Shown in pieces: positions 1-64,000 of a stretch of DNA of 64,000 bases. Every line of letters begins with the position of its first letter. The first letter of the stretch is position 1. Source of the stretch: Pleomorphomonas sp. T1.2MG-36 (lineage in GTDB: Bacteria > Pseudomonadota > Alphaproteobacteria > Rhizobiales > Pleomorphomonadaceae); contig NZ_CATNLY010000001.1 of assembly GCF_950100655.1 (NCBI RefSeq), positions 1,054,001 to 1,118,000 of the forward strand, given 5' to 3'. The notes beneath the pieces are model-generated. The model was given only the letters and a program-made list of their open reading frames with translations, did no database searches and had not been told where the DNA came from. The position numbers were made by a program, and so were the translations under genes.

Positions 1-144
1 AAGACTGAATTCATTGTAGAGCCAGCCGTCGCGGCTGAAACAGGAAAGCTCTTCGATGTCGCCGCGGTCGTCGCGGACGATCTCGATGCGTCCGCCCTGG
101 GCAAGCAGGTGCAGAATGCGCTGCTCGGCGCGTGAAATATCCAT
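1..144 (-). CDS. yjhX: YjhX-family toxin (UPF0386), partial, cut by window edge
   Basis: Reverse-strand reading from the ATG at 144 gives 48 residues that run off the left end. The opening (MDISRAEQRILHLLAQGG) and the following R-I-x-x-V-R-D-D-x-G-x-x-x-x-x-x-C-F-S-R-x-G pattern match the start of E. coli YjhX, the toxin of the YjhX/YjhQ pair. In that pair the antitoxin YjhQ is a GNAT-like protein. Only the first half of the gene is visible, and the partner would lie outside the window. The family match is by remembered pattern; toxicity is inferred. Confidence 0.7.
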   Translation of the reverse strand, partial: MDISRAEQRILHLLAQGGRIEIVRDDRGDIEELSCFSRDGWLYNEFSL

Positions 145-604
145 GGGTCTGAAGTCCGAAGTGGCGCCACTAGGGCGCACCAAAGCGTTCCGGAAGCGGG
201 TGGCCTCCGGGGCGACAATGGAATGGGCCCGCATTGCCGGCACCATGCCGGGCGGGCCTTCACCGGGATTCAGACAGACGTGACATCCACGCTCCTGTTG
301 CGATGGACCGATCCTGCCGGTGGCTTCGGCGGTCGTCAACCGCGGGAAGCGTCCACCCTGTCCATCCTCCGCCGATTGTGGCTCCCCGGTCACGATGCCG
401 TCGCTTTTGACGAGCACCCAGGGAGCAACCTCCGGGGAGCGGGAGAGACTTTCATCTTATCCCCGCGACAATGGTCGAAACGGTGTCCGGCAAATGGCAT
501 CCGGCGATAGCTTGCGGTAAGCTTCGGAAGACCAATGTGATTCCGGAGCAGGAACAGTCGCCGGGCGGGCCGGCGTCGAGACATGGAGAGACAGGAACTC
601 GAGC
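145..604. other. 460-base intergenic region between divergent yjhX and LysR gene
   Basis: No convincing gene: short open frames here lack a ribosome site and sensible composition. It must hold the divergent promoters of the yjhX-like gene and the LysR gene. A short inverted repeat, AGCTT-N5-AAGCT at 509-523, lies about 85 bases upstream of the LysR start and is a possible autoregulatory LysR site. That assignment is weak. Confidence 0.4.
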
Positions 605-1531
605 ATGCGCCACACGACTTTGAAGCAGCTGCGATTCCTGTCGGCGGTCATCAAGACCGGCACCGTCACCGCCGCCTCCTCCGCCATGAACGTCACCCCG
701 CCGGCCATCACCGCCCAGGTGAAGGCGCTGGAAGACCTCGTCGGCCTGCCGCTTCTCGAGCGCGTCGGCGACCGCTTCATCGCCACCTCGGCCGGCAGGG
801 AAATCGCCACCACGCTCGACCGCATCGAGGCCCTGCTCAACGAGTGCTCGGGCGCCCTGGCCGAGATGCGCGAGGCGGGCTCCGGCCGCGTCGCCGTCGG
901 CGTCGTCTCCACCGCCCGCTACTTCGCGCCGACGGTGCTCGCCGCTTTCCGCAAGGAACGGCCCAAGGTCGACATCGACTTCATCGTCGGCAATCGCGAC
1001 GAGACCATCCAGCGCCTCCGGAACTACGAGGTCGACCTCGCGGTGATGGGCCGGCCTCCGGTCGAGTTCGAGGTCGAGGCCAAGCCCATCGGCAAGCACC
1101 CGCAGGTGATGATCTGCGCGCCCGACCATCCGCTGGCCCACGAGCGCAACATTCCCATCGAAGCCCTGATGGGCGAGACCTTCCTGGTGCGAGAGGTCAA
1201 CTCCGGCACCCGCAATTCATTTGGCCAATTGATCAGCAAGCACGACGGCGGGCGTGACGTCCGCGAGTTCGAGATGGGTTCCAACGAGACCATCAAGCAG
1301 GCGGTGATGGCCGGCCTCGGCATTTCCTTCATCTCCTCGCACACCATCGCCGCCGAGGTCGAAGCCGGCCGCCTCGTCATCATGGACGTGATCGGCCTGC
1401 CCCTCATAAAGACCTGGAACGTCGTCCGCCGCACCGACAAGCGGCTGCTGCCGTCGGCCGAGGCGATGTATCGCTTCTGGGTCGAGCATGGCGGCGACTA
1501 TCTGCCGAAGATCACCGGCCACGTCGACTGA
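605..1531 (+). CDS. LysR-family transcriptional regulator, CbbR-like
   Basis: This 308-residue protein has the LysR plan. A winged helix-turn-helix fills residues 1-60 (TVTAASSAMNVTPPAITAQV, then LFER-like LLERVGDRF). A periplasmic-binding-protein-like effector domain follows from about residue 90 to the end. Overall wording, including the AVMGRPP and NSGTR segments, resembles CbbR/CfxR regulators of carbon-fixation genes. No cbb genes are in the window, so the target is unknown. The next gene on the same strand starts 39 bases downstream. The 460-base divergent region upstream is the usual place for a LysR operator. Confidence 0.85.
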   Translation: MRHTTLKQLRFLSAVIKTGTVTAASSAMNVTPPAITAQVKALEDLVGLPLLERVGDRFIATSAGREIATTLDRIEALLNECSGALAEMREAGSGRVAVGVVSTARYFAPTVLAAFRKERPKVDIDFIVGNRDETIQRLRNYEVDLAVMGRPPVEFEVEAKPIGKHPQVMICAPDHPLAHERNIPIEALMGETFLVREVNSGTRNSFGQLISKHDGGRDVREFEMGSNETIKQAVMAGLGISFISSHTIAAEVEAGRLVIMDVIGLPLIKTWNVVRRTDKRLLPSAEAMYRFWVEHGGDYLPKITGHVD

Positions 1532-1570
1532 CGCCCTCGCGACCGGCCGAGGCCGCAACGCGGAGACCCC

Positions 1571-2398
1571 ATGACCATCTCTCCACGCCGCTTCAGGGTG
1601 ATCGAAAGCCTGTGCGCCACCGGCAAGGATACGGACGCCAAGAAGGAAGACCGGCTGGTCGTCACGGATGACTTCGCCGCCGTCATCGACGGCGCCACCT
1701 CCTCCGGTCCGATCGGCGACCGTCCGGGCGGCATCGTCGCCGCCGAGGCGGTGGAACAGGCGGTCAGGGAGCTGGCGTCGGACGCCACCGTCCGCGACTT
1801 CGTCGACGCCGCCACGGCCGCCATCATCAGGGCGATCGGCGACTGGCCGGACGAGACGATGATGCGCCCCTCGGCGGTGGCCGCCGTCTGGTCACGGGCA
1901 CGCGGCGAGGTCTGGCGGGTGGGCGATTGCCACGTCCGCATCGACGGGCGGGAGTATCACGGCGGCAAGGAGATCGACCGCATCGGCTACGAATTCCGCT
2001 GCGCCGTCATCCGGGCGCGGCTCCGGCTCGGTCTCACCAGTCTCGATGCCGAACTCAGGGTGCCGACGATGGAGCAGCCCTTCCGGCCGCTGGTTCTCGC
2101 CCAGCACGCCTTCCTCAACCTCGACAGCGACGACCCCCTCGCCTACGGCGGCCTTGCCGGCACTTTCGTGCCCGACCGCTTCGTCGAGGTGTTCGAGGCG
2201 ACGGACGCCCGCGAGATCGTGCTCGCCTCCGACGGCTTCCTGTCTCCGGCGGCAACGCTCGCCGACGGACTGGCGGAGATCGCCCGCGTCAGGGAGAACG
2301 ATCCGCTGATGGTGGAGAGGGTGATGGGGTCGCGGCCGTTCATGCCGGGCCGCGACTATTTCGACGACACAACCTATGTGCGGATCGCCATCGGCTGA
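1571..2398 (+). CDS. PP2C-like serine/threonine phosphatase
   Basis: 275 residues. Acidic motifs are spaced as in metal-dependent PP2C phosphatases: VIDGATS near residue 40, VGDCHVRI near 118, ASDGF near 218 and a C-terminal DDTTYVRI. These would bind the catalytic Mn/Mg pair. The ATG at 1571 has a CGGAG ribosome site five bases upstream. It follows the LysR gene closely and may be co-transcribed with it. It converges with otsB, leaving only 17 bases. No kinase gene is nearby, so the phosphoprotein substrate is unknown. There is no membrane segment, so it is presumably cytosolic. Confidence 0.7.
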   Translation: MTISPRRFRVIESLCATGKDTDAKKEDRLVVTDDFAAVIDGATSSGPIGDRPGGIVAAEAVEQAVRELASDATVRDFVDAATAAIIRAIGDWPDETMMRPSAVAAVWSRARGEVWRVGDCHVRIDGREYHGGKEIDRIGYEFRCAVIRARLRLGLTSLDAELRVPTMEQPFRPLVLAQHAFLNLDSDDPLAYGGLAGTFVPDRFVEVFEATDAREIVLASDGFLSPAATLADGLAEIARVRENDPLMVERVMGSRPFMPGRDYFDDTTYVRIAIG

Positions 2399-2415
2399 TC
2401 CGCCGGCAGCCGCAG

Positions 2416-3192
2416 CTATTGCGCGGCGGCGCGCTCGTCGTCCAGCCAGCGCGCCTCATAGGCGGCGAGCATGTCCCACGTCGCCTCATGGTCGGGCAAG
2501 CGGCTGTCGACGCCCTCAACCTTGCGGCCGATGGTGATGCCGTAGCCGCCGAGATCGCGCGACATGAGGAAGCCGGGCTCGTCGGGAACGTCGTCGCCCA
2601 CATGCACCGGCACCCGGCCGTGGAACGGCGTGTGCTCCATCAGGAAGGCGATGCCGGACCCCTTGTTGGCGCCTTGCGGCACCACGTCGACCGACACGCG
2701 GCCGGGAATCACCGCCACGTGGCCGCCGGAGTGGCGCTCGGCCAGGGCCGCCGCCTTCAGCGCAATCGGGTCGCCCTCGTTGTAGACGATGGCCAGCGCG
2801 CCGATCTTCCACTGGATGTCCATGGTGGGATAGGCGTCGGCCACCACCTTGGCGATCTCCTCGAGCGCCTTGCGCTCGTCCGGAGTCTGCACCGGGGTGA
2901 AGCGGCGCCCGTCGGCAAATCGACGGTCGGCGCCTTGCAGCGCCGCGACGGGCAGCTTCAGCGGGGTGAACATCGGATCGACCGTTTCCACCGAGCGGCC
3001 GCTGACGATGGCGAGTGCGCCACCCAGAAGGTGGTAGAGCCGGTCGATCAGGGCGATGCGGTCGGCGGCGATGCCGCGCTCCCGGTCGGCATAGGTGGGA
3101 CCGATCAGCGTTCCGTCGACATCGAGGAACAGGGCGAGACGGTCGGGCGCGGGCAGACGGGCGGCAAGGTCGAGCGGGTCGGAGAAGGACAT
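2416..3192 (-). CDS. otsB: Trehalose-6-phosphate phosphatase
   Basis: Removes phosphate from trehalose-6-phosphate in the cytosol, the last step of OtsAB trehalose synthesis (osmoprotection). The N-terminal LFLDVDGTL carries the HAD nucleophile aspartates. The later K-x-x-A/G and VGDDVPDE segment supplies the acidic metal site. About 258 residues is normal for OtsB. I chose the ATG at 3192 over an in-frame GTG at 3225, which adds eleven unconvincing residues. otsA is not in the window. The gene converges with the PP2C-like gene. Confidence 0.85.
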   Translation of the reverse strand: MSFSDPLDLAARLPAPDRLALFLDVDGTLIGPTYADRERGIAADRIALIDRLYHLLGGALAIVSGRSVETVDPMFTPLKLPVAALQGADRRFADGRRFTPVQTPDERKALEEIAKVVADAYPTMDIQWKIGALAIVYNEGDPIALKAAALAERHSGGHVAVIPGRVSVDVVPQGANKGSGIAFLMEHTPFHGRVPVHVGDDVPDEPGFLMSRDLGGYGITIGRKVEGVDSRLPDHEATWDMLAAYEARWLDDERAAAQ

Positions 3193-3340
3193 GGGCCTGC
3201 TGTGGTGGGCGAAAGGGAAAGTCACTCAGACGAAAGTATCGTCCGCAACACTCCTAAGCTCTACAGCCAACGCCGCCCGTCGACAATGCCTTGACGGTTG
3301 AATCGATATGAAAGCCGTCAGAAACGCCGGAAAACGCCGT

Positions 3341-3649
3341 TCAAACTTCAAAATCGTAGACGAGGATACCGTCCAGCCCGCCCTCGGCGGCGGCCACGAT
3401 CTTGTCGCCGACCTTCACGTGCTCGGGGTGGACGAGATAGGCATCGCGCGCCGCCGCGTCGGTGAAGGTGACGACGAAGCCGTGCTGGAAGCCGTGACCG
3501 AGGCCTTCCGGCGATGCGTTCGGGCCGGCCTTGAAGTCGACCATGCCGGGCACGAACGACTTCAGCGCCGCCACGGCGCCATAGAGCTTCAGGACGTCGG
3601 CCGACGAAGCGGCGGCCGGCATCTTCATGAACACGCAATGCAGGATCAT
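3341..3649 (-). CDS. Dabb (stress-responsive A/B barrel) domain protein
   Basis: 102 residues forming one Dabb ferredoxin-like barrel. It starts MILHCVFMKM and has the family signature G-x-x-H-G-F-V-V-T-F-x-D followed by Y-L-x-H-P-x-H near the C-terminus. Such proteins form small dimers, and their substrates are generally unknown. A very strong GGGAGGAG ribosome site precedes the ATG. It lies 40 bases downstream of the DHA2 transporter on the same strand and may share its message. The family is fairly certain; the function is not. Confidence 0.8.
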   Translation of the reverse strand: MILHCVFMKMPAAASSADVLKLYGAVAALKSFVPGMVDFKAGPNASPEGLGHGFQHGFVVTFTDAAARDAYLVHPEHVKVGDKIVAAAEGGLDGILVYDFEV

Positions 3650-3689
3650 TCAAACTCCTCCCTCGCCGGCCAACGCGGCCGGCCAGACC

Positions 3690-5147
3690 TTATTCGTCCA
3701 CCGGCGGCGGCGTGCGGCCGCGCAGGGGGCGCTCCTCGATGCGGGACAGCAGCGCCAGCGACAGCAGCTGCGCGGCGGCGGCGGCGAAGAACAGCGCCCT
3801 GAAGGCGGCGACGGCGCTCTCCCGGGCCTCCGGGGCCAGCGCCCCCTCGCTGATATGCTCGCCGATGCCGGCGCTGCCGACGATGGCGCCCAGCACGGCG
3901 ATGGCGACGACCGAGCCCAGCGAGCGCACGAAGGTATAGGCGCCAGTCGCCGTACCGAGGTCGCGCGGGTTGGCGGCGTTCTGCACCATGACGGTGCCAA
4001 CCGGGAACAGCGTGCCCTGCCCGAAGGCGGTCAGCGCCGCCAGCGCCTCGATCACCCAGAAGGACACGTCGCCAGCGAGCAGGCCGACCACCGCCAGCGA
4101 CACCATCGACAGGGCGCTGCCGATCATTGGCAGCCGCTTGTAGTGCTTCCCCTTGCGCAGGATCCGCGCCGAGATGCTGGAGCCCGCCACCGATCCGAGC
4201 ATCGGGCCGAGCAACGCCAGACCGGCCGCCGAGGCGCCGAGGCCGTCGATCAGTTGCAGGTAGACCGGATAATAGACCGAGAAGCCGAACATGCCGGCCG
4301 CCGCCAGGAAGGAGGTGGCCGAGGTGAGCGCGATCACCCGGTCGCCGAAGATGCGTGGCGGCAACAGCGGCTCTTCCGGCTGGAACTGGTACCAGGCGAA
4401 CAGCACGAAGGTGGCCGCCGATGCCACCAGCATGCTCAGGATGAGCGGCGAGCTCCAAGGATAGGCATGCCCGCCGAGCGTCAGTGGCAACAGGAACAAC
4501 AGCGTCGCCGCCATGATCATCAGCGCGCCCTGGATATCAAGCCGATGGTCGCGACGGATGTCCGGCAGGCGGGACAGCGGCTTCATCGACAGACTGACCG
4601 CCACGATGCCGAGCGGCAGGTTCAGCCAGAAGATCGCCGACCAGTGGACATATTCGGCCAGAAGCCCGCCCAGCACCGGCCCGGCGATGCTCGACGTCGC
4701 CCAGACGGCGGAAATGTACACCATGTACTTGCCGCGCTCGCGCGGCGGCGCCACGTCGCCGATGATGGTCTGGACGAGCGCCATCAGGCCACCGCCGCCG
4801 AGACCCTGCAAGGCACGGCCGGCGATCAGTACCGCCATCGTCGGCGCCATCGCCGAGATCAGCGAGCCGGCCACGAAGATGCCGACGCCGGCATAGAGCA
4901 CCGGCCGCCGCCCCTTGAGGTCGGCGAGCTTGCCGTAGAGCGGCGTCACCGCCGTCGCCGTCAGGAAATAGGCCGACACGATCCACGACACCCATTCGCC
5001 GCCGCCGAGCGAGGCGCCCATGATCGGCAGTGCCGGAGTGACGATGGTCTGGTCGAGGGCGGCCAGGAACATGCACAGAAGGGCGGTGACGACGATCTTG
5101 GTCTTGTCGTCCTCGGTGAGAACCGGCTGGTCGGTCGTATGCGTCAT
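3690..5147 (-). CDS. DHA2-family MFS drug/proton antiporter (EmrB/QacA type)
   Basis: 485 residues and about 14 predicted membrane helices, the DHA2 layout. Helix 1 has the LDQTIVTPALP signature. Motif A (LADLKGRRPVLY) follows helix 2, and the antiporter motif C (GPVLGGLL) lies in helix 5. These features indicate proton-driven export of a hydrophobic compound at the inner membrane; the substrate cannot be told. No HlyD/EmrA partner gene is adjacent. It diverges from the pxpA operon across a 156-base gap. Confidence 0.88.
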   Translation of the reverse strand: MTHTTDQPVLTEDDKTKIVVTALLCMFLAALDQTIVTPALPIMGASLGGGEWVSWIVSAYFLTATAVTPLYGKLADLKGRRPVLYAGVGIFVAGSLISAMAPTMAVLIAGRALQGLGGGGLMALVQTIIGDVAPPRERGKYMVYISAVWATSSIAGPVLGGLLAEYVHWSAIFWLNLPLGIVAVSLSMKPLSRLPDIRRDHRLDIQGALMIMAATLLFLLPLTLGGHAYPWSSPLILSMLVASAATFVLFAWYQFQPEEPLLPPRIFGDRVIALTSATSFLAAAGMFGFSVYYPVYLQLIDGLGASAAGLALLGPMLGSVAGSSISARILRKGKHYKRLPMIGSALSMVSLAVVGLLAGDVSFWVIEALAALTAFGQGTLFPVGTVMVQNAANPRDLGTATGAYTFVRSLGSVVAIAVLGAIVGSAGIGEHISEGALAPEARESAVAAFRALFFAAAAAQLLSLALLSRIEERPLRGRTPPPVDE

Positions 5148-5303
5148 GATCTGGTCCGGCGGATTGCGGGGCGCACCCTATCCGCAGTCCAACGCGAATG
5201 CCAGCGGCGGCGTTCCGGCCCTTCGGCTTGTGAAGAACGCCCTTCGACCTTTCGTCCCGCGCCCGAGCCTCTATACTGAACCGAACGAACCGGAACCGCC
5301 GCG

Positions 5304-6080
5304 ATGACACTTCCCCGCTCCGTCGATCTCAATGCCGATCTCGGCGAAGGTTTCGGCGCCTATCGCATCGGTGACGACGCCGCCCTGCTCGGCGTGGTCA
5401 CCTCGGCCAACGTCGCCTGCGGCCTGCACGCCGGCGACCCCGAGATCATGGCCGAGACCTTCCGCCTCGCCAAGGCGGGCGGCGTCGCGGTGGGCGCCCA
5501 CCCCGGCTTCCCCGACCTCTGGGGCTTCGGCCGCCGCGTCCTGCCCTACTCGGCCGGCGAGATCGAGCGCCTCGTCGCCTACCAGATCGGCGCGGCGGCG
5601 GCCTTGTCGGCGCTGGCTGGCCATCCGATCGCCTATGTGAAGCTGCACGGCGCGCTCGCCAATCTCGCCGTGGCCGACGCCGATGTCGCCGCCGCCAGCG
5701 TCAGGGCCATCAAGGGCGTCGACACCTCGCTCGCCTGTCTCGCCATCGCCCATGGCAAGCAGGAGCGGTGCGCCCGCGACGCCGGCCTTCGCACCTACTC
5801 GGAGGTCTACGCCGATCGCGGCTATCAGGACGATGGCAGCCTGATGCCCCGCAACCGGCCCGGCGCCTTCGTCCACGATCCGGCCGAAGCAGTGGAGCGG
5901 GCCTGCCGCATGGTGATGTCGGGCGAGATCGTCTCGGTGGATGGCAAGGCGCTGCCGACTGCCGTCGATTCCATCTGCGTCCATGGTGACAGTCCGACGG
6001 CGCTGGTGACGGCGCGGCTGCTGGCCGAACGCCTCGCCGCCGAGGGGATCGCGCTCGCCCCCTTCGCGGGTAGGCCATGA
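5304..6080 (+). CDS. pxpA: 5-oxoprolinase subunit A (LamB/YcsF family)
   Basis: 258 residues matching PxpA, the ATP-dependent ring-opening subunit that works with PxpBC to turn 5-oxoproline (pyroglutamate) into glutamate. Visible motifs are DLNADLGEGFG at residues 8-18, the N-V-A-C-G-x-H-A-G-D loop, VGAHPGFPD and YVKLHGAL. It heads a plus-strand operon with two carrier-protein genes coupled by ATGA overlaps. Its partners PxpB and PxpC are encoded convergently just downstream rather than in the same operon, which is unusual. Confidence 0.93.
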   Translation: MTLPRSVDLNADLGEGFGAYRIGDDAALLGVVTSANVACGLHAGDPEIMAETFRLAKAGGVAVGAHPGFPDLWGFGRRVLPYSAGEIERLVAYQIGAAAALSALAGHPIAYVKLHGALANLAVADADVAAASVRAIKGVDTSLACLAIAHGKQERCARDAGLRTYSEVYADRGYQDDGSLMPRNRPGAFVHDPAEAVERACRMVMSGEIVSVDGKALPTAVDSICVHGDSPTALVTARLLAERLAAEGIALAPFAGRP

Positions 6081-6511
6081 TGGACGACGCGCTGCTGCTC
6101 GACCGCCTCGTCGCTCTCCTCCACGACACCGGCCTTCGGGAGATCGAGTTCGAGGAGGGCGACATCCACATCCGCCTCGTCAAGGATGGCGACGGCGGCG
6201 TTCGGCCGCAGGCATCGGCCGCGCCCGTCTCGGGCACCGCGCCAAAACCTGTCGTCCCCGGCGATCACGCCATCGTCGCCGGCCTCACCGGCACCTTCTA
6301 TCGGGCGTCCTCGCCGGACGCCCTGCCCTTCGTCGAGATCGGCGACCGCGTCGAGGAAGGGCAGACCGTCGGTCTTCTCGAAGCGATGAAGATGCTGAAC
6401 CCCATCGAGGCCGACCGCGCCGGCCGCGTCACCCAGATCCTCGCGGACGATGGCGCGCTGGTGACGCGTGGCGCCCCGCTCATCCGCCTCGCCCCGGACG
6501 ATGCGCCATGA
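6077..6511 (+). CDS. Biotin carboxyl carrier protein (AccB-like)
   Basis: 144 residues. An N-terminal helical segment of about 45 residues and a Pro/Ala-rich linker lead to a biotinyl domain with the canonical biotin-lysine context, LLEAMKMLNPIEAD. It starts inside the pxpA stop (ATGA) and ends in an ATGA with the next gene. In other bacteria, accB and accC copies often accompany pxp genes, hinting at a biotin-dependent carboxylation linked to oxoproline use. No biotin carboxylase gene is present here. The domain call is certain; its carboxylase partner is not. Confidence 0.88.
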   Translation: MMDDALLLDRLVALLHDTGLREIEFEEGDIHIRLVKDGDGGVRPQASAAPVSGTAPKPVVPGDHAIVAGLTGTFYRASSPDALPFVEIGDRVEEGQTVGLLEAMKMLNPIEADRAGRVTQILADDGALVTRGAPLIRLAPDDAP

Positions 6512-6885
6512 CCTTCGAGGAGATCGAAGCCGTCGTCCGCCGGCTCGATGGCCGGGGCATCGCCACCGCCGACATCCGCATCGGCCCGGCGCGTTTGACG
6601 TTGCGCTTTGCCGCCGAGGAGAACCCCGGGGCTGCGCCTGCCGAACCGCCGCTCGCCCTCGCGGTCGCGCCGTCGCCCGGCCGCTTCCGGTCCAGCCATC
6701 CGCTGGAGACCGCGCCGCGCTTTGCCGAAGGCGACCGGATAACGAAGGGCGAGACGATCGCCTATGTCGAGGCCAACGGCCTGTTGCTGGCGGTGGTCGC
6801 CGCCGCCGACCTGACGCTTGGACGGACCCTGGTACGGGATGGCGATGCGGTCGGCTGGGGCACGCCGCTCTACGAAACGCGATAG
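6508..6885 (+). CDS. Degenerate biotin-carrier-like protein lacking the biotin lysine
   Basis: 125 residues laid out like the upstream carrier: a short helical N-terminus, a linker, then a biotinyl/lipoyl-type beta fold from about residue 65. The conserved E-A-M-K-M hairpin is replaced by VEANGLL, so there is no lysine to biotinylate. The flanking folds (RITKGETIAYVEA and DGDAVGWGTPLYE) still align with the sister gene. It is translationally coupled to that gene through ATGA. Its last 16 bases overlap the end of the convergent pxpC. It may be a structural or regulatory paralogue, or a decaying duplicate. Confidence 0.75.
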   Translation: MTFEEIEAVVRRLDGRGIATADIRIGPARLTLRFAAEENPGAAPAEPPLALAVAPSPGRFRSSHPLETAPRFAEGDRITKGETIAYVEANGLLLAVVAAADLTLGRTLVRDGDAVGWGTPLYETR

Positions 6886-7826
6886 AGCGCCGCCGCTCCT
6901 CGCAACCGATCTAGCCAGCCGGCCGTCTCGCGAAGAGCCGCCAGCGCCTCGTCCCGCCCGACCACAGCAAAGCGCAGCGCGTCGCCGGGCATCGCCTGTC
7001 CGAGCCGCCAGAGATCGGCTTCGATCACCGTCGCGATCTTCGGATAGCCGCCGCAGGTGTTGGCTTCGGCAAGCTGGACGATCGGCCGCCCGGCCGGCGG
7101 CACCTGCACCGTGCCAGGCACGATGCCGTGCGACAACAGCTCGCGCGGCCGCTGGCGCGTAAGCTCCGGTCCGTCGAGCCGGCATCCCTGCCGGTCGGCC
7201 TCGGCGGTCACGCGCCAGCTTGTCGTCGCGAACAGCCGGCGGGCCTCCTCGGAGAAGTCCGGCCACTCGGCGGCCGGCAGCACGCGCAACGGCTCGTCCG
7301 TTCGGTCCCGGCCCGGCGGCGGTGGCGTGCCGATCCCGCCGTCGGGCAGCCTTCCAGGCCGCCTTGGCCCCAACGGCAAGTGATCGCCGCGCCTCAGTCC
7401 CCGGCCCTCATGGCCGCCATAACCGCTCTTGATCTCGGTCGCCCTGGCGCCGAGCAGCAACGGCACGTCTATGCCTCCACCGACGGCGACATAGACGCGG
7501 GCGCCGGCCGTGGGCGGCGCGATCGTCAGTTCGTCGCCCGCCTTCGCCTCGGTCGCCCACCAGGGCGGCAAGCGGCGGCCGGAGAGCCGCGCCTCCGCCA
7601 GCGCGCCGGTGACGGCAACCGCCGTCGCCGCCTCGAATCGCAACCGGAAGGGAAAGGCGGCCACCTCGATCGCCGCCGCGCCGGCCTCGTTGCCGACGAG
7701 CGCGTTGGCGGCATCGAGCGCCACGACATCCATGGCGCCGGACCGGGAGACGCCGCTCGACAGCAAGCCGCGTCGGCCGCGGTCCTGCACCGAATTGAGC
7801 GCGCCGGACGACAGGATCTCGATCAC
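6870..7826 (-). CDS. pxpC: 5-oxoprolinase subunit C (biotin-dependent carboxyltransferase-type domain)
   Basis: About 318 residues of the PxpC/KipA family, the carboxyltransferase-A-like half of the PxpBC complex. Typical segments are VQDRGRRGLLSSGVSRSGAMD near residue 14, then GGGIDVP and GGYPKIATVI. I chose a GTG start at 7826 because it overlaps the pxpB stop as GTGA. The open frame runs further upstream only as a shadow of pxpB. Its 3' end overlaps the convergent degenerate carrier gene by 16 bases. Confidence 0.9.
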   Translation of the reverse strand: MIEILSSGALNSVQDRGRRGLLSSGVSRSGAMDVVALDAANALVGNEAGAAAIEVAAFPFRLRFEAATAVAVTGALAEARLSGRRLPPWWATEAKAGDELTIAPPTAGARVYVAVGGGIDVPLLLGARATEIKSGYGGHEGRGLRRGDHLPLGPRRPGRLPDGGIGTPPPPGRDRTDEPLRVLPAAEWPDFSEEARRLFATTSWRVTAEADRQGCRLDGPELTRQRPRELLSHGIVPGTVQVPPAGRPIVQLAEANTCGGYPKIATVIEADLWRLGQAMPGDALRFAVVGRDEALAALRETAGWLDRLRGAAALYRVS

Positions 7827-8476
7827 CGCTCCACCCCCGCGACGATGAAGCGCACCCTGTCGCCGGGCCTCAGCGTTGCCGGCGCGGCGCGATGCGGATC
7901 GAACAGCGAGAAGTCGGTGCGACCGAGGATATGCCAGCCCGATGGCGCGGTGATCGGCATGATGCCGGCCTGACCGCCGCCGACGATCACCGCCCCCTTG
8001 GGCACGCCCTGACGGGGCACCGCCCGGCGCGGCATGGCCAGCCTGGGATCGAGGCCGGACAGATAGGGAAAGCCGGGCATGGCGCCGATCGCCGCCACCT
8101 TGTAGACGGCGGCGGAGTGCCACTCGACAACATCGTCCACCGACAGGCCGAGACCGGTCGCGACATCCGCAAGATCCGGGCCGCCATAGATCACGGCGAT
8201 ATCGTGCGACCGGCCATCCCCCTCGGCCGGCGCTGCGCGGCGCCACCCATCCACAAGGCGGCGTTCGATGTCGCCCGCCTCGACCACCAGCGGGTCGAAC
8301 ACCACCATCAGGTTGTTCATGCCGGGCACGACATCGTCGATACCGTGGAGGCCGGTCAGGCTGTCGGCAAGCGCCAGGAGCCGCCCTTGCCGCGCCTCGT
8401 CGAAGACTTGGCCGGCGGCGACGTCGAAAAGGAAGGCGCCGGTTCCGGCGTCGGAGAGGGTGAAATCGTCGGGCAA
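7823..8476 (-). CDS. pxpB: 5-oxoprolinase subunit B (KipI family)
   Basis: About 217 residues of the PxpB/KipI family, cyclophilin-like in fold, which pairs with PxpC to form the ATP-hydrolysing half of 5-oxoprolinase. Key segments are GMNNLMVVFDP, IYGG-x-D-L, GFPYLSGLDPRL and ITAPSGWHILGRT. The start is best placed at TTG 8476, because AGAGGAA lies five bases upstream; the frame continues without a better ATG. It is first gene of a two-gene operon with pxpC (GTGA overlap), divergent from the M24 peptidase gene. Confidence 0.9.
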   Translation of the reverse strand: MPDDFTLSDAGTGAFLFDVAAGQVFDEARQGRLLALADSLTGLHGIDDVVPGMNNLMVVFDPLVVEAGDIERRLVDGWRRAAPAEGDGRSHDIAVIYGGPDLADVATGLGLSVDDVVEWHSAAVYKVAAIGAMPGFPYLSGLDPRLAMPRRAVPRQGVPKGAVIVGGGQAGIMPITAPSGWHILGRTDFSLFDPHRAAPATLRPGDRVRFIVAGVER

Positions 8477-8630
8477 CCGGTTCCTCTTTGATCGACGGCG
8501 ATTATCGGCAGCCAATGCCCGCCGCGCAAGGGAGCCACGCGGCAATGCAGTTGGTGGATGTGCGCCAAAAGTCTATACTCGGGGATTGATAGCCGGCCGA
8601 AAGACGCTGGCAGACACCAAGGACCGTCTG

Positions 8631-9734
8631 ATGACCCCTGAGACCCAAGCCCGCCTCGCCGCTCTGCGCGAGCGGATGGTCGCGACCGAAACCGGCCTCG
8701 TCGCCGTTGCCCCGGGCTCGCACATGCAATGGCTGCTCGGCTTCACGCCGGCGTCCGACGAGCGTCCGTGCCTGCTTCTCGTTTCGCCGGGCGGCACCGC
8801 CTTCCTGATGCCGGCGCTCAACGCCGACGACGTGCGCCAGCACACCGACATCGACTTCTTCCGCTGGACCGACGAGGTGGGGCCGCATGTCGCGCTCTGC
8901 CAGGCGCTGGCCGCCATCGGCGCCAACGCGCCCGACCGCGTCGCCATCGACGAGACCATGCGCGCCGACTTCGCGCTGCTGGTGCTCGACGCCCTGCCGT
9001 CCGGCGTGCTGCGCACCTTCACCGCCGATACGCTCGGCGGCCTGCGCATGCGCAAGAACGAGCGCGAATACGACCTCCTCAAGATGAACGCCGGCATCGC
9101 CGACCGGGCGATCGAGGCCGCCGTCGCCGCCCTCAAGCCGGGCATGACGGAGAACGAACTCGCCTCCATCATCCGCAGCCACTTCCTCCAGGAAGGCGCT
9201 GCCCCAAGCTTCTGGATCGTCGGCAGCGGTCCCAACGGCGCCTTCCCGCACCACACCGCCTCCGACCGCCACATCGTCGAAGGCGACGCCGTGGTGATCG
9301 ACATCGGCGGCATCAAGTCGGCCTTCCCGAGCGATATCACCCGCGTCGCCATCGTCGGCCGGCCGCCGGAAGGCTTCGCCGAGATCCACGCCATCGTCGA
9401 GCGGGCGGTCCAGGCCGCGCTTGCCGCCGCCAAGCCCGGCGTGCGCGCCCGCGACGTCGACGCCGCCGCCCGCACGGTGATCACCGAGGCCGGCTACGGC
9501 AAGTTCTTCACCCACCGCACCGGCCATGGCATGGGCATCGACGGCCACGAGCCGCCGTACATCACCGCCACCTCGGAGACCGTGCTCGAAGAGGGCATGG
9601 TGTTCTCCATCGAGCCGGGCATCTACGTGTCCGGCCGCTATGGCTGCCGTCTTGAGGAGATCGTCATTCTCCGCAAGGATGGCCCGGAAATCCTGTCCGG
9701 CCTCTCCCGCGACATTCTGGTGGCGAAGGGATAA
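8631..9734 (+). CDS. M24B-family aminopeptidase (Xaa-Pro peptidase-like)
   Basis: 367 residues. An N-terminal creatinase-like domain (1-125) precedes a pita-bread M24 metallopeptidase domain. The five metal ligands are visible: D in VIDIGG, D in SDITRVA, H in HRTGHGMGIDGHE, E in SIEPGIY and E in RLEEIVI. This predicts a cytosolic dimetal enzyme that cleaves X-Pro peptides. The ATG at 8631 was chosen because upstream sequence in frame overlaps pxpB and is low quality. Nearness to the oxoproline genes would fit a peptide-recycling role, but that is only context. Confidence 0.88.
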   Translation: MTPETQARLAALRERMVATETGLVAVAPGSHMQWLLGFTPASDERPCLLLVSPGGTAFLMPALNADDVRQHTDIDFFRWTDEVGPHVALCQALAAIGANAPDRVAIDETMRADFALLVLDALPSGVLRTFTADTLGGLRMRKNEREYDLLKMNAGIADRAIEAAVAALKPGMTENELASIIRSHFLQEGAAPSFWIVGSGPNGAFPHHTASDRHIVEGDAVVIDIGGIKSAFPSDITRVAIVGRPPEGFAEIHAIVERAVQAALAAAKPGVRARDVDAAARTVITEAGYGKFFTHRTGHGMGIDGHEPPYITATSETVLEEGMVFSIEPGIYVSGRYGCRLEEIVILRKDGPEILSGLSRDILVAKG

Positions 9735-9763
9735 TTGCCCGATATCTGCCGCACAATTTCTCG

Positions 9764-9861
9764 TCCCGAGGTCCTGCGCCTTCGCGCAGGATGACAATCT
9801 AAATATATGTTTTTAATATATAATTTCGTCATCCTGCGCGAAGGTGCAGGACCTCAGGCAG
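9764..9861. repeat. Dispersed inverted-repeat element, copy 1 (BIME/REPIN-like)
   Basis: Two oppositely oriented arms flank an AT-rich centre of about 40 bases. Each arm is itself a hairpin: TCCTGCGC-cttc-GCGCAGGA at 9772-9791, and its inverted partner at 9832-9851 with one base change. The element lies between the convergent M24 peptidase and dehydrogenase genes. Near-identical copies are at 34641-34740 and 42815-42915. It may serve as a two-way terminator or mRNA stabiliser. Confidence 0.85.
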
Positions 9862-9885
9862 AACTAAACGAGGGGCTCAAATAGG

Positions 9886-9934
9886 GCGCCCTCTCTCCAA
9901 CCCTCCCCTTTTGTGGGGAGAACTGGAGAGAGGA
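9886..9934. terminator. Second palindromic segment after repeat copy 1
   Basis: CTCTCTCCA and TGGAGAGAG arms around CCTCCCC-ttttgt-GGGGAG form a strong interrupted hairpin between the same two convergent genes. There is no clear T-run, so termination on either strand is only suggested. Confidence 0.4.
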
Positions 9935-9971
9935 TGAAAGCGGCAGGCCCCTTCCATAACCCTCGGTTCCC

Positions 9972-10988
9972 TCACCCCTTCCCGGCCACCTTCTCGCTCA
10001 GCACGCGGTTGGGCGACACCTTGCCGGCTTCCTCGTCGGCGATGTTGCCCATCGTGGTCTTGGCGATGGCGAGCAACGCTTCCTCGGTGAAGAAGGCCTG
10101 GTGGCCGGTGATCAGCACATTGGGGAAGGTCAGGAGGCGCTGGAACACGTCGTCCTGGATGATCTCGCTTGAGAGGTCCTCGAAGAACAGGTCCGCCTCC
10201 TGCTCGTAGACGTCGAGGGCGACGCCGCCGATGCGGCCCGTCTTCAGGCCGCCGATCACCGCCTCGGCGTTGATCAGCGCACCGCGCGACGTGTTGATCA
10301 GCACGAAGCCATGCTTGGCCCGAGCGATCGCCGCCTCGTCGATCAGGTAGTGCGTCTCAGGCGTCAGCGGGCAATGCAGGCTGATGATATCCGAGCGCTC
10401 GAACAGCTCGTCGCGGTCGACATAGGTGACGCCGATCGCCTTGAGATCGTCCACCTCGTAGCGGTCGTGGGCGACCACCTCGCAGCCGAAGCCGAGACGA
10501 TAGGTGCGCGCCACCAGCGCGCCGATGCGACCGGTGCCGACGATACCCACCGTGCGGCCATAGAGGTCGTGGCCGAGCAAGCCTTCCAGGGCGAAGTTGT
10601 TTTCACGCACGCGCGCCCAGGCACGGTGGATGCGCCGGTCGAGGGCGAGCAGCAGACCGACCGAGAACTCGGCGACGGCATGCGGCGAATAGGCCGGCAC
10701 GCGCAGCACGGTGATGCCCTTTTCCTCGGCCGTATCGAGAGCGACGTTGTTGAAGCCGGCCGCCCTCAGCGCCATGATGCGCGTGCCGCCGGCGGCCAGC
10801 GCGTCGATCACCTCGGCGTCGAGCGTGTCGTTGACGAAGGCGCAGACGGCGGGAAACCCCTCGGCCAGTCGCGCCGTCGTCCGGTCGAGCTTCGGCTCGA
10901 AAAAGGTGAGGTCGTGCCCGTAACCGGCGGCGGCGCGGCTCAGGAAGGTGCGGTCGTATGGCTTGGTGCTGAAAACGGCTACGCGCAT
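9972..10988 (-). CDS. D-2-hydroxyacid dehydrogenase (D-lactate dehydrogenase type)
   Basis: 338 residues of the NAD-dependent D-isomer family, reducing a 2-keto acid such as pyruvate or the reverse. The NAD site VGTGRIGALVA lies near residue 152. The catalytic Arg is in NTSRGALIN, the Glu is near the C-terminal third, and the His is in ITGHQAFFT. The opening MRVAVFSTKPYDRTFL and the YSPHAVAEF segment are typical of LdhA-type enzymes. The ATG at 10988 has GGAGAG seven bases upstream. The reading frame extends upstream only as a shadow of the transpeptidase gene. Confidence 0.88.
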   Translation of the reverse strand: MRVAVFSTKPYDRTFLSRAAAGYGHDLTFFEPKLDRTTARLAEGFPAVCAFVNDTLDAEVIDALAAGGTRIMALRAAGFNNVALDTAEEKGITVLRVPAYSPHAVAEFSVGLLLALDRRIHRAWARVRENNFALEGLLGHDLYGRTVGIVGTGRIGALVARTYRLGFGCEVVAHDRYEVDDLKAIGVTYVDRDELFERSDIISLHCPLTPETHYLIDEAAIARAKHGFVLINTSRGALINAEAVIGGLKTGRIGGVALDVYEQEADLFFEDLSSEIIQDDVFQRLLTFPNVLITGHQAFFTEEALLAIAKTTMGNIADEEAGKVSPNRVLSEKVAGKG

Positions 10989-11115
10989 CGGGCTCTCCGG
11001 AACGATGGTCCGGGTTGAACCTATCAGGCGCAGGCCACAAGAAAAGAGGGATCGAAGGCCAACGGCCTGGACACGGCGAGATCGGCGACGAAAGAGACGA
11101 GCCTGCCGACCGGCT

Positions 11116-12792
11116 TCAGTCGGAGAAAGCGAAGGCGATATCCGCTGGATCGTCGAAGACCGGCTGAACGTCGAGAAGAAGCGCGGATCTCTCGATGATG
11201 GCCCCGGCAATCGGAACCGCATTGGCGGCCGACGTAATGCCGGCCCCGGGAAATTCGGGCCGTGGGTCGTCGATGAAGACCAGGAGAACGAAAGCCGGGT
11301 CCTCCATCGGGAAGGCCGCCGCGAAGGCGTTGAAGTTGTTGGTGTGCGAATAGCGGCCGTCGATGACCTTTTCGGCCGTCCCCGTCTTTCCTCCCACGCG
11401 GAAGCCGGCGACATTCGCCTTTCGCCCCGATCCTTTGACGGCATTGAGGCGGAAGAGATAGCGCATGTCGTCGCTGGTCTTTTCCGAGACCATCTGAACG
11501 GCGAGCGCGCGCGCCTCCTCTTCACTGCGCGGCAGAAGGGTCGGAGGCACCAGTCGGCCGTGGTTCATGATGGCGGCGATGCCCACCGCCGTCTGCAGCG
11601 GCGTCGTGGCGAAGCCATGCCCGAAGGCGCTGGTCAGCGAGTTGACCTGCCGCCAGACGCGCGGAGAAACCGGCGTTGCGACCTCCGGCAGCTCGAAGGC
11701 AATCTTGCTGAGAAGGCCAGTGCGCTCGAGAAACGCCTTGTGGTTCTCCATGCCGACCGAAAGGGCCTCGCGGGCCGATCCGATGTTCGAGGATTGCAGG
11801 AACACGTCGACCAGCGACAGCGGCTTTCCCCTGCTGTGCGAGTCGTGGATGACCTGCGAGCCGATGACCAGGGGGTGGCTGGCGTCGTAGATCGTCGTGA
11901 GCTTCGCATTGCCCAGCTCCAGCGCCATGGCCGTGGTGAAGGTCTTGATGGTGGAGCCCATTTCGAACACGCCGCCGGAAACCCGATTGAGCCGGTCCTT
12001 CTCGGCAGCCTCGGACGGAATGGTCGGATCGAAATCGGGCAAGGAAACGAGCGAGATCACTTCGCCCGTCTTGGCATTCAGGATGACCGCGCCGGCGGCG
12101 GCCGGATGGTATTGCTCCATGGCCTTGTCGAGCACCTCGTGCACGGCATGCTGCACCCGGGCATCGATCGTCAGCTGGCTGGCTTGGACCTGAGCTCCAT
12201 TCATCATGCCGGACTTGCGGAGCGCGCCGAAGCTGGACTGATCGAGCCACCTCTCAAAGCCGGAAATGCCGCCGTTGTCGATGTCGGTCAGCCCGATGAC
12301 GTGGGAGGTTTCCCTGCCCTGCGGATAAAAGCGCCTGACTTCGCCGCGAAAGCCGATCGCCGGAATCCCGAGTTGCTTGATCTCGTTGGCCTGATCCGGC
12401 GTAAGGCCGCGTTTCAGCCATACGAACGACGCCCTGCTCTTCAGCCGCTTATAGATTTCCTCCCTCGTCATGTTCCCCAGAGCCCCCGCCAAGGCCTCCG
12501 AGGCTTCATCGGCGTCGACCACCTTTCTCGGCTCGGCAAACAGCGACAGCACCGGAAGATCGGTGGCAAGGATCGCTCCGTTTCGGTCGACGATATCCGG
12601 CCGGGCGACGGTCCGATCGAGCGTGGACACCTCCTCTTCGGGAGAGACCTGCAGACCGATAAGCGCGAGTTTGCCGCAGATCGTCAAATAAACGCCGACA
12701 AACAAGGCGGTGACAATCATCAGCCGGCTTCTGGAGACCGCGTCGCGCGAATTTCCAGACCGGAACGTGGCAGAGAGCAACGGGAATCGCAT
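11116..12792 (-). CDS. FtsI/PBP3-like class B peptidoglycan transpeptidase
   Basis: 558 residues. A single N-terminal membrane anchor (about 24-45) is followed by a PBP dimerisation domain (VDRNGAILATDLP) and a transpeptidase domain. The domain has all three active-site motifs: S-x-x-K as MGSTIKTF (serine nucleophile), S-x-N as QSSNIGS, and K-T-G as GGKTGTAEK. It cross-links septal or side-wall peptidoglycan in the periplasm. No division or murein genes surround it, so it is likely an accessory copy rather than the main ftsI. It diverges from a TetR gene across a perfect palindrome, suggesting inducible expression. Confidence 0.88.
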   Translation of the reverse strand: MRFPLLSATFRSGNSRDAVSRSRLMIVTALFVGVYLTICGKLALIGLQVSPEEEVSTLDRTVARPDIVDRNGAILATDLPVLSLFAEPRKVVDADEASEALAGALGNMTREEIYKRLKSRASFVWLKRGLTPDQANEIKQLGIPAIGFRGEVRRFYPQGRETSHVIGLTDIDNGGISGFERWLDQSSFGALRKSGMMNGAQVQASQLTIDARVQHAVHEVLDKAMEQYHPAAAGAVILNAKTGEVISLVSLPDFDPTIPSEAAEKDRLNRVSGGVFEMGSTIKTFTTAMALELGNAKLTTIYDASHPLVIGSQVIHDSHSRGKPLSLVDVFLQSSNIGSAREALSVGMENHKAFLERTGLLSKIAFELPEVATPVSPRVWRQVNSLTSAFGHGFATTPLQTAVGIAAIMNHGRLVPPTLLPRSEEEARALAVQMVSEKTSDDMRYLFRLNAVKGSGRKANVAGFRVGGKTGTAEKVIDGRYSHTNNFNAFAAAFPMEDPAFVLLVFIDDPRPEFPGAGITSAANAVPIAGAIIERSALLLDVQPVFDDPADIAFAFSD

Positions 12793-12859
12793 ACTGTTTG
12801 GAACTTCGGAACCCTCCCCGGCCCATGAGGTCGAGGAAACGCAAGACGATGGGGTTCAT

Positions 12860-12887
12860 CGCTAATGCAATTCAAATAGCATTAGCG
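12860..12887. promoter_or_regulatory. Perfect 9-bp inverted repeat, probable TetR operator
   Basis: CGCTAATGC and GCATTAGCG, perfectly complementary and separated by ten bases, lie in the 113-base gap between the divergent transpeptidase and TetR genes. The position, 67 and 18 bases from the two start codons, suits control of both promoters by the TetR protein. Confidence 0.65.
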
Positions 12888-12905
12888 GGATTAACGGATT
12901 GTTAA

Positions 12906-13523
12906 ATGGCGGAACGCGTCCTCATAAGGCCCGGCGGTCGTAGCGAACGGATACAGAAGGCCGTTCATGCTGCCGTCAACGCGTTGAAGGCTGAAAACCC
13001 GGACAAGGAAATCACCATCGCGCAGATCGCGGGAAGGGCAAATTTGCCGCCATCCACAATATACCGCCGGTGGGGCAACCTGACCGATCTCCTGGCAGCC
13101 GTCGCAGAGCAGCGCTTCCTGGCAGATCCGGTGGTTCCGGATACGGGAGCGTTCAAATCGGACCTGTCGACGTGGCTGGAGCAGTTCATCGACGACATCT
13201 CGTCCGGACCGGGGCTGGTCCTCCTGGAAGAGCGCGTCGCCAACGTCGTCCTGGCTCGACAGACGGCCGGATACGCCTATGCCAATCTCGACGTTCTGTG
13301 TCGGCGGGCCATCGCCCGCGGTGAACCGGCGCCGACGCCAGACTGGCTGATGAACCTGCTCGTGGCGCCTGTGATCTATCGCATTCTCTTCATTCGCCAG
13401 ACCATCTCCAAGCCGTTCCAGGAAAAGCTTGTCGAACTAGTCACGTCCCACGCTTCGGAGCTGACGGAGAACCAGACGCAGCCCTCCATAGGTGAGCTGG
13501 TCGAGTTTCCATCCGACCCGTGA
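12906..13523 (+). CDS. TetR/AcrR-family repressor, divergent from the FtsI-like gene
   Basis: 205 residues. The N-terminal TetR helix-turn-helix spans about residues 14-62 (ITIAQIAGRANLPPSTIYRR, then W-x-N-x-x-D-L). The rest is an all-helical ligand and dimer domain of the kind with an L-x-x-W-L-x-x-F start. It likely represses itself and the divergent transpeptidase through the palindrome at 12860-12887. The inducing ligand is unknown. The start has only a weak ribosome site, as expected of low-level repressors. Confidence 0.85.
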   Translation: MAERVLIRPGGRSERIQKAVHAAVNALKAENPDKEITIAQIAGRANLPPSTIYRRWGNLTDLLAAVAEQRFLADPVVPDTGAFKSDLSTWLEQFIDDISSGPGLVLLEERVANVVLARQTAGYAYANLDVLCRRAIARGEPAPTPDWLMNLLVAPVIYRILFIRQTISKPFQEKLVELVTSHASELTENQTQPSIGELVEFPSDP

Positions 13524-13590
13524 ACGGCACGGTTTGCCATCAGCAAAACAACGCTTGTGGCTGGGCACGGATCGATGTGAAACTGAAGCC

Positions 13591-13935
13591 ATGCGTTTTC
13601 TCGCCGGCCTTCGCCTCGTTATCGCCGTCGCTGCCCTGCTCGGTTTTCTGGCCGGCCAGAGCGCTGCGATCCCGGCTGCCGTGGGTCACGTTGCCATGAT
13701 GGCGGCGACGAGCTCCGCCCATGATTGCTGCGAAGCGACATCCGGCAAGCCCATCGAGAAAGCCAACCTTCCCGGCGACTGCGCAGGCATCGGCTGTTTC
13801 ATGGCCGCTCCCGCCCTGTTGCCGATCGAGCCGGTCATCGCCTTCGTCGCGGACCGCGCCCCAGAAACGCCATTCCTCGCCATCGACCTCACGGGGCGAG
13901 CGCCGCCACCGCTTCTGGAACCGCCGCGCGCCTGA
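13591..13935 (+). CDS. Small secreted or membrane Cys-containing protein next to DUF411
   Basis: 114 residues beginning with a hydrophobic signal-like segment (FLAGLRLVIAVAALLGFLAG). A Cys/His patch (HDCCEA, then DCAGIGCFM) is followed by a Pro-rich C-terminus. I do not recognise a named family. Similar short proteins with a C-C plus C-x-x-x-x-C pattern occur in copper-resistance neighbourhoods. The DUF411 gene starts 95 bases downstream on the same strand. The ATG at 13591 was chosen because the signal segment begins there. A metal-related role is inferred from the cysteines and the neighbour. Confidence 0.6.
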   Translation: MRFLAGLRLVIAVAALLGFLAGQSAAIPAAVGHVAMMAATSSAHDCCEATSGKPIEKANLPGDCAGIGCFMAAPALLPIEPVIAFVADRAPETPFLAIDLTGRAPPPLLEPPRA

Positions 13936-14029
13936 GCGGCTACCTCCATCCAACATCTTCGATCACATCCGCCAGCGCCCAACGCCTCTGGAGCGTCGCG
14001 TCTGGACGGACATCATCACAGGCAAAATC

Positions 14030-14485
14030 ATGAAATCCCATCTTCTGGCTCTCCTCCTTCTCGCCTCCTCCACCTCTCTTGCCGGTGCCGCCGGCCAGAA
14101 GGTCGACGTCGTTCTCAACGAAGGCTGCATGTGCTGCCACGAGTGGATCGCCCACATGCAGGCGGCCGGCTACACGGTGACCTCCACCGAGCTCGACTAC
14201 GACGCCATCACGGCGAAGAAAAAGGAGGTCGGCATTCCCGAGGAGGCCGTCTCCTGCCACACCGCCATGGTCGGCGGCTACGCCATTGAGGGCCATGTGC
14301 CGGCGGCGCTGGTCGACCGGCTGCTCGCCGAAAAGCCCGATGCCGTCGGCCTTGCCGCGCCCGGCATGCCGCTCGGTTCCCCCGGCATGGGATCGGATGC
14401 CAGCGCCGAGCCGTTCGACGTGCTTTTGATTGGCAAGGACGGCTCGACCAGCGTCTTCGCCACCGTGGAGCCCGACCGGGGCTGA
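14030..14485 (+). CDS. DUF411 periplasmic metal-binding protein
   Basis: 151 residues: a cleavable signal (MKSHLLALLLLASSTSLAGA), then DUF411. The family hallmarks are the thiol motif EGCMCCHEWIAHMQ near residue 32 and a second cysteine segment, EEAVSCHTAMVGGYAIEGHVPA. Such proteins bind copper or related soft metals in the periplasm and sit in copper/silver resistance loci. The C-terminus includes Met-rich PGMPLGSPGM, another copper-friendly feature. It pairs with the small Cys-containing gene upstream. No efflux pump is adjacent. Confidence 0.85.
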   Translation: MKSHLLALLLLASSTSLAGAAGQKVDVVLNEGCMCCHEWIAHMQAAGYTVTSTELDYDAITAKKKEVGIPEEAVSCHTAMVGGYAIEGHVPAALVDRLLAEKPDAVGLAAPGMPLGSPGMGSDASAEPFDVLLIGKDGSTSVFATVEPDRG

Positions 14486-14787
14486 CGGGCAGAAAGGCGG
14501 CCGGCGCCACTCGCCGGTCGCCATGCCGCATTCGATCGATACGTCTTTGGTTCGAAGCCCCGTTGAGGCGGCTGAAAAGGCGGTTTTCTGCGGCGCGAAG
14601 GCCCGAATTGCGGACAACGCCGATTGTAGCCGATACGTAGTTTCCGCAATCCCTGAAAGAACCCGTTGACGTCGTTAGGCGATGCGAGCGCTAACTCTCT
14701 AAACCATTGTTCTAGCTTGCGTCTTTTTCACCGCCTATTAATTGTTGGAGCGCGTCATGGGCCTACGTATTCGACCGGAGGCCCTAT
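14486..14787. other. 302-base gap upstream of the first chemoreceptor gene
   Basis: No gene seen. The AT-richer stretch around 14690-14745 probably holds the chemoreceptor promoter, but I cannot identify specific -35/-10 boxes with confidence. CGGAGG at about 14777 is the ribosome site for the ATG at 14788. Confidence 0.4.
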
Positions 14788-16482
14788 ATGTCCCTCAAGA
14801 ATCTCTCCCTGCTGACCAAGGTTGTGTTGGTTGCTGGCACCATCGGTTTGGTTGCTATCGCTGGTGCCGGCTACTTCGGCTGGCAGACCAGCAACGTCAG
14901 CGGCAGTTACCAGGATCTGCTTCAGAACGACGCCCAGGTGCCATTCCTGCTGGCGCGCGCCAACCGCAACATGTCCGAAGTCGTGGGTTCAATGTACAAG
15001 AACGCGGCTTCGACGACGGAAAAGGACAATGCGGATGCCGTGGCGGCACGCGACAAGGCAAAAGGCGCGGCCATAGACTACTTCTCGCAGGCCGCAGCTC
15101 TGCTTCCGGACCATGCATCCGAGATCAAAGGCATAGAGAAGACGTTTACGGAGGCCATGGACGGCACCTGCGGGCAAGCGGCAAAGCTATCGCAGAGCAC
15201 CGATCCAGCCCAGAATGCTCAAGCCCTGCAACTTCTGATCGGCAATTGCCAGCCGGCGATCGTCAAAGCTCAGGAAGCGGTGACCAGCTTCAACGATGGA
15301 ATCGTGAAGGGCGTCGCCGCACAGGTTCAGGACAACGCCGCGACGGTGTCCCAGACCATTTGGACGACCTTGTCCGGCATCCTGCTGGCAACACTTGGCA
15401 TCATCGCTCTGTCGGTCGTGGTCATGCGCAACTCCGTCACCCAGCCGCTGGCAACTCTGCTGCGGCAGATGCGCGCCATGCAGGACGGCGACTACGCCAT
15501 CACCATCGACAATCGCGACCGCAAGGAAGAGATCGGGCGCATTGCCAACAGCCTCGAAGAGTTCCGTTCCAGCCTCAGGCTGGCCGAGGACGCCCGCAAG
15601 GCGGCCGAAGCTGTGAAGGCGGCCGAAGCGGCTGAACTCAAGCGCCGGTCGGACGTGACCGACAAGTTCGCGGCCCGCATGGAAGAACTGTCGGAATCCT
15701 TCGCCGGCTCCTCGGCCGAGGTTGCCGACGCCGCCAAGAACCTCTCTGCCACCGCCGAGGAAACGGCGCGCCAGGCCCAGTCGGTCGCCGGCGCCTCCGA
15801 GGAAGCCTCGACCAACGTCCAGACGGTCGCGGCCGGTACCGAGGAGCTGTCCGCATCGGTCGGCGAAATCTCGCAGCAGGTGACCAACTCGTCCAAGATC
15901 GCCAAGGAAGCGGCGGCGGAAGCGGCCACCTCCAGCAAGAACGTCCAGTCCTTGTCGGTGTCGGCCCAGCAGATCGGCACGGTCGTCGAACTGATCAGCA
16001 ACATCGCGGCGCAAACCAACCTCCTGGCGCTCAACGCCACCATCGAGGCGGCGCGAGCCGGAGAAGCAGGCAAGGGCTTCGCGGTCGTCGCCGCCGAGGT
16101 CAAGCAGCTCGCCGACCAGACCGCCAAGGCCACCAGCGAGATCAACAACAAGATCACCGAGATCCAGTCGGCCACCGGCGTCGCCGTCGAGTCGATTTCC
16201 AGGATCGTCAAGACCATCGACACCATCCAGCATGCCTCCGAAGCGATCGCCGGCGCCGTCGAACAGCAGGGCGCAGCCACCAGCGAGATCGCCCAGAACA
16301 CCCAGCGCGCCGCGCAGGGCACCGCCGCCGTCAACCACAACATCTCCGGCGTCGGCACCGCTGCCGAGATGACCGGCGCCGCCGCCACGCAGCTGATGGG
16401 ACTGTCGGATGCCCTGAACGGCAACTCGGCGACGCTGCGCCGCGAGGTCGAGGCGTTCATCGAAAACCTCAAGGCCGCCTGA
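14788..16482 (+). CDS. Methyl-accepting chemotaxis protein 1
   Basis: 564 residues. Membrane helix 1 spans about 12-31. A periplasmic four-helix-type sensor spans about 32-188, and helix 2 about 190-212 (SGILLATLGIIALSVVV). A HAMP domain follows, then a long coiled-coil signalling domain whose hairpin tip contains [18 protein letters not shown]. It would signal through CheA/CheW to flagella. There is no C-terminal CheR/CheB tethering pentapeptide (it ends IENLKAA). The ligand is unknown. No che genes are nearby, so this is a stand-alone receptor with its own terminator. Confidence 0.95.
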   Translation: MSLKNLSLLTKVVLVAGTIGLVAIAGAGYFGWQTSNVSGSYQDLLQNDAQVPFLLARANRNMSEVVGSMYKNAASTTEKDNADAVAARDKAKGAAIDYFSQAAALLPDHASEIKGIEKTFTEAMDGTCGQAAKLSQSTDPAQNAQALQLLIGNCQPAIVKAQEAVTSFNDGIVKGVAAQVQDNAATVSQTIWTTLSGILLATLGIIALSVVVMRNSVTQPLATLLRQMRAMQDGDYAITIDNRDRKEEIGRIANSLEEFRSSLRLAEDARKAAEAVKAAEAAELKRRSDVTDKFAARMEELSESFAGSSAEVADAAKNLSATAEETARQAQSVAGASEEASTNVQTVAAGTEELSASVGEISQQVTNSSKIAKEAAAEAATSSKNVQSLSVSAQQIGTVVELISNIAAQTNLLALNATIEAARAGEAGKGFAVVAAEVKQLADQTAKATSEINNKITEIQSATGVAVESISRIVKTIDTIQHASEAIAGAVEQQGAATSEIAQNTQRAAQGTAAVNHNISGVGTAAEMTGAAATQLMGLSDALNGNSATLRREVEAFIENLKAA

Positions 16483-16513
16483 CGCACCAACACCTCCACG
16501 GATACGACAAACC

Positions 16514-16548
16514 GCCCCTCGCGCCGACAGCGCGGGGGCTTTGTCTTG
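16514..16548 (+). terminator. Rho-independent terminator after chemoreceptor 1
   Basis: GCCCC-t-CGCGC pairs with GCGCG-GGGGC across a cgaca loop and is followed by TTTGTCTTGT. It sits 31 bases after the chemoreceptor stop. Confidence 0.75.
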
Positions 16549-16642
16549 TCCATCGCCCTTGTCCGTCTTCGGCCGCCGCACTGGAAACCACGGCTGTCAC
16601 CGGCCATATCCTCCATAGGATTGCCGAACCGGCACCCGTGGA

Positions 16643-16712
16643 CCAGAACGGAACCTGGAGCAGCTCCAGTAAAAGTGGGTACCGGTTTTGCGTCCGCAGC
16701 TGCGTCTTGAGA
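16643..16712. repeat. Hairpin-rich segment upstream of the P-type ATPase
   Basis: Two perfect small palindromes, CTGGAGC-a-GCTCCAG and CGCAGCTGCG, flank AAAAGTGGGTACCGGTTTT. That middle part resembles half of a palindromic intergenic repeat common in Rhizobiales genomes. The resemblance is from memory and unverified. It lies just upstream of the ATPase start. Confidence 0.4.
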
Positions 16713-16730
16713 ACTCTAGGGATGGACAGG

Positions 16731-19532
16731 ATGATGTCGCGAACCGAAGCGGCCGCCCCCTACCGGCGCACGGCCGACGACGTGCTCGCCTCGCTCGGAA
16801 CCGACGCGCGCAACGGCCTGACCCAGCGGGACGCCCGGAAGCGGCTCGACGAGGTCGGCCCCAATACCCTCGCCGCCGAAAGCCCGACGCCCGCCTGGAA
16901 GAAGTTCCTGGCGCAGTTTGCCAATGTTCTGGTCGCCCTGCTGCTCGTCGCCGCGCTGGTATCGGCCGGCCTGTGGTTTGTCGAACGCGACTCCGCCCTG
17001 CCCTTCGAGGCCATGGCGATCTTCGCCATCGTCATCCTCAACGCCATCATGGGCTATATCCAGGAAGCCCGCGCCGAACAGGCCGTGGCGGCGCTGCAGC
17101 AAATGTCGGCGGCGCATGCCAACGTCCTGCGCGACGGCAAGCGCCAGAGCGTCTTGGCGACCGAGATCGTCCCCGGCGACGTCATCCTCATCGAGGAGGG
17201 CGACACGGTCCCGGCCGACGCACGGCTGATCGAGGCCGTCTCGCTTCAGATGGCGGAAGCCCCGCTCACCGGCGAAAGCCTGCCGGTGGCCAAGGCCGTG
17301 GCGCCGCTTCCCTCGGACATGCCGATCGGCGACCGCACCAACATGATCCTCTCCGGCACGGCGGCGACCTACGGGCGCGGCCGCGCCGTCGTGGTGGCGA
17401 CAGGCATGCGCACGGAGATCGGCCGCATCGCCGGCATGCTGGCCGACGCGCCGGAGGAAACCACGCCGCTGCAGCGGGAGCTCGACAAGGTCGGTCGTCT
17501 CCTGGGCGTCGTCGTGGTGACGATCGCCGTCGTGATGATCGCGACCATCCTGCTCGTCGAGGACGTGCACGGCCTGTCGGCGATCTTCGACGTGCTGATC
17601 CTGGGCGTGGCTCTTGCGGTGGCGGCCATTCCCGAGGGCCTGCCGGCGATCGTGACGGCGGTTCTCTCCATCGGCGTCCAGCGGATGGCCAAGCGCAACG
17701 CCATCGTCCGCCACCTCGCCGCCGTCGAAACGCTGGGGTCGGCCAACGTCGTCGCCTCCGACAAGACGGGAACCCTCACCCGAAACGAGATGACGGTGCG
17801 CGTGGTCGCCACCGCCAGCGGGCGGGCGACGTTCGGCGGAACCGGCTATGCCCCGGACGGCGAACTCGGCGGCGACAACGGCGACGCCCTCGGCGGCGAC
17901 CACCTCGCCGAAACCTTGCGCGCCCTCACGGTCGCCGACCGCGCCAACAACGCCGTGCTGGTGGAAAAGGATGGCTGCTGGTCGGTCCAGGGAGACCCCA
18001 CCGAAGGGGCGCTGATCGTCGCCGCCCGCAAGGCCGGGCTCGATCGGACGGCGCTCGACGCCCGCTTCGAGCGTGTTGGCGAGGTGCCTTTCTCCTCCGA
18101 ACGCAAGCTGATGAGCACCATCCATACCGACGGCGACAAGCCGGGACGGCTCAGACTGCTCACCAAGGGCGCCCCGGACGTGCTGCTCGACCGTTGCTCG
18201 CACGAACTGGTAGGCGGAGAGGCGCGACCGCTATCCAAGGCTCGGCGCGAGGAGATCGCCGCCGTCAACGACAGCTTGGCCGGCGAGGCGCTCAGGACGC
18301 TCGGCTTGGCCTTTCGGACGCTGGACCAGGAGGACGCGCCGACGGAGGCCTTCGATGACGGCATCGAGCGCGACCTCGTCTTTCTCGGCCTCGTCGGCAT
18401 GATCGATCCGCCGCGCGACGAAGCCAAGGCCGCCATCGTCAGGGCCAAGGCAGCGGGCATCCGCCCCATCATGATCACCGGCGACCACCCGGCCACCGCT
18501 ACCGTCATCGCCGCCGAGCTCGGCCTGTCCGACGGCCGGGCCGTCACCGGCCGCGAACTGGAGGCGATGAGCGAGGATGCGCTCGACGAGACCGTGCGGG
18601 ACGTGTCGGTGTTCGCGCGCGTCAGCCCCGAGCACAAGCTGCGCATCGTCAGGGCGTTGCAACGCCACCGCAAGACGGTCGCCATGACCGGCGACGGCGT
18701 CAACGATGCCCCCGCCCTCAAGTCGGCCGACATCGGCATCGCCATGGGCATCACCGGAACGGACGTCTCCAAGCAGTCGGCCGACATCGTGCTCGCCGAC
18801 GACAACTTCGCCTCCATCGTCGCGGCGGTCGAGGAAGGCCGCGCCATCTACGCCAACATCCGCAAGTTCCTGCGTTACCTGCTGTCGTCCAACATCGGCG
18901 AGGTGATGACGATGTTCTTCGGCGTGCTGCTGGCCGAGGCGATCGGCCTGACGGCGGCAGGTGGCGGCGGCTTCGTCCTGCCGCTGCTTGCCACGCAGAT
19001 TCTCTGGATCAACCTCGTGACCGACGGTGCGCCGGCCCTGGCGCTCGGCGTCGACCCGGCGGACGACCGCGTCATGCGGCAGCCGCCGCGCCCACGGGGA
19101 GAGCGCGTCATAACGCCGGCCATGTGGGTGGGCATCCTGCTCGTCGGCCTGGTGATGGCCGTCGGCACGCTCGCGGTACTCGACGCCTCCCTGCCCGGCG
19201 GCTTCATCGAAGGCAGCGGCACGATCGGCTACGCCCAGACCATGGCCTTCACCACGCTGACGCTGTTCCAGCTGTTCAACGTGTTCAACGCCCGCTCCGA
19301 CCACGCGAGCGCCTTCCATGGCCTGTTCGCCAACCGCTGGCTCTGGGGGGCCGTCGGCCTGTCCGTCGCCCTGCAAGCCGCCGTCATCTACATTCCGTTC
19401 CTGCAAAGCGCCTTCTCGACGACCAGTCTCAGCGCAACCGACTGGCTGTTCTGCACCGCCGTGGCAAGTTCGGTGCTGTGGTTGCGCGAGGCGAGCAAGC
19501 TGGTCGGTCGATTCTGGCCGCAAAACGCCTAA
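16731..19532 (+). CDS. P-type ATPase, P2A (SERCA/PMCA-like) calcium-type cation pump
   Basis: About 933 residues with the full P2A plan: an N-terminal cation-ATPase domain, the actuator TGES loop, the ion-site PEGLP in helix 4, the phosphorylation site DKTGTLTRNEM, a nucleotide domain with K-G-A-P, and the hinge TGDGVNDAPALK. Six C-terminal helices follow. It would expel Ca2+ or a similar cation across the inner membrane. Several in-frame starts exist (16638, 16722, 16731, 16734). I prefer 16731 because AGGG lies nine bases upstream. The true ion cannot be decided from sequence by eye. Confidence 0.92.
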   Translation: MMSRTEAAAPYRRTADDVLASLGTDARNGLTQRDARKRLDEVGPNTLAAESPTPAWKKFLAQFANVLVALLLVAALVSAGLWFVERDSALPFEAMAIFAIVILNAIMGYIQEARAEQAVAALQQMSAAHANVLRDGKRQSVLATEIVPGDVILIEEGDTVPADARLIEAVSLQMAEAPLTGESLPVAKAVAPLPSDMPIGDRTNMILSGTAATYGRGRAVVVATGMRTEIGRIAGMLADAPEETTPLQRELDKVGRLLGVVVVTIAVVMIATILLVEDVHGLSAIFDVLILGVALAVAAIPEGLPAIVTAVLSIGVQRMAKRNAIVRHLAAVETLGSANVVASDKTGTLTRNEMTVRVVATASGRATFGGTGYAPDGELGGDNGDALGGDHLAETLRALTVADRANNAVLVEKDGCWSVQGDPTEGALIVAARKAGLDRTALDARFERVGEVPFSSERKLMSTIHTDGDKPGRLRLLTKGAPDVLLDRCSHELVGGEARPLSKARREEIAAVNDSLAGEALRTLGLAFRTLDQEDAPTEAFDDGIERDLVFLGLVGMIDPPRDEAKAAIVRAKAAGIRPIMITGDHPATATVIAAELGLSDGRAVTGRELEAMSEDALDETVRDVSVFARVSPEHKLRIVRALQRHRKTVAMTGDGVNDAPALKSADIGIAMGITGTDVSKQSADIVLADDNFASIVAAVEEGRAIYANIRKFLRYLLSSNIGEVMTMFFGVLLAEAIGLTAAGGGGFVLPLLATQILWINLVTDGAPALALGVDPADDRVMRQPPRPRGERVITPAMWVGILLVGLVMAVGTLAVLDASLPGGFIEGSGTIGYAQTMAFTTLTLFQLFNVFNARSDHASAFHGLFANRWLWGAVGLSVALQAAVIYIPFLQSAFSTTSLSATDWLFCTAVASSVLWLREASKLVGRFWPQNA

Positions 19533-19612
19533 AGGCTAAATGGAAAGCGCCCGTGGCCCTCGTGATAAATGGCGATGGACGACAACCGAAGGCACGAAGG
19601 CTGGAAGGACGC

Positions 19613-20965
19613 ATGGCACTCTTCTACTGGAACACGCATCTGGAGACCGGAAACGTTCAGATCGACAGCCAGCACAAGCGGCTGTTCGAGCTGACCAACA
19701 ACATCGCCGATGCGGTATCCGGCCAGGGATCTCTGCCGGAAGCGCCAGCCCTGCTGGCCGAGCTGATAGACTATGCCAACACGCACTTCTGCGATGAAGA
19801 AAAGCTGATGTGCCGCTCGTCGCTGAGTGCTGCGAAGAAACACCAGCACATCTGCGCGCACCGGGCGTTCCACACCCGGGTTCAGGCGATCGCCGCCAAG
19901 TCCGACCTCGAGCAGGCCGAGGCGGTCAACGAGATCCTCAACTTCCTCGTCAACTGGCTGGTCACCCACATCCTCAAGCTCGACCACCGGATGGTTCATG
20001 GGCTGCCGGAACGGAGCGACGAAGAAGGCCCATCCCTTTCGGTTCAGGAAATACTGATCGCCGCGCTCAACGAGTCCGAGCGCCGCTTCCGCCAGTTGGC
20101 CGAGCAGGCGCCGACGATGCTGTGGTTTGCCGGCATTTCCGGCGCCCGCGAGTTCGTCAACAGGGAGTGGTCCGAGTTCATGGGCCTCTCCGAAGTCGAC
20201 ATGAAGGCGGCGGACTGGAGCCTGTTCCTGCCCCCCGACGACCGGGAGCGCTACCGCGCCTTTCTGGACGAGAGGCTGCGCAAGCACGATGCCGGCACGA
20301 TCGAGTACCGGATTCGCGCCAAGGGCGGGCATCTGAAGTGGGTGCTCGAAAAGGTCATGCCGCGCCTCGACGGCGACAGGTTTGTCGGCCTGATCGGCGC
20401 CGACACCGACATCACGGCGATGAAGGAGACGACCGCGACGCTGGAGAAGCTGGTCGCCCAGAGAACCCGAGAGCTCGAACGGCTGGTGAACTCGGATCCG
20501 CTGACCGGACTGTTGAACCGGAGGGCCTTCGACGAGCGACTCGATCTGGAGATACAGCGGGCCCAGCGCTATCAGCGCCCGCTCTCGCTTCTGTTCATCG
20601 ACATCGATCACTTCAAGCAGGTCAACGACCGCCACGGACATGTCGTCGGCGACGAAGTGTTGCGGGCGGTGGCGACCGTCCTGAAGGACGGGCTGAGGGC
20701 GACCGATGCCGCCTGCCGCTATGGCGGCGAGGAGTTCGCCGTCATCCTCGTAGAGACCGACAGGCATGAGGCCTTCTCGATCGCCGAGCGAATCCGCCTC
20801 GCGGCCGAGAACAACCGGATCGAGCAACTCGACAAGAGCGCCACGATCAGCGTTGGCGTGTCGGTGCTCTCGCCCGAGGACCTCGCGGTGGACCTCGTCC
20901 AGAGAGCCGATAACTCGATGTATGTCGCCAAGAAGAACGGACGCAATCAAAGCTGCATGCAGTGA
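19613..20965 (+). CDS. Bacteriohemerythrin-PAS-GGDEF diguanylate cyclase
   Basis: 450 residues in three parts. Residues 1-130 are a hemerythrin with the di-iron ligand set (D-S-Q-H, H-F-C-D-E-E, H-Q-H-x-x-x-H, T-H-x-x-x-x-D-H). Residues 150-275 are a PAS/PAC sensor, followed by a short coiled coil. The GGDEF domain has the active-site variant GGEEF and, five residues before it, an intact RxxD inhibitory site (RATD). It probably makes c-di-GMP in response to oxygen or redox state. It starts 80 bases after the P-type ATPase. There is no membrane segment. Confidence 0.92.
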   Translation: MALFYWNTHLETGNVQIDSQHKRLFELTNNIADAVSGQGSLPEAPALLAELIDYANTHFCDEEKLMCRSSLSAAKKHQHICAHRAFHTRVQAIAAKSDLEQAEAVNEILNFLVNWLVTHILKLDHRMVHGLPERSDEEGPSLSVQEILIAALNESERRFRQLAEQAPTMLWFAGISGAREFVNREWSEFMGLSEVDMKAADWSLFLPPDDRERYRAFLDERLRKHDAGTIEYRIRAKGGHLKWVLEKVMPRLDGDRFVGLIGADTDITAMKETTATLEKLVAQRTRELERLVNSDPLTGLLNRRAFDERLDLEIQRAQRYQRPLSLLFIDIDHFKQVNDRHGHVVGDEVLRAVATVLKDGLRATDAACRYGGEEFAVILVETDRHEAFSIAERIRLAAENNRIEQLDKSATISVGVSVLSPEDLAVDLVQRADNSMYVAKKNGRNQSCMQ

Positions 20966-21043
20966 CCACCCGTCGGGGTGACGGCGGGAACAATCCGGCC
21001 GCGGGGCTGTTGTCGCACACCAATCCCCGCTCTGGAGGTCGAC

Positions 21044-21457
21044 ATGCACGCCGAAGCGATGATTCGCACCCACCCCGCCCTGAACGGCTCCATCAACACA
21101 GGCCTGCTCCGCTCGATCGAGGAATGCCTCGACTGCGCCCAGACCTGCACCTCCTGTGCCGACGCCTGTCTCGGCGAGGCGCACGTCGCCGACCTGCGCC
21201 AGTGCATCCGCCTCAACCTCGACTGCGCCGACCTCTGCGCGGCAACGGCGGCCATCGCCTCGCGCTGCACCGGAGCCAACGACGCCGTGCTGAAGGCGGT
21301 CCTTCTCGCCTGTCGCGAAGCCTGCCGCTCCTGCGCCGCCGAATGTGGCTGCCACGCCTCGATGCACGAGCACTGCCAGGTCTGCGCCGACGCCTGCCGG
21401 CGCTGCGAGGAGGCCTGCATGGCCGCCGCCGACGGCATCAAGGCCTCATTGCAGTGA
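21044..21457 (+). CDS. Cytosolic four-helix-bundle copper storage protein (Csp3-like, DUF326)
   Basis: 137 residues with about 19 cysteines arranged as C-x-x-C and C-x-x-x-C on four helices: ECLDCAQTCTSCADAC, the RQC to SRC stretch, ACREACRSCAAECGC and EHCQVCADACRRCEEAC. This is the pattern of Csp proteins, which fill a helical-bundle core with Cu(I). No signal peptide is present, so it resembles cytosolic Csp3 rather than exported Csp1. A TGGAGG ribosome site precedes the ATG at 21044. A second copper-linked locus (DUF411) lies 7 kb away. Confidence 0.9.
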   Translation: MHAEAMIRTHPALNGSINTGLLRSIEECLDCAQTCTSCADACLGEAHVADLRQCIRLNLDCADLCAATAAIASRCTGANDAVLKAVLLACREACRSCAAECGCHASMHEHCQVCADACRRCEEACMAAADGIKASLQ

Positions 21458-21518
21458 GGAGCTGCGAACTGATCCCCGGAGGGGCGGTTTCGACAATTTC
21501 AGGCTTGGGAGGGAAAAG

Positions 21519-21594
<76 letters not shown>

Positions 21595-21781
21595 ACTTTT
21601 CTCGCCGGACGTTGGTGTCGTCCGGAAGCGATGGCGGCTTATAACCACGCCAGAGATTGGGCGCAAGTCCTTTTCGAGCCGTTAGGCGAAAAAAATGATT
21701 ATGTTTTGTTTTCAGTGGATTAGACGCGAGTATCCATCGAGCCTGACATTCGGCCCGGTCAACGCCTGATCGCGGAAACGC

Positions 21782-21812
21782 AAAACGGCGGCACCTTCCG
21801 GGCCGCCGTGTT
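21782..21812 (-). terminator. Terminator of the PhzF-like gene
   Basis: ACGGCGGC and GCCGCCGT form a perfect 8-bp stem, followed on the minus strand by TTTTG. It sits 29 bases beyond the stop of the PhzF-like gene. Confidence 0.7.
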
Positions 21813-21837
21813 TGCCGAGCAATCGGGCTATCCGCCG

Positions 21838-22749
21838 TCAGACGTAAAGTTCGCCGCGGCCGACGATAACCGCCTCGCCGCCGATGCGGCCGCCGGTCAG
21901 CTTGCCCTTCTCGATGATGATCTCAAGCTCGATACGACTGGGCCGCCCCATTTCGAATCCCTGCTCGATGATCAGCTGATGCTCGCCATCGGCAGGCCGG
22001 TCGAAGCGGCGGACCACCGCCGAGAAGGCAGCGGCGGCCGAGCCGGTGGCCGGATCCTCGCCGATGCCGAGATGCGGCGCGAACATGCGGGCGTGGAAGT
22101 CGTGGCCGTTGGTCACCACCTCGCGGGTGTAGACGAACAGGTCGAGCTCCGTCGAACCGAACGCCCCGGTCCAATGCGACTTGTCGACGCGGATGCGGCG
22201 CATGGCGTCGAGCCCGGCCAGCGGCAGGAACACGAACACCGGGCCGCCGCCGTCGAAGACGCAGGGCACGTGATTCTCAAAGCCGATGTCGCCCCGGTTG
22301 AGTCCCAGTGCCGAGGCGGCAAGGCCGATGTCGCCGTGGAACGGACGCTCTTCGGGCAGCTTGGGCAGATCGAACACGGCACGGCCGGAGCGCTGCGGCG
22401 AGATGGTGACGCCACAGCGAACCACGCCCACCTGCTCTTCCAGCACCACCATGGCGTCGGTCTCGCGCTCGATGCCCTGCAGGCGCTCGTGGGCGAGCAG
22501 AACGGCGGTGCCGACGGTGGGGTGGCCGGCAAACGGCAGTTCGCGGCCGGGCGTGAAGATGCGAATCCTGGCCGACGTGCCGGGCCGCGACGGCGGCTCC
22601 ACGAACACGGTTTCGGACAGATTGAATTCCTTGGTGATCGCCAGCATGGCTGCGCTGTCGAGGCCGGCGCTGTCCAGCACGACCGCCAGCGGATTGCCCG
22701 TCAGTCCCTTCGCGGTGAAAACATCGAGAATCGCATATCGACGAGCCAC
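21838..22749 (-). CDS. PhzF-family isomerase-like protein
   Basis: 303 residues with the PhzF double hot-dog layout. The N-terminus reads YAILDVFTAKGLTGNPLAVV. The catalytic-glutamate segment is LSETVFVEPP near residue 48. ELPFAGHPTVGTA and the C-terminal GEDPATGSAAAAF loop are both diagnostic. Most non-phenazine members are isomerases or epimerases of unknown substrate, and no phenazine genes are here. The start is a GTG at 22749 with AGGAGAG about six bases upstream. Confidence 0.9.
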   Translation of the reverse strand: MARRYAILDVFTAKGLTGNPLAVVLDSAGLDSAAMLAITKEFNLSETVFVEPPSRPGTSARIRIFTPGRELPFAGHPTVGTAVLLAHERLQGIERETDAMVVLEEQVGVVRCGVTISPQRSGRAVFDLPKLPEERPFHGDIGLAASALGLNRGDIGFENHVPCVFDGGGPVFVFLPLAGLDAMRRIRVDKSHWTGAFGSTELDLFVYTREVVTNGHDFHARMFAPHLGIGEDPATGSAAAAFSAVVRRFDRPADGEHQLIIEQGFEMGRPSRIELEIIIEKGKLTGGRIGGEAVIVGRGELYV

Positions 22750-22931
22750 TTGGTTCTCTCCTGAGGCGCACGGGTGCCGGTCACCATAGTGGTGACGCCG
22801 GCTTTAGTCCACGTCGGTTATCACCCGAATTTCACCACGCCTCTTCCAAAATGCGACCAAAATTACCAGCTATGACTAACGGAAAGGATGCACCGGTCCG
22901 TCGAACCGACGGCCGGGCGTGGAGACGAAAA

Positions 22932-23378
22932 ATGTCCAGGCTGTCTAGGATTGCCGCCCCTGTCGCCATAGCCGCCGTCCTGTCCTCGCTGGCGCTGCCG
23001 GCCCTGGCGGATGGCTATCATCATCGACACCGGTATGATGGCGGTGACCTTGCCGCCGTCGGCGCCATCGGTCTGCTCGGCGGCGCCCTCCTCGGCGCGA
23101 CGCTGGCCTCCCCGCCTCCCCCGCCGCCGGTCTACTACGAACCGGCTCCGCCCGTGTATTATGAGCCGCCCGTCGTCTACCGGCCGGCGCCCGTCTACCG
23201 GCCGGCCCCGGTCGTGGTCTATCGGCAGCCGGCGCCGGTCTACGCGGCGGCGCCGCTGTCGTCCGAGCATCAGGCTTGGTGCGCGGGCCGCTATCGTTCC
23301 TATAACGCGTACGACAATACGTGGGTCGACAACCGCGGAAACCTGCGCCCCTGTCAGTCGCCGTATTTCGGCGGCTGA
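22932..23378 (+). CDS. BA14K-family secreted Pro/Tyr-rich protein
   Basis: 148 residues. A signal peptide (cleavage after SLALPALA) is followed by an HHRHRYDGG patch and a hydrophobic glycine segment. Then comes a low-complexity run of P-V-Y-Y-E-P and R-P-A-P-V repeats. A C-terminal BA14K module (HQAWCAGRYRSYNAYDNTW, ending R-P-C) completes it, with a likely disulphide. BA14K was described as a Brucella surface lectin-like immunoreactive protein and is common in Rhizobiales. It stands alone, with a terminator close behind. Confidence 0.85.
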   Translation: MSRLSRIAAPVAIAAVLSSLALPALADGYHHRHRYDGGDLAAVGAIGLLGGALLGATLASPPPPPPVYYEPAPPVYYEPPVVYRPAPVYRPAPVVVYRQPAPVYAAAPLSSEHQAWCAGRYRSYNAYDNTWVDNRGNLRPCQSPYFGG

Positions 23379-23418
23379 TCGGAAAAAGCCACCACCCCAG
23401 GCAGATCGCAGTACCTCG

Positions 23419-23456
23419 CCGCCCGCCATGACCTCCAGGCGGGCGGTTCTTTTATT
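23419..23456 (+). terminator. Rho-independent terminator after the BA14K gene
   Basis: CCGCCCGCC pairs perfectly with GGCGGGCGG around a ten-base loop and is followed by TTCTTTTATT. It sits 40 bases past the stop. Confidence 0.85.
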
Positions 23457-23460
23457 GCTG

Positions 23461-24171
23461 TCAACCGGCGAGCAGCCGGGCCGCGAAGGCGCGGCTGTAG
23501 GCCGTGACCTCGGGACGGTCGAGTTCCGAGACGGCGCGAAAGGCGATGACCCGCTCCAGTTCGCGGTCTTCCTGCCTGTCGAGTTCCGCCATGATGACAG
23601 CGACGAGCTTGTCGGCCGACAACGGGAAACGAAGCACCCGGCCGATCGACACGCGCGGCCCGTCGAAGACCGCCAGCATGCCTTCCGTCACCGCCTCCGC
23701 CGCGACGAGCCCAGTCTCTTCCCGCAGTTCGCGCTCGATGGACGCCACCACGCCGACATTGCCATCAGCGTCGACGTCGGCGGGCTCCAGACTGCCGCCG
23801 GGCGGGTAGATCCGGCCGGCATTTGCGGTGTTCGCACCCATCTCGCCGAGAATCAGCGCTCCATCCGACGACAGCACCAGGGCCGAGCCGAACAGGTTGC
23901 GGATGCCGATCTCCGGAAAACCCCAATCGCGCCAGGCGAGAAAGCCGGCGAAGTCACCCTCCACCGCCTCTCCCGTCAGCACGCCGCCCTCGATGACGAT
24001 ACCACCCGGCTCGCCCGGCGCGATGGTGCCGAGAACGCGGCCGTTCCAGAGATGTGGGTTGGCGGCGACGCACGCCGCCCAGTGCGCGTCGATCCGGGGA
24101 CGCATCTCGTCGGCGATCGGCCATGTGCCGGGCCTGAGGCGAAGGCGGATGTCGGTAATGTCGTGGAGCAT
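23461..24171 (-). CDS. Nudix-family hydrolase
   Basis: About 236 residues. An N-terminal region of about 110 residues precedes a Nudix fold with the box glutamates in ERELREETGL, preceded by an unusually spaced YPPGGSLE. Between them is an insertion of about 12 residues (PADVDADGNVG), so the box departs from the standard G-x5-E-x7-REUXEEXGU spacing. It hydrolyses some nucleoside diphosphate derivative; the substrate is unknown. I chose the ATG at 24171 (CCGGAA upstream) over 24213. Confidence 0.75.
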   Translation of the reverse strand: MLHDITDIRLRLRPGTWPIADEMRPRIDAHWAACVAANPHLWNGRVLGTIAPGEPGGIVIEGGVLTGEAVEGDFAGFLAWRDWGFPEIGIRNLFGSALVLSSDGALILGEMGANTANAGRIYPPGGSLEPADVDADGNVGVVASIERELREETGLVAAEAVTEGMLAVFDGPRVSIGRVLRFPLSADKLVAVIMAELDRQEDRELERVIAFRAVSELDRPEVTAYSRAFAARLLAG

Positions 24172-24275
24172 GGAAGATTCCGGAAAAAGCCGGCCGCTCA
24201 AGCGGGTTGGCAAACTTTAGCCAGCCGATACGACCAAAGGAAGACCACCCAGCCCCGATCCATCCGCCACCCAAC

Positions 24276-24304
24276 AAAAATCCCCGCCGAAGACCGGCGG
24301 GGAT
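24276..24304 (-). terminator. Rho-independent terminator upstream of the Nudix gene
   Basis: ATCCCCGCCG and CGGCGGGGAT form a perfect 10-bp stem with a five-base loop. On the minus strand it is followed by TTTTTG. It would end the chemoreceptor 2 transcript. Confidence 0.85.
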
Positions 24305-24437
24305 CGAGAGGATCGAGAAAGGCGACCAGAGCCTGATCTGAAACTCGCTGGAGCGAGGCAACTGGCGACGGGTTCGAGAACCGGAGCGGAGCGGACTTAG
24401 CGTCCGTGAGCACCGGAAGCGCAGAACACTAAGCCAA

Positions 24438-24485
24438 GGGCATCCGCCCGAAAAGTTGCAGACTTTTCGGGCCAAGCGGATGCCC
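24438..24485. repeat. Large nested palindrome 3' of chemoreceptor 2
   Basis: Outer arms GGGCATCCGC and GCGGATGCCC (10 bp) enclose inner arms CCGAAAAGT and ACTTTTCGG (9 bp) around TGCAG, with only a five-base bulge on one side. The CCGAAAAGT core resembles a dispersed palindromic repeat seen in many Rhizobiales intergenic regions. Confidence 0.7.
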
Positions 24486-24514
24486 AGGGATGTCCGCTCC
24501 AGTAGAGTTTCGGG

Positions 24515-26188
24515 TCAGGCGGCGCGGATGGTGCCGACGAAGGCCGCCACCTTCTGTTCCAGAGCTGCCGACTGCTTGGCGAGATGCGACATGCGGTCGA
24601 GGAGATCGCGCGAGGCGGCGCCGCTCTTCTCGGCGGTGGTGCGGACACCAACGATGGTCTGCGCCACCTCGGCGGCGCCAACGGCCGCCTCGGAGATGTT
24701 GCGGGCAATCTCGCCGGTCGCCGCGTTCTGCTGCGTGGCGGCGCCGGAGATCGACGAGGTGATGTGGTCGAGGTCGGCGATGCGGCGGGAGATGTCGGCG
24801 ATCTTCTCCACCGACTGCTGGGTGGCGCTCTGGATGGTGCCCATCTGGGCCTCGATGTCCTGCGTCGCCTTGGCGGTCTGGCTGGCCAGCGCCTTCACTT
24901 CGGAGGCGACGACGGCAAAGCCGCGCCCCGCCTCGCCCGCCCGCGCCGCCTCGATGGTGGCGTTGAGGGCCAGAAGGTTGGTCTGCTCGGCAATCGCCTG
25001 AATCATGGCGACGATGGTTCCGACCTTGGAGGCGCTGTCGGCCAGCGACCGCACGTCATGGTCGGTCAGGCGAGCCTGCTCGACGGCGGCGCCGATCAGC
25101 GTCGAAGCTTCGCTGATCTGACGGCCGATCTCGGCGATCGACGACGACAGTTCTTCCGACGCGCCGGCAACAGCCTGCACGTTGGCCGACGTCTGTTCGG
25201 AGGCGCTGGCCACGGCCATTGACCGGCCGGAGGTTTCCTCGGCGTCGGCGACCATCACTTCGGCGGCCTTCAGCGTCGACTGGGCGGTCTGGCTCACGGT
25301 GGCGAGCACCTCGCCCACTTCAGTTTCGAACTCGCGGGCCAGCCTGTCGAGCAGAGCCTTCTGCTCGGCGCGCCGCTGCTCTTCCACATTAGCCTGCGCC
25401 GCCTTGAGACGCTCGGTTTCCACCAGCGTGTCGCGGAAGGTGCCGACCGTGCTCCACAGGACGCCGATCTCGTCGCGGCCGACCTTCGCGGGAATGGAGA
25501 CATCCATCTTGCCCTGGGTCAGGAGGGACAGGGCGCCGTTGACGCGCTTCAGCGGGCCGGCGATCTTGGCCGTTCCGATCCAGGAGGCGATGCCGATGCC
25601 GGCCAGAATGCCGATGACGGCGAAAATGATCAGGGTGCGACGGCCGGCGACGTAATACTCTCCGATCGAGGCGCGCACCGCATCGAGATCCTGACGGTCG
25701 AGTTCGACGAGCTTGTCGACGTCGGCCTGCAGCTGCTTGCGGTTGTTGCGGTTGGCGTCGTTGTTGCCCTGCTCGTTGGCGGCGGCCGGAGACTCCTCGA
25801 CGCCAAGACGAGCCGTCTCGGTACGGAAGGTCTGGAATTCCTTGGCCTTGGCCACCACGGCATCGAACGCCGACTTGCGGTCATCGGGCACGCGCGACGA
25901 CCAGTCGCCCAGCAGTTCGTCGATCGCCTTGAGGTTCTTGGCGATACCCTCGGCGAAGGGCTTGGACGCGTCGGTGCTCTTGGCCGCGTAGATGCCACGC
26001 GAATCCATCACCACGGCGGTGATGAGCCGGTTGAGGTGCTCGCCGTCATAGGCGCGCTGCGAGGCGAGCTGGAAGGCGTCGACCTGCTCGTTGTATCCCT
26101 GCATGAGACGGATGCCGAGCAGAGCCACGCCGATGGCGATGACGCCCAGCACGGCAACGATCGAATAGAGCTTTCCTTGGATTTTCAT
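24515..26188 (-). CDS. Methyl-accepting chemotaxis protein 2
   Basis: 557 residues. Helix 1 spans 7-29. A periplasmic sensor region spans about 30-183, rich in charged and Gln/Asn residues ([14 protein letters not shown]), and helix 2 spans about 185-205. HAMP follows, then the signalling domain with [20 protein letters not shown]. It ends FVGTIRAA without a methylesterase tether. The start at MKIQGKLYS (26188) is preferred to an ATG eight codons upstream because the charged residue then sits right before helix 1. The ligand is unknown. Confidence 0.94.
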
Positions 26189-26412
26189 TTCAGCGGTCCC
26201 AAAACAAGGCAATCTCGGCTGCCCTCAGCGTAGAATAGTAATTCTTCCATTGCCGACTTGTTAACGGATGGAATATTTCCATTGAACGGTACCGACTTAC
26301 GGTGTGGTTTGGTTGCGAAGACCAACGAAAGTCGCTCCCCAGACTCCTGCCTCTTGTAAAAATTCACTAGGCCAAATGGCTCCATACCGACTTTCGATTT
26401 GACCTAAGTGCC
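26189..26412. other. AT-richer intergenic stretch upstream of chemoreceptor 2
   Basis: 224 bases without a gene, noticeably richer in A/T than its surroundings. It presumably holds the chemoreceptor promoter. I see no clear operator or RNA structure. With the terminator and tandem repeats that follow, it makes a 532-base region without a complete gene (26189-26720). Confidence 0.4.
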
Positions 26413-26450
26413 ACAAAAACAAAGCCGGAAAGCCCCGAGGCTCTCCGGCT
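26413..26450 (-). terminator. Rho-independent terminator of ilvC
   Basis: On the minus strand, AGCCGGAGAGCC pairs with GGCTTTCCGGCT (one mismatch) around a four-base loop and is followed by TTGTTTTTG. It lies about 270 bases beyond the ilvC stop, after the tandem repeat. Confidence 0.8.
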
Positions 26451-26514
26451 TCGTCTTGTCAAATATCACCAGTCAAACTGTCGCGGGCCTTGCGGCTACG
26501 ACTTGCCCGCTTTG

Positions 26515-27800
<1,286 letters not shown>

Positions 27801-27817
27801 TCACTGATGAAATCGGG

Positions 27818-28441
27818 TTACTCGATATCCTGGGCGCCGTGCCCATAGAGGCGGAAAAACTGCGAGATTGCCAGCCGCGCCCGCTGCGGCCGGTCGTCGG
27901 AAAGGCCCGCCGGCGGCTCGCCGAGCAGCATGCGGACGTGGCCGTCGCGCACGACGAGGCCGTAGAGCGTCTCATAGGCCTCGTGCGTGTCGGAAAACTT
28001 GAGGTAGCCGTGCCGCCGGCCGAGTTCGAGCAGGGCGCGGGCGCGGGTCTCTATCGGCAACCGGCCGTGCTCGCGCACCAGCGCGCCGAGCTGCGCACCG
28101 TCGCGGTCGGCCTGACCGATGGCGAGGCGGTTGAGCGCCAGCGACACTTCGCCAGACAGCACGCCCATCAGGTCCTCGGCGAACACGGCAAGGCTGCGGC
28201 TGAAGTCGTCGAGCGTCGGCATGCTGTCGCGCGGCCCCGGCGTCCTCACCTTGCTCGCCTGGTAGGTGATCATCGCCGCGAGCAGCCCGTCGCGATCGCC
28301 GAACCACTTGTAGAGGCTTTCCTTGGAGCAGTTGGCCGCGCGGGCGAGACCGGCGGTGGTCAACGCCCGTTCGCCACCGGCGACCAAGAGCTGCAGCGCG
28401 CATTCCAGCACGGCATTCTGGCGGGGGGTGAAGGGCTCCAT
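27818..28441 (-). CDS. TetR-family regulator upstream of ilvC
   Basis: 207 residues from the ATG at 28441. TetR helix-turn-helix spans about 10-55 ([21 protein letters not shown], then F-G-D-R-D-G-L). The C-terminal ligand domain has a TetR_C-like R-L-A-I. A perfect 14-bp palindrome lies about 40 bases upstream of its start and is a likely autoregulatory operator. fumC is divergent, ilvC follows after 77 bases on the same strand, and either could be co-controlled. The effector is unknown. Confidence 0.85.
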
Positions 28442-28482
28442 GATGAGGCGTTCGCTCTCTGTCGCGGGGTCGAAAAACTTAT

Positions 28483-28496
28483 GTACCGTACGGTAC
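28483..28496. promoter_or_regulatory. 14-bp perfect palindrome, probable TetR operator
   Basis: GTACCGTACGGTAC is fully self-complementary and lies between the TetR start (28441) and fumC (28664). Alternating GTAC/CGTAC steps are typical of TetR half-sites. It is nearer the regulator gene, so autorepression is the simplest reading. Confidence 0.65.
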
Positions 28497-28663
28497 GGTT
28501 CCGATGTTCTAGTTCCGACCACCCGCCTTGTCAAGCGCGTCGCCACCACAACCACATTTCGGTGAAACCTCCGCCATTCTCCTTAGGCATGGGTGGAATC
28601 CCTGATAAAAATCGCCTAACGTCCCGCCGCCTCGGACGACAGGCAAGACAGGGGAGTTCGCGT

Positions 28664-30052
28664 TTGTCCACCCGTATCGAATCCGACACCTTCGGTCCCA
28701 TCGACGTCGACGCATCGGTCTATTGGGGCGCGCAGACGCAGCGCTCCCTTGGCAACTTCAAGATCGGTTGGGAGAAGCAACCCAAGGCCATCGTCAAGGC
28801 GCTCGGCGTCGTCAAGCGCGCCGCTGCCGAGGTCAACCGCGATCTCGGCAAGCTCGATCCGAAGCTTTGCGACGCCATCGTCACGGCGGCGCAAGAGGTG
28901 ATCGACGGCAAGCTCGACGCCCACTTCCCGCTCGTCGTCTGGCAGACCGGCTCCGGCACGCAGACCAACATGAATGCCAACGAGGTGATCTCCAACCGGG
29001 CGATCGAGATCCTGGGCGGCACCCTCGGCTCCAAGAAGCCGGTGCATCCCAACGATCACGTCAACATGAGCCAGTCGTCCAACGACACCTACCCGTCGGC
29101 CATGCACATCGCCGCCGCCTCGGAGGTGATCGAGAAGCTGCTGCCGGCGCTGCATCACCTTCACAAGGCGCTCGACGCCAAGGCGAAGAGCTGGGCCGAC
29201 ATCATCAAGATCGGCCGCACCCATACCCAGGACGCCACACCCCTCACCCTCGGCCAGGAATTCTCCGGCTACGCCAAACAGGTGGAGAACGGCCTCAAGC
29301 GCATCGAACAGACGCTGCCGATGCTGATGGAGATCGCTCAGGGCGGCACCGCCGTCGGCACCGGCCTCAACGCCCCCAAGGGCTTCGCCGAGAAGATCGC
29401 CGCCCGCGTCGCCGAGCTGACCGGCCACCCCTTCACCTCGGCGCCCAACAAGTTCGAGGCGCTGGCCGCCCACGACGCCATGGTGATGAGCCACGGCGCC
29501 CTCAACACGGTTGCGGCGAGCCTCTTCAAGATCGCCAACGATATCCGCCTCCTGGGCTCCGGCCCGCGCTCCGGCCTCGGCGAGCTGTCGTTGCCGGAGA
29601 ACGAGCCGGGCTCGTCGATCATGCCCGGCAAGGTCAACCCGACGCAGTGCGAGGCGCTGACCATGGTCTGCGTCCAGGTGTTCGGCAACCACGCCGCGCT
29701 GACCTTCGCCGGCAGCCAGGGTCACTTCGAGCTCAACGTCTACAACCCGGTGATGGCCTACAACTTCCTGCAATCGGTGACGCTGCTCGCCGACGCCGCC
29801 ATCTCCTTCACCGACAACTGCGTCGTCGGCATCGAGCCGCGCGAAGACAACATCAAGGCCGCCCTCGGCCGGTCGCTGATGCTGGTCACCGCGCTGGCCC
29901 CCAAGGTCGGCTACGACACCGCCGCCAAGATCGCCAAGACGGCCCACAAAAACGGCACAACGCTGCGCGAGGAAGCCGTCGGCGGCGGCTACGTGACGGA
30001 TGCCGAGTTCGAGGCGCTGGTCAGGCCGGAGCGGATGATCGGACCGGAGTGA
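28664..30052 (+). CDS. fumC: Fumarate hydratase class II
   Basis: 462 residues, the usual FumC length. Interconverts fumarate and malate in the TCA cycle; iron-independent homotetramer. Diagnostic segments are [15 protein letters not shown], the [14 protein letters not shown] loop (site B), [11 protein letters not shown] and the mobile catalytic-serine loop [12 protein letters not shown]. The start is read as TTG 28664, seven bases after GGGGAG. The frame upstream is open but overlaps the TetR gene and is not FumC-like. Confidence 0.96.
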
Positions 30053-30097
30053 GCGGCTTAGACAGAAAGAGGTAGATGCAAGGGCAAGCCCCTTGCA

Positions 30098-30688
30098 TCA
30101 TTTGGTCTGGCAGTCGTCATACATCTCCGATGCGAAGCCGTACTCGACGCGATCATTGACTTTCGATCGATCAACGCTTCGGCTAAGCTGATAGAAAAAC
30201 GCAGCCTTTTCTCCTTTGTACTTAATATCATGTAGTACAGCATTAAATTCAGAATAGGTTTTCCAGCCATCAATAGATGGAACCATCTCAATAGAACCTT
30301 GCCTTCCGACCAAAATATTCTTATATATATCGACATTATAGGCAGATCTGACTATAATGTCGACTTCGCAAAGTTCATCACAGCCACGTCTTGCTACCAC
30401 TGCCATGTCGGAGCGTGGTAACCGAAACATCTTTGCGCGGCGGCTGGCCAAAAGCGCAGCTAGGTAGTCTTTCTGGCCTTCAAAGAAAAATGACGCTTCT
30501 TCTCTCGAAACAGGCTCAAGTTTCTCGCGGATATTGTAGCACCAGTGTGCGTCGCCGGTTGGAATCGAAAAAGGAAGATTATTGAGTCCCGGTGGAGCCT
30601 CAAGAATGCCCGGCCAGTCGGCGAAACCAAGAGAAGGGAATGCAAATTGAGAAAGCCCCAGGAGAACCGCTGCGAACCGAAAGCGCAT
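30098..30688 (-). CDS. Secreted protein of unknown function, AT-richer than neighbours
   Basis: 196 residues from the ATG at 30688, with a strong GGAGAGAGGG ribosome site. A signal peptide (about 1-22, ending LGFA) leads to a mature part with four or five cysteines (including CDELC) and no family I recognise. Base composition is visibly lower in GC than the genes on both sides, and codon choice includes many A/T-ending codons. This suggests recent acquisition. It converges with fumC with a 45-base gap. Confidence 0.7.
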   Translation of the reverse strand: MRFRFAAVLLGLSQFAFPSLGFADWPGILEAPPGLNNLPFSIPTGDAHWCYNIREKLEPVSREEASFFFEGQKDYLAALLASRRAKMFRLPRSDMAVVARRGCDELCEVDIIVRSAYNVDIYKNILVGRQGSIEMVPSIDGWKTYSEFNAVLHDIKYKGEKAAFFYQLSRSVDRSKVNDRVEYGFASEMYDDCQTK

Positions 30689-30821
30689 TTGTCCCTCTCT
30701 CCTTACGTTAGTCACCAACTCACCAGCGTCTCCGCACCGTCGCGTGAACTTCGAGCCCTCGGGACTGGCCAGCCCCTAATCCGTTAGAAAGACTGCACAC
30801 AGAAAACAATAGATTGCAGAT

Positions 30822-31331
30822 CTAGTACCTGTGCCATCCATCAAAATCCGCCTTGCCGAGCTTCACGCCTTCCCAGCGGGCGATGGCATAGGCGATACTG
30901 AGATGGAACAGCATGTTGGGCAGCGCGTAGTCGACGACGAAGCAGGCCGCCGGCAGGGCAATGTCGGCAAGGCCGGCGCGGTCGGTGACGATTTCGGCTT
31001 CGCGCCCCTCGAGATCGGCCGGTTCCATCAGGGACAGCACGCCCAGGGCCGCTGCGACATCGTCCCTCAGCGTGGCAAAGGACCGCGCCTCCTCGAACTG
31101 GAGATCGGGCAGGCGCGGCACCAGTGGCCTCAGCGCCCGTAACGGAAAGCGGGCAGCCATTCTCACCTGCGCCTCGAAGGGATCCATGTCCGGCGCGAGG
31201 CGTGACTGAAGCAGCGCCGCCTCCGGCAGGCCGCGATCGGCGACATGCGCCGCCGCTATGATGACCAGACCATCGAGCCGTTCGAGATAGCGGCCGAACA
31301 CCGGTACGGAAATGTCTTGAAGACGGATCAT
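30822..31331 (-). CDS. DUF1993-family protein
   Basis: 169 residues matching DUF1993. It starts with Q-D-I-S-V-P-V-F-G-R-Y-L. L-L-Q-S-R-L-A-P-D-M-D-P-F lies near residue 40 and the terminal P-N-M-L-F-H-L-S-I-A-Y-A-I-A-R near 140. The fold is probably a DinB-like four-helix bundle with no known activity. It lies 119 bases downstream of the third chemoreceptor gene on the same strand. The ATG at 31331 fits the family start; the longer frame reaches into the chemoreceptor 3' end. Confidence 0.8.
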   Translation of the reverse strand: MIRLQDISVPVFGRYLERLDGLVIIAAAHVADRGLPEAALLQSRLAPDMDPFEAQVRMAARFPLRALRPLVPRLPDLQFEEARSFATLRDDVAAALGVLSLMEPADLEGREAEIVTDRAGLADIALPAACFVVDYALPNMLFHLSIAYAIARWEGVKLGKADFDGWHRY

Positions 31332-31450
31332 CTTGCGCTCCCTTGGGCAGCATTCTCGTCCCCGGAGCCGACAAGACCTGTCACCAGCCGCAAACGAAAG
31401 GGGCCGGACAATCGCCTTGCCCGGCCCCTCTTCCACGTTGCGCCTCCGGC

Positions 31451-33136
31451 TCAACCGACGCGGATGCGCGCCGCGAACTCCGATGACTTGGCCTTCAACT
31501 GGTCGACGGCGCCGAGCAGTCCGTCGGACACCTCGCAGATGGTGGCGACCGCCGTGCCGGAGGTTTGGGCCGTCTCGGCGACGCCGTTGATGCCGGCCGA
31601 CACCTCCTGCGCGCCGGAGGCGGCATAGGTGACGTTGTGGACGATCGCCTGGGTCGCCGCCATCTGCTCCTGCATCGACGACGACATGGTGACGCTCACC
31701 GACTTGATCTCGCCGATGGTCGTGGAGATGCGGTTGATGGCTTTCACCGCCCGGCTGGTGACGTCCTGCACAGTGGAGATGTGGCCGGAGATCTCGTCGG
31801 TGGCCTTGGCGGTCTGCCCGGCCAGCGCCTTCACCTCGCCGGCGACGACGGCGAAGCCCTTGCCCGCCTCGCCGGCCCGCGCCGCCTCGATGGTGGCATT
31901 GAGAGCCAGAAGGTTGGTCTGGTCGGCGATCGAGGTGATGAGGCTCACCACCTCGCCGATGCGATGCGTCGCCTCGCTGAGGTCGCCGACGATGGTCGCC
32001 GTCTGGGTTGCCTGGGTGCCGGCTTCCTCGGCGATGGTCTTGGCATTCTCCACCTGGCGGGAGATGTCCTCGATCGAAGCCGAGATCTGGCCGGCAGCCG
32101 CCGACACTTCCTGGACGTTCTGCGACATCACCTGAGACGACGTCGAAACGCTGCGCGCGGTGGACGCCGTCCGTTCGGTGGAGGTCTGCAGCGACGACGC
32201 GCCGTGGTTCATTTCCACCGCCGCCTTGCCCACCGCCTCGACCACACCACCCATGGTGCCCTCGAAATCGGTGGCCAGTTCGGCAAGCAGGGCCTGCCGG
32301 TCGTTCTCGCGGGCCACCTCGGCGTCACGCTGCTGGGCCCGCAGCCGCTCAGCCTCGATGCCATTCTCCCGGAATACCGCGAGCGCCCGCGCCATGGCGC
32401 CGATCTCGTCCTTGCGCTCGGTACCGTGCGGCGCTTCGGAGAACTCGCCCTTGGCATAGAGCGACATGGCAGCCGACAGCCGGCTGATGGGCGCGGAAAT
32501 GCCACGCTGCGAGATGAGAAGCGCCACCAGAAGGCCGGCCATCAGGCCGCCGGCCACCATGACCACCATGACCAGCACCGTGGAGTTGGCCTCGGTCTCA
32601 AGCGCAGCCCGATTGGAGACGAGCTGCGTTTCGATGGTTGCTTGCAGCTTTTGGGTGGCCTGCAGGATGGTGTCGATGCGCGGTTCCACCTCGCTCGAAA
32701 TCACCTCGCGGCCGTGGCCGGAGTCCATCAGCTTGGCCGCCTCGACCACCTCCTTGGTCTTGGCGAACAGCTCGTCGAGCGGCGCGGCAATGGCGTCGAG
32801 ATCGGCCGACAGGTCGGCCCGGCGCGCGCGAATGTCTTCGATCGTCTTCAGGAACTGCGGCTGGGCATCCTGGATCTCGGCGGTGAGCCGGTCCAGCTGT
32901 TCGCTGTCGAAGGTGGTGATGAGCCGATAGAGCGTGGTGTTCAGCCGATAGGCCGCGCCCTCGACATCCTTGCCGAGAAGGCTGGATTGGGCATCGCGAT
33001 CGACGAACTGCGCCTGCTCGGCGTTGAGCTTCATCATGCTCTCGGCGGCGTAGAAGATCGCGGCCAGCGAGAAGACAATGATGGAGACGAGCGAAATCAC
33101 TATCTTGAGTGAAATTCGCAGATTTTTGAGGGCCAT
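31451..33136 (-). CDS. Methyl-accepting chemotaxis protein 3
   Basis: 561 residues. Helix 1 spans about 10-32 ([20 protein letters not shown]). A periplasmic helical sensor spans about 33-185, and helix 2 is glycine-rich ([17 protein letters not shown]). HAMP is followed by the signalling domain with [20 protein letters not shown]. It ends [10 protein letters not shown], with no pentapeptide. The ATG at 33136 has a strong GGGAGGAA site. It is not closely similar to receptors 1 and 2 outside the signalling tip. The ligand is unknown. Confidence 0.94.
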
Positions 33137-33253
33137 GCATTCCTCCCGCACATACGCCCGAAACATCGGATTGCCTGCATAAATGCGGTTAAGGATTCCT
33201 GACCGTCCTAGCCGACCGACCAAGAAATAGCCGTTTTGTCCCTAAGAATAGCA

Positions 33254-33718
33254 TTACGGCGCATAGTCGACGGGCAATGGCGCCCCGTCTTTCAGCGTTT
33301 CCATCGAAATGGAGGCGCTCACGTCGAACAGTTCTACCTTGCGGATGATCTTCTTGTAGATGACGTCGTAGTGCTCGACGCGCGGCAGGGCGAGCTTCAG
33401 GATGTAATCGACATTGCCGGTCAGGCGGTGCGCCTCCACCACCTCCGGAATGTCGGCGATGACGGCGGCGAAGCGCTCCATCCAGTCGGCCGAATGATGG
33501 GCGGTGCGGATCAGCGCGTAGACGGTGGTCGGCACGCCGAGCCTGACGCGATCGAGCACCACGGTCCGCCGCGCGATGTAGCCCTCGGCCTCTAGCCGCT
33601 GGATGCGCCGCGAACAGGCCGACACCGACAGCGCCACCCGGTCGGCGAGGTCGACCACCGAAAGACTGGCGTCGCGTTGCAGAAGCTCCAGGAGCTTGCG
33701 ATCGCGTTCGTCGAGCAT
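33254..33718 (-). CDS. Lrp/AsnC-family transcriptional regulator
   Basis: 154 residues. The N-terminal winged helix-turn-helix (1-60) reads D-R-K-L-L-E-L-L-Q, then VDLADRVALSVSACSRRIQRL. The C-terminal RAM effector domain includes the G-N-V-D-Y-I-L-K-L strand. Such regulators respond to amino acids as octamers. It is divergent from an aspartate/glutamate racemase-like gene across 163 bases, so control of that gene by an amino acid is the natural guess. Confidence 0.9.
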   Translation of the reverse strand: MLDERDRKLLELLQRDASLSVVDLADRVALSVSACSRRIQRLEAEGYIARRTVVLDRVRLGVPTTVYALIRTAHHSADWMERFAAVIADIPEVVEAHRLTGNVDYILKLALPRVEHYDVIYKKIIRKVELFDVSASISMETLKDGAPLPVDYAP

Positions 33719-33881
33719 GCGCCTTCGATTCCCTCAATAGCGGATCGTCACGCCTTTACTTTGCACGATGTTAGAACATAGCGCCACATATTTGCGCCAT
33801 ATGATCGATGAGCGCCACCCCTTGCAAACGCCTTGCGTCCAACCGAAGCTATGATCGGCCATCGTGACAAGGGGACCCACC

Positions 33882-34595
33882 ATGCGCACCATCGGCCTCA
33901 TCGGCGGCATGAGCTTCGAGAGCACCACCGTCTACTATCAGATGATCAACGAAGCGGTGCGAACCCGTCTCGGCGGCCTGCACTCGGCCAAGATCGTGCT
34001 GCATTCGGTCGACTTCCAGGAGATCGTCGACCTGCAGAAGGCGGGCCGTTGGGACGCCGCCGCCGCCCATCTCGGCAAGGCGGCCCAGGGCCTGGAGCGA
34101 GCCGGCGCCGATTGCGCTCTGATCTGCACCAACACCATGCACCTCGTCGCCGACGAGGTGGCCGCCGCCGTCAGGATTCCTCTCCTCAACATCATCGACG
34201 AGACGGCCAAGGCGCTCTCCGCCGCCGGTGTGCGCCGGCCGCTGCTGCTCGCCACCCGCTACACCATGGAGCAGGGCTTCTACGCCCGCCGCATGGCCGC
34301 TCACGGCCTTGCCATGACGACGCCCGGCGAAGCGGGCCGCACCGTGGTTCACGACGTCATCTTCGACGAGCTGTGCGCCGGCATCGTCCGCGACGAGTCC
34401 CGCGCCGCCTTCCTCGACCTGATCGCCAATGCGAAGGACGAGGGCTGCGACGCCGTCATTCTCGGCTGCACGGAAATCTGCCTGCTGCTCGACCCCGATG
34501 CCCTGCCGCTGCCCGGCTTCGACAGCACGGCGATCCACGCCGCCGCTGCGGTGGATTTCGCGCTGGCGGAGGGAATGAAGGCGGCCGCGGAGTAA
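33882..34595 (+). CDS. Aspartate/glutamate racemase-family protein
   Basis: 237 residues of the two-cysteine, cofactor-independent racemase family. The opening is T-I-G-L-I-G-G-M-S-F-E-S-T. The first catalytic cysteine is in CTNTMH and the second in LGCTEICLLL. It resembles YgeA-type broad-specificity amino-acid racemases more than MurI. The ATG at 33882 has AAGGGGA upstream. It is paired divergently with the Lrp gene and followed by repeat copy 2. Both catalytic cysteines are present, so it should be active; its amino acid is unknown. Confidence 0.88.
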   Translation: MRTIGLIGGMSFESTTVYYQMINEAVRTRLGGLHSAKIVLHSVDFQEIVDLQKAGRWDAAAAHLGKAAQGLERAGADCALICTNTMHLVADEVAAAVRIPLLNIIDETAKALSAAGVRRPLLLATRYTMEQGFYARRMAAHGLAMTTPGEAGRTVVHDVIFDELCAGIVRDESRAAFLDLIANAKDEGCDAVILGCTEICLLLDPDALPLPGFDSTAIHAAAAVDFALAEGMKAAAE

Positions 34596-34640
34596 GGGCA
34601 ACTTTGCGAGGGGAGCGCTATATCGCCCCCCTGCCCCTTC

Positions 34641-34740
34641 CTGCCCGAAGTCCTGCGCCTTCGCGCAGGATGACGGCTAGATATTTGTTTCAATTATATA
34701 ATTACGTCATCCTGCGCGAAGGCGCAGGACCTCGGGCAGA
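34641..34740. repeat. Dispersed inverted-repeat element, copy 2
   Basis: Hairpin arms at 34651-34670 and 34710-34729, each with an 8-bp stem, are in inverted orientation around an AT-rich centre. Outer ends CTGCCCGA and TCGGGCAG also pair. It lies between the convergent racemase and pdxJ genes. Same family as 9764-9861 and 42815-42915. Confidence 0.9.
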
Positions 34741-34769
34741 AAGAGGCGCACCAAAAACATCAGGCGCCA

Positions 34770-35519
34770 TCACGCATCCGAATCCCCCAGCGCGCAGCGA
34801 TAGCGGCGCACCGTTTCGGCCATGCCGTAGATCATGCAATCGGCGATCACCGCATGACCGATGGACGCCTCGGCGATATGCGGTGTCCGTTTCACCAGCG
34901 GCGGCAGGTTGTCGAGCGTCAGGTCGTGGCCGGCGTTGACGGCCATGCCGAGCTTGACCGCCGCCTCGGCGGTGACCGCCACTTCCTCGAGCCGCGCCCG
35001 CTGCTCCGTCGGATCGAACGTGTGGCCATAGGGGCCGGTATAGATCTCGACGCGTCGCGTGCCGGTGAGCGCGGCGGCGGCCGCCTGCGTCGGATCGGCG
35101 TCGATGAAGATCGAGGCGCGCATGCCCTCCCCCTGGATGCGCCGCACCACGTCCGACAGGAACGACTGGTTGGCCACGCAGTCCCAGCCGTGGTCGGAGG
35201 TGTTCTGGCCGGGCTTGTCCGGCACCAGCGTCACCTGGTCGGGGCGCGCCGCCTCGCAGAGCTTCAGGAAGTCCTCGGTCGGATAGCCCTCGATGTTGTA
35301 CTCGCGGCCGGGCCAGTCGGTCCTCAGCATCTCCTGAAGGGCGAACACGTCGGTGCGGCGGATGTGCCGCTCGTCCGGGCGGGGATGCACGGTGATGCCG
35401 GCTGCGCCCGCTTCCAGCGCAATGCGGCTGAGGCCGGCAACGGACGGCCATGGCAGATCGCGCCGGTTGCGCAGGTGGGCGATGGCATTGACGTTGACGG
35501 AGAGCTTGGTGTGGGACAT
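34770..35519 (-). CDS. pdxJ: Pyridoxine 5'-phosphate synthase
   Basis: 249 residues of the PdxJ TIM barrel, which condenses 1-deoxyxylulose-5-phosphate with 3-amino-2-oxopropyl phosphate to make pyridoxine phosphate (vitamin B6). Motifs are SVNVNAIAHLRNRR, G-A-x-G-I-T-V-H-P-R-P-D-x-R-H, N-I-E-G-Y-P, and the catalytic N-A-G-H-D-L-T-L-x-N-L near the C-terminus. This acyclic-loop version (N-T-S-D-H-G) is typical of alphaproteobacteria. No other pdx genes are near. Confidence 0.95.
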   Translation of the reverse strand: MSHTKLSVNVNAIAHLRNRRDLPWPSVAGLSRIALEAGAAGITVHPRPDERHIRRTDVFALQEMLRTDWPGREYNIEGYPTEDFLKLCEAARPDQVTLVPDKPGQNTSDHGWDCVANQSFLSDVVRRIQGEGMRASIFIDADPTQAAAAALTGTRRVEIYTGPYGHTFDPTEQRARLEEVAVTAEAAVKLGMAVNAGHDLTLDNLPPLVKRTPHIAEASIGHAVIADCMIYGMAETVRRYRCALGDSDA

Positions 35520-35581
35520 CGCGAGAGCCTACGTTGGGACGCGCGACGATAGTCCGCCGGCCCGTGCCACACAAGCAACCT

Positions 35582-36238
35582 TCAGGCGGGGGTGAACGCC
35601 GGCAGCAGGAGCCTGCGGCCGGGTTCCACGCCGATCAGCATCTCCGGTTCGCCCTTGGCGATCTCCAATACCTTGACGAGTCCCAAGTGGTGGAACGCGT
35701 CGAGCGCACCGCCCGCCAGCGGAACCTTCGGCAGCGTCAGGCGCTCCACCGTGAGGCGCGTGAAGCCGGCTGCCGTCTGGCGCCGCCCTGCCCGCCCGTC
35801 GCTCCATTCGGACGGCGGCGCCTTGCCGGGGGATGAGAAGACGAAGGGCATGCCGGCATCGTCGCTCTCTTCGGAAACGGCGATCGACACGCCGGGCGGA
35901 AAATCGGGATTGCGATAGGACCAGCTTTCGCCCGGCAGCGCGCCGCCGCGCGAGGCGATGCCGAAGGGCGAAGCGCCGGTCTTCCGCCACGCCGCCCGGT
36001 CGGCAAAGGCGGCGCGGCCGAGCGATGAGGCGTTCAGCTCCTCGACGTCCACGACGTGGAGCAGTTCGAGATAGGCATTGTCCAGGGCATAGCAGAGGTT
36101 GGCCGTCCCCTGCCCCACGTGCCGGCGCGTGAACGACGGTTCGAGGCCGAGCGCCTTGAGGGCCTCGAACGCCGTGCCGCCCGGCGCGGCGTCCTCCGGC
36201 TCGACGAAAACGAACAGATGATCGAGTTCCAATGCCAT
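35582..36238 (-). CDS. VOC/glyoxalase-like domain protein
   Basis: 218 residues. It opens LELDHLFVFVEP, as in glyoxalase-like proteins where the His begins a metal site. A second beta-alpha-beta-beta-beta unit is suggested from about 150 (GFTRLTVERLTLP). No substrate can be assigned. The ATG at 36238 is preferred over the GTG at 36250. It begins nine bases past the diverged ilvB stop and may be read from the same transcript. Confidence 0.72.
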   Translation of the reverse strand: MALELDHLFVFVEPEDAAPGGTAFEALKALGLEPSFTRRHVGQGTANLCYALDNAYLELLHVVDVEELNASSLGRAAFADRAAWRKTGASPFGIASRGGALPGESWSYRNPDFPPGVSIAVSEESDDAGMPFVFSSPGKAPPSEWSDGRAGRRQTAAGFTRLTVERLTLPKVPLAGGALDAFHHLGLVKVLEIAKGEPEMLIGVEPGRRLLLPAFTPA

Positions 36239-36246
36239 CGTCGCCC

Positions 36247-38004
36247 TCACGCCGGAACCTTGTCGGCGCGACCGTCCGCCATGTCGTTCTCATCGTCTAT
36301 GCTGAGCAGCATCTCGTTGTGTGCCTTGCCCGCGGGGATCATCGGGAAGCAGTGAGCGAGATTGACCACGCGGCAGTCGAACAGCACCGGACGGTCGATG
36401 CGGATCATCTCCTCGATGGCGTCATCGAGTTCCGACGGCTTCGAGCAGCGGATGCCGACGGCGCCGTAAGCCTCGGCCAGGCAGACGAAGTCCGGTTGCG
36501 CGTCGGTGGTCGAATGGCTGACGCGGTTGCCGTGGAACAGTTTCTGCCACTGCCGCACCATGCCCAGATGCTGGTTGTTGAGGATGAACGTCTTGACCGG
36601 CGCATTGTGCTGCACCGCCGTCGACAGTTCCCGGATGTTCATTTGGATCGAGGCATCGCCCGCCACATTGATCACCAGCGCGCCGGGATGGGCGAGCTGG
36701 GTGCCGATGGCGGCCGGCAGGCCGTAGCCCATGGTGCCAAGACCGCCCGACGTCATGAAGCGGTTCGGCTCCTCGAAGCCAAAGTACTGCGCCGCCCACA
36801 TCTGATGCTGGCCGACCTCGGTGGTGATGTAGGTGTCATGCCCCCTCGTCAGCGCATGGAGGCGCTCGATGGCATATTGCGGCATGATCGCCTCAGCCAG
36901 CGGACGATAGGTCAGGCACTTCTTCGCCCGCCAGCCATCGATCTGCTTCCACCAGGCGACACGCGCCGCCTTGTCCTGCACCGGCTTGCGAGCCGTCCAG
37001 GCGGCGATCAAGTCTTCGAGCACCTGCCCGACGTCGCCGACGATCGGCAGGTCGACCATGACGGTCTTGTTGATCGACGACGGGTCGATGTCGATATGGA
37101 TCTTCTTGGAGTTGGGCGAGAACGCGTCGATGCGGCCGGTGATGCGGTCGTCGAAGCGCGCGCCGACACAGACCATCACGTCGCAGTCGTGCATGGCGAG
37201 ATTGGCTTCATAGGTACCGTGCATGCCCAGCATGCCGAGCCAGTTCTTGCCCGAAGCAGGATAGGCGCCGAGGCCCATCAGCGTCGAAGTGATCGGGAAG
37301 CCGGTCATCTTGACGAACTCGCGCAGCAGCGCCACCGCCTTCGGGCCGGAGTTGATGACGCCGCCGCCGGTGTAAAGGATCGGCTTCTTGGCGGCGATCA
37401 TCAGCTCGACCGCCTCGCGGATGGCAGCGTCCGGCGCCTTCACCGCCGGATGATACTGCGTCAGCGCCTTGTCCTTGCAGTTCTCGTAGGTGCCGGTCTG
37501 GAACTGGATGTTCTTGGGGATGTCGACCAGCACCGGGCCGGGACGGCCGGTGGTGGCGACGCGGAAGGCTTCATGGAGGATGCCCGGCAGGTCCTCGATG
37601 CGGCGCACCAGCCAGTTGTGCTTGGTGCAGGGCCGCGTGATGCCCACCGTGTCGGCCTCCTGGAAGGCATCCGTGCCGATCAGCGTCGTCGGAACCTGAC
37701 CGGTGATGCAGACCATGGGAATGGAATCGCTCCGCGCATCGGCCAGCGCCGTCACCATGTTGGCAATGGCAGGACCGGAGGTGACGAGCGCCACGCCGAC
37801 CTTGCCGGTGGAGCGGGCATAGCCCTCGGCGGCATGTCCCGCGCCCTGCTCGTGACGGACGAGGATGTGGCGGACCTCTTCCTGCTGGTACAACTCGTCG
37901 AAGATCGGCAGCACCGCGCTGCCGGGGTAGCCGAAAATGGTGTCGACGCCCTGGTCGATCAGCACCTGGATGACCATTTCCGCGCCTGTCATCTGCCGTG
38001 TCAT
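36247..38004 (-). CDS. ilvB: Acetolactate synthase large subunit, diverged second copy
   Basis: 585 residues, a close paralogue of the copy at 38918-40684 over the whole length. The catalytic Glu52 (RHEQGAGHAAEGYA) and the GDASIQMN cofactor loop remain. Two normally invariant N-terminal segments have changed: GYPGG became GYPGS, and TSGPGATNM became TSGPAIANM (residues 76-83). The C-terminal dozen residues are unrelated. Its own attenuator and leader peptide precede it, but no small-subunit gene follows. It may be an altered-specificity or reduced-activity isozyme that borrows IlvN. Confidence 0.9.
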   Translation of the reverse strand: MTRQMTGAEMVIQVLIDQGVDTIFGYPGSAVLPIFDELYQQEEVRHILVRHEQGAGHAAEGYARSTGKVGVALVTSGPAIANMVTALADARSDSIPMVCITGQVPTTLIGTDAFQEADTVGITRPCTKHNWLVRRIEDLPGILHEAFRVATTGRPGPVLVDIPKNIQFQTGTYENCKDKALTQYHPAVKAPDAAIREAVELMIAAKKPILYTGGGVINSGPKAVALLREFVKMTGFPITSTLMGLGAYPASGKNWLGMLGMHGTYEANLAMHDCDVMVCVGARFDDRITGRIDAFSPNSKKIHIDIDPSSINKTVMVDLPIVGDVGQVLEDLIAAWTARKPVQDKAARVAWWKQIDGWRAKKCLTYRPLAEAIMPQYAIERLHALTRGHDTYITTEVGQHQMWAAQYFGFEEPNRFMTSGGLGTMGYGLPAAIGTQLAHPGALVINVAGDASIQMNIRELSTAVQHNAPVKTFILNNQHLGMVRQWQKLFHGNRVSHSTTDAQPDFVCLAEAYGAVGIRCSKPSELDDAIEEMIRIDRPVLFDCRVVNLAHCFPMIPAGKAHNEMLLSIDDENDMADGRADKVPA

Positions 38005-38044
38005 CGCCTGTTACCTCAAGTTCTCGTTCAAGACATGCGGGCAA

Positions 38045-38069
38045 TAAAAAAGGCCCCGAAGAGGGACCC
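38045..38069 (-). terminator. Attenuator terminator upstream of the diverged ilvB
   Basis: Minus strand: GGGTCCC-tcttc-GGGGCCT followed by TTTTTATT, 41 bases before the ilvB start. With the leader peptide gene just upstream it forms a transcription attenuator. It is almost identical to the hairpin at 40745-40770. Confidence 0.85.
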
Positions 38070-38101
38070 GATTTCCGCGCACCATGAAAAACCGGCAGGC
38101 C

Positions 38102-38158
38102 TCAGGAAGAGACCTCCGACACGGTGCGCCATCGAAGTACTACGAAGAAGAAAGACAT
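38102..38158 (-). CDS. ilv leader peptide, second copy (Phe/Val-rich)
   Basis: An 18-codon frame, MSFFFVVLRWRTVSEVSS, has AGAGGA four bases before its ATG and ends 33 bases before the attenuator terminator. GCGCACC inside it is perfectly complementary to GGTGCGC just downstream, giving a competing stem. Compared with the other leader, the two Leu codons have been replaced by three Phe codons, while VVL is kept. Ribosome stalling here would control the diverged ilvB. Confidence 0.75.
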   Translation of the reverse strand: MSFFFVVLRWRTVSEVSS

Positions 38159-38299
38159 GACGTCCTCTTGAGAAGGCCGGAGCACCCCGCTCCGCCGTTG
38201 CCTGCGTTCAACTCTGCGATGACCCCGACAGTTGTCCGGGAGAATGCCTTCCCCCGAACATGCGCCGGAGCCACCGAACCGTACCGGTCGGGTGGGGCT

Positions 38300-38857
38300 T
38301 CAGATCCCCGTCCGGCCGCGCGCCAGCGCCGCGAGCCCGGTGCGGGCCAGCTCGACGAGGCCGCACTCCTTCATCAGGCCGACGAAGCGGTCGATATCGG
38401 CCGGCGCGCCGGTGATCTCGAACACGTAGGAGTCGAGCGTGGCGTCGACGATGCGGGCGTTGAACGCCTGGGCAAGGCGCAGCGCCTCGTCGCGGATATC
38501 GCCCTTGCCGCACACCTTGACCAAGGCCAGCTCGCGCTCCAGCGCATCGCCGGCCCAGGTAAGGTTGACCACCTTGTGAACAGGCACCAGACGGCCGAGC
38601 TGATGCATGATCTGCGAGATGACCGGCGGCCGGCCCGTCGTCACGATGGTGATGCGCGACATGTGGCTCGCGTGCTCGATCTCCGAGACGGTGAGGCTCT
38701 CGATGTTGTAGCCGCGCCCGGAGAACAGGCCGACGACGCGGGCGAGGACGCCCGGCTCGTTGTCGACCAGCACCGATAGCGTGTGGCTGCGCTCGGTGGC
38801 GGGGAACTCTTCTTCCAGGAAGTAGGCGGACTGGGATTGGCCTGCGACGATCATCAT
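38300..38857 (-). CDS. ilvN: Acetolactate synthase small (regulatory) subunit
   Basis: 185 residues. The N-terminal ACT domain (25-95) reads HTLSVLVDNEPGVLARVVGLFSGRGYNIESL, in pieces typical of IlvN/IlvH and its valine site. A C-terminal ALS_ss domain follows (E-L-A-L-V-K-V, R-I-V-D-A-T-L-D-S-Y-V-F-E-I-T-G). It activates the large subunit and confers valine feedback inhibition. It starts 60 bases after ilvB (38918-40684) in the same operon. The next unit downstream begins with its own leader region. Confidence 0.96.
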   Translation of the reverse strand: MMIVAGQSQSAYFLEEEFPATERSHTLSVLVDNEPGVLARVVGLFSGRGYNIESLTVSEIEHASHMSRITIVTTGRPPVISQIMHQLGRLVPVHKVVNLTWAGDALERELALVKVCGKGDIRDEALRLAQAFNARIVDATLDSYVFEITGAPADIDRFVGLMKECGLVELARTGLAALARGRTGI

Positions 38858-38917
38858 GATGTCAATTCCGATAAAGTGTTGCGTGCGGATGCGAGGGGCC
38901 GCGTCAGCGGCCGCGCC

Positions 38918-40684
38918 TCACACCAGAACCTTGCCGGCGGTGCCGATGGCCGTCTCGATCTCCTCGTCGGAGACGTCTGCGCCCAGCAGCATCTCGTTGT
39001 GGGCCTTGCCCGAGGGGATCATCGGGAAGCAGTTGGCGAGGCTGACCACGTGGCAGTCGAACAGCACCGGGCGATCGATGCGGATCATCTCCTCGATGGC
39101 ATCGTCGAGTTCGGACGGCTTCGAACAACGAATGCCGACGGCGCCATAGGCCTCGGCGAGACGCACGAAGTCGGGCTGGGAATCGACATAGGAATGGCTG
39201 AGCCGGTTGCCATGCAGCAACTGCTGCCACTGGCGCACCATGCCCATGTACTGGTTGTTCAGGATGAACGCCTTGACCGGTGCGTTGTGCTGCACCGCCG
39301 TCGACAGCTCCTGGATGTTCATCTGGATCGAGGCGTCTCCCGCGATGTCGATCACCAGCGCACCGGGATGGGCGAGCTGGGTGCCGATGGCGGCCGGCAG
39401 GCCGTAGCCCATGGTGCCGAGACCGCCCGAGGTCATGAAGCGGTTCGGCTCCTCGAAGCCATAGTACTGCGCCGCCCACATCTGATGCTGGCCGACCTCG
39501 GTGGTGATGTAGGTGTCGCGATCCTTGGTCAGCGCGTAGAGGCGCTCGATGGCATATTGCGGCATGATCGCCTCGGCCGACGGACGGTAGGTCAGGCACT
39601 TCTTCGCCCGCCAGCCGTCGATCTGCTTCCACCACGCCCCAAGCGCCGCCTTGTCCTGGATCGGCTTGCGGGCCGTCCAGGCGGCGATCATGTCTTCCAG
39701 GACATGCCCGACGTCGCCGACGATCGGCAGGTCGACCACGACGTTCTTGTTGATCGACGACGGGTCGATGTCGATGTGGATCTTCTTGGAGTTGGGCGAG
39801 AAGGCATCGATGCGGCCGGTGATGCGATCGTCGAAGCGCGCGCCGATGCAAACCATCACGTCGCAGTCGTGCATGGCGAGGTTGGCTTCATAGGTGCCGT
39901 GCATGCCCAGCATGCCCAGCCAGTTCTTGCCCGAGGCCGGATAGGCGCCGAGACCCATCAGCGTCGAGGTGATCGGGAAGCCGGTCATCTTGACGAACTC
40001 GCGCAGCAGCGCCACCGCCTTCGGGCCGGAGTTGATGACGCCGCCGCCGGTGTAGAGGATCGGCTTCTTGGCGGCGATCATCAGCTCGACCGCCTCGCGG
40101 ATGGCAGCGTCCGGCGCCTTCACCGCCGGATGATACTGCGTCAGCGCCTTGTCCTTGCAGTTCTCGTAGGTGCCGGTCTGGAACTGGATGTTCTTGGGGA
40201 TGTCGACCAGCACCGGGCCGGGGCGGCCGGTGGTGGCGATGCGGAAGGCCTCGTGCAGGATGCCCGGCAGGTCCTCGATGCGGCGCACCAGCCAGTTGTG
40301 CTTGGTGCAGGGCCGCGTGATGCCCACCGTGTCGGCCTCCTGGAAGGCGTCCGTGCCGATCAGCGTCGTCGGAACCTGACCGGTGATGCAGACCATGGGG
40401 ATCGAGTCGAGCAACGCGTCGGTCAGCGCCGTCACCATGTTGGTGGCGCCGGGGCCCGAGGTGGCGAGCGCCACGCCGACCTTGCCGGTGGAGCGAGCAT
40501 AGCCCTCGGCGGCATGTCCCGCGCCCTGCTCGTGGCGGACGAGGATGTGGCGGACCTCCTCCTGCTGGAACAGTTCGTCGAAGATCGGCAGCACCGCGCC
40601 GCCGGGATAGCCGAAAATGGTGTCGACGCCCTGATCGATCAGCGCCTGGATGACCATTTCCGCGCCTGTCATCTGCCGTGTCAT
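38918..40684 (-). CDS. ilvB: Acetolactate synthase large subunit, canonical copy
   Basis: 588 residues. ThDP/FAD enzyme making acetolactate or acetohydroxybutyrate, the first shared step of branched-chain amino acid synthesis. All hallmark segments are intact: FGYPGGAVLP, RHEQGAGHAAEGYAR (catalytic Glu), TSGPGATNM, GMVRQWQ, and the ThDP-binding GDASIQMN. It heads the leader-ilvB-ilvN operon. The first nine codons and about 20 upstream bases are identical to those of the second copy, showing the duplication reached into the leader. Confidence 0.96.
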   Translation of the reverse strand: MTRQMTGAEMVIQALIDQGVDTIFGYPGGAVLPIFDELFQQEEVRHILVRHEQGAGHAAEGYARSTGKVGVALATSGPGATNMVTALTDALLDSIPMVCITGQVPTTLIGTDAFQEADTVGITRPCTKHNWLVRRIEDLPGILHEAFRIATTGRPGPVLVDIPKNIQFQTGTYENCKDKALTQYHPAVKAPDAAIREAVELMIAAKKPILYTGGGVINSGPKAVALLREFVKMTGFPITSTLMGLGAYPASGKNWLGMLGMHGTYEANLAMHDCDVMVCIGARFDDRITGRIDAFSPNSKKIHIDIDPSSINKNVVVDLPIVGDVGHVLEDMIAAWTARKPIQDKAALGAWWKQIDGWRAKKCLTYRPSAEAIMPQYAIERLYALTKDRDTYITTEVGQHQMWAAQYYGFEEPNRFMTSGGLGTMGYGLPAAIGTQLAHPGALVIDIAGDASIQMNIQELSTAVQHNAPVKAFILNNQYMGMVRQWQQLLHGNRLSHSYVDSQPDFVRLAEAYGAVGIRCSKPSELDDAIEEMIRIDRPVLFDCHVVSLANCFPMIPSGKAHNEMLLGADVSDEEIETAIGTAGKVLV

Positions 40685-40744
40685 CGCCTGTTACCTCAAG
40701 CTCTCGTCCCGTTATCCCGGGGAAATCGTTGCGTTGTTCAGGTA

Positions 40745-40770
40745 ATAAAAAAGGCCCCGAAGAGGGACCT
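40745..40770 (-). terminator. Attenuator terminator upstream of canonical ilvB
   Basis: Minus strand: AGGTCCC-tcttc-GGGGCCT (one T-G pair) followed by TTTTTTATT, about 60 bases before the ilvB start. This is a classical intrinsic terminator in a leader, not at a gene end. Confidence 0.88.
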
Positions 40771-40802
40771 GACTTTCGCGCACCATGAAAACCCGGCAGG
40801 CC

Positions 40803-40859
40803 TCAGTGAGAGACCTCCGACACGGTGCGCCATGTAAGTACTACGAGAAGGGAACGCAT
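40803..40859 (-). CDS. ilv leader peptide (Leu/Val-rich)
   Basis: An 18-codon frame, MRSLLVVLTWRTVSEVSH, has an AGAGGG ribosome site and ends 33 bases before the attenuator terminator. The run Leu-Leu-Val-Val-Leu is what a sensor of branched-chain aminoacyl-tRNA needs. Its GCGCACC can pair with GGTGCGC before the terminator. When Leu or Val is scarce, stalling would favour read-through into ilvB-ilvN. It is too short for ordinary gene finders. Confidence 0.85.
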   Translation of the reverse strand: MRSLLVVLTWRTVSEVSH

Positions 40860-40929
40860 GCCGCCCTCTGGCTCATATGCCGGGACAACCCCGGAATTGG
40901 CGGCAACGTAGCGGTAGCCGGCTGGTCGG

Positions 40930-41877
40930 TCAAGAGCCTTGTTTCATTCGTTGCGCGGTATCGTCGACCACAGCAACAAAATGTCGCGACGCCGCCGGAT
41001 TGAGGCGCGGCCAGTCCGGCATCTGATTGCGGAACCAGGTTTCCTGCCGTTTGGCATATTGCCGTGTCGCCGTGATCGCCGCCTCGACGGCCGCCTCGAC
41101 GGCGATCTCCCCCCGCGCCGCCGCCATCATTTCCGGCACGCCGATGGCCTTCATGGCCGGCAGCGCCGGGTCGAGTCGAAGAGCGGCAAACGCCCGCGCC
41201 TCATCAAGCCCGCCGTCCGCCGCCATGGCGCGGAATCGCTCGTCGATGCGGGCATGCAGCCAGTCACGGTCCGGCGCCATGACGATATGAGCGACATGCG
41301 CGCCTGAGATCAGCGGCCGCGAGCGCTTCTCCTGCCATTCCGACAGCGGCCGTCCCGTGCTGTCGGCAACCTCCAGCGCCCTCAGCACCCGCTGCGTATC
41401 GTTGGGATGCAGCCGGCCGTGGAGCACCGGGTCGACCACCGCCAGCTCCCTGTGCAGGCTGGCCGGGCTCATCGCCCGTGCCCGCTCGCGCCAGAAGGCA
41501 CGCACCTGGCTGTCGATGGGCGGCACGTCGGAGAGCCCTTGCGTCATCGCGTTGAAGTAGAGGCCGGTACCGCCGACGATCACCGCCGGCCGGCCGGCGA
41601 TCTCCTTCAGCGTCCGTTCGAGATCGTCGAGATAGCGGGCGACGGTATAGCCCTCGCCACCGCCGACATGGCCGTAGAGGCGGTGCGGCGCGCGCGCCTC
41701 GTCCTCCGGGGACGGTCGCGCCGTCAGGATGCGCAGCTCGCGATAGACCTGCATCGAATCGGCGTTGATCACCACGCCGTCGCAGCGCTCGGCGATCGCC
41801 AACGCCAGAGCCGACTTGCCGCTCGCCGTCGGGCCGGCTATCAGAACCGCGCGCCTTTCTACCGTCTCCGCCGTCAC
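40930..41877 (-). CDS. miaA: tRNA dimethylallyltransferase
   Basis: About 315 residues. Adds dimethylallyl to A37 of tRNAs that read UNN codons. The P-loop AGPTASGKSALALAIA lies near residue 13. The substrate-site D-S-M-Q-V-Y-R follows, then G-G-T-G-L-Y-F-N-A and the C-terminal R-Q-Y-A-K-R-Q-E-T-W-F-R-N-Q. The start is taken as GTG 41877 (GGGAGG upstream), which leaves 14 bases to serB. The ATG at 41919 would overlap serB by 28 bases. The gene ends just upstream of the ilv leader. Confidence 0.95.
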   Translation of the reverse strand: MTAETVERRAVLIAGPTASGKSALALAIAERCDGVVINADSMQVYRELRILTARPSPEDEARAPHRLYGHVGGGEGYTVARYLDDLERTLKEIAGRPAVIVGGTGLYFNAMTQGLSDVPPIDSQVRAFWRERARAMSPASLHRELAVVDPVLHGRLHPNDTQRVLRALEVADSTGRPLSEWQEKRSRPLISGAHVAHIVMAPDRDWLHARIDERFRAMAADGGLDEARAFAALRLDPALPAMKAIGVPEMMAAARGEIAVEAAVEAAITATRQYAKRQETWFRNQMPDWPRLNPAASRHFVAVVDDTAQRMKQGS

Positions 41878-41891
41878 GCCTGGAGCCTCCC

Positions 41892-42782
41892 ATGTCGCTT
41901 GTCGCAACGCTTGTCTCATCTCCGGCCAATCCGCAAGTGACCGATAGCCTGATCGTCAGCGTGTCGCGGCGCCTGGGCGGCGACGCCCACAAGGTGCTGG
42001 CCGAAGGCATCGCCGCCGACATCGCCGTCGGCGACTACCTCTCGCACAGCGAGGCGGTGCATCGCATCGCCGAGGTCGTGGGCGAGGCAGCGGTCGATTT
42101 CGCCGTGCTCCCCGCCGAAGGGCGGCGCAAGAAGCTGTTGGTCGCCGACATGGACAGCACCATGATCGGCCAGGAATGCATCGACGAACTCGCCGCCTTC
42201 GTTGGCCTCAAGGAGCACGTCGCCGCCATCACCGAGCGCGCCATGCGCGGCGAGATCGCCTTCGAGCCGGCGCTGCGCGAGCGCGTCGCCCTTCTGAAGG
42301 GGCTCGACATCGCCGTCGTCGACGAGGTGCTGCGCGAGCGCATCACCCTGACGCCGGGCGGCCGCGAGCTGATCGGCACCATGCGGGCGCACGGCGCCTA
42401 TACGGCGCTGGTCTCCGGCGGCTTCACGCTGTTCACCGACCGCATCCGCGACATGATCGGCTTCAACGAGGACCGCTCCAACTGCCTCATGACCGAGGGT
42501 GACCGGCTCGCGGGCCTCGTCGCCGAGCCGATCCTCGGCAAGGCGGCGAAACTCTCCACGCTGATCGAGCTCAGAGAGGCGCGCGGCCTCGCCCACCACG
42601 AAACTGTGGCGATCGGCGACGGCGCCAACGACCTCGACATGATCAACGAAAGCGGCCTCGGCGTCGCATTCCACGCCAAGCCGAAGGTGGCGGAAGAGGC
42701 CCAGGTGTCGATTCGCCATGGCGATCTCACCGCCGTGCTCTACCTGCAGGGTTTTGCCCGCGAGGAATTCGCGGCGGTTTAG
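41892..42782 (+). CDS. serB: Phosphoserine phosphatase
   Basis: 296 residues. Last step of serine synthesis. A short N-terminal ACT-like part (1-75) precedes a HAD domain with VADMDSTMIGQEC (nucleophile Asp), V-S-G-G-F-T (Ser), K-A-A-K (Lys) and the terminal AIGDGANDLDMI acidic loop. GGAG lies seven bases before the ATG. That GGAG belongs to a palindrome GGAGCCTCC, which also provides the opposite-strand ribosome site for miaA. Confidence 0.96.
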   Translation: MSLVATLVSSPANPQVTDSLIVSVSRRLGGDAHKVLAEGIAADIAVGDYLSHSEAVHRIAEVVGEAAVDFAVLPAEGRRKKLLVADMDSTMIGQECIDELAAFVGLKEHVAAITERAMRGEIAFEPALRERVALLKGLDIAVVDEVLRERITLTPGGRELIGTMRAHGAYTALVSGGFTLFTDRIRDMIGFNEDRSNCLMTEGDRLAGLVAEPILGKAAKLSTLIELREARGLAHHETVAIGDGANDLDMINESGLGVAFHAKPKVAEEAQVSIRHGDLTAVLYLQGFAREEFAAV

Positions 42783-42814
42783 GTTTGAACTCTATATCGA
42801 CGGCGAGTTCTGTT

Positions 42815-42915
42815 CTGCCCGAGGTCCTGCGCCTTCGCGCAGGATGACGGCTTTATATAAATGAAAACAAATACATAGATTGTCATCCTGCGCGAAGGCG
42901 CAGGACCTCGGGCAG
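42815..42915. repeat. Dispersed inverted-repeat element, copy 3
   Basis: Hairpin arms at 42825-42844 and 42886-42905, inverted around an AT-rich centre, with outer CTGCCCGAGG and CCTCGGGCAG pairing. It lies between the convergent serB and TauE/SafE genes, as the other two copies lie between convergent genes. Confidence 0.9.
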
Positions 42916-42940
42916 AAAGAGGCACAACGACAATATAGGG

Positions 42941-43741
42941 CTACAGCCCCATCACCCACATCCGCACCGGATTGGCGGGATCGGCCAGGAGCTTGATGGC
43001 AAGGCAGATGCAGGTGATCACCAAGAGCGGCCGGATGATCTTGGCGCCTCCCTTGACGGCCAGACGCGAGCCGAGCTGCGCGCCCAGGAACTGACCGGCG
43101 CCCATCACGAGGCCGGGCTTCCAGAAGATGGCACCGGAAGCGAGAAACACGAAGAAGCTGCCGATGTTGCTGGCGAAGTTGAGCAACTTGGTATGCGCCG
43201 TCGCCTTCAGCAGACCGAACCCCGCCAGCGACACGAAGCCCAGCATGAAGAACGAACCGGTGCCCGGCCCGAACAGACCGTCATAGCAGCCGATCAACGG
43301 CACGAAGGTCAGGGTGAACAGGAAGGGCGTCATCCGCGCGTGCCGATCCTGGTCGTTGAGGCCGCGCTTGAAGGCGAAATAGACGGCGATGGCGATCAGC
43401 ATCACCGGCATGGCGATCCTGAGCCAGTCGCCCGGCAACACCGTGGCGAGCAGCGCGCCGAGGATCGAGCCCGCCCCGGACATCATCGCCATCGGCATCT
43501 GCGATCTGAGATCCACCTGCCCTGCCCGTGCATAGGCAAGCGTCGCCGACCCCGAGCCGAACAGCGATTGCAGCTTGTTGGTGCCGAGCGACTGGATCGG
43601 CGTCAGGCCGGCCAGCATCAGCGCCGGCACGGTGATGAGGCCGCCGCCGCCGGCGATGGAATCGATGAAGCCGGCGACCAGTGCGGCGAAGAACAGCACC
43701 GTCAGGAGATGCAGGGAAAGATCGACCAAGATGGGGCCCAA
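42941..43741 (-). CDS. TauE/SafE (TSUP) family membrane permease
   Basis: 266 residues and seven or eight predicted helices. The duplicated TSUP signature appears as G-F-I-D-S-I-A-G-G-G-G-L near residue 25 and D-G-L-F-G-P-G-T-G-S-F near 150. Members export sulfite, sulfoacetate or other sulfur-containing anions; the substrate here is unknown. The best start is a TTG at 43741 with poor ribosome-site support. Another TTG four codons later is possible. It starts nine bases after the RHH gene stop. Confidence 0.85.
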   Translation of the reverse strand: MGPILVDLSLHLLTVLFFAALVAGFIDSIAGGGGLITVPALMLAGLTPIQSLGTNKLQSLFGSGSATLAYARAGQVDLRSQMPMAMMSGAGSILGALLATVLPGDWLRIAMPVMLIAIAVYFAFKRGLNDQDRHARMTPFLFTLTFVPLIGCYDGLFGPGTGSFFMLGFVSLAGFGLLKATAHTKLLNFASNIGSFFVFLASGAIFWKPGLVMGAGQFLGAQLGSRLAVKGGAKIIRPLLVITCICLAIKLLADPANPVRMWVMGL

Positions 43742-43750
43742 TCGGAAGGG

Positions 43751-43987
43751 TCAGGAGGAAACGGAGCGCTCCAAGGCGGAAAGGGACGCGGTGAGATCGG
43801 CCAGAACGGCCAGGCGAACGGCGCTGGCCAGATTGCGGTCGCCACGCGTCCTGTCGATGTCGAGCACGAAGGCCGAAAGGCTCTGGCCGCGCCGGCCGGC
43901 AAGCCGCTCCGCCGCCGCCCAGAACTCCGGCTCCAGCGCCAGACTGGTGCGGTGCCCGGCCAGCGACAGCGACCGCTTGACGTTCAT
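43751..43987 (-). CDS. Ribbon-helix-helix domain protein
   Basis: 78 residues with R-T-S-L-A-L-E-P-E-F-W (strand), then helices A-A-E-R-L-A-G-R and S-L-S-A-F-V-L-D-I-D. This is a compact RHH fold of the alphaproteobacterial family that follows sspB and DUF4169. It may bind DNA, though members are uncharacterised. The ATG at 43987 overlaps the DUF4169 stop (ATGA), indicating translational coupling. Confidence 0.8.
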   Translation of the reverse strand: MNVKRSLSLAGHRTSLALEPEFWAAAERLAGRRGQSLSAFVLDIDRTRGDRNLASAVRLAVLADLTASLSALERSVSS

Positions 43988-44196
43988 GACGAGGCGTCCG
44001 GCGGCGTCTCCGGATCGGTGGGGGTATCGAGGCGATGGCCGTCGAGGCGGCGCGCCTCCAGCGCGTCCTGCGCCTTGGCTGTCAGTTTCTCCACCTTGCT
44101 GCGGCCGAACTTGACGCGATTCTCCGCCGCTTCGTCCTCGCGGCGGCGGCGATCGCGATCCTTGCGCGCCCGGCGGAGATTGACCAGTTCGCCCAT
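43984..44196 (-). CDS. DUF4169-family small basic protein
   Basis: 70 residues, highly charged: GELVNLRRARKDRDRRRRED, then A-E-N-R-V-K-F-G-R-S-K and the end L-D-G-H-R. This is the DUF4169 pattern found next to sspB in many alphaproteobacteria. Function unknown. It starts six bases after the sspB stop and overlaps the RHH gene by four bases. The fixed neighbourhood suggests a link to protein quality control. Confidence 0.82.
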   Translation of the reverse strand: MGELVNLRRARKDRDRRRREDEAAENRVKFGRSKVEKLTAKAQDALEARRLDGHRLDTPTDPETPPDASS

Positions 44197-44202
44197 CGCC
44201 GA

Positions 44203-44802
44203 TCAGGGCTTCTTGCGGAAGGCGTCGAGCGAAACCACCGTCGGTCCGCTCGTGTGCTCCTCGCTCGCCTCCTCGGCGGGCTTCGGCTCCTCGGCTGCCT
44301 TGGCGGCGGGCTTTGCCGGCTTGGCGGCAGGCTCCTTGGCGGCCTGCCCCCTGGGCGGACGCGACGCGACCTTGGGCTCGCCGCTGGCCGGACCGATCGC
44401 CTTGAGCGGGCCCTCCTCGGGCATGTCGGCGGCATTGCCGCTCTCGTCGACCAGCGGGAACTGCACGGCGAATTCCACCGACGGGTCGAAGAAGCCACGC
44501 ACCGAGGCAAACGGTACCACCAGCTTTTCCGGCACGCCGGAGAAGGAAAGGCCGATCTCGAAGCTGGTCTCGTTGACCACCAGCTCCCAGTACTGGTGCT
44601 GGATGACGATGGTCATCTCGTCCGGATAGCGCTCCTTCAGGCGGGCGGAAATGCGCACGCCCGGGGCCCGGGTATCGAAGATGATGTAGAAATGATGCTC
44701 GCCCGGCAGGCCGGCGTGAGCCACTTCCGCCAGCACCTTCTTCACAAGGCCACGGAAGGCTTCCTGAGCCAGAACGTCGTAACGGATCATGTCCTTGGGC
44801 AT
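44203..44802 (-). CDS. sspB: ClpXP adaptor SspB (alphaproteobacterial type)
   Basis: 199 residues. The substrate-binding domain (1-125) has the SspB fold segments H-F-Y-I-I-F-D-T, R-Y-P-D-E-M-T-I-V-I-Q and W-E-L-V-V. A long Ala/Lys/Pro-rich flexible linker ends in a short C-terminal tail that docks ClpX (VVSLDAFRKKP). It tethers ssrA-tagged proteins to ClpXP. The ATG at 44802 has CGGAG upstream. The tmRNA gene that writes those tags lies about 140 bases upstream on the same strand. Confidence 0.92.
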   Translation of the reverse strand: MPKDMIRYDVLAQEAFRGLVKKVLAEVAHAGLPGEHHFYIIFDTRAPGVRISARLKERYPDEMTIVIQHQYWELVVNETSFEIGLSFSGVPEKLVVPFASVRGFFDPSVEFAVQFPLVDESGNAADMPEEGPLKAIGPASGEPKVASRPPRGQAAKEPAAKPAKPAAKAAEEPKPAEEASEEHTSGPTVVSLDAFRKKP

Positions 44803-44944
44803 TGAGGCTCCGCCTTGAGGAAATCGCGAGACAGCCGATTGGCCGTCGTGCCCATAGTTTAGAGCATCCGGCGCAACAGTGTAAACGGCTTCGCGGCCCA
44901 TGGCCGAAAGCACGCGACACAAAGTACTGATCGATAAGGGATTG

Positions 44945-45265
44945 AGTGGAGGCTTCTGTTGCCAGGTGCCTCCGAACCCCGCCTAAAGGTGCAACCCCCT
45001 AGGGCTTGATTCCCAGTTTGGGCACCGCATTACGCGGCGACGGCCACCGGAGCATAGTTGTCATTCGCAACTATAGGTTTAGCCCGATAACGGTGGTACA
45101 ATGCCGAGTGAAAGAGCCGCCTTTACGCCCCCGTCGATCCTATTTCGCCCCCGCCGAAGGCCTTGCGCCGATTGGCTTTGCAAGGCCTTGGGTGGAGGCG
45201 CCGGGTACCGCCCCCGGGTCCGAATGGTTTATTGCGCAGTCCGTTTATCACCATAGCCGGATTGC
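44945..45265 (-). ncRNA. ssrA: tmRNA, circularly permuted two-piece form
   Basis: The minus strand encodes both pieces. The acceptor piece ends near 45193 with CGCCTCC plus discriminator A, preceded by a T arm CCGGG-ggcggta-CCCGG. A removed spacer (45153-45189) with a 10-bp inverted repeat AAGGCCTTGC/GCAAGGCCTT follows. The coding piece starts at 45152 with GGGGGCGA. GGGGGCG pairs with CGCCTCC, including the G3-U70 pair recognised by alanyl-tRNA synthetase. The tag frame 45068-45030 reads ANDNYAPVAVAA then TAA. The 3' end has a GGAGGC/GCCTCC hairpin. The outer ends are approximate. Confidence 0.93.
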
Positions 45266-45423
45266 TCCGGCAGGAAGACATATAGGGGCTGGAGGCCCGC
45301 CTGTGAAGAGGCCGCAAACGATCCGTCCCCACCCTGGGACGCGGCCATGCGCCGCGCCGCCTTGACCGGGTAGCGGCCCAAGTCCGATAGAAGCGCTGAA
45401 ACGCACAGAACCGGCGAGTTCCC

Positions 45424-46749
45424 ATGCCACGCCTGCATCGGCCGAAAGTCTACGCCCGCTATTCCCGCGTCGAGGCGTCGCGCCTCCGCCGTCAGGTCCT
45501 GTTCCTGGCCGGCGGCATCGGCGTCGGCGTCGCCGCCGTTCTGATGGCCCGCGCAGCCGACCTCGCCCAGCACGGCTTCCGGGCCGGCGTCTCGGCATGG
45601 CCCTGGCTGCCCCTTATCGTGACGCCAGCCGGTTTCGCACTCTCCTGCTTTCTGGCCCGCCGCCTGTTCCCCGGTTCGCAGGGCAGCGGCATTCCGCAGG
45701 TGATCGCCGCCCGCAAGCTGCCCTCCACCGAGCCGTCGGGGCACCTCGTCTCGCTCAGGATCGCCGGCGGCAAGATCTTGCTGATGCTGCTCGGCCTCCT
45801 GGCCGGCGGCTCGCTCGGCCGCGAAGGTCCGACGGTGCAGGTCGGCGCCGCCATCATGCAGGCGGCCGGCCGCGTCGCCTCCATCCGCCGCTCGTCGCTG
45901 CTGCTCGCCGGTGGCGCCGCTGGTGTCGCCGCCGCCTTCAACACGCCGCTGGCCGGCATCGTCTTCGCCATCGAGGAGCTCAGCCGCTCCTTCGACAGCA
46001 AGGCGAGCGGCATCGTCATCATGACGGTGATGCTCGCCGGCCTGACGGCCCAGGCGCTGCTCGGCGACTACACCTATTTCGGCTCGTCCTACGTGACGCT
46101 GTCACAGGGCATCGCCTGGATCGCCGTCCCCATCGTGGCGGTGGTGGGCGGCGCGCTCGGCGGCCTGTTCAACCGCCTCAACGTCGCCTGGTCGCACGGC
46201 CTTCCCGGCAGACCGGGCGCCTTCATCCGTCGGCGGCCGATCGTCACCGCCGCCCTCCTGGGTCTGCTGGTCGCCCTGCTCGGCCTCGTCTCGGGCAGCG
46301 ACGTTAGCGGCACAGGCTACGAGGCGGCACGCGCCGCCATCCACGAGACGCCGGCCGACGTTGGCCTCTGGTACGGCCCGGCCAAGCTCCTCGCCACGCT
46401 GGCCTCGACCCTGTCGGGCATTCCCGGCGGCATCTTCTCGCCGTCGTTGTCCATCGGCGCCGGCCTCGGCCTCGACGTCGCCCACTTTCTGAACGTCGAT
46501 GCCGTTCAGGCCATCGCGCTCCTGGGCATGTGCGCCTATCTGGCCGGCGTGGTTCAGGCCCCCCTGACCTCGGTCGTGATCGTCCAGGAGATGACGCTCA
46601 ACCACTCCATGCTGCTGCCGCTGATGCTGGTGGCACTGATCGCCGGCAAGGTCTCCAGCCTGATCGCGCCGGAGGGCGTCTACCACGCCCTCGCCCGCAA
46701 CTTCGCCCTTCCCCCACCGACGGCTGACTCGGCACGCGACTCCGGTTAG
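45424..46749 (+). CDS. ClC-family chloride channel/antiporter
   Basis: 441 residues, about ten or more membrane segments. The chloride-selectivity motifs are in order: [17 protein letters not shown] (external gating glutamate) and [16 protein letters not shown]. The internal E-E-L-S-R glutamate region suggests a proton-coupled antiporter rather than a channel, but this needs alignment. There are no C-terminal CBS domains. It is followed after 34 bases by thyA. Confidence 0.92.
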
Positions 46750-46783
46750 TCTCTCCTGCCCCACGCAATCGCAGCGGACCGTC

Positions 46784-47578
46784 ATGCAGCAGTATCTCGA
46801 CCTCCTGAAGCTCATCCTCGACACCGGCACTGCCAAGGAGGACCGCACCGGCACCGGCACGCTGTCGGTCTTCGGCCATCAGATGCGCTTCGACCTCGCC
46901 GAGGGGTTCCCGCTTCTGACCACCAAGAAGCTGCACATCAAATCGATCGTCCACGAGCTGATCTGGTTCCTGCAGGGCGACACCAACATCCGGTACCTGA
47001 AGGACAACGGCGTCTCCATCTGGAACGAGTGGGCCGATGAGAACGGCAACCTCGGCCCGGTCTACGGCCACCAGTGGCGCTCCTGGCCGAAGCCGGACGG
47101 CGGCACCATCGACCAGATCGCCGAGGTTCAGGAGACCATCCGTCGCAACCCCGACTCGCGCCGGATGATCGTCACCGCCTGGAACCCGGCCGACGTGCCG
47201 AAGATGGCGCTGCCGCCCTGCCACCTCCTGATCCAGTTCTACGTCGCCAACGGCCGTCTTTCCTGCCAGATGTACCAGCGTTCGGCCGACGTCTTCCTGG
47301 GCGTGCCCTTCAACATCGCGTCCTACGCGCTGCTCACGGCGATGATGGCCGAGGCGACCGGCCTCAAGCCCGGCGAGTTCGTGCATACGCTCGGCGACGC
47401 CCACCTCTATCGCAACCATCTCGACCAGGCCCGGCTGCAGCTCACCCGCTCGCCGCGCCCCCTGCCCCGGCTGAAACTCGCCGAAGGGATAACCGACGTT
47501 CGCGATTTCCGATTCGAGCACGTCGCCATCGACGGCTATGATCCGCATCCGCACATCAAGGCCGAGGTCGCCGTATGA
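46784..47578 (+). CDS. thyA: Thymidylate synthase
   Basis: 264 residues, the exact E. coli length. Methylates dUMP to dTMP with methylene-tetrahydrofolate. D-R-T-G-T-G-T-L-S lies near residue 20, V-Y-G-H-Q-W-R-S-W near 92, and the catalytic Cys is in [23 protein letters not shown] and the last D-G-Y-D-P-H-P are typical. The stop overlaps the DUF4424 start (ATGA). folA, which regenerates the folate, is 5.3 kb downstream on the other strand. Confidence 0.97.
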
Positions 47579-48591
47579 AGAGACTGTCCGCTTTCGGACT
47601 GGCCGCCGCCTTCGCGGCGGTACCGGTCATGGCTCACGCCAACGACACCATGGCGGAGCTGGCCGCAGGCGGACTCACCTTCGTCTACGCCGACAACGTC
47701 CAGATGCAGAGCGAGGATCTCTTCATCTCGCCGAAGGAAGTGCGCGTCGACTACGTCTTCCACAACGACGGCGACAAGGACCGGACGACCGTGGTTGCCT
47801 TCCCCATGCCGGATATCGAAGGCAGCGGCGACTTCATGGTCTCGGTACCCAACCCCGAGTCCGACAACTTCATGAACTTCTCGGTGACGGTCGACGGCAA
47901 GCCGGTCAAGCCGGAGATCGACCGCCACGCGTTTGCCGTCGATGTCGACATCACCGATCTCCTGAAGGAACACGGCGTTCCCCTGTTGCCCTTCGGCGCG
48001 GCGACCGGCGACGTTCTTTCGACCCTGCCGAAGGAAATGCTCGCCGACTGGATCGAGCGCGGCATCGTCATCGCCATGGAGTATGACGACGGCAGCGGCT
48101 GGAAGACAGAATACGTGCCGGTCTGGCGGCTCAAGACCACCTACTGGTGGCGCACCACCTTCCCGGCCGGTCGCGACCTCAAGGTCGCCCACCGCTACAC
48201 GCCCAGCGTCGGCGCCACCGCCGGCCTCGGCTTCGTCGGTCCCGACGACAACGATCCGTTCTCCGGCGAAAGCTTCGAGCGGGAAAAGCAGCGCTTCTGC
48301 TTCGACGACGATTTTCTGAGAGCGGTCGGCAAGCGCATGGACGCCGCCGAGGCCCAGCAGTCCTATCTCCAGGAAAGCTGGATTTCCTACGTGCTCACCA
48401 CCGGTGCCAACTGGGGCGGAACCATCGGCCGCTTCCATCTGACGGTCGACAAGGGCGACGCCGACACGCTGGTGTCCTTCTGCGGCGACGGCGTCAAGAA
48501 GACCGGCCCGACCACCTTCGAGCTGACGGCCAGCGACTTCTACCCCGAACGCAACATCGACATCGCGCTGATCCGCCACCCGGCCGACTAA
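47575..48591 (+). CDS. DUF4424-family secreted protein
   Basis: 338 residues. Signal peptide cleaved after M-A-H-A (about residue 22), then a DUF4424 region beginning [14 protein letters not shown] and including R-V-D-Y-V-F-x-N and W-R-T-T-F-P-A-G. Two cysteines (F-C-F and S-F-C-G-D-G) may form a disulphide. Function unknown. It is coupled to thyA by ATGA and followed by a strong hairpin terminator shared with the convergent degP. Confidence 0.85.
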
Positions 48592-48629
48592 AGGCGGCCG
48601 GCTCAACCGATCCTGTCCATCCAATGAAA

Positions 48630-48657
48630 ACGGCCGGTCCCCACGGGAACCGGCCGT
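48630..48657. terminator. Hairpin between convergent DUF4424 and degP genes
   Basis: ACGGCCGGT and ACCGGCCGT form a perfect 9-bp stem around a short G/C-rich loop. TCATCTTGTT follows on the plus strand and TTTTCATTGG on the minus strand, so it may stop transcription both ways. Confidence 0.75.
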
Positions 48658-48683
48658 CATCTTGTTCGGACCGGTGGCCCGCG

Positions 48684-50234
48684 TCAGTCCATCTTCACCG
48701 CGACGAAGCGCAGGTCGCCGCCGGCATTGGAGACGAGCAGCAGCACCGACTTGCGGCCCATCGTCTTCTGCTTCTCGACGGTCTTGGCGACGTCGGCGGG
48801 CGACTGCACCTCTTCCTGCGCCACCTCGACGATGAGGTCGCCGGCCGCGATGCCCTTTTCTGCCGCCGCGCTCGCCGGGTCGACGGCGGAGATCACAACG
48901 CCACGGACCTCGGCGTTGAGCTTGTATTTCTCGCGGGCACTGTCATCGAGCGCGCCGAGCGTCAGGCCGAGAATCTTCGTCTCGTCCTTGGGTGGCGGAG
49001 CGGCGGGCTCCTCGCCCTTCGCCTCGGCCACCTTCTCGCCCTCCTCGAGGCGACCGAGCGTGACGGGAAGCGTAAGCTCCTTGCCCTTGCGGATCAGCGT
49101 GATCGACACTTCCTTGCCCACCGCCGTGTTGGCGACGAGGCGCGGCAGCTCGCGCATGGTCTTGATGGGGTGGCCGTCGAAGGCGACGATGACATCGCCC
49201 GGCTCGACCTTGGCCACCGCCGCCGGTCCGCCCTCGGTGACGCCGGCCACCAGCGCGCCCTGCGGGCTGGCGATGCCGAGGCTCTCGGCGAGGTCGTCGG
49301 TCACTTCCTGGATGTTGACGCCGAGCCAGCCGCGATGCGTCTCGCCGAACTCGCGCAACTGGTCGACGACGCCGATGGCGATCTCGGAGGGAATGGCGAA
49401 GCCGATGCCGATGGAGCCGCCCGACGGCGAGATGATGGCGGTGTTGATGCCGATCACCTCACCCTTCTCGTTGAACAGCGGACCGCCGGAGTTGCCGCGA
49501 TTGATGGCGGCGTCGGTCTGGATGTAGTTGTCGTAGGGGCCGGAGTTGATGTCGCGATTGCGGGCCGAGATGATGCCCGTGGTCACCGTGCCGCCGAGGC
49601 CGAACGGGTTGCCGATCGCCATCACCCAATCGCCGACGCGCATGTGCTCGCTGTCGCCGAACTTGACGGCGGTGAGCGGCTTGTCGGGCTTGACGCGCAG
49701 CACCGCGAGGTCGGTCTTGGCGTCGCGGCCGACCAGTTCGGCCTTCAGCTTGCTGCCATCGGAGAAGTTGGCGACGATCTCGTCGGCGTCCTCGATGACG
49801 TGGTTGTTGGTGATGATGATGCCCGAGGCATCGACCACGAAGCCCGAGCCGAGCGACTGCACCTTGCGCGGATCGCCGCCCTCATCGGAGCCGCCGCCCT
49901 CGCCGTTGTCGGCGCCATCGCCCTGGTCGCCTCCCTGGTCGCCGCCCTTGCCGCCGTTCTTGTCGAAGAACTCGTCGAAGAAGTCCTGGAATGGCGAGCC
50001 TTCCGGCACCTTCGGCAGCGGCACCTGCCGCGTTTCGGCCACCGTCTGGGTGGTGGAAATGTTGACCACGGCGCCGATCAGCTTCTCGGCGAGGTCGGCA
50101 ACCGAGTCCGGCCCCTGCTCGGCGGCTACCGGCGCCACGCCGCCAAGGGCGAGCGCCGCCGCCAGCGTCAGCGCCGCGAGCCCCGATCCGCGCCGCCGCC
50201 CGACGTCCGGCACTGTCCTGTTCCATGAGACCAT
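48684..50234 (-). CDS. degP: Periplasmic Do-family serine protease (DegP/MucD type)
   Basis: 516 residues. A signal peptide precedes a trypsin-like domain with His in TNNHVIED, Asp in KTDLAVLRV and Ser in RGNSGGPLF, then two PDZ domains (about 300-390 and 425-510). A Gly/Asp/Glu-rich loop (GGKGGDQGGDQGDGADNG) before the His strand is longer than usual. It degrades or chaperones misfolded envelope proteins. The ATG at 50234 has a strong GGGGAGGAAG site. It lies downstream of hflKC, a common proteobacterial arrangement. Confidence 0.94.
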   Translation of the reverse strand: MVSWNRTVPDVGRRRGSGLAALTLAAALALGGVAPVAAEQGPDSVADLAEKLIGAVVNISTTQTVAETRQVPLPKVPEGSPFQDFFDEFFDKNGGKGGDQGGDQGDGADNGEGGGSDEGGDPRKVQSLGSGFVVDASGIIITNNHVIEDADEIVANFSDGSKLKAELVGRDAKTDLAVLRVKPDKPLTAVKFGDSEHMRVGDWVMAIGNPFGLGGTVTTGIISARNRDINSGPYDNYIQTDAAINRGNSGGPLFNEKGEVIGINTAIISPSGGSIGIGFAIPSEIAIGVVDQLREFGETHRGWLGVNIQEVTDDLAESLGIASPQGALVAGVTEGGPAAVAKVEPGDVIVAFDGHPIKTMRELPRLVANTAVGKEVSITLIRKGKELTLPVTLGRLEEGEKVAEAKGEEPAAPPPKDETKILGLTLGALDDSAREKYKLNAEVRGVVISAVDPASAAAEKGIAAGDLIVEVAQEEVQSPADVAKTVEKQKTMGRKSVLLLVSNAGGDLRFVAVKMD

Positions 50235-50441
50235 AGCCGGTCTTCCTCCCCTGGAGCGTCCGCCCGCGAAGTCCCAGGTCTTCCGGAGCGCCTGGACGCT
50301 AGAAAACAAAACCGGAAACAAGGGCCGGGAGGCCTCTGTTCCGGAGCAGCGCGATCCGCGACCGCGCTCTACGCATTTGGCGAAGTCATAATCCGTTTCA
50401 CGGATGGAGACAAACCCCACCCGTGATCCACGGAGGGGCCA

Positions 50442-50630
50442 TCAACCGCCACGCACGGCCCAGACGACGGCGACGCCCACCGCCATGGCGGCGACGCCCC
50501 CGGTTCGGAGCCAGAAGTCGGAGGCTTCCAGCAGCTGGCGGAGACCCTTGCGCATCAAGGAAGGGGCTGCCGCGTACAGCAGCCCCTCAAGGACGACCAT
50601 CAGGCCGACGGCAACCAGGAAGTCGTTCAA
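50442..50630 (-). CDS. DUF2065 small membrane protein
   Basis: 62 residues with two hydrophobic helices (FLVAVGLMVVLEGLLYAA and GGVAAMAVGVAVVWAV) around a short basic loop. This is the DUF2065 pattern seen after hflC in many proteobacteria. It starts with TTG inside the hflC stop (TTGA overlap), so it is probably translated with HflC. Function unknown. Confidence 0.85.
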   Translation of the reverse strand: MNDFLVAVGLMVVLEGLLYAAAPSLMRKGLRQLLEASDFWLRTGGVAAMAVGVAVVWAVRGG

Positions 50631-51541
50631 GGTTGGGCCTGAGCTGACGGTGCCGAAGCACCCGGAAGCGCGCCGGTCGGTCCGCGGAAGTAGCGGAAGA
50701 AGTCCGAGTCCGGCTTCAGCAGCATGGTCGTGCCGCTGGCCAGCGACGACGCGTAGGCCTGCATCGAGCGGTAGAACTCGAAGAAGCTGCGGTCGGCGCC
50801 ATAGGCTTCCGCGAAGATGCGGTTGCGTTCGGCATCGCCCTCGCCGTGCAGGATGTCGGCGTCGCGCCGGGCTTCGGCGAGAAGCACGGTCGCCTGACGG
50901 TCGGCCTCGGCACGGATGCGCGCCGCTTCCTGCGTACCCTCGGCGCGAAGCTCGGCGGCTTCGGCCAGACGTTCCGACCGCATGCGGTCGTAGGTCTGCT
51001 CGAGGACGTTGTTCGGCAGTTCGGTGCGGCGGATCCTGAGCTCGACGATCTCGATGCCAAGGTTGGCCGCTTCCGGACGGACGAAGTCGGCGACTTCCTT
51101 CATCATCGCCAACCGCTCCTCGGACAGCGCGTCGCCGAACGAGCGCGTGCCGTAGACGCGGCGCAGTGCCGAATCTAGGCGGGTGCGAAGACGCGTTTCG
51201 GCCAGAGCCATGTTGCCGGTGACGCTCTCGCGGAAGGCGCGGACGTTGACGATGCGATAGGCCGCGAAGGCGTCCACCACATACTGGCGGCTGTCGCGAA
51301 CCTGGACGACGTTGTTGTCAATCTCGATGGTGTTGAGACGCCTGTCGACGATCTGCACGCTATCGACCGTGTTGGTCGGCAGCTTGAAGTAGATGCCGGG
51401 CTCGGTGATGACGCGCTGGATCTCGCCAAAGCGCAGTTGGATGGCCTGATCGCGCTCGGTGACGATGAACGTCGACGAGTAGACGACCAGCGCGATGACC
51501 GCGAGAGCGATCAGGACGAAGGGCAAGGCGATCGTGCGCAT
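50627..51541 (-). CDS. hflC: FtsH protease modulator HflC
   Basis: 304 residues. N-terminal membrane anchor (4-22), then an SPFH/band-7 domain beginning T-F-I-V-T-E-R-D-Q-A-I-Q-L-R-F-G, and a helical C-terminal part rich in Ala/Glu/Arg. With HflK it forms a large periplasmic cage around the FtsH AAA protease. The ATG at 51541 shares one base with the hflK stop (TGATG). Confidence 0.95.
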   Translation of the reverse strand: MRTIALPFVLIALAVIALVVYSSTFIVTERDQAIQLRFGEIQRVITEPGIYFKLPTNTVDSVQIVDRRLNTIEIDNNVVQVRDSRQYVVDAFAAYRIVNVRAFRESVTGNMALAETRLRTRLDSALRRVYGTRSFGDALSEERLAMMKEVADFVRPEAANLGIEIVELRIRRTELPNNVLEQTYDRMRSERLAEAAELRAEGTQEAARIRAEADRQATVLLAEARRDADILHGEGDAERNRIFAEAYGADRSFFEFYRSMQAYASSLASGTTMLLKPDSDFFRYFRGPTGALPGASAPSAQAQP

Positions 51542-52665
51542 CACTGGGCGGCTCCCGTGCTCAAGGGGGTCGTCGGACGCCCGACTTCGGGCAGCGGCAG
51601 GTAGGGCAGCACGCCCTGCGTGGCTCCGCTGTCCAGGATCACCTTGTTGGTCTTGGAGAACACACCTTCCATGGTCTCAAGATAGATGCGCTCGCGGGTG
51701 ATCTCGGGCGCCTTGACATACTGCTCGTAGACCGAGGTAAAGCGCTGGGCGCCACCGGTCGCCTCCGCGATCACCTGATCGCGATAGCCGAGCGCCGCCT
51801 CGCGGATCTGCGAAGCCTCGCCGCGCGCCTCGCCGAGCCGCTTGTTGGCATAGGCCTGGGCGTCCTGCTTGAACTTGTCCTGGTCCTGCTGGGCGCGCTG
51901 CACTTCGCCGAAGGCGTCCTGCACCTCGAGCGGCGGATCGGCGCGGGTGACGTTGACGGCGGTGATCGACACACCGGCATCGTAGGAATCGAGCGTCTGC
52001 TGGATGCGCTCGCGCACCGCCGTCTGGGCCACTTCGCGGCCGGTGGTGCGGAACTCGTCGGCGCGGGTGCGGCCGACCACTTCGCGCATCACCGATTCCG
52101 ACACCTTGCGGACGATGTCCGGCTGGTCGGCGACGCGGAACAGATACTTGACGGGGTCGGCGATGCGCCAGAGCACCGAGAACTCGACGCTGACGAGATT
52201 CTGATCGCCCGACAGCATGATGGAATCGGCGCCACCGGCGGCGACGCCACCGAGCACTTCCTGGTTTTCCTTGAGCAGCGCCGGCGTTTCGACCTGTTCG
52301 ATCGGCCAGAAGGCGAAATGAATGCCCGGCTCGTTCAGTTCCGGCTTGACCTTGCCGAACAGCAGCTCGACGCCGACCTGATCCGGCTGGACGACGTAGA
52401 TGCTCTGATAGAGCCAGAAGCCGACGGCGGCCACCGCGATCAGCGGCAAGGCCGTCAGCATGCCGGTGGGCTCGCCCTGTCCGGGCCGTCCGCCACCGCC
52501 GCCGGGAAGAAGCCGACGAATCTTGTCCTGTCCGCGTCGGAGCAGTTCCTCAAGGTCGGGAGGCTCGTTGCCCCCGCCGCCCTGCGGCCCCCGGGGCGGC
52601 TGCCCCCACGGTCCATTGCCGCCGCCTTTCCAGCCGCCGCCACCACTCTGATTGCTCCAGGGCAT
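51541..52665 (-). CDS. hflK: FtsH protease modulator HflK
   Basis: 374 residues. A Gly/Trp/Pro-rich cytosolic N-terminus (SGGGGWKGGGNGPWGQPPRG) and an E-E-L-L-R-R-G-Q-D segment precede the membrane helix near 70-90. An SPFH domain (Y-V-V-Q-P-D-Q-V-G-V-E-L-L-F-G-K) and a coiled helical region follow. It partners with HflC. The ATG at 52665 has GGAAGGGA upstream. The open frame continues upstream but is intergenic shadow. Confidence 0.95.
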   Translation of the reverse strand: MPWSNQSGGGGWKGGGNGPWGQPPRGPQGGGGNEPPDLEELLRRGQDKIRRLLPGGGGGRPGQGEPTGMLTALPLIAVAAVGFWLYQSIYVVQPDQVGVELLFGKVKPELNEPGIHFAFWPIEQVETPALLKENQEVLGGVAAGGADSIMLSGDQNLVSVEFSVLWRIADPVKYLFRVADQPDIVRKVSESVMREVVGRTRADEFRTTGREVAQTAVRERIQQTLDSYDAGVSITAVNVTRADPPLEVQDAFGEVQRAQQDQDKFKQDAQAYANKRLGEARGEASQIREAALGYRDQVIAEATGGAQRFTSVYEQYVKAPEITRERIYLETMEGVFSKTNKVILDSGATQGVLPYLPLPEVGRPTTPLSTGAAQ

Positions 52666-52866
52666 ATGGGTCCCTTCCTCCGAATGCAAAAATCTGGAGC
52701 GCTCCCCGCCGGCCTGCCAAGGCCGCCGACCGGGAAACGCTCCGGCTTGGTCTGGCGCGATCATAGGAGGCGAGCCCCCTGTCATCAATGCGCATACAGA
52801 TCAAACGCCATTTGGGGTGCGAGGCGTCGCCGATCAACCGTTCGTGAGCTGATTCTTTCGACGGCG

Positions 52867-53388
52867 TCAGCGGCGCCGGACCCAGGTCTCGAAGGTGGCG
52901 TCGGCGCTGTCGCGCTCGCCACGGACCATAGGCTCGCTGGCGGCCAGTTGCCAGAGCGCCGGATCGACCGCCGGAAAGCGGGTGTCGCCCTCCGGCGAGG
53001 CGGCGATGCGGGTGATGAACAACCGATCGGCGCGCCCGATCGTCGCCGCGTAGAGAGCGCCGCCGCCGGCCACCACGAAGGACGGCACGCCCTTCGCCCC
53101 GGCGCTCGCGGACGCCGCCTCAAGCGCCGCGTCGAGGTCGGAGAGCACGGTGACGCCGTCGGGCGCAAATCCCGGATCGCGCGTCACCACGAAGGTCTGG
53201 CGTCCGGGCAAAGGTTTGCCGATGGATTCGAAGGTCTTGCGCCCCATCACCATCGGGCGGCCGAGCGTCAGCGCCTTGAAATACTTGAGATCGCTCGACA
53301 GATGCCAGGGCATGCCGCCATCGCGACCGATGACGCCGTTCTCCGCCATGGCGACGACGATATCGAGAAGCGGCCGGGTCACGGGCAT
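52867..53388 (-). CDS. folA: Dihydrofolate reductase
   Basis: 173 residues. Reduces dihydrofolate to tetrahydrofolate with NADPH. Typical segments are D-I-V-V-A-M-A-E-N-G-V-I-G, M-P-W-H-L-S-S-D-L-K-Y-F-K, the NADPH loop M-G-R-K-T-F-E-S-I-G, and V-V-A-G-G-G-A-L-Y. It overlaps the upstream GNAT gene by ten bases. It recycles the folate oxidised by ThyA, encoded nearby. Confidence 0.96.
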   Translation of the reverse strand: MPVTRPLLDIVVAMAENGVIGRDGGMPWHLSSDLKYFKALTLGRPMVMGRKTFESIGKPLPGRQTFVVTRDPGFAPDGVTVLSDLDAALEAASASAGAKGVPSFVVAGGGALYAATIGRADRLFITRIAASPEGDTRFPAVDPALWQLAASEPMVRGERDSADATFETWVRRR

Positions 53389-53906
53389 TCCCTCGCCAGC
53401 TTCTCAATGGCCTCGCCCGTCATGCGCACGGGTACCCAGGCATCGTTGAGGGGCGCGCCCATCGCCGCGTAGAAGTCGATGGCCGACTTGTTCCAGTCGA
53501 GCACCGTCCACTCGAAGCGGCCGAGCCCCTCGTCGACGCAGCGCCGGGCCAGCCGGGCCAGCAGCGCCTTGCCGACGCCCTGCCCGCGCGCCGCCGGATC
53601 GACGAAGATGTCTTCGAGGTAGAGCCCGTGACGGCCGAGGAAGGTCGAGAAGGAATAGAACCACACGGCGATGCCGGCCGGCTTGTCGCCGATGAAACCG
53701 AGCTCGCAGAACACGCGCGGATCGTCGCCGAAGAAGGCGGCCGCATAGTCCTCCGGCGTCGCCACCATCTTTTCCGACAGGTTCTCGTAGGCGGCCAGCG
53801 ACCGGATGAAGCCGGCGATCACCTCGATGTCGTCGGGCGTGGCGGCACGCGTGGTCGGCTTGGGGCGCCGGGCGTGGCGGCCGAGACGAGGGGACGATGG
53901 GCTCAT
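53379..53906 (-). CDS. GNAT-family N-acetyltransferase, diamine/spermidine acetyltransferase-like
   Basis: 175 residues with GNAT motifs: W-F-Y-S-F-S-T-F-L-G, G-L-Y-L-E-D-I-F-V-D-P, the acetyl-CoA loop ARGQGVGKALL, and V-L-D-W-N-K-S-A-I-D-F-Y. The Y-x-E-D-I/L-x-V segment is characteristic of SSAT-like polyamine or thialysine acetyltransferases. The ATG at 53906 overlaps the asmA stop (ATGA). The acceptor amine is inferred from family likeness only. Confidence 0.87.
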   Translation of the reverse strand: MSPSSPRLGRHARRPKPTTRAATPDDIEVIAGFIRSLAAYENLSEKMVATPEDYAAAFFGDDPRVFCELGFIGDKPAGIAVWFYSFSTFLGRHGLYLEDIFVDPAARGQGVGKALLARLARRCVDEGLGRFEWTVLDWNKSAIDFYAAMGAPLNDAWVPVRMTGEAIEKLARECP

Positions 53907-56900
53907 GGGGCAGTCTCCGTCACACCGCCCGGCGGCAGACCGACGTCGGACTTCGGCAGCTCCTTGAGCTTGGTGCCGGGGGCCGCCGGCGCGGTATTCT
54001 CCAACATCTTGCCGATGGCGTCGAGCGGGTCGCCGCCCGCCTTGTCCGCCCTCGCCTTTTGGGCGGCCAGGAGCGCCGCCGCCTTGGTCTTCTCGGCCAG
54101 CGCGGCCGCCGCGGCGCGCTCGCGCGCTTCCAGCATCAGCCGGTTGCGACGGTCGAGCGCCTCGCGATCGCGCAACACCTGTCGCGACAGAAGCTCGCGT
54201 TCGAGAATGTCGGCCTGCATCGTCAGCACGCGCTGCGTCTCCTTCTCGAGGGCGCGAATGCCGAGATAGGACGCGAAGGCGGTGACGTCGACGCGGCGGG
54301 ATGGACCGCCGAGCGGCCCCTTGAACAGCACGGAAACCTGCGGCACGCCGCCGCCGACCGCTGCGTCGCCGGCATTGTGGGACAGGCGCCATTCGCTGTC
54401 GACGCTGAGGCGGGCGAGGTCCACCGTCGCCGAGCCGGAGCTGGCGCCGTCCTTCGTCGTCACCACGATGTTGGGCGCCCTCAGCGTGCCGCCGGCCAGC
54501 GTGAAGGCGGCGTCGAGCCGTTCGAAGGCGAGATCGCCCATGTCGACATTGTCGGTGAAGGCCTGCCGGATGCGATCTTCGCTGAGGTCCTTGCCGGCAT
54601 CCGCCAGCCGGATCACCTGATCGAACGCCCGCGTCGTCATGTGGGCGAGCCGGCCGTCCCTGAGCGAGAAGCTGCCACCGCCCGTCAGCGACGACATCCA
54701 GCCGGCCAGCGTCCGTCCAGTGGCGTTGATCTGCACGTCGACGCCCAGTGCGCCGGTGACCAGCGGCCGCTCGTCGCGCCTCCAGGCGAGTTCATCCGCC
54801 GCCGCGCCGTCGAGGCGCAGCGTGCCGGATATGCCCGCCGTGCCGTCGAGATCGCGCTTGATCATCAGATCGCCGGAGAGCTTGCCGCCGGCCAGCGTCG
54901 CCTCGATGCCGTCGAGCCCCGTGCCGGATGCATTGCTGGACAAGGACAGCGACACGCTCTTGGCGGCCGGGCCACCCTCGATATCGAGCCGGCCGAACTT
55001 GAGGGCGAGATCGGTGTCGAAGCCGTCGATCAATGCCGAACCGAATGGCGCCTCCGGCCAGGGATTGCGGCTCTGGACGATCGGGAAGTCGAAGGAGGCC
55101 GGCCCGAGGACGGCCTCGCCGAGGCCGGCAAGCGAGCCTTCGTCAAAGGAAAGATTGCCCGTCACCTTCGGCACGGCGGGCGCAAAGTCGATGTCGATGT
55201 CGCCGACGGTCGGCACCTCGGCAAGCTTGCCCTCGATGCGGTTGACCCGAACCTTGCGGTTGCCGATCGACAGGTGGGCGGCGACATCGGCCGGCGTCGA
55301 TCCCATCACGCCCTGGACGACGTTGCCCGACAGCACCAGGAGAGAGCCGACGTCCGGCGACTTCAGGTCGAGGTCGAGCTCGGCGCTCGGCGCAGCGCCC
55401 CGCACGAGCGTCGCCGAGCCGTTGAGCATCACCTCGGTGGGCCCCATGGCGCCGCGCACCACCACCGCGAGCCCGTCCTTCGACTTGCCCATGGCCGACA
55501 GCGTCAGGCTGCCGGCGCCCGTCTGGCCAACATCCGGCACCTCAAGACCGAACTGGCGCATCAGCTCGGCGCCGTCGGGGCCGGTCACGCTGATGTCCGA
55601 GGACATGTCGGCGGCGTCCCAGGCATCGACGCGCCCCTTGAAGGCCAGTTCGCCACGTATGTCGGTGGCGGCCGCCGAGCCGTTCAGTTCCACCCTGACG
55701 TCGGTCCCATCGCCGGACGCCTTGGCCAGCACCGTGCCCTCGATGCTTGCCGGCCCAAGGTGGGGCGCGGCGTCGCGCAGGAAGCCGACCACGGGCGCAT
55801 TGGGCGCGAGAGCGCGGACAAGATCGGCGATGCCGTCCAGCTTCTCGGCCGAGACGCGCATCTGGATCGAACCGTCGGGCGTGGTCGTCACGTCGCGGAT
55901 GGTTCCGGCCGCCGTGACGCGGGCGCCGGATAACGAGCGGACGAACAGGCGGTCGACGTCCAGCGTGGCGTCGACCAGCGAGGCCGACACGTCGAAGCCC
56001 TCGGCGCGGGTGTCGCCGGCGATCAGCGCCCCCACGGCGGCCTTGACCACCACGTCGGCACCGGCGCCCTGGCCGGTTGCGAGGCCGGCCACCGTCTGCA
56101 CGTCGCTGAGCCTCAACTGGTCGGCGTCGAGCGACAGCGTCAGCCTTGGCTTGCGGCCGGCGACGCCGGGCGAGAAATCGAGCGAGCCACTGATCCGGCC
56201 CTCGTCAAGGCGGGCGTCGACCTCATCGAGCCGTAGCCCATCCATCGAGGCGGCCACCTTGGCCGAGAAGCGGAAGGGATCGAGGCCGACCTTCGGCCGG
56301 TTGGGCGCCCACCAGGCGACCAGCGTCGCCGGCTGTTCGGAGGCGAGCGTCACCTCGCCGTCGAAGCCGATGGTCGGCGAGGTGGCGAGCTGGCCGCGCG
56401 CGGTGAGCGACGACTTGCCCGGCAGCGTCGCTTCCAGCGTGTCGATGGTCCAGCCGGACGCGGCGGTCACGAGGTCGGCCCGCAGATCGGAAATGATGCT
56501 GCCGCCCACCACCACGCCGGGAATGTCGAAGCCGATGCGGCCCGGCACGCTCGGCACCGGCAGGCCGGCGATGGCGGCGCCGAAAGCGGCGAGCGCACCA
56601 TCGAGGGAAACCGGCTTGTCCGGCCCCGCGCCCAGCGTGCGGTCGAGGTCGATCTGGCGGGCCGACAGCACCGCCTCGAAGCTCGGCACCGCCGCGAGGT
56701 CCAGCGTCGCCGCGCCGGAAATGGTGAACGGTCGCTCCTCGGCGCCGTAGCGGAAATCCAGCGCCTTGGCGAGCACCGCCCGGTTGGACACGTCGAGATC
56801 GGCGCTGAGCGACCAGGGCAAAGTCGCCTTGTCTTCCTTGGCGATCACCCGGTCGAGCGTCGCCTTGCCCGCCCAGGTCGGCCGATGGTTGGCGAACTTG

Positions 56901-57634
56901 AGCTGACCGTCGAAGCTGGCCGCCACCGGGTGGGCCGCCGAGCGCACGTTGGCCTTGAGCGCGAAGGCGCCGCTGCCGTCGGCGGCGCCGGTGGCCGCCT
57001 TGATGGAGAAGGTGTCGCCGCCGGCCCGTGCCGTGCCTTCCACCTTGTAGGGGCCGGCCAGAGCCGGCGCATCGAGGCGGGCCTTGATGCCATCCACCAC
57101 CACGGGCAGGCTGTGCCGCGCATCGGCAATGACGATACGGCCGTCCTCGATGTCGACGCCCGACAGCATCACCCGGCTGGGATTGATGCCGATGCCGCCC
57201 TCGGCGGCCATCCATTCGAAGGCGCCGTTGTCGTCGATGCGGACGTTGAGCTCGGGCTGCACCACCTGCATCTCGGTGACGTGGATTTCGCCCGACAGCA
57301 GCGGGAAAAGCTCGATCTCCATGTTGAAGCGGCCGACGGTCATCAGCGGCGCGTTGGGGTCGTCGCCGATCACCACGTCGGAGAAGGACAGCGAGGGATA
57401 GGGCAACAGGCTGGCGTCGGCCGTCCCGCGAACGGACACCTTGTGTCCCAGAACGTGCGCCGCCTCCGTTTCGAAAGCGGCCCGATAGGCCGTCCAATCG
57501 ACAAACAACGGCCCGACCAGCGCCACGAGGAGCGCCAGAATGACCGTGAATCCGATACCGAAATACAACGAATTCAGCGTCTTGGCTCCCGTATACCCAC
57601 CTTGTGGGCGTCGGCGCGGCTCATCTTCGGCCAC
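53903..57634 (-). CDS. AsmA-family envelope protein
   Basis: 1243 residues. One N-terminal membrane helix (about 24-45), then a typical AsmA start (F-V-D-W-T-A-Y-R, V-S-V-R-G-T-A-D-A-S-L-L-P-Y-P-S-L). A very long repetitive beta-strand region forms a periplasmic lipid-transfer groove. The last 110 residues switch to a charged Ala/Arg/Glu/Lys helix, probably a coiled coil. The family is linked to lipid transport and outer-membrane assembly. The start is a GTG at 57634 with a G-rich but imperfect ribosome site. Confidence 0.88.
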   Translation of the reverse strand: MAEDEPRRRPQGGYTGAKTLNSLYFGIGFTVILALLVALVGPLFVDWTAYRAAFETEAAHVLGHKVSVRGTADASLLPYPSLSFSDVVIGDDPNAPLMTVGRFNMEIELFPLLSGEIHVTEMQVVQPELNVRIDDNGAFEWMAAEGGIGINPSRVMLSGVDIEDGRIVIADARHSLPVVVDGIKARLDAPALAGPYKVEGTARAGGDTFSIKAATGAADGSGAFALKANVRSAAHPVAASFDGQLKFANHRPTWAGKATLDRVIAKEDKATLPWSLSADLDVSNRAVLAKALDFRYGAEERPFTISGAATLDLAAVPSFEAVLSARQIDLDRTLGAGPDKPVSLDGALAAFGAAIAGLPVPSVPGRIGFDIPGVVVGGSIISDLRADLVTAASGWTIDTLEATLPGKSSLTARGQLATSPTIGFDGEVTLASEQPATLVAWWAPNRPKVGLDPFRFSAKVAASMDGLRLDEVDARLDEGRISGSLDFSPGVAGRKPRLTLSLDADQLRLSDVQTVAGLATGQGAGADVVVKAAVGALIAGDTRAEGFDVSASLVDATLDVDRLFVRSLSGARVTAAGTIRDVTTTPDGSIQMRVSAEKLDGIADLVRALAPNAPVVGFLRDAAPHLGPASIEGTVLAKASGDGTDVRVELNGSAAATDIRGELAFKGRVDAWDAADMSSDISVTGPDGAELMRQFGLEVPDVGQTGAGSLTLSAMGKSKDGLAVVVRGAMGPTEVMLNGSATLVRGAAPSAELDLDLKSPDVGSLLVLSGNVVQGVMGSTPADVAAHLSIGNRKVRVNRIEGKLAEVPTVGDIDIDFAPAVPKVTGNLSFDEGSLAGLGEAVLGPASFDFPIVQSRNPWPEAPFGSALIDGFDTDLALKFGRLDIEGGPAAKSVSLSLSSNASGTGLDGIEATLAGGKLSGDLMIKRDLDGTAGISGTLRLDGAAADELAWRRDERPLVTGALGVDVQINATGRTLAGWMSSLTGGGSFSLRDGRLAHMTTRAFDQVIRLADAGKDLSEDRIRQAFTDNVDMGDLAFERLDAAFTLAGGTLRAPNIVVTTKDGASSGSATVDLARLSVDSEWRLSHNAGDAAVGGGVPQVSVLFKGPLGGPSRRVDVTAFASYLGIRALEKETQRVLTMQADILERELLSRQVLRDREALDRRNRLMLEARERAAAAALAEKTKAAALLAAQKARADKAGGDPLDAIGKMLENTAPAAPGTKLKELPKSDVGLPPGGVTETAP

Positions 57635-57837
57635 GCGCCGCCCCGCCCCGTCATCGTGCCGCCTTGCAAGGTTCGCACCACGGCACCGGCGCCCTCTCCC
57701 AAAGACTTAGCAAATCGGAACGCCGCTGGGAAACGAGGATTAAGACATAGTTCACCATTCGGCGCGGGTTCGTCTCGGCTGTCGGCGTCGCCCAAATATG
57801 GTAATCGGAGTGACCTTTTTCACTCCCGTGAGCCGTC

Positions 57838-60634
<2,797 letters not shown>

Positions 60635-60871
60635 ACGCCCGACAGCTCGGCTTGAAACGAGCCGGGCATCGGCAGGCGACCTTGTCTGCGAGAGCTCGGA
60701 GTCAAAGGCTCCGAGCAGATCCAGCAAAACTGTCGCGTCGATCTCCGTCCTGAGGAAAGCCAGGGCGTTGGCGGTGAAAGCCGCTCCTCGCCAACGCCGT
60801 GATATCTGTGGGCGCCACAAGCCCGGAAATCGGGCTTGGAATCGCGGCCGGTCGAATATCTCCGCATGCGC

Positions 60872-61087
60872 TCAGCCGCGCGACCAGGAGATGGCAAGGG
60901 ATGCCAGCTCTGGCGTCGCCGCCACGAGACCGCCTGCCGTGTCCAGGAAGTGACCGGGTTCGAGCCGCCAGGCATCGTTGTCCGCGTCCTCCGCGATGAC
61001 CACCGGCGTACGGCCGGCCTTGGTCGCAAAGGCTCCCAGGAAATAGGTATTGATTCCTGAAGGTATCCCATCGGAGGTCATGGTCAT
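60872..61087 (-). CDS. Small protein of unknown function between ligA and uvrD
   Basis: 71 residues (MTMTSDGIPSGINTYFLGAF, then a segment with E-D-A-D-N-D-A-W-R-L-E-P-G-H-F) from an ATG with a good AGAGAGGAC site four bases upstream. I recognise no family. The same frame stays open for another 70 or more codons beyond the TGA at 60872, so the gene could be truncated by an in-frame stop. It is antisense to its neighbours. Confidence 0.5.
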   Translation of the reverse strand: MTMTSDGIPSGINTYFLGAFATKAGRTPVVIAEDADNDAWRLEPGHFLDTAGGLVAATPELASLAISWSRG

Positions 61088-61383
61088 GTCCTCTCTCCAT
61101 CGAGAAAAGGCCTGATTGGCGGCCGACAAGACGATTTAACCTTCAATCCTTGAAGGACCGGTAAACGAAAACCAGAAACTCCCTTTCAAACATCAACAAA
61201 GCGGCGCACGGAACAAATGGAAATCCTTCGCTTTCCTGACGTACTGCATGAAAATACGCTACGTTAGTGAAAAATACCGAGCGAATTACCAATCATTAAC
61301 CGACACGGGCCTCAGGGAGAATGATCCCGGCCCGGCGCACGACACTCTCGCCCCCGACGCCCTGTTGCTTTATTGTTCTCGTC

Positions 61384-63810
61384 ATGACTGCTTCCCAGAA
61401 TCACGACGACACCGACTTCGACGCCTCTCCCTCGCTGGGCATCGCCGCCCGGGCCATGGCCGCCGCGCGACCCGGCACAGGCGCCGTCGGCTATCTCCAG
61501 GGCATGAACCCCGAGCAGCGCGAGGCGGTGGAAACGTTGGATGGTCCCGTGCTGGTGCTGGCTGGTGCCGGCACCGGCAAGACGCGCGTCCTGACCACCC
61601 GCATCGCCCACATTCTGGCGACCCACCGCGCCTTCCCGTCGCAAATTCTGTCGGTGACTTTCACCAACAAGGCGGCGCGCGAGATGAAGGAGCGCGTCGG
61701 CAAGCTGGTCGGCGGCGTCGTCGAGGGCATGCCATGGCTCGGCACCTTCCACTCGATCGGCGTGCGGATGCTCCGGAAGCATGCCGAGCTTGTCGGCCTC
61801 AAGAGCAACTTCACCATCCTCGACACCGACGATCAGATCCGCCTGATCAAACAGTTGATCCAGGCCGACGGCATCGACGAGAAGCGCTGGCCGGCCCGGC
61901 AGTTCGCCTCGGCGCTCGATGGCTGGAAGAACAAGGGCCTGAGGCCGGCCGACATTCCCGAGGGCGAGGCGCGCGCCTATGTCAACGGCCGGGGGCGGGA
62001 GCTCTACGCCGCCTATCAGGCGCGCCTCAAGGTGCTCAACGCCGTCGACTTCGGCGACCTGCTGCTCGAAGCGGTAACGCTGCTGCGCCAGAACCCAGAC
62101 GTTCTCGCCGACTACCACAAGCGGTTCCGTTTCATCCTGGTCGACGAGTATCAGGACACCAACGTCGTCCAGTATCTCTGGCTGCGCCTTCTCGCCCAGG
62201 GCTCGCACAACATCTGCTGCGTCGGCGACGACGACCAGTCGATCTACGGCTGGCGCGGCGCCGAGGTGGACAACATCCTGCGCTACGAGCGCGACTTCCC
62301 CGGCGCCAAGGTGATCCGTCTCGAGCGCAACTATCGCTCCACCGCCCACATCCTCGGCGCCGCCTCGCACCTCATCGCCCACAACGAGGCGCGCCTGGGC
62401 AAGACGCTGTTCACCGACCTGCCGCAGGCCGACGACGAGGACAAGGTGTTCGTCGCCTCGGCCTGGGACTCGGAGGAGGAGGCGCGGTCGATCGGCGACG
62501 AGATCGAACGTTTTCAGCGGGGCGGAACGCCGCTCAACGACATCGCCATCCTGGTGCGTGCCTCCTTCCAGATGCGCGAGTTCGAAGACCGCTTCGTCAC
62601 CTCCGGCATTCCCTATCGCGTCATCGGCGGCCCGCGTTTCTACGAACGGGCCGAGATCCGCGATGCCCTCGCCTATTTCCGCGTCGTCATGCAGCCGGCC
62701 GACGACCTCGCCTTCGAGCGCATCGTCAACACGCCGCGCCGCGGCATCGGCGACACCTCCGTCCGCACGCTGCACGACTACGGCCGTGTCGAGACGGTGC
62801 CGCTGACCGAGGCGACACGGCAACTGGTCGCCACCGAGGAGTTCAAGGGCAAGACGCGCACGGCCCTGCGCGATTTCCTGGCCAGCATCGAGCGCTGGCG
62901 CGATCTCGTGCCGGCCATGAAGCACACCGAGCTTGCCGAGCTGATCCTCGACGAGAGCGGCTACACCGCCATGTGGCAGAACGACCGTTCGGCCGAGGCG
63001 CCGGGTCGCCTTGAAAACCTCAAGGAACTGATCCGCTCCATGGACGAGTTCGAGAGCATGGAAGGCTTCCTCGAACACATCTCCCTGGTGATGGACCGCG
63101 ACAGCGGCGAGGAGCTCGACGCCGTCTCCATCATGACGCTGCATTCGGCCAAGGGTCTGGAGTTCGACACCGTCTTCCTGCCCGGCTGGGAAGAGGGCCT
63201 ATTCCCGCATCAGCGCGCCCTCGACGAGGGCGGCCGAGCCGGCCTGGAAGAGGAACGCCGCCTCGCCTACGTCGGCCTGACGCGCGCCAAGAAGCATTGC
63301 CTGATCTGGTTCACCTCCAACCGCCGCATCCACGGTTCCTGGCAGTCGTCGATCCCCTCCCGCTTCCTCGACGAGCTGCCGGCCGCCCATGTCGAGATCA
63401 AGGAAACCGGCAGCGCCTACGGTGGCTACGGCTCGTCCTTCGGCCGCCAGAACCCTTACGGCGCCTCGCGCTTCGACAGCGTCGAGCGCTTCCAGTCCAA
63501 CTACGAGACGCCCGGCTGGCAGCGCGCCCAGAAGGCCCAGAAAGCCGGCAGTCAGGCGGCGGGCGGCCGTGGCGGCTTCTCCTCGCCGGCTCAGCAGTCC
63601 TATGGCCGGGCGCAACCCAAGCTGATCGAGGGCGAGCTGATCGCCAAGTCGGTGGTATCAGGGGCGCCGAAGTTCGGCGTCGGCGACCGGGTGTTCCACG
63701 TCAAGTTCGGCCCCGGCACGGTCTCCGCCGTCGAAGGCAACAAGGTGACCGTCGACTTCGACAAGGCCGGCCAGAAGCGGGTGGTGGACAGCTTCCTCGA
63801 CAAGGCGTGA
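61384..63810 (+). CDS. uvrD: UvrD/PcrA-type superfamily 1 DNA helicase
   Basis: 808 residues. 3'-5' helicase for nucleotide excision and mismatch repair. All SF1A motifs are visible: LAGAGTGKTRVL (Walker A), TFTNKAAREMKER, LVDEYQDTN (Walker B), CCVGDDDQSIYGWRGA, LERNYRS, TLHSAKGLEFD and YVGLTRAKK. The C-terminus after about 650 is Gly/Ser/Gln-rich. It ends in a Tudor-like domain (V-G-D-R-V-F-H-V-K-F-G-x-G-T-V), as in PcrA, which binds RNA polymerase. The ATG at 61384 is preferred over 61321. About 300 bases upstream lack a clear gene. Confidence 0.96.
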   Translation: MTASQNHDDTDFDASPSLGIAARAMAAARPGTGAVGYLQGMNPEQREAVETLDGPVLVLAGAGTGKTRVLTTRIAHILATHRAFPSQILSVTFTNKAAREMKERVGKLVGGVVEGMPWLGTFHSIGVRMLRKHAELVGLKSNFTILDTDDQIRLIKQLIQADGIDEKRWPARQFASALDGWKNKGLRPADIPEGEARAYVNGRGRELYAAYQARLKVLNAVDFGDLLLEAVTLLRQNPDVLADYHKRFRFILVDEYQDTNVVQYLWLRLLAQGSHNICCVGDDDQSIYGWRGAEVDNILRYERDFPGAKVIRLERNYRSTAHILGAASHLIAHNEARLGKTLFTDLPQADDEDKVFVASAWDSEEEARSIGDEIERFQRGGTPLNDIAILVRASFQMREFEDRFVTSGIPYRVIGGPRFYERAEIRDALAYFRVVMQPADDLAFERIVNTPRRGIGDTSVRTLHDYGRVETVPLTEATRQLVATEEFKGKTRTALRDFLASIERWRDLVPAMKHTELAELILDESGYTAMWQNDRSAEAPGRLENLKELIRSMDEFESMEGFLEHISLVMDRDSGEELDAVSIMTLHSAKGLEFDTVFLPGWEEGLFPHQRALDEGGRAGLEEERRLAYVGLTRAKKHCLIWFTSNRRIHGSWQSSIPSRFLDELPAAHVEIKETGSAYGGYGSSFGRQNPYGASRFDSVERFQSNYETPGWQRAQKAQKAGSQAAGGRGGFSSPAQQSYGRAQPKLIEGELIAKSVVSGAPKFGVGDRVFHVKFGPGTVSAVEGNKVTVDFDKAGQKRVVDSFLDKA

Positions 63811-63948
63811 GCGCCCACATCGTCATAAAAGCCTCTCCTCACCGTGCAAAACTGCGTATTGGCGCTTGAGTCCGGGCGTCCAGGCACGCCAAGATTGCTT
63901 AGGCGGCTCAGGCAGGAACTGGCGCCGCACGAACGGGGAGACAGGAGC

Positions 63949-64000
63949 ATGACGAAAAGACTGGCCATCGGCATTCTTTCGGCGGGCGCACTGGCGCTTT
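63949..64000 (+). CDS. Start of a secreted or membrane protein, cut by window edge
   Basis: The ATG at 63949, with GGGGAGACAGGAG upstream, begins M-T-K-R-L-A-I-G-I-L-S-A-G-A-L-A-L, a basic then hydrophobic stretch typical of a signal peptide. Only 17 codons are visible, so no family can be given. Confidence 0.6.
   Translation, partial: MTKRLAIGILSAGALAL

Follow-up and report, generated by a model that had tools for sequence, protein, structure and literature searches.

In the ilv and leu attenuators of Escherichia coli, the position of the ribosome at the control codons decides the fate of the terminator. A leader peptide/attenuator is also known for ilvB of alphaproteobacteria (Vitreschak et al. 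2004, as cited in Corbino et al. 2005, PMC1273637), and Salmonella mgtCBR is described as having tandem attenuators, with two short ORFs in one long leader (PMC3641672). The locus analysed here, in a window of 64,000 nucleotides from Pleomorphomonas sp. T1.2MG-36, bears two copies of ilvB, each preceded by a leader ORF of 18 residues, a GCGCACCGUG/CAUGGUGCGC hairpin and an intrinsic terminator (Table 1). Taken as one account, the reading that we favour, at a probability of about two thirds, is that the leaders would act as Val/Leu attenuators in series, leader 2 being an internal one.

Table 1. Features of the tandem ilvB locus, in the order of transcription (positions are those of the window)
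Feature	Position	Strand	Details
Promoter-like element of leader 1	40905..40933	-	TTGACC-N17-TACGTT; conservation
Leader peptide ORF 1 + stop	40803..40859	-	MRSLLVVLTWRTVSEVSH; control block GTA GTA CTT
Leader 1 hairpin	40778..40830	-	outer arms 40821-40830 (GCGCACCGTG) and 40778-40787 (CATGGTGCGC); inner stem 40810-40820 with 40793-40804
Intrinsic terminator 1	40747..40769	-	GGTCCC-TCTTC-GGGGCC-T6
ilvB1, acetolactate synthase large subunit, 588 aa	38918..40684	-	NF006581, TIGR00118 above cut-off
ilvN, acetolactate synthase small subunit	38300..38857	-	sole copy in genome
Leader peptide ORF 2 + stop	38102..38158	-	MSFFFVVLRWRTVSEVSS; control block GTA GTA CTT kept
Leader 2 hairpin	38077..38129	-	outer arms 38120-38129 and 38077-38086; inner stem 38109-38119 with 38092-38103
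Intrinsic terminator 2	38046..38068	-	GGTCCC-TCTTC-GGGGCC-T6
ilvB2, AHAS-like large subunit, 585 aa	36247..38004	-	91% identical to IlvB1; GPAIAN at residues 77-82 for GPGATN

The leader codons are ATG CGT TCC CTT CTC GTA GTA CTT ACA TGG in leader 1 and ATG TCT TTC TTC TTC GTA GTA CTT CGA TGG in leader 2 (minus strand). The leader peptide, the GCGCACC/GGTGCGC pair and the terminator that the preliminary description had seen before both ilvB copies were all found; the pair belongs to longer outer arms (GCGCACCGTG/CATGGTGCGC), within which an inner hairpin is nested in both leaders. An independent pattern scan recovered both leader terminators; over 3.1 kb it gave 4 terminator-like sites, against 1.3 expected. 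The folding z-scores of the two leaders against dinucleotide shuffles were -3.28 and -4.28, and for each leader none of 200 shuffles folded as well as the real sequence. Rfam at the gathering threshold returned only tmRNA and tRNA in the window, with no leader match. A covariance model built from the leaders of 19 relatives matched both window leaders (124 and 119 bits; E = 3.7e-27 and 5.5e-26), which excludes chance for both since the source genome had been left out of the model. When 150 genomes of the order were searched, the model found the leader in 68 of them, and 68 of its 70 matches lay less than 400 bases upstream of ilvB on the same strand, in agreement with the earlier assignment to the ilv attenuator type. 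By these sequence comparisons, both are members of the ilvB leader type already known from alphaproteobacteria. Allowing up to 3 mismatches, a search for the strict core GTACTT-N5-GCGCACCGT ahead of ilvB gave a match in one of 80 named loci, where it had no ORF and lay 682 bases upstream; ORFs with an ILV run were present in 71 of the 80, a count made without a chance control and in which some ORFs are likely spurious. What the wider class has in common is its architecture, not this core sequence.

Within the family, leaders were collected by a pattern containing GTACTT with one mismatch allowed, and a leader was found in all 20 genomes. Among the 25 leaders compared, seven of the ten outer-stem pairs are invariant, and in the inner stem five pairs vary on both sides. 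With codon positions given as -8 to 0, those adjoining the hairpin, GUA at -4 and CUU at -3, are identical in 25/25 leaders (as collected by the GTACTT pattern), and codon -5 is Val or Ile in every one. The four divergent second leaders all have GTA at -5, so that GUA-GUA-CUU (Val-Val-Leu) is unaltered in them. Over 37 ORFs in the window, GTA accounts for 1.8% of Val codons. At the positions that changed (-8 to -6), some other leaders likewise have S, F, K, T or A.

Both leaders would attenuate transcription through the ribosome, as members of the alphaproteobacterial ilvB type that respond to the supply of valine and leucine. If GUA-GUA-CUU is read fast, the hairpin and then the terminator would form, and transcription would stop. 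A ribosome waiting at these codons would cover the 5' arm of the hairpin, and the freed 3' part could compete for the 5' arm of the terminator, allowing RNA polymerase to read on.

The series arrangement is suggested by the upstream regions, which were taken from 14 of the 20 genomes having the leader locus. The sequence TTGACC-N17-TAnnnT precedes the first leader in 14/14 loci examined and the second in 0/5; since this promoter-like element stands before the first leader and not the second, the two attenuators are probably in series on one transcript. Of the 12 positions of the sigma-70 consensus, the element agrees at 8, and the best sites of second leaders at 6 to 7. A consensus scan of 37950-41050 (threshold 9/12) gave no promoter for either leader, the leader 1 element included; the case for a leader 1 promoter therefore rests on conservation, as 8/12 falls below the threshold. 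The gap between ilvN and leader 2 (∼140 bases) contains no terminator-like site in the window, so that read-through into leader 2 is possible. Leader 2 probably lacks its own promoter and would be reached by read-through. We consider it unlikely that leader 2 is transcribed from a promoter of another kind, with ilvB2 regulated independently of attenuator 1: the gap would offer room for one, and the scans used only the sigma-70 consensus, weak even for leader 1, but no promoter-like element common to the five second-leader upstream regions was seen by eye, and in genome G012, whose second leader is nearly identical to the first, the upstream homology reaches only as far as the -10 region and does not include TTGACC. 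In the favoured reading, a tandem duplication in Pleomorphomonas would have placed a leader and an ilvB copy 3' of ilvN without the -35 element, making leader 2 an internal attenuator because that element was not copied. IlvB2 would be made only from transcripts that pass attenuator 1, ilvB1, ilvN and then attenuator 2, and two switches sensing the same supply would give it a lower expression than ilvBN and a steeper response to starvation. Of the two separate switch-enzyme units seen earlier, then, the duplication stands, also in having left out ilvN (single in the genome), and the independence probably does not.

A search of related genomes for paired leader-ilvB units, as had been proposed, showed a second ilvB, seen or inferred, in 8 of 14 genomes of the genus, and signs of gene conversion in the middle of ilvB. 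In the tree of the 3' segment, the second copy of G009 joins the B2 clade (87) and the two copies of G012 join each other (94). The second copies may go back to one duplication followed by losses or to several duplications. Conversion bears on whether leader 2 could be a passive remnant kept similar by it, a fixed partial terminator that lowers ilvB2. The converted look of mid-ilvB fits this, as do the 3' half of the G000 second leader, closer to its own leader 1 (45/49) than to other second leaders (40-41/49), and the loss of one of the ten outer pairs in the second leader of G008. However, all four second leaders keep ATG with the preceding AGAGGAC, GTA GTA CTT, T6 and the seven outer pairs that never vary, while between any two of them (six pairs) 15 to 26 of the 27 bases ahead of the start agree, and a remnant of this kind seems unlikely.

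Stalling was explored with a footprint model of the ribosome (edge 12). Mean outer-stem pairing in the four second leaders was 1.00 with stalls at -8 to -5, 0.84 at -4, 0.35 at -3 and 0.00 at -2; the values for the other 21 leaders were 1.00, 0.83, 0.28 and 0.00, respectively. Val/Leu stalls are thus predicted to open the outer hairpin and Phe stalls to leave it closed; of the control codons, the model has only the last Val and the Leu in contact with the stem. In second leaders, occupancy of the terminator 5' arm before the 3' arm exists was 0.42-0.57 at -2 to 0, as expected, and 0.53 at -8, 0.32 at -7, 0.10-0.15 at -6 to -4 and 0.26 at -3, so that this modelled measure does not single out Val/Leu. 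At this stage outer-stem pairing discriminates between stall sites and arm occupancy does not clearly do so; equilibrium folding with the whole terminator does not discriminate. For the complete leader, equilibrium folding gave terminator pairing of at least 0.67 at every stalled codon in both window leaders, and values below 0.4 in G018 only among the 25. Antitermination would thus have to be kinetic, since equilibrium favours the terminator. Antiterminator pairing is weak or variable against the terminator; the candidate GAGGCC.../...GGUCCCUC was not evident by eye in distant family members.

These results bear on the idea that the amino acid sensed by leader 2 had drifted, with UUC-UUC-UUC as a new control block for phenylalanine. 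The change described as Leu-Leu to Phe-Phe-Phe is really Ser-Leu-Leu to Phe-Phe-Phe, and Val-Val-Leu was retained with its codons. A Phe codon is found at -7 in 4/4 and at -6 in 3/4 divergent second leaders, versus 0/21 at both positions in other leaders, where -6 is Leu or Ile in 18/21, so that a branched-chain codon has been lost. Mean arm occupancy in second leaders is similar for stalls at -8 and at -2, and with edge 10 it was 0.53, 0.43 and 0.33 at the three Phe codons of the G000 second leader, versus 0.35-0.41 at Val-Val-Leu. Nonetheless, the Phe codons of a Phe-responsive attenuator would open the protecting hairpin when stalled, and here the modelled outer stem stays at 1.00 at -8 to -6; Val-Val-Leu has identical codons in 4/4; G005 has Cys at -6; and single-copy leaders vary at these positions too (FSS in G003, FLS in G004), with Phe at -8 in 3/21 of the other leaders. 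UUC is moreover the common Phe codon (89.6%), a weak point as one tRNA reads both, and IlvB2, being of AHAS type, would not obviously be expected to respond to phenylalanine. Retuning is hence very doubtful; valine and leucine, and not phenylalanine, are probably what the second switch still responds to. A mainly trans-acting role of the terminated leaders, as a small RNA or a leader peptide in the manner of Sinorhizobium rnTrpL/peTrpL, has a precedent in the same bacterial class, rnTrpL being called a dual-function sRNA (PMC10117765), but no target is known and the first residues and the peptide end vary; we regard it as very improbable.

IlvB2 scores 773.4 bits against TIGR00118 (cut-off 538.35), and GPAIAN takes the place of the AHAS motif GPGATN, which is present in 115 of the 120 matches listed and in 79 of 80 named loci, with the remaining locus unreadable. 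Fifteen substitutions are fixed in the three complete B2 sequences and absent from 16 other family sequences. With dN/dS at 0.10-0.15 (three pairs), the sequences indicate that IlvB2 is under purifying selection, in a clade carrying GPAIAN. Two functional readings were set aside. By alignment, we take residue 29 to be yeast G116 and residue 558 to be Arabidopsis S653, both known inhibitor sites. Herbicide resistance through G29S was dropped as a main claim, as P0002 has G29 and a Candida sequence has A at 558; none of the papers listed by a literature search contained G116S. The loop motifs of IlvB2 presumably resemble those of Gcl and MenD. A drift towards glyoxylate carboligase is weak: from IlvB1 to IlvB2 the Gcl models gain just 1-4 bits (406.3 to 407.6; 340.4 to 344.6) and TIGR00118 loses 19. 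Tentatively, the ilvB2 product of one clade might have become a ThDP enzyme in its own right, with changes in the GPAIAN and R91 loop and perhaps in inhibitor response or substrate. Two serial Val/Leu attenuators would then restrict it to deep starvation, and selection would keep the gene ends apart while gene conversion keeps the middle the same as ilvB1.

The Pleomorphomonas leaders share the control principle of the E. coli ilv/leu attenuators, with other hairpins; we know of no internal second attenuator copy there. IlvB2 differs from the AHAS large subunit of TIGR00118 in its GPAIAN and B2-fixed substitutions, and the localized difference from IlvB1 in an otherwise constant loop offers a clean test of the role of GPGATN. 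As in the ilvB leader of alphaproteobacteria mentioned in PMC1273637, a leader peptide precedes ilvB, with a short ORF containing branched-chain codons, a hairpin and a terminator; the differences are two copies per operon, the second without the leader 1-type promoter element, and a shorter Val/Leu block. Titles and abstract openings returned by a literature search, mostly without subscription papers, contained no account of leader-ilvB units in tandem, nor of ilvB in Pleomorphomonas. New here are the promoter-like element of the first leader only, a second ilvB in 8/14 genus genomes with signs of mid-gene conversion, and the GPAIAN clade, as judged from sequence. If the series reading is true, two near-identical attenuators would allow a direct test of the effects of leader codon content and of series arrangement, with single-copy sister genomes as controls for the response. 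Salmonella mgtCBR, as outlined in PMC3641672, likewise has two attenuators on one transcript, whereas here ilvB1 and ilvN lie between the two, which arose by a gene duplication.

On the minus strand the genes run miaA, leader 1, ilvB1, ilvN, leader 2, ilvB2, a glyoxalase-like gene (Pfam Glyoxalase_3) located 3′ of ilvB2, and pdxJ. Leader 1 encodes the peptide MRSLLVVLTWRTVSEVSH and leader 2 the peptide MSFFFVVLRWRTVSEVSS; each contains an outer stem of 10 pairs, an inner hairpin and a terminator ending in six T. The preliminary description had assigned a leader peptide, a hairpin and a terminator to both ilvB copies, and had proposed that switch and enzyme were duplicated without ilvN; the anatomy proved to be as described, and the genome holds a single ilvN.

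Locations of the features recorded in the window and in other genomes
Feature	Location	Strand	Remarks
GPAIAN (for GPGATN) and R91 of IlvB2	window 36247-38004		present in the four genomes of one clade and in two metagenome proteins; IlvB2 is under purifying selection
34-base inverted repeat, identical arms	window 42815-42848 and 42882-42915		3′ of a HAD-family (serB-like) gene, ahead of the next gene
Alphaproteobacterial (permuted) tmRNA	window 44945-45311	minus	
Second ilvB of genome G041	G041:C1049:6253-8065		64% identical, on another contig, bears a leader match; the main ilvB of G041 has no match at E 1e-4
ilvB-type leader and terminator	L140 146-256 (G133:C2:433745-433855)		directly 5′ of an ORF that is not ilvB but scores with Pfam MFS_1 (Major Facilitator transporters)

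A promoter-like element, TTGACC-N17-TAnnnT, was present upstream of leader 1 at all 14 loci examined (of 20 with a leader), and absent upstream of all five second leaders (genomes G000, that of the window, G005, G008, G012 and G013). Since it matches only 8 of the 12 sigma-70 consensus positions and is also missed by a stricter promoter scan, the case for it rests on its conservation. In G012, where leader 2 is nearly identical to leader 1 (24/24 bases of the ORF, 41/41 of the 5′ stem), the upstream homology stops at the –10 region. A pattern scan of the window found no terminator-like site between ilvN and leader 2. Given this and the lack of a leader 1-type element, leader 2 is most simply read as lying within the ilvBN transcript and acting in series with leader 1.

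Leaders of this shape, 25 in number, precede ilvB in all of the 20 family genomes, G000 to G019. With codons numbered relative to the CGC of the 5′ arm, codon –3 was CTT and codon –4 GTA in 25/25; this constancy is partly by construction, as the collecting pattern held GTACTT with one mismatch allowed, although all family genomes nonetheless yielded leaders. Codon –5 was GTA in 19 and ATC in six. In the 37 ORFs of the window, GTA and CTT account for 1.8% and 7.8% of their synonymous codons, and TTC for 89.6% of Phe codons. Four second leaders diverge further upstream: codon –6 was Phe in three and Cys in one (Leu/Ile in 18 and Ser in three of the 21 other leaders), codon –7 Phe in all four (Leu in 13 and Ser, Lys, Ala or Thr in eight of the others), and codon –8 Phe in two of the four and 3/21 of the others.

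Stalling was modelled with the RNA masked to a ribosome edge 12 bases beyond the start of the A-site codon, the value taken for the ribosome footprint; edges of 11 to 14 shift the drop in outer-stem pairing by about one codon. With the stall at any codon from –8 to –5, mean outer-stem pairing was 1.00 in both sets; it was 0.83 (21 leaders) and 0.84 (four second leaders) at –4, 0.28 and 0.35 at –3, and 0.00 at –2. Because pairing falls at –4/–3 and not at –8 to –5, the stalls predicted to open the stem are those at the conserved Val/Leu codons. Occupancy of the terminator 5′ arm was less clear: in the second leaders (edge 12) it averaged 0.53 at –8, 0.32 at –7, 0.10-0.15 at –6 to –4, 0.26 at –3 and 0.57 at –2. 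On this measure a stall at the first Phe codon looks the same as one at –2, and a stall at Val changes little. For the complete window leaders, equilibrium folding did not predict antitermination (terminator 0.67 or more at every codon). The suggestion that the sensed amino acid may have drifted towards Phe is not supported. The arm-occupancy values, together with the weak promoter score, tell slightly against attenuators that sense Val/Leu in series on one transcript, a reading whose probability we put at about two in three, and slightly in favour of a retuning of leader 2 to Phe, which we regard as very improbable.

A second ilvB was seen or inferred in 8 of 14 Pleomorphomonas genomes. It lies 3′ of ilvN on a single contig in G000, G005, G012 and G013, and is spread over two contigs in G008 (record JAUVXG010000111.1, from Pleomorphomonas, as are G005, G012 and G013); these five carry the second leader. 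In G001, G009 and G011 it is inferred from contigs that have their start in ilvB or at its edge, with the glyoxalase-like gene following directly. Such breaks (loci L044, L045, L047, L048, L137 and L138) are what would be expected if a near-identical tandem repeat had collapsed in assembly. G002, G003, G004, G006, G007 and G010 have one ilvB. In an even draw of 150 genomes of the order, with G000 as sole member of its genus, a cut-off of E 1e-200 left two ilvB in G000 and G041 alone, those of G041 on different contigs. G000, G005, G008 and G013 formed one clade (support 96) in a four-gene tree in which several other nodes were weak (24-42), three genomes lacked ilvN, four lacked pdxJ and G010 had a long branch.

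The ilvB2 copies clustered together (support 100 each) over codons 1 to ~167, 301-480 and 448 to the end. Over codons 111-300, ilvB1 clustered with its own ilvB2 in G000 (94) and G005 (89), and ilvB2 of G013 with ilvB1 of G013 and G008 (75). Synonymous divergence in this middle part was 0.14-0.16 between the copies within a genome (G000, G005, G013) versus 0.26-0.32 between ilvB2 orthologues, which points to gene conversion later than the speciation. Between the copies, the value for the 3′ end was 0.37-0.64. In G009 the 1344 shared bases were identical. In leader 2 of G000, the 3′ half looks converted too (45/49 against its own leader 1, 40-41/49 against other second leaders).

Fifteen substitutions are common to the three complete IlvB2 proteins and absent from 16 other family sequences, including A79-I80-A81 (versus G-A-T), R91, N446, R458, T472, H551 and A558. 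A79-I80-A81 and R91 recur in the cut G008 protein; in its 3′ part, which lies on the other contig, inspection by eye shows N, R, T, H and A as well. S29 is common to these IlvB2; metagenome protein P0002 has G29. Among the best 120 of at least 5879 matches at E 1e-250, 115 read GPGATN and five GPAIAN; the five, which are the IlvB2 group among the matches listed, include one NRK KF1 protein twice with different starts (P0003, P0004). GPGATN was read in 79 of 80 named loci, the remaining one being presumably L061, the cut G008 copy. IlvB2 retains all three ThDP-enzyme Pfam domains and, at residue 52 by alignment, the catalytic Glu (E139 in the yeast enzyme). Since dN/dS was 0.10-0.15 for three pairs of ilvB2 orthologues versus 0.03-0.09 for six ilvB1 pairs, IlvB2 is kept by selection, under less constraint than IlvB1. 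On sequence grounds we favour an acetolactate synthase isozyme with an altered property over a dead copy.

The attenuators are real and well conserved. With leader 2 of the window as query, 18 of 20 family genomes matched with E values of at most 1.2e-7; the matches in G015 and G017 were weaker. A covariance model trained on 19 relatives scored leader 1 at 124 bits, leader 2 at 119, the other three divergent second leaders at 106.5 to 112.6 and that of G012 at 126.9. At a threshold of E 1e-4 it matched 68 of the 150 genomes drawn from the order, including four (G014, G016, G017 and G018) whose sequences had gone into building it, and ilvB lay <400 bases downstream on the same strand for 68 of the 70 matches. 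A short ORF with at least three consecutive Ile, Leu or Val was present in the 450 bases upstream of ilvB at 71 of 80 named alphaproteobacterial loci, a count made without a chance control. Since, according to PMC1273637, earlier work on alphaproteobacteria had reported an ilvB leader peptide, the switch type itself is already known; the tandem arrangement is unusual, and its second attenuator apparently promoterless.
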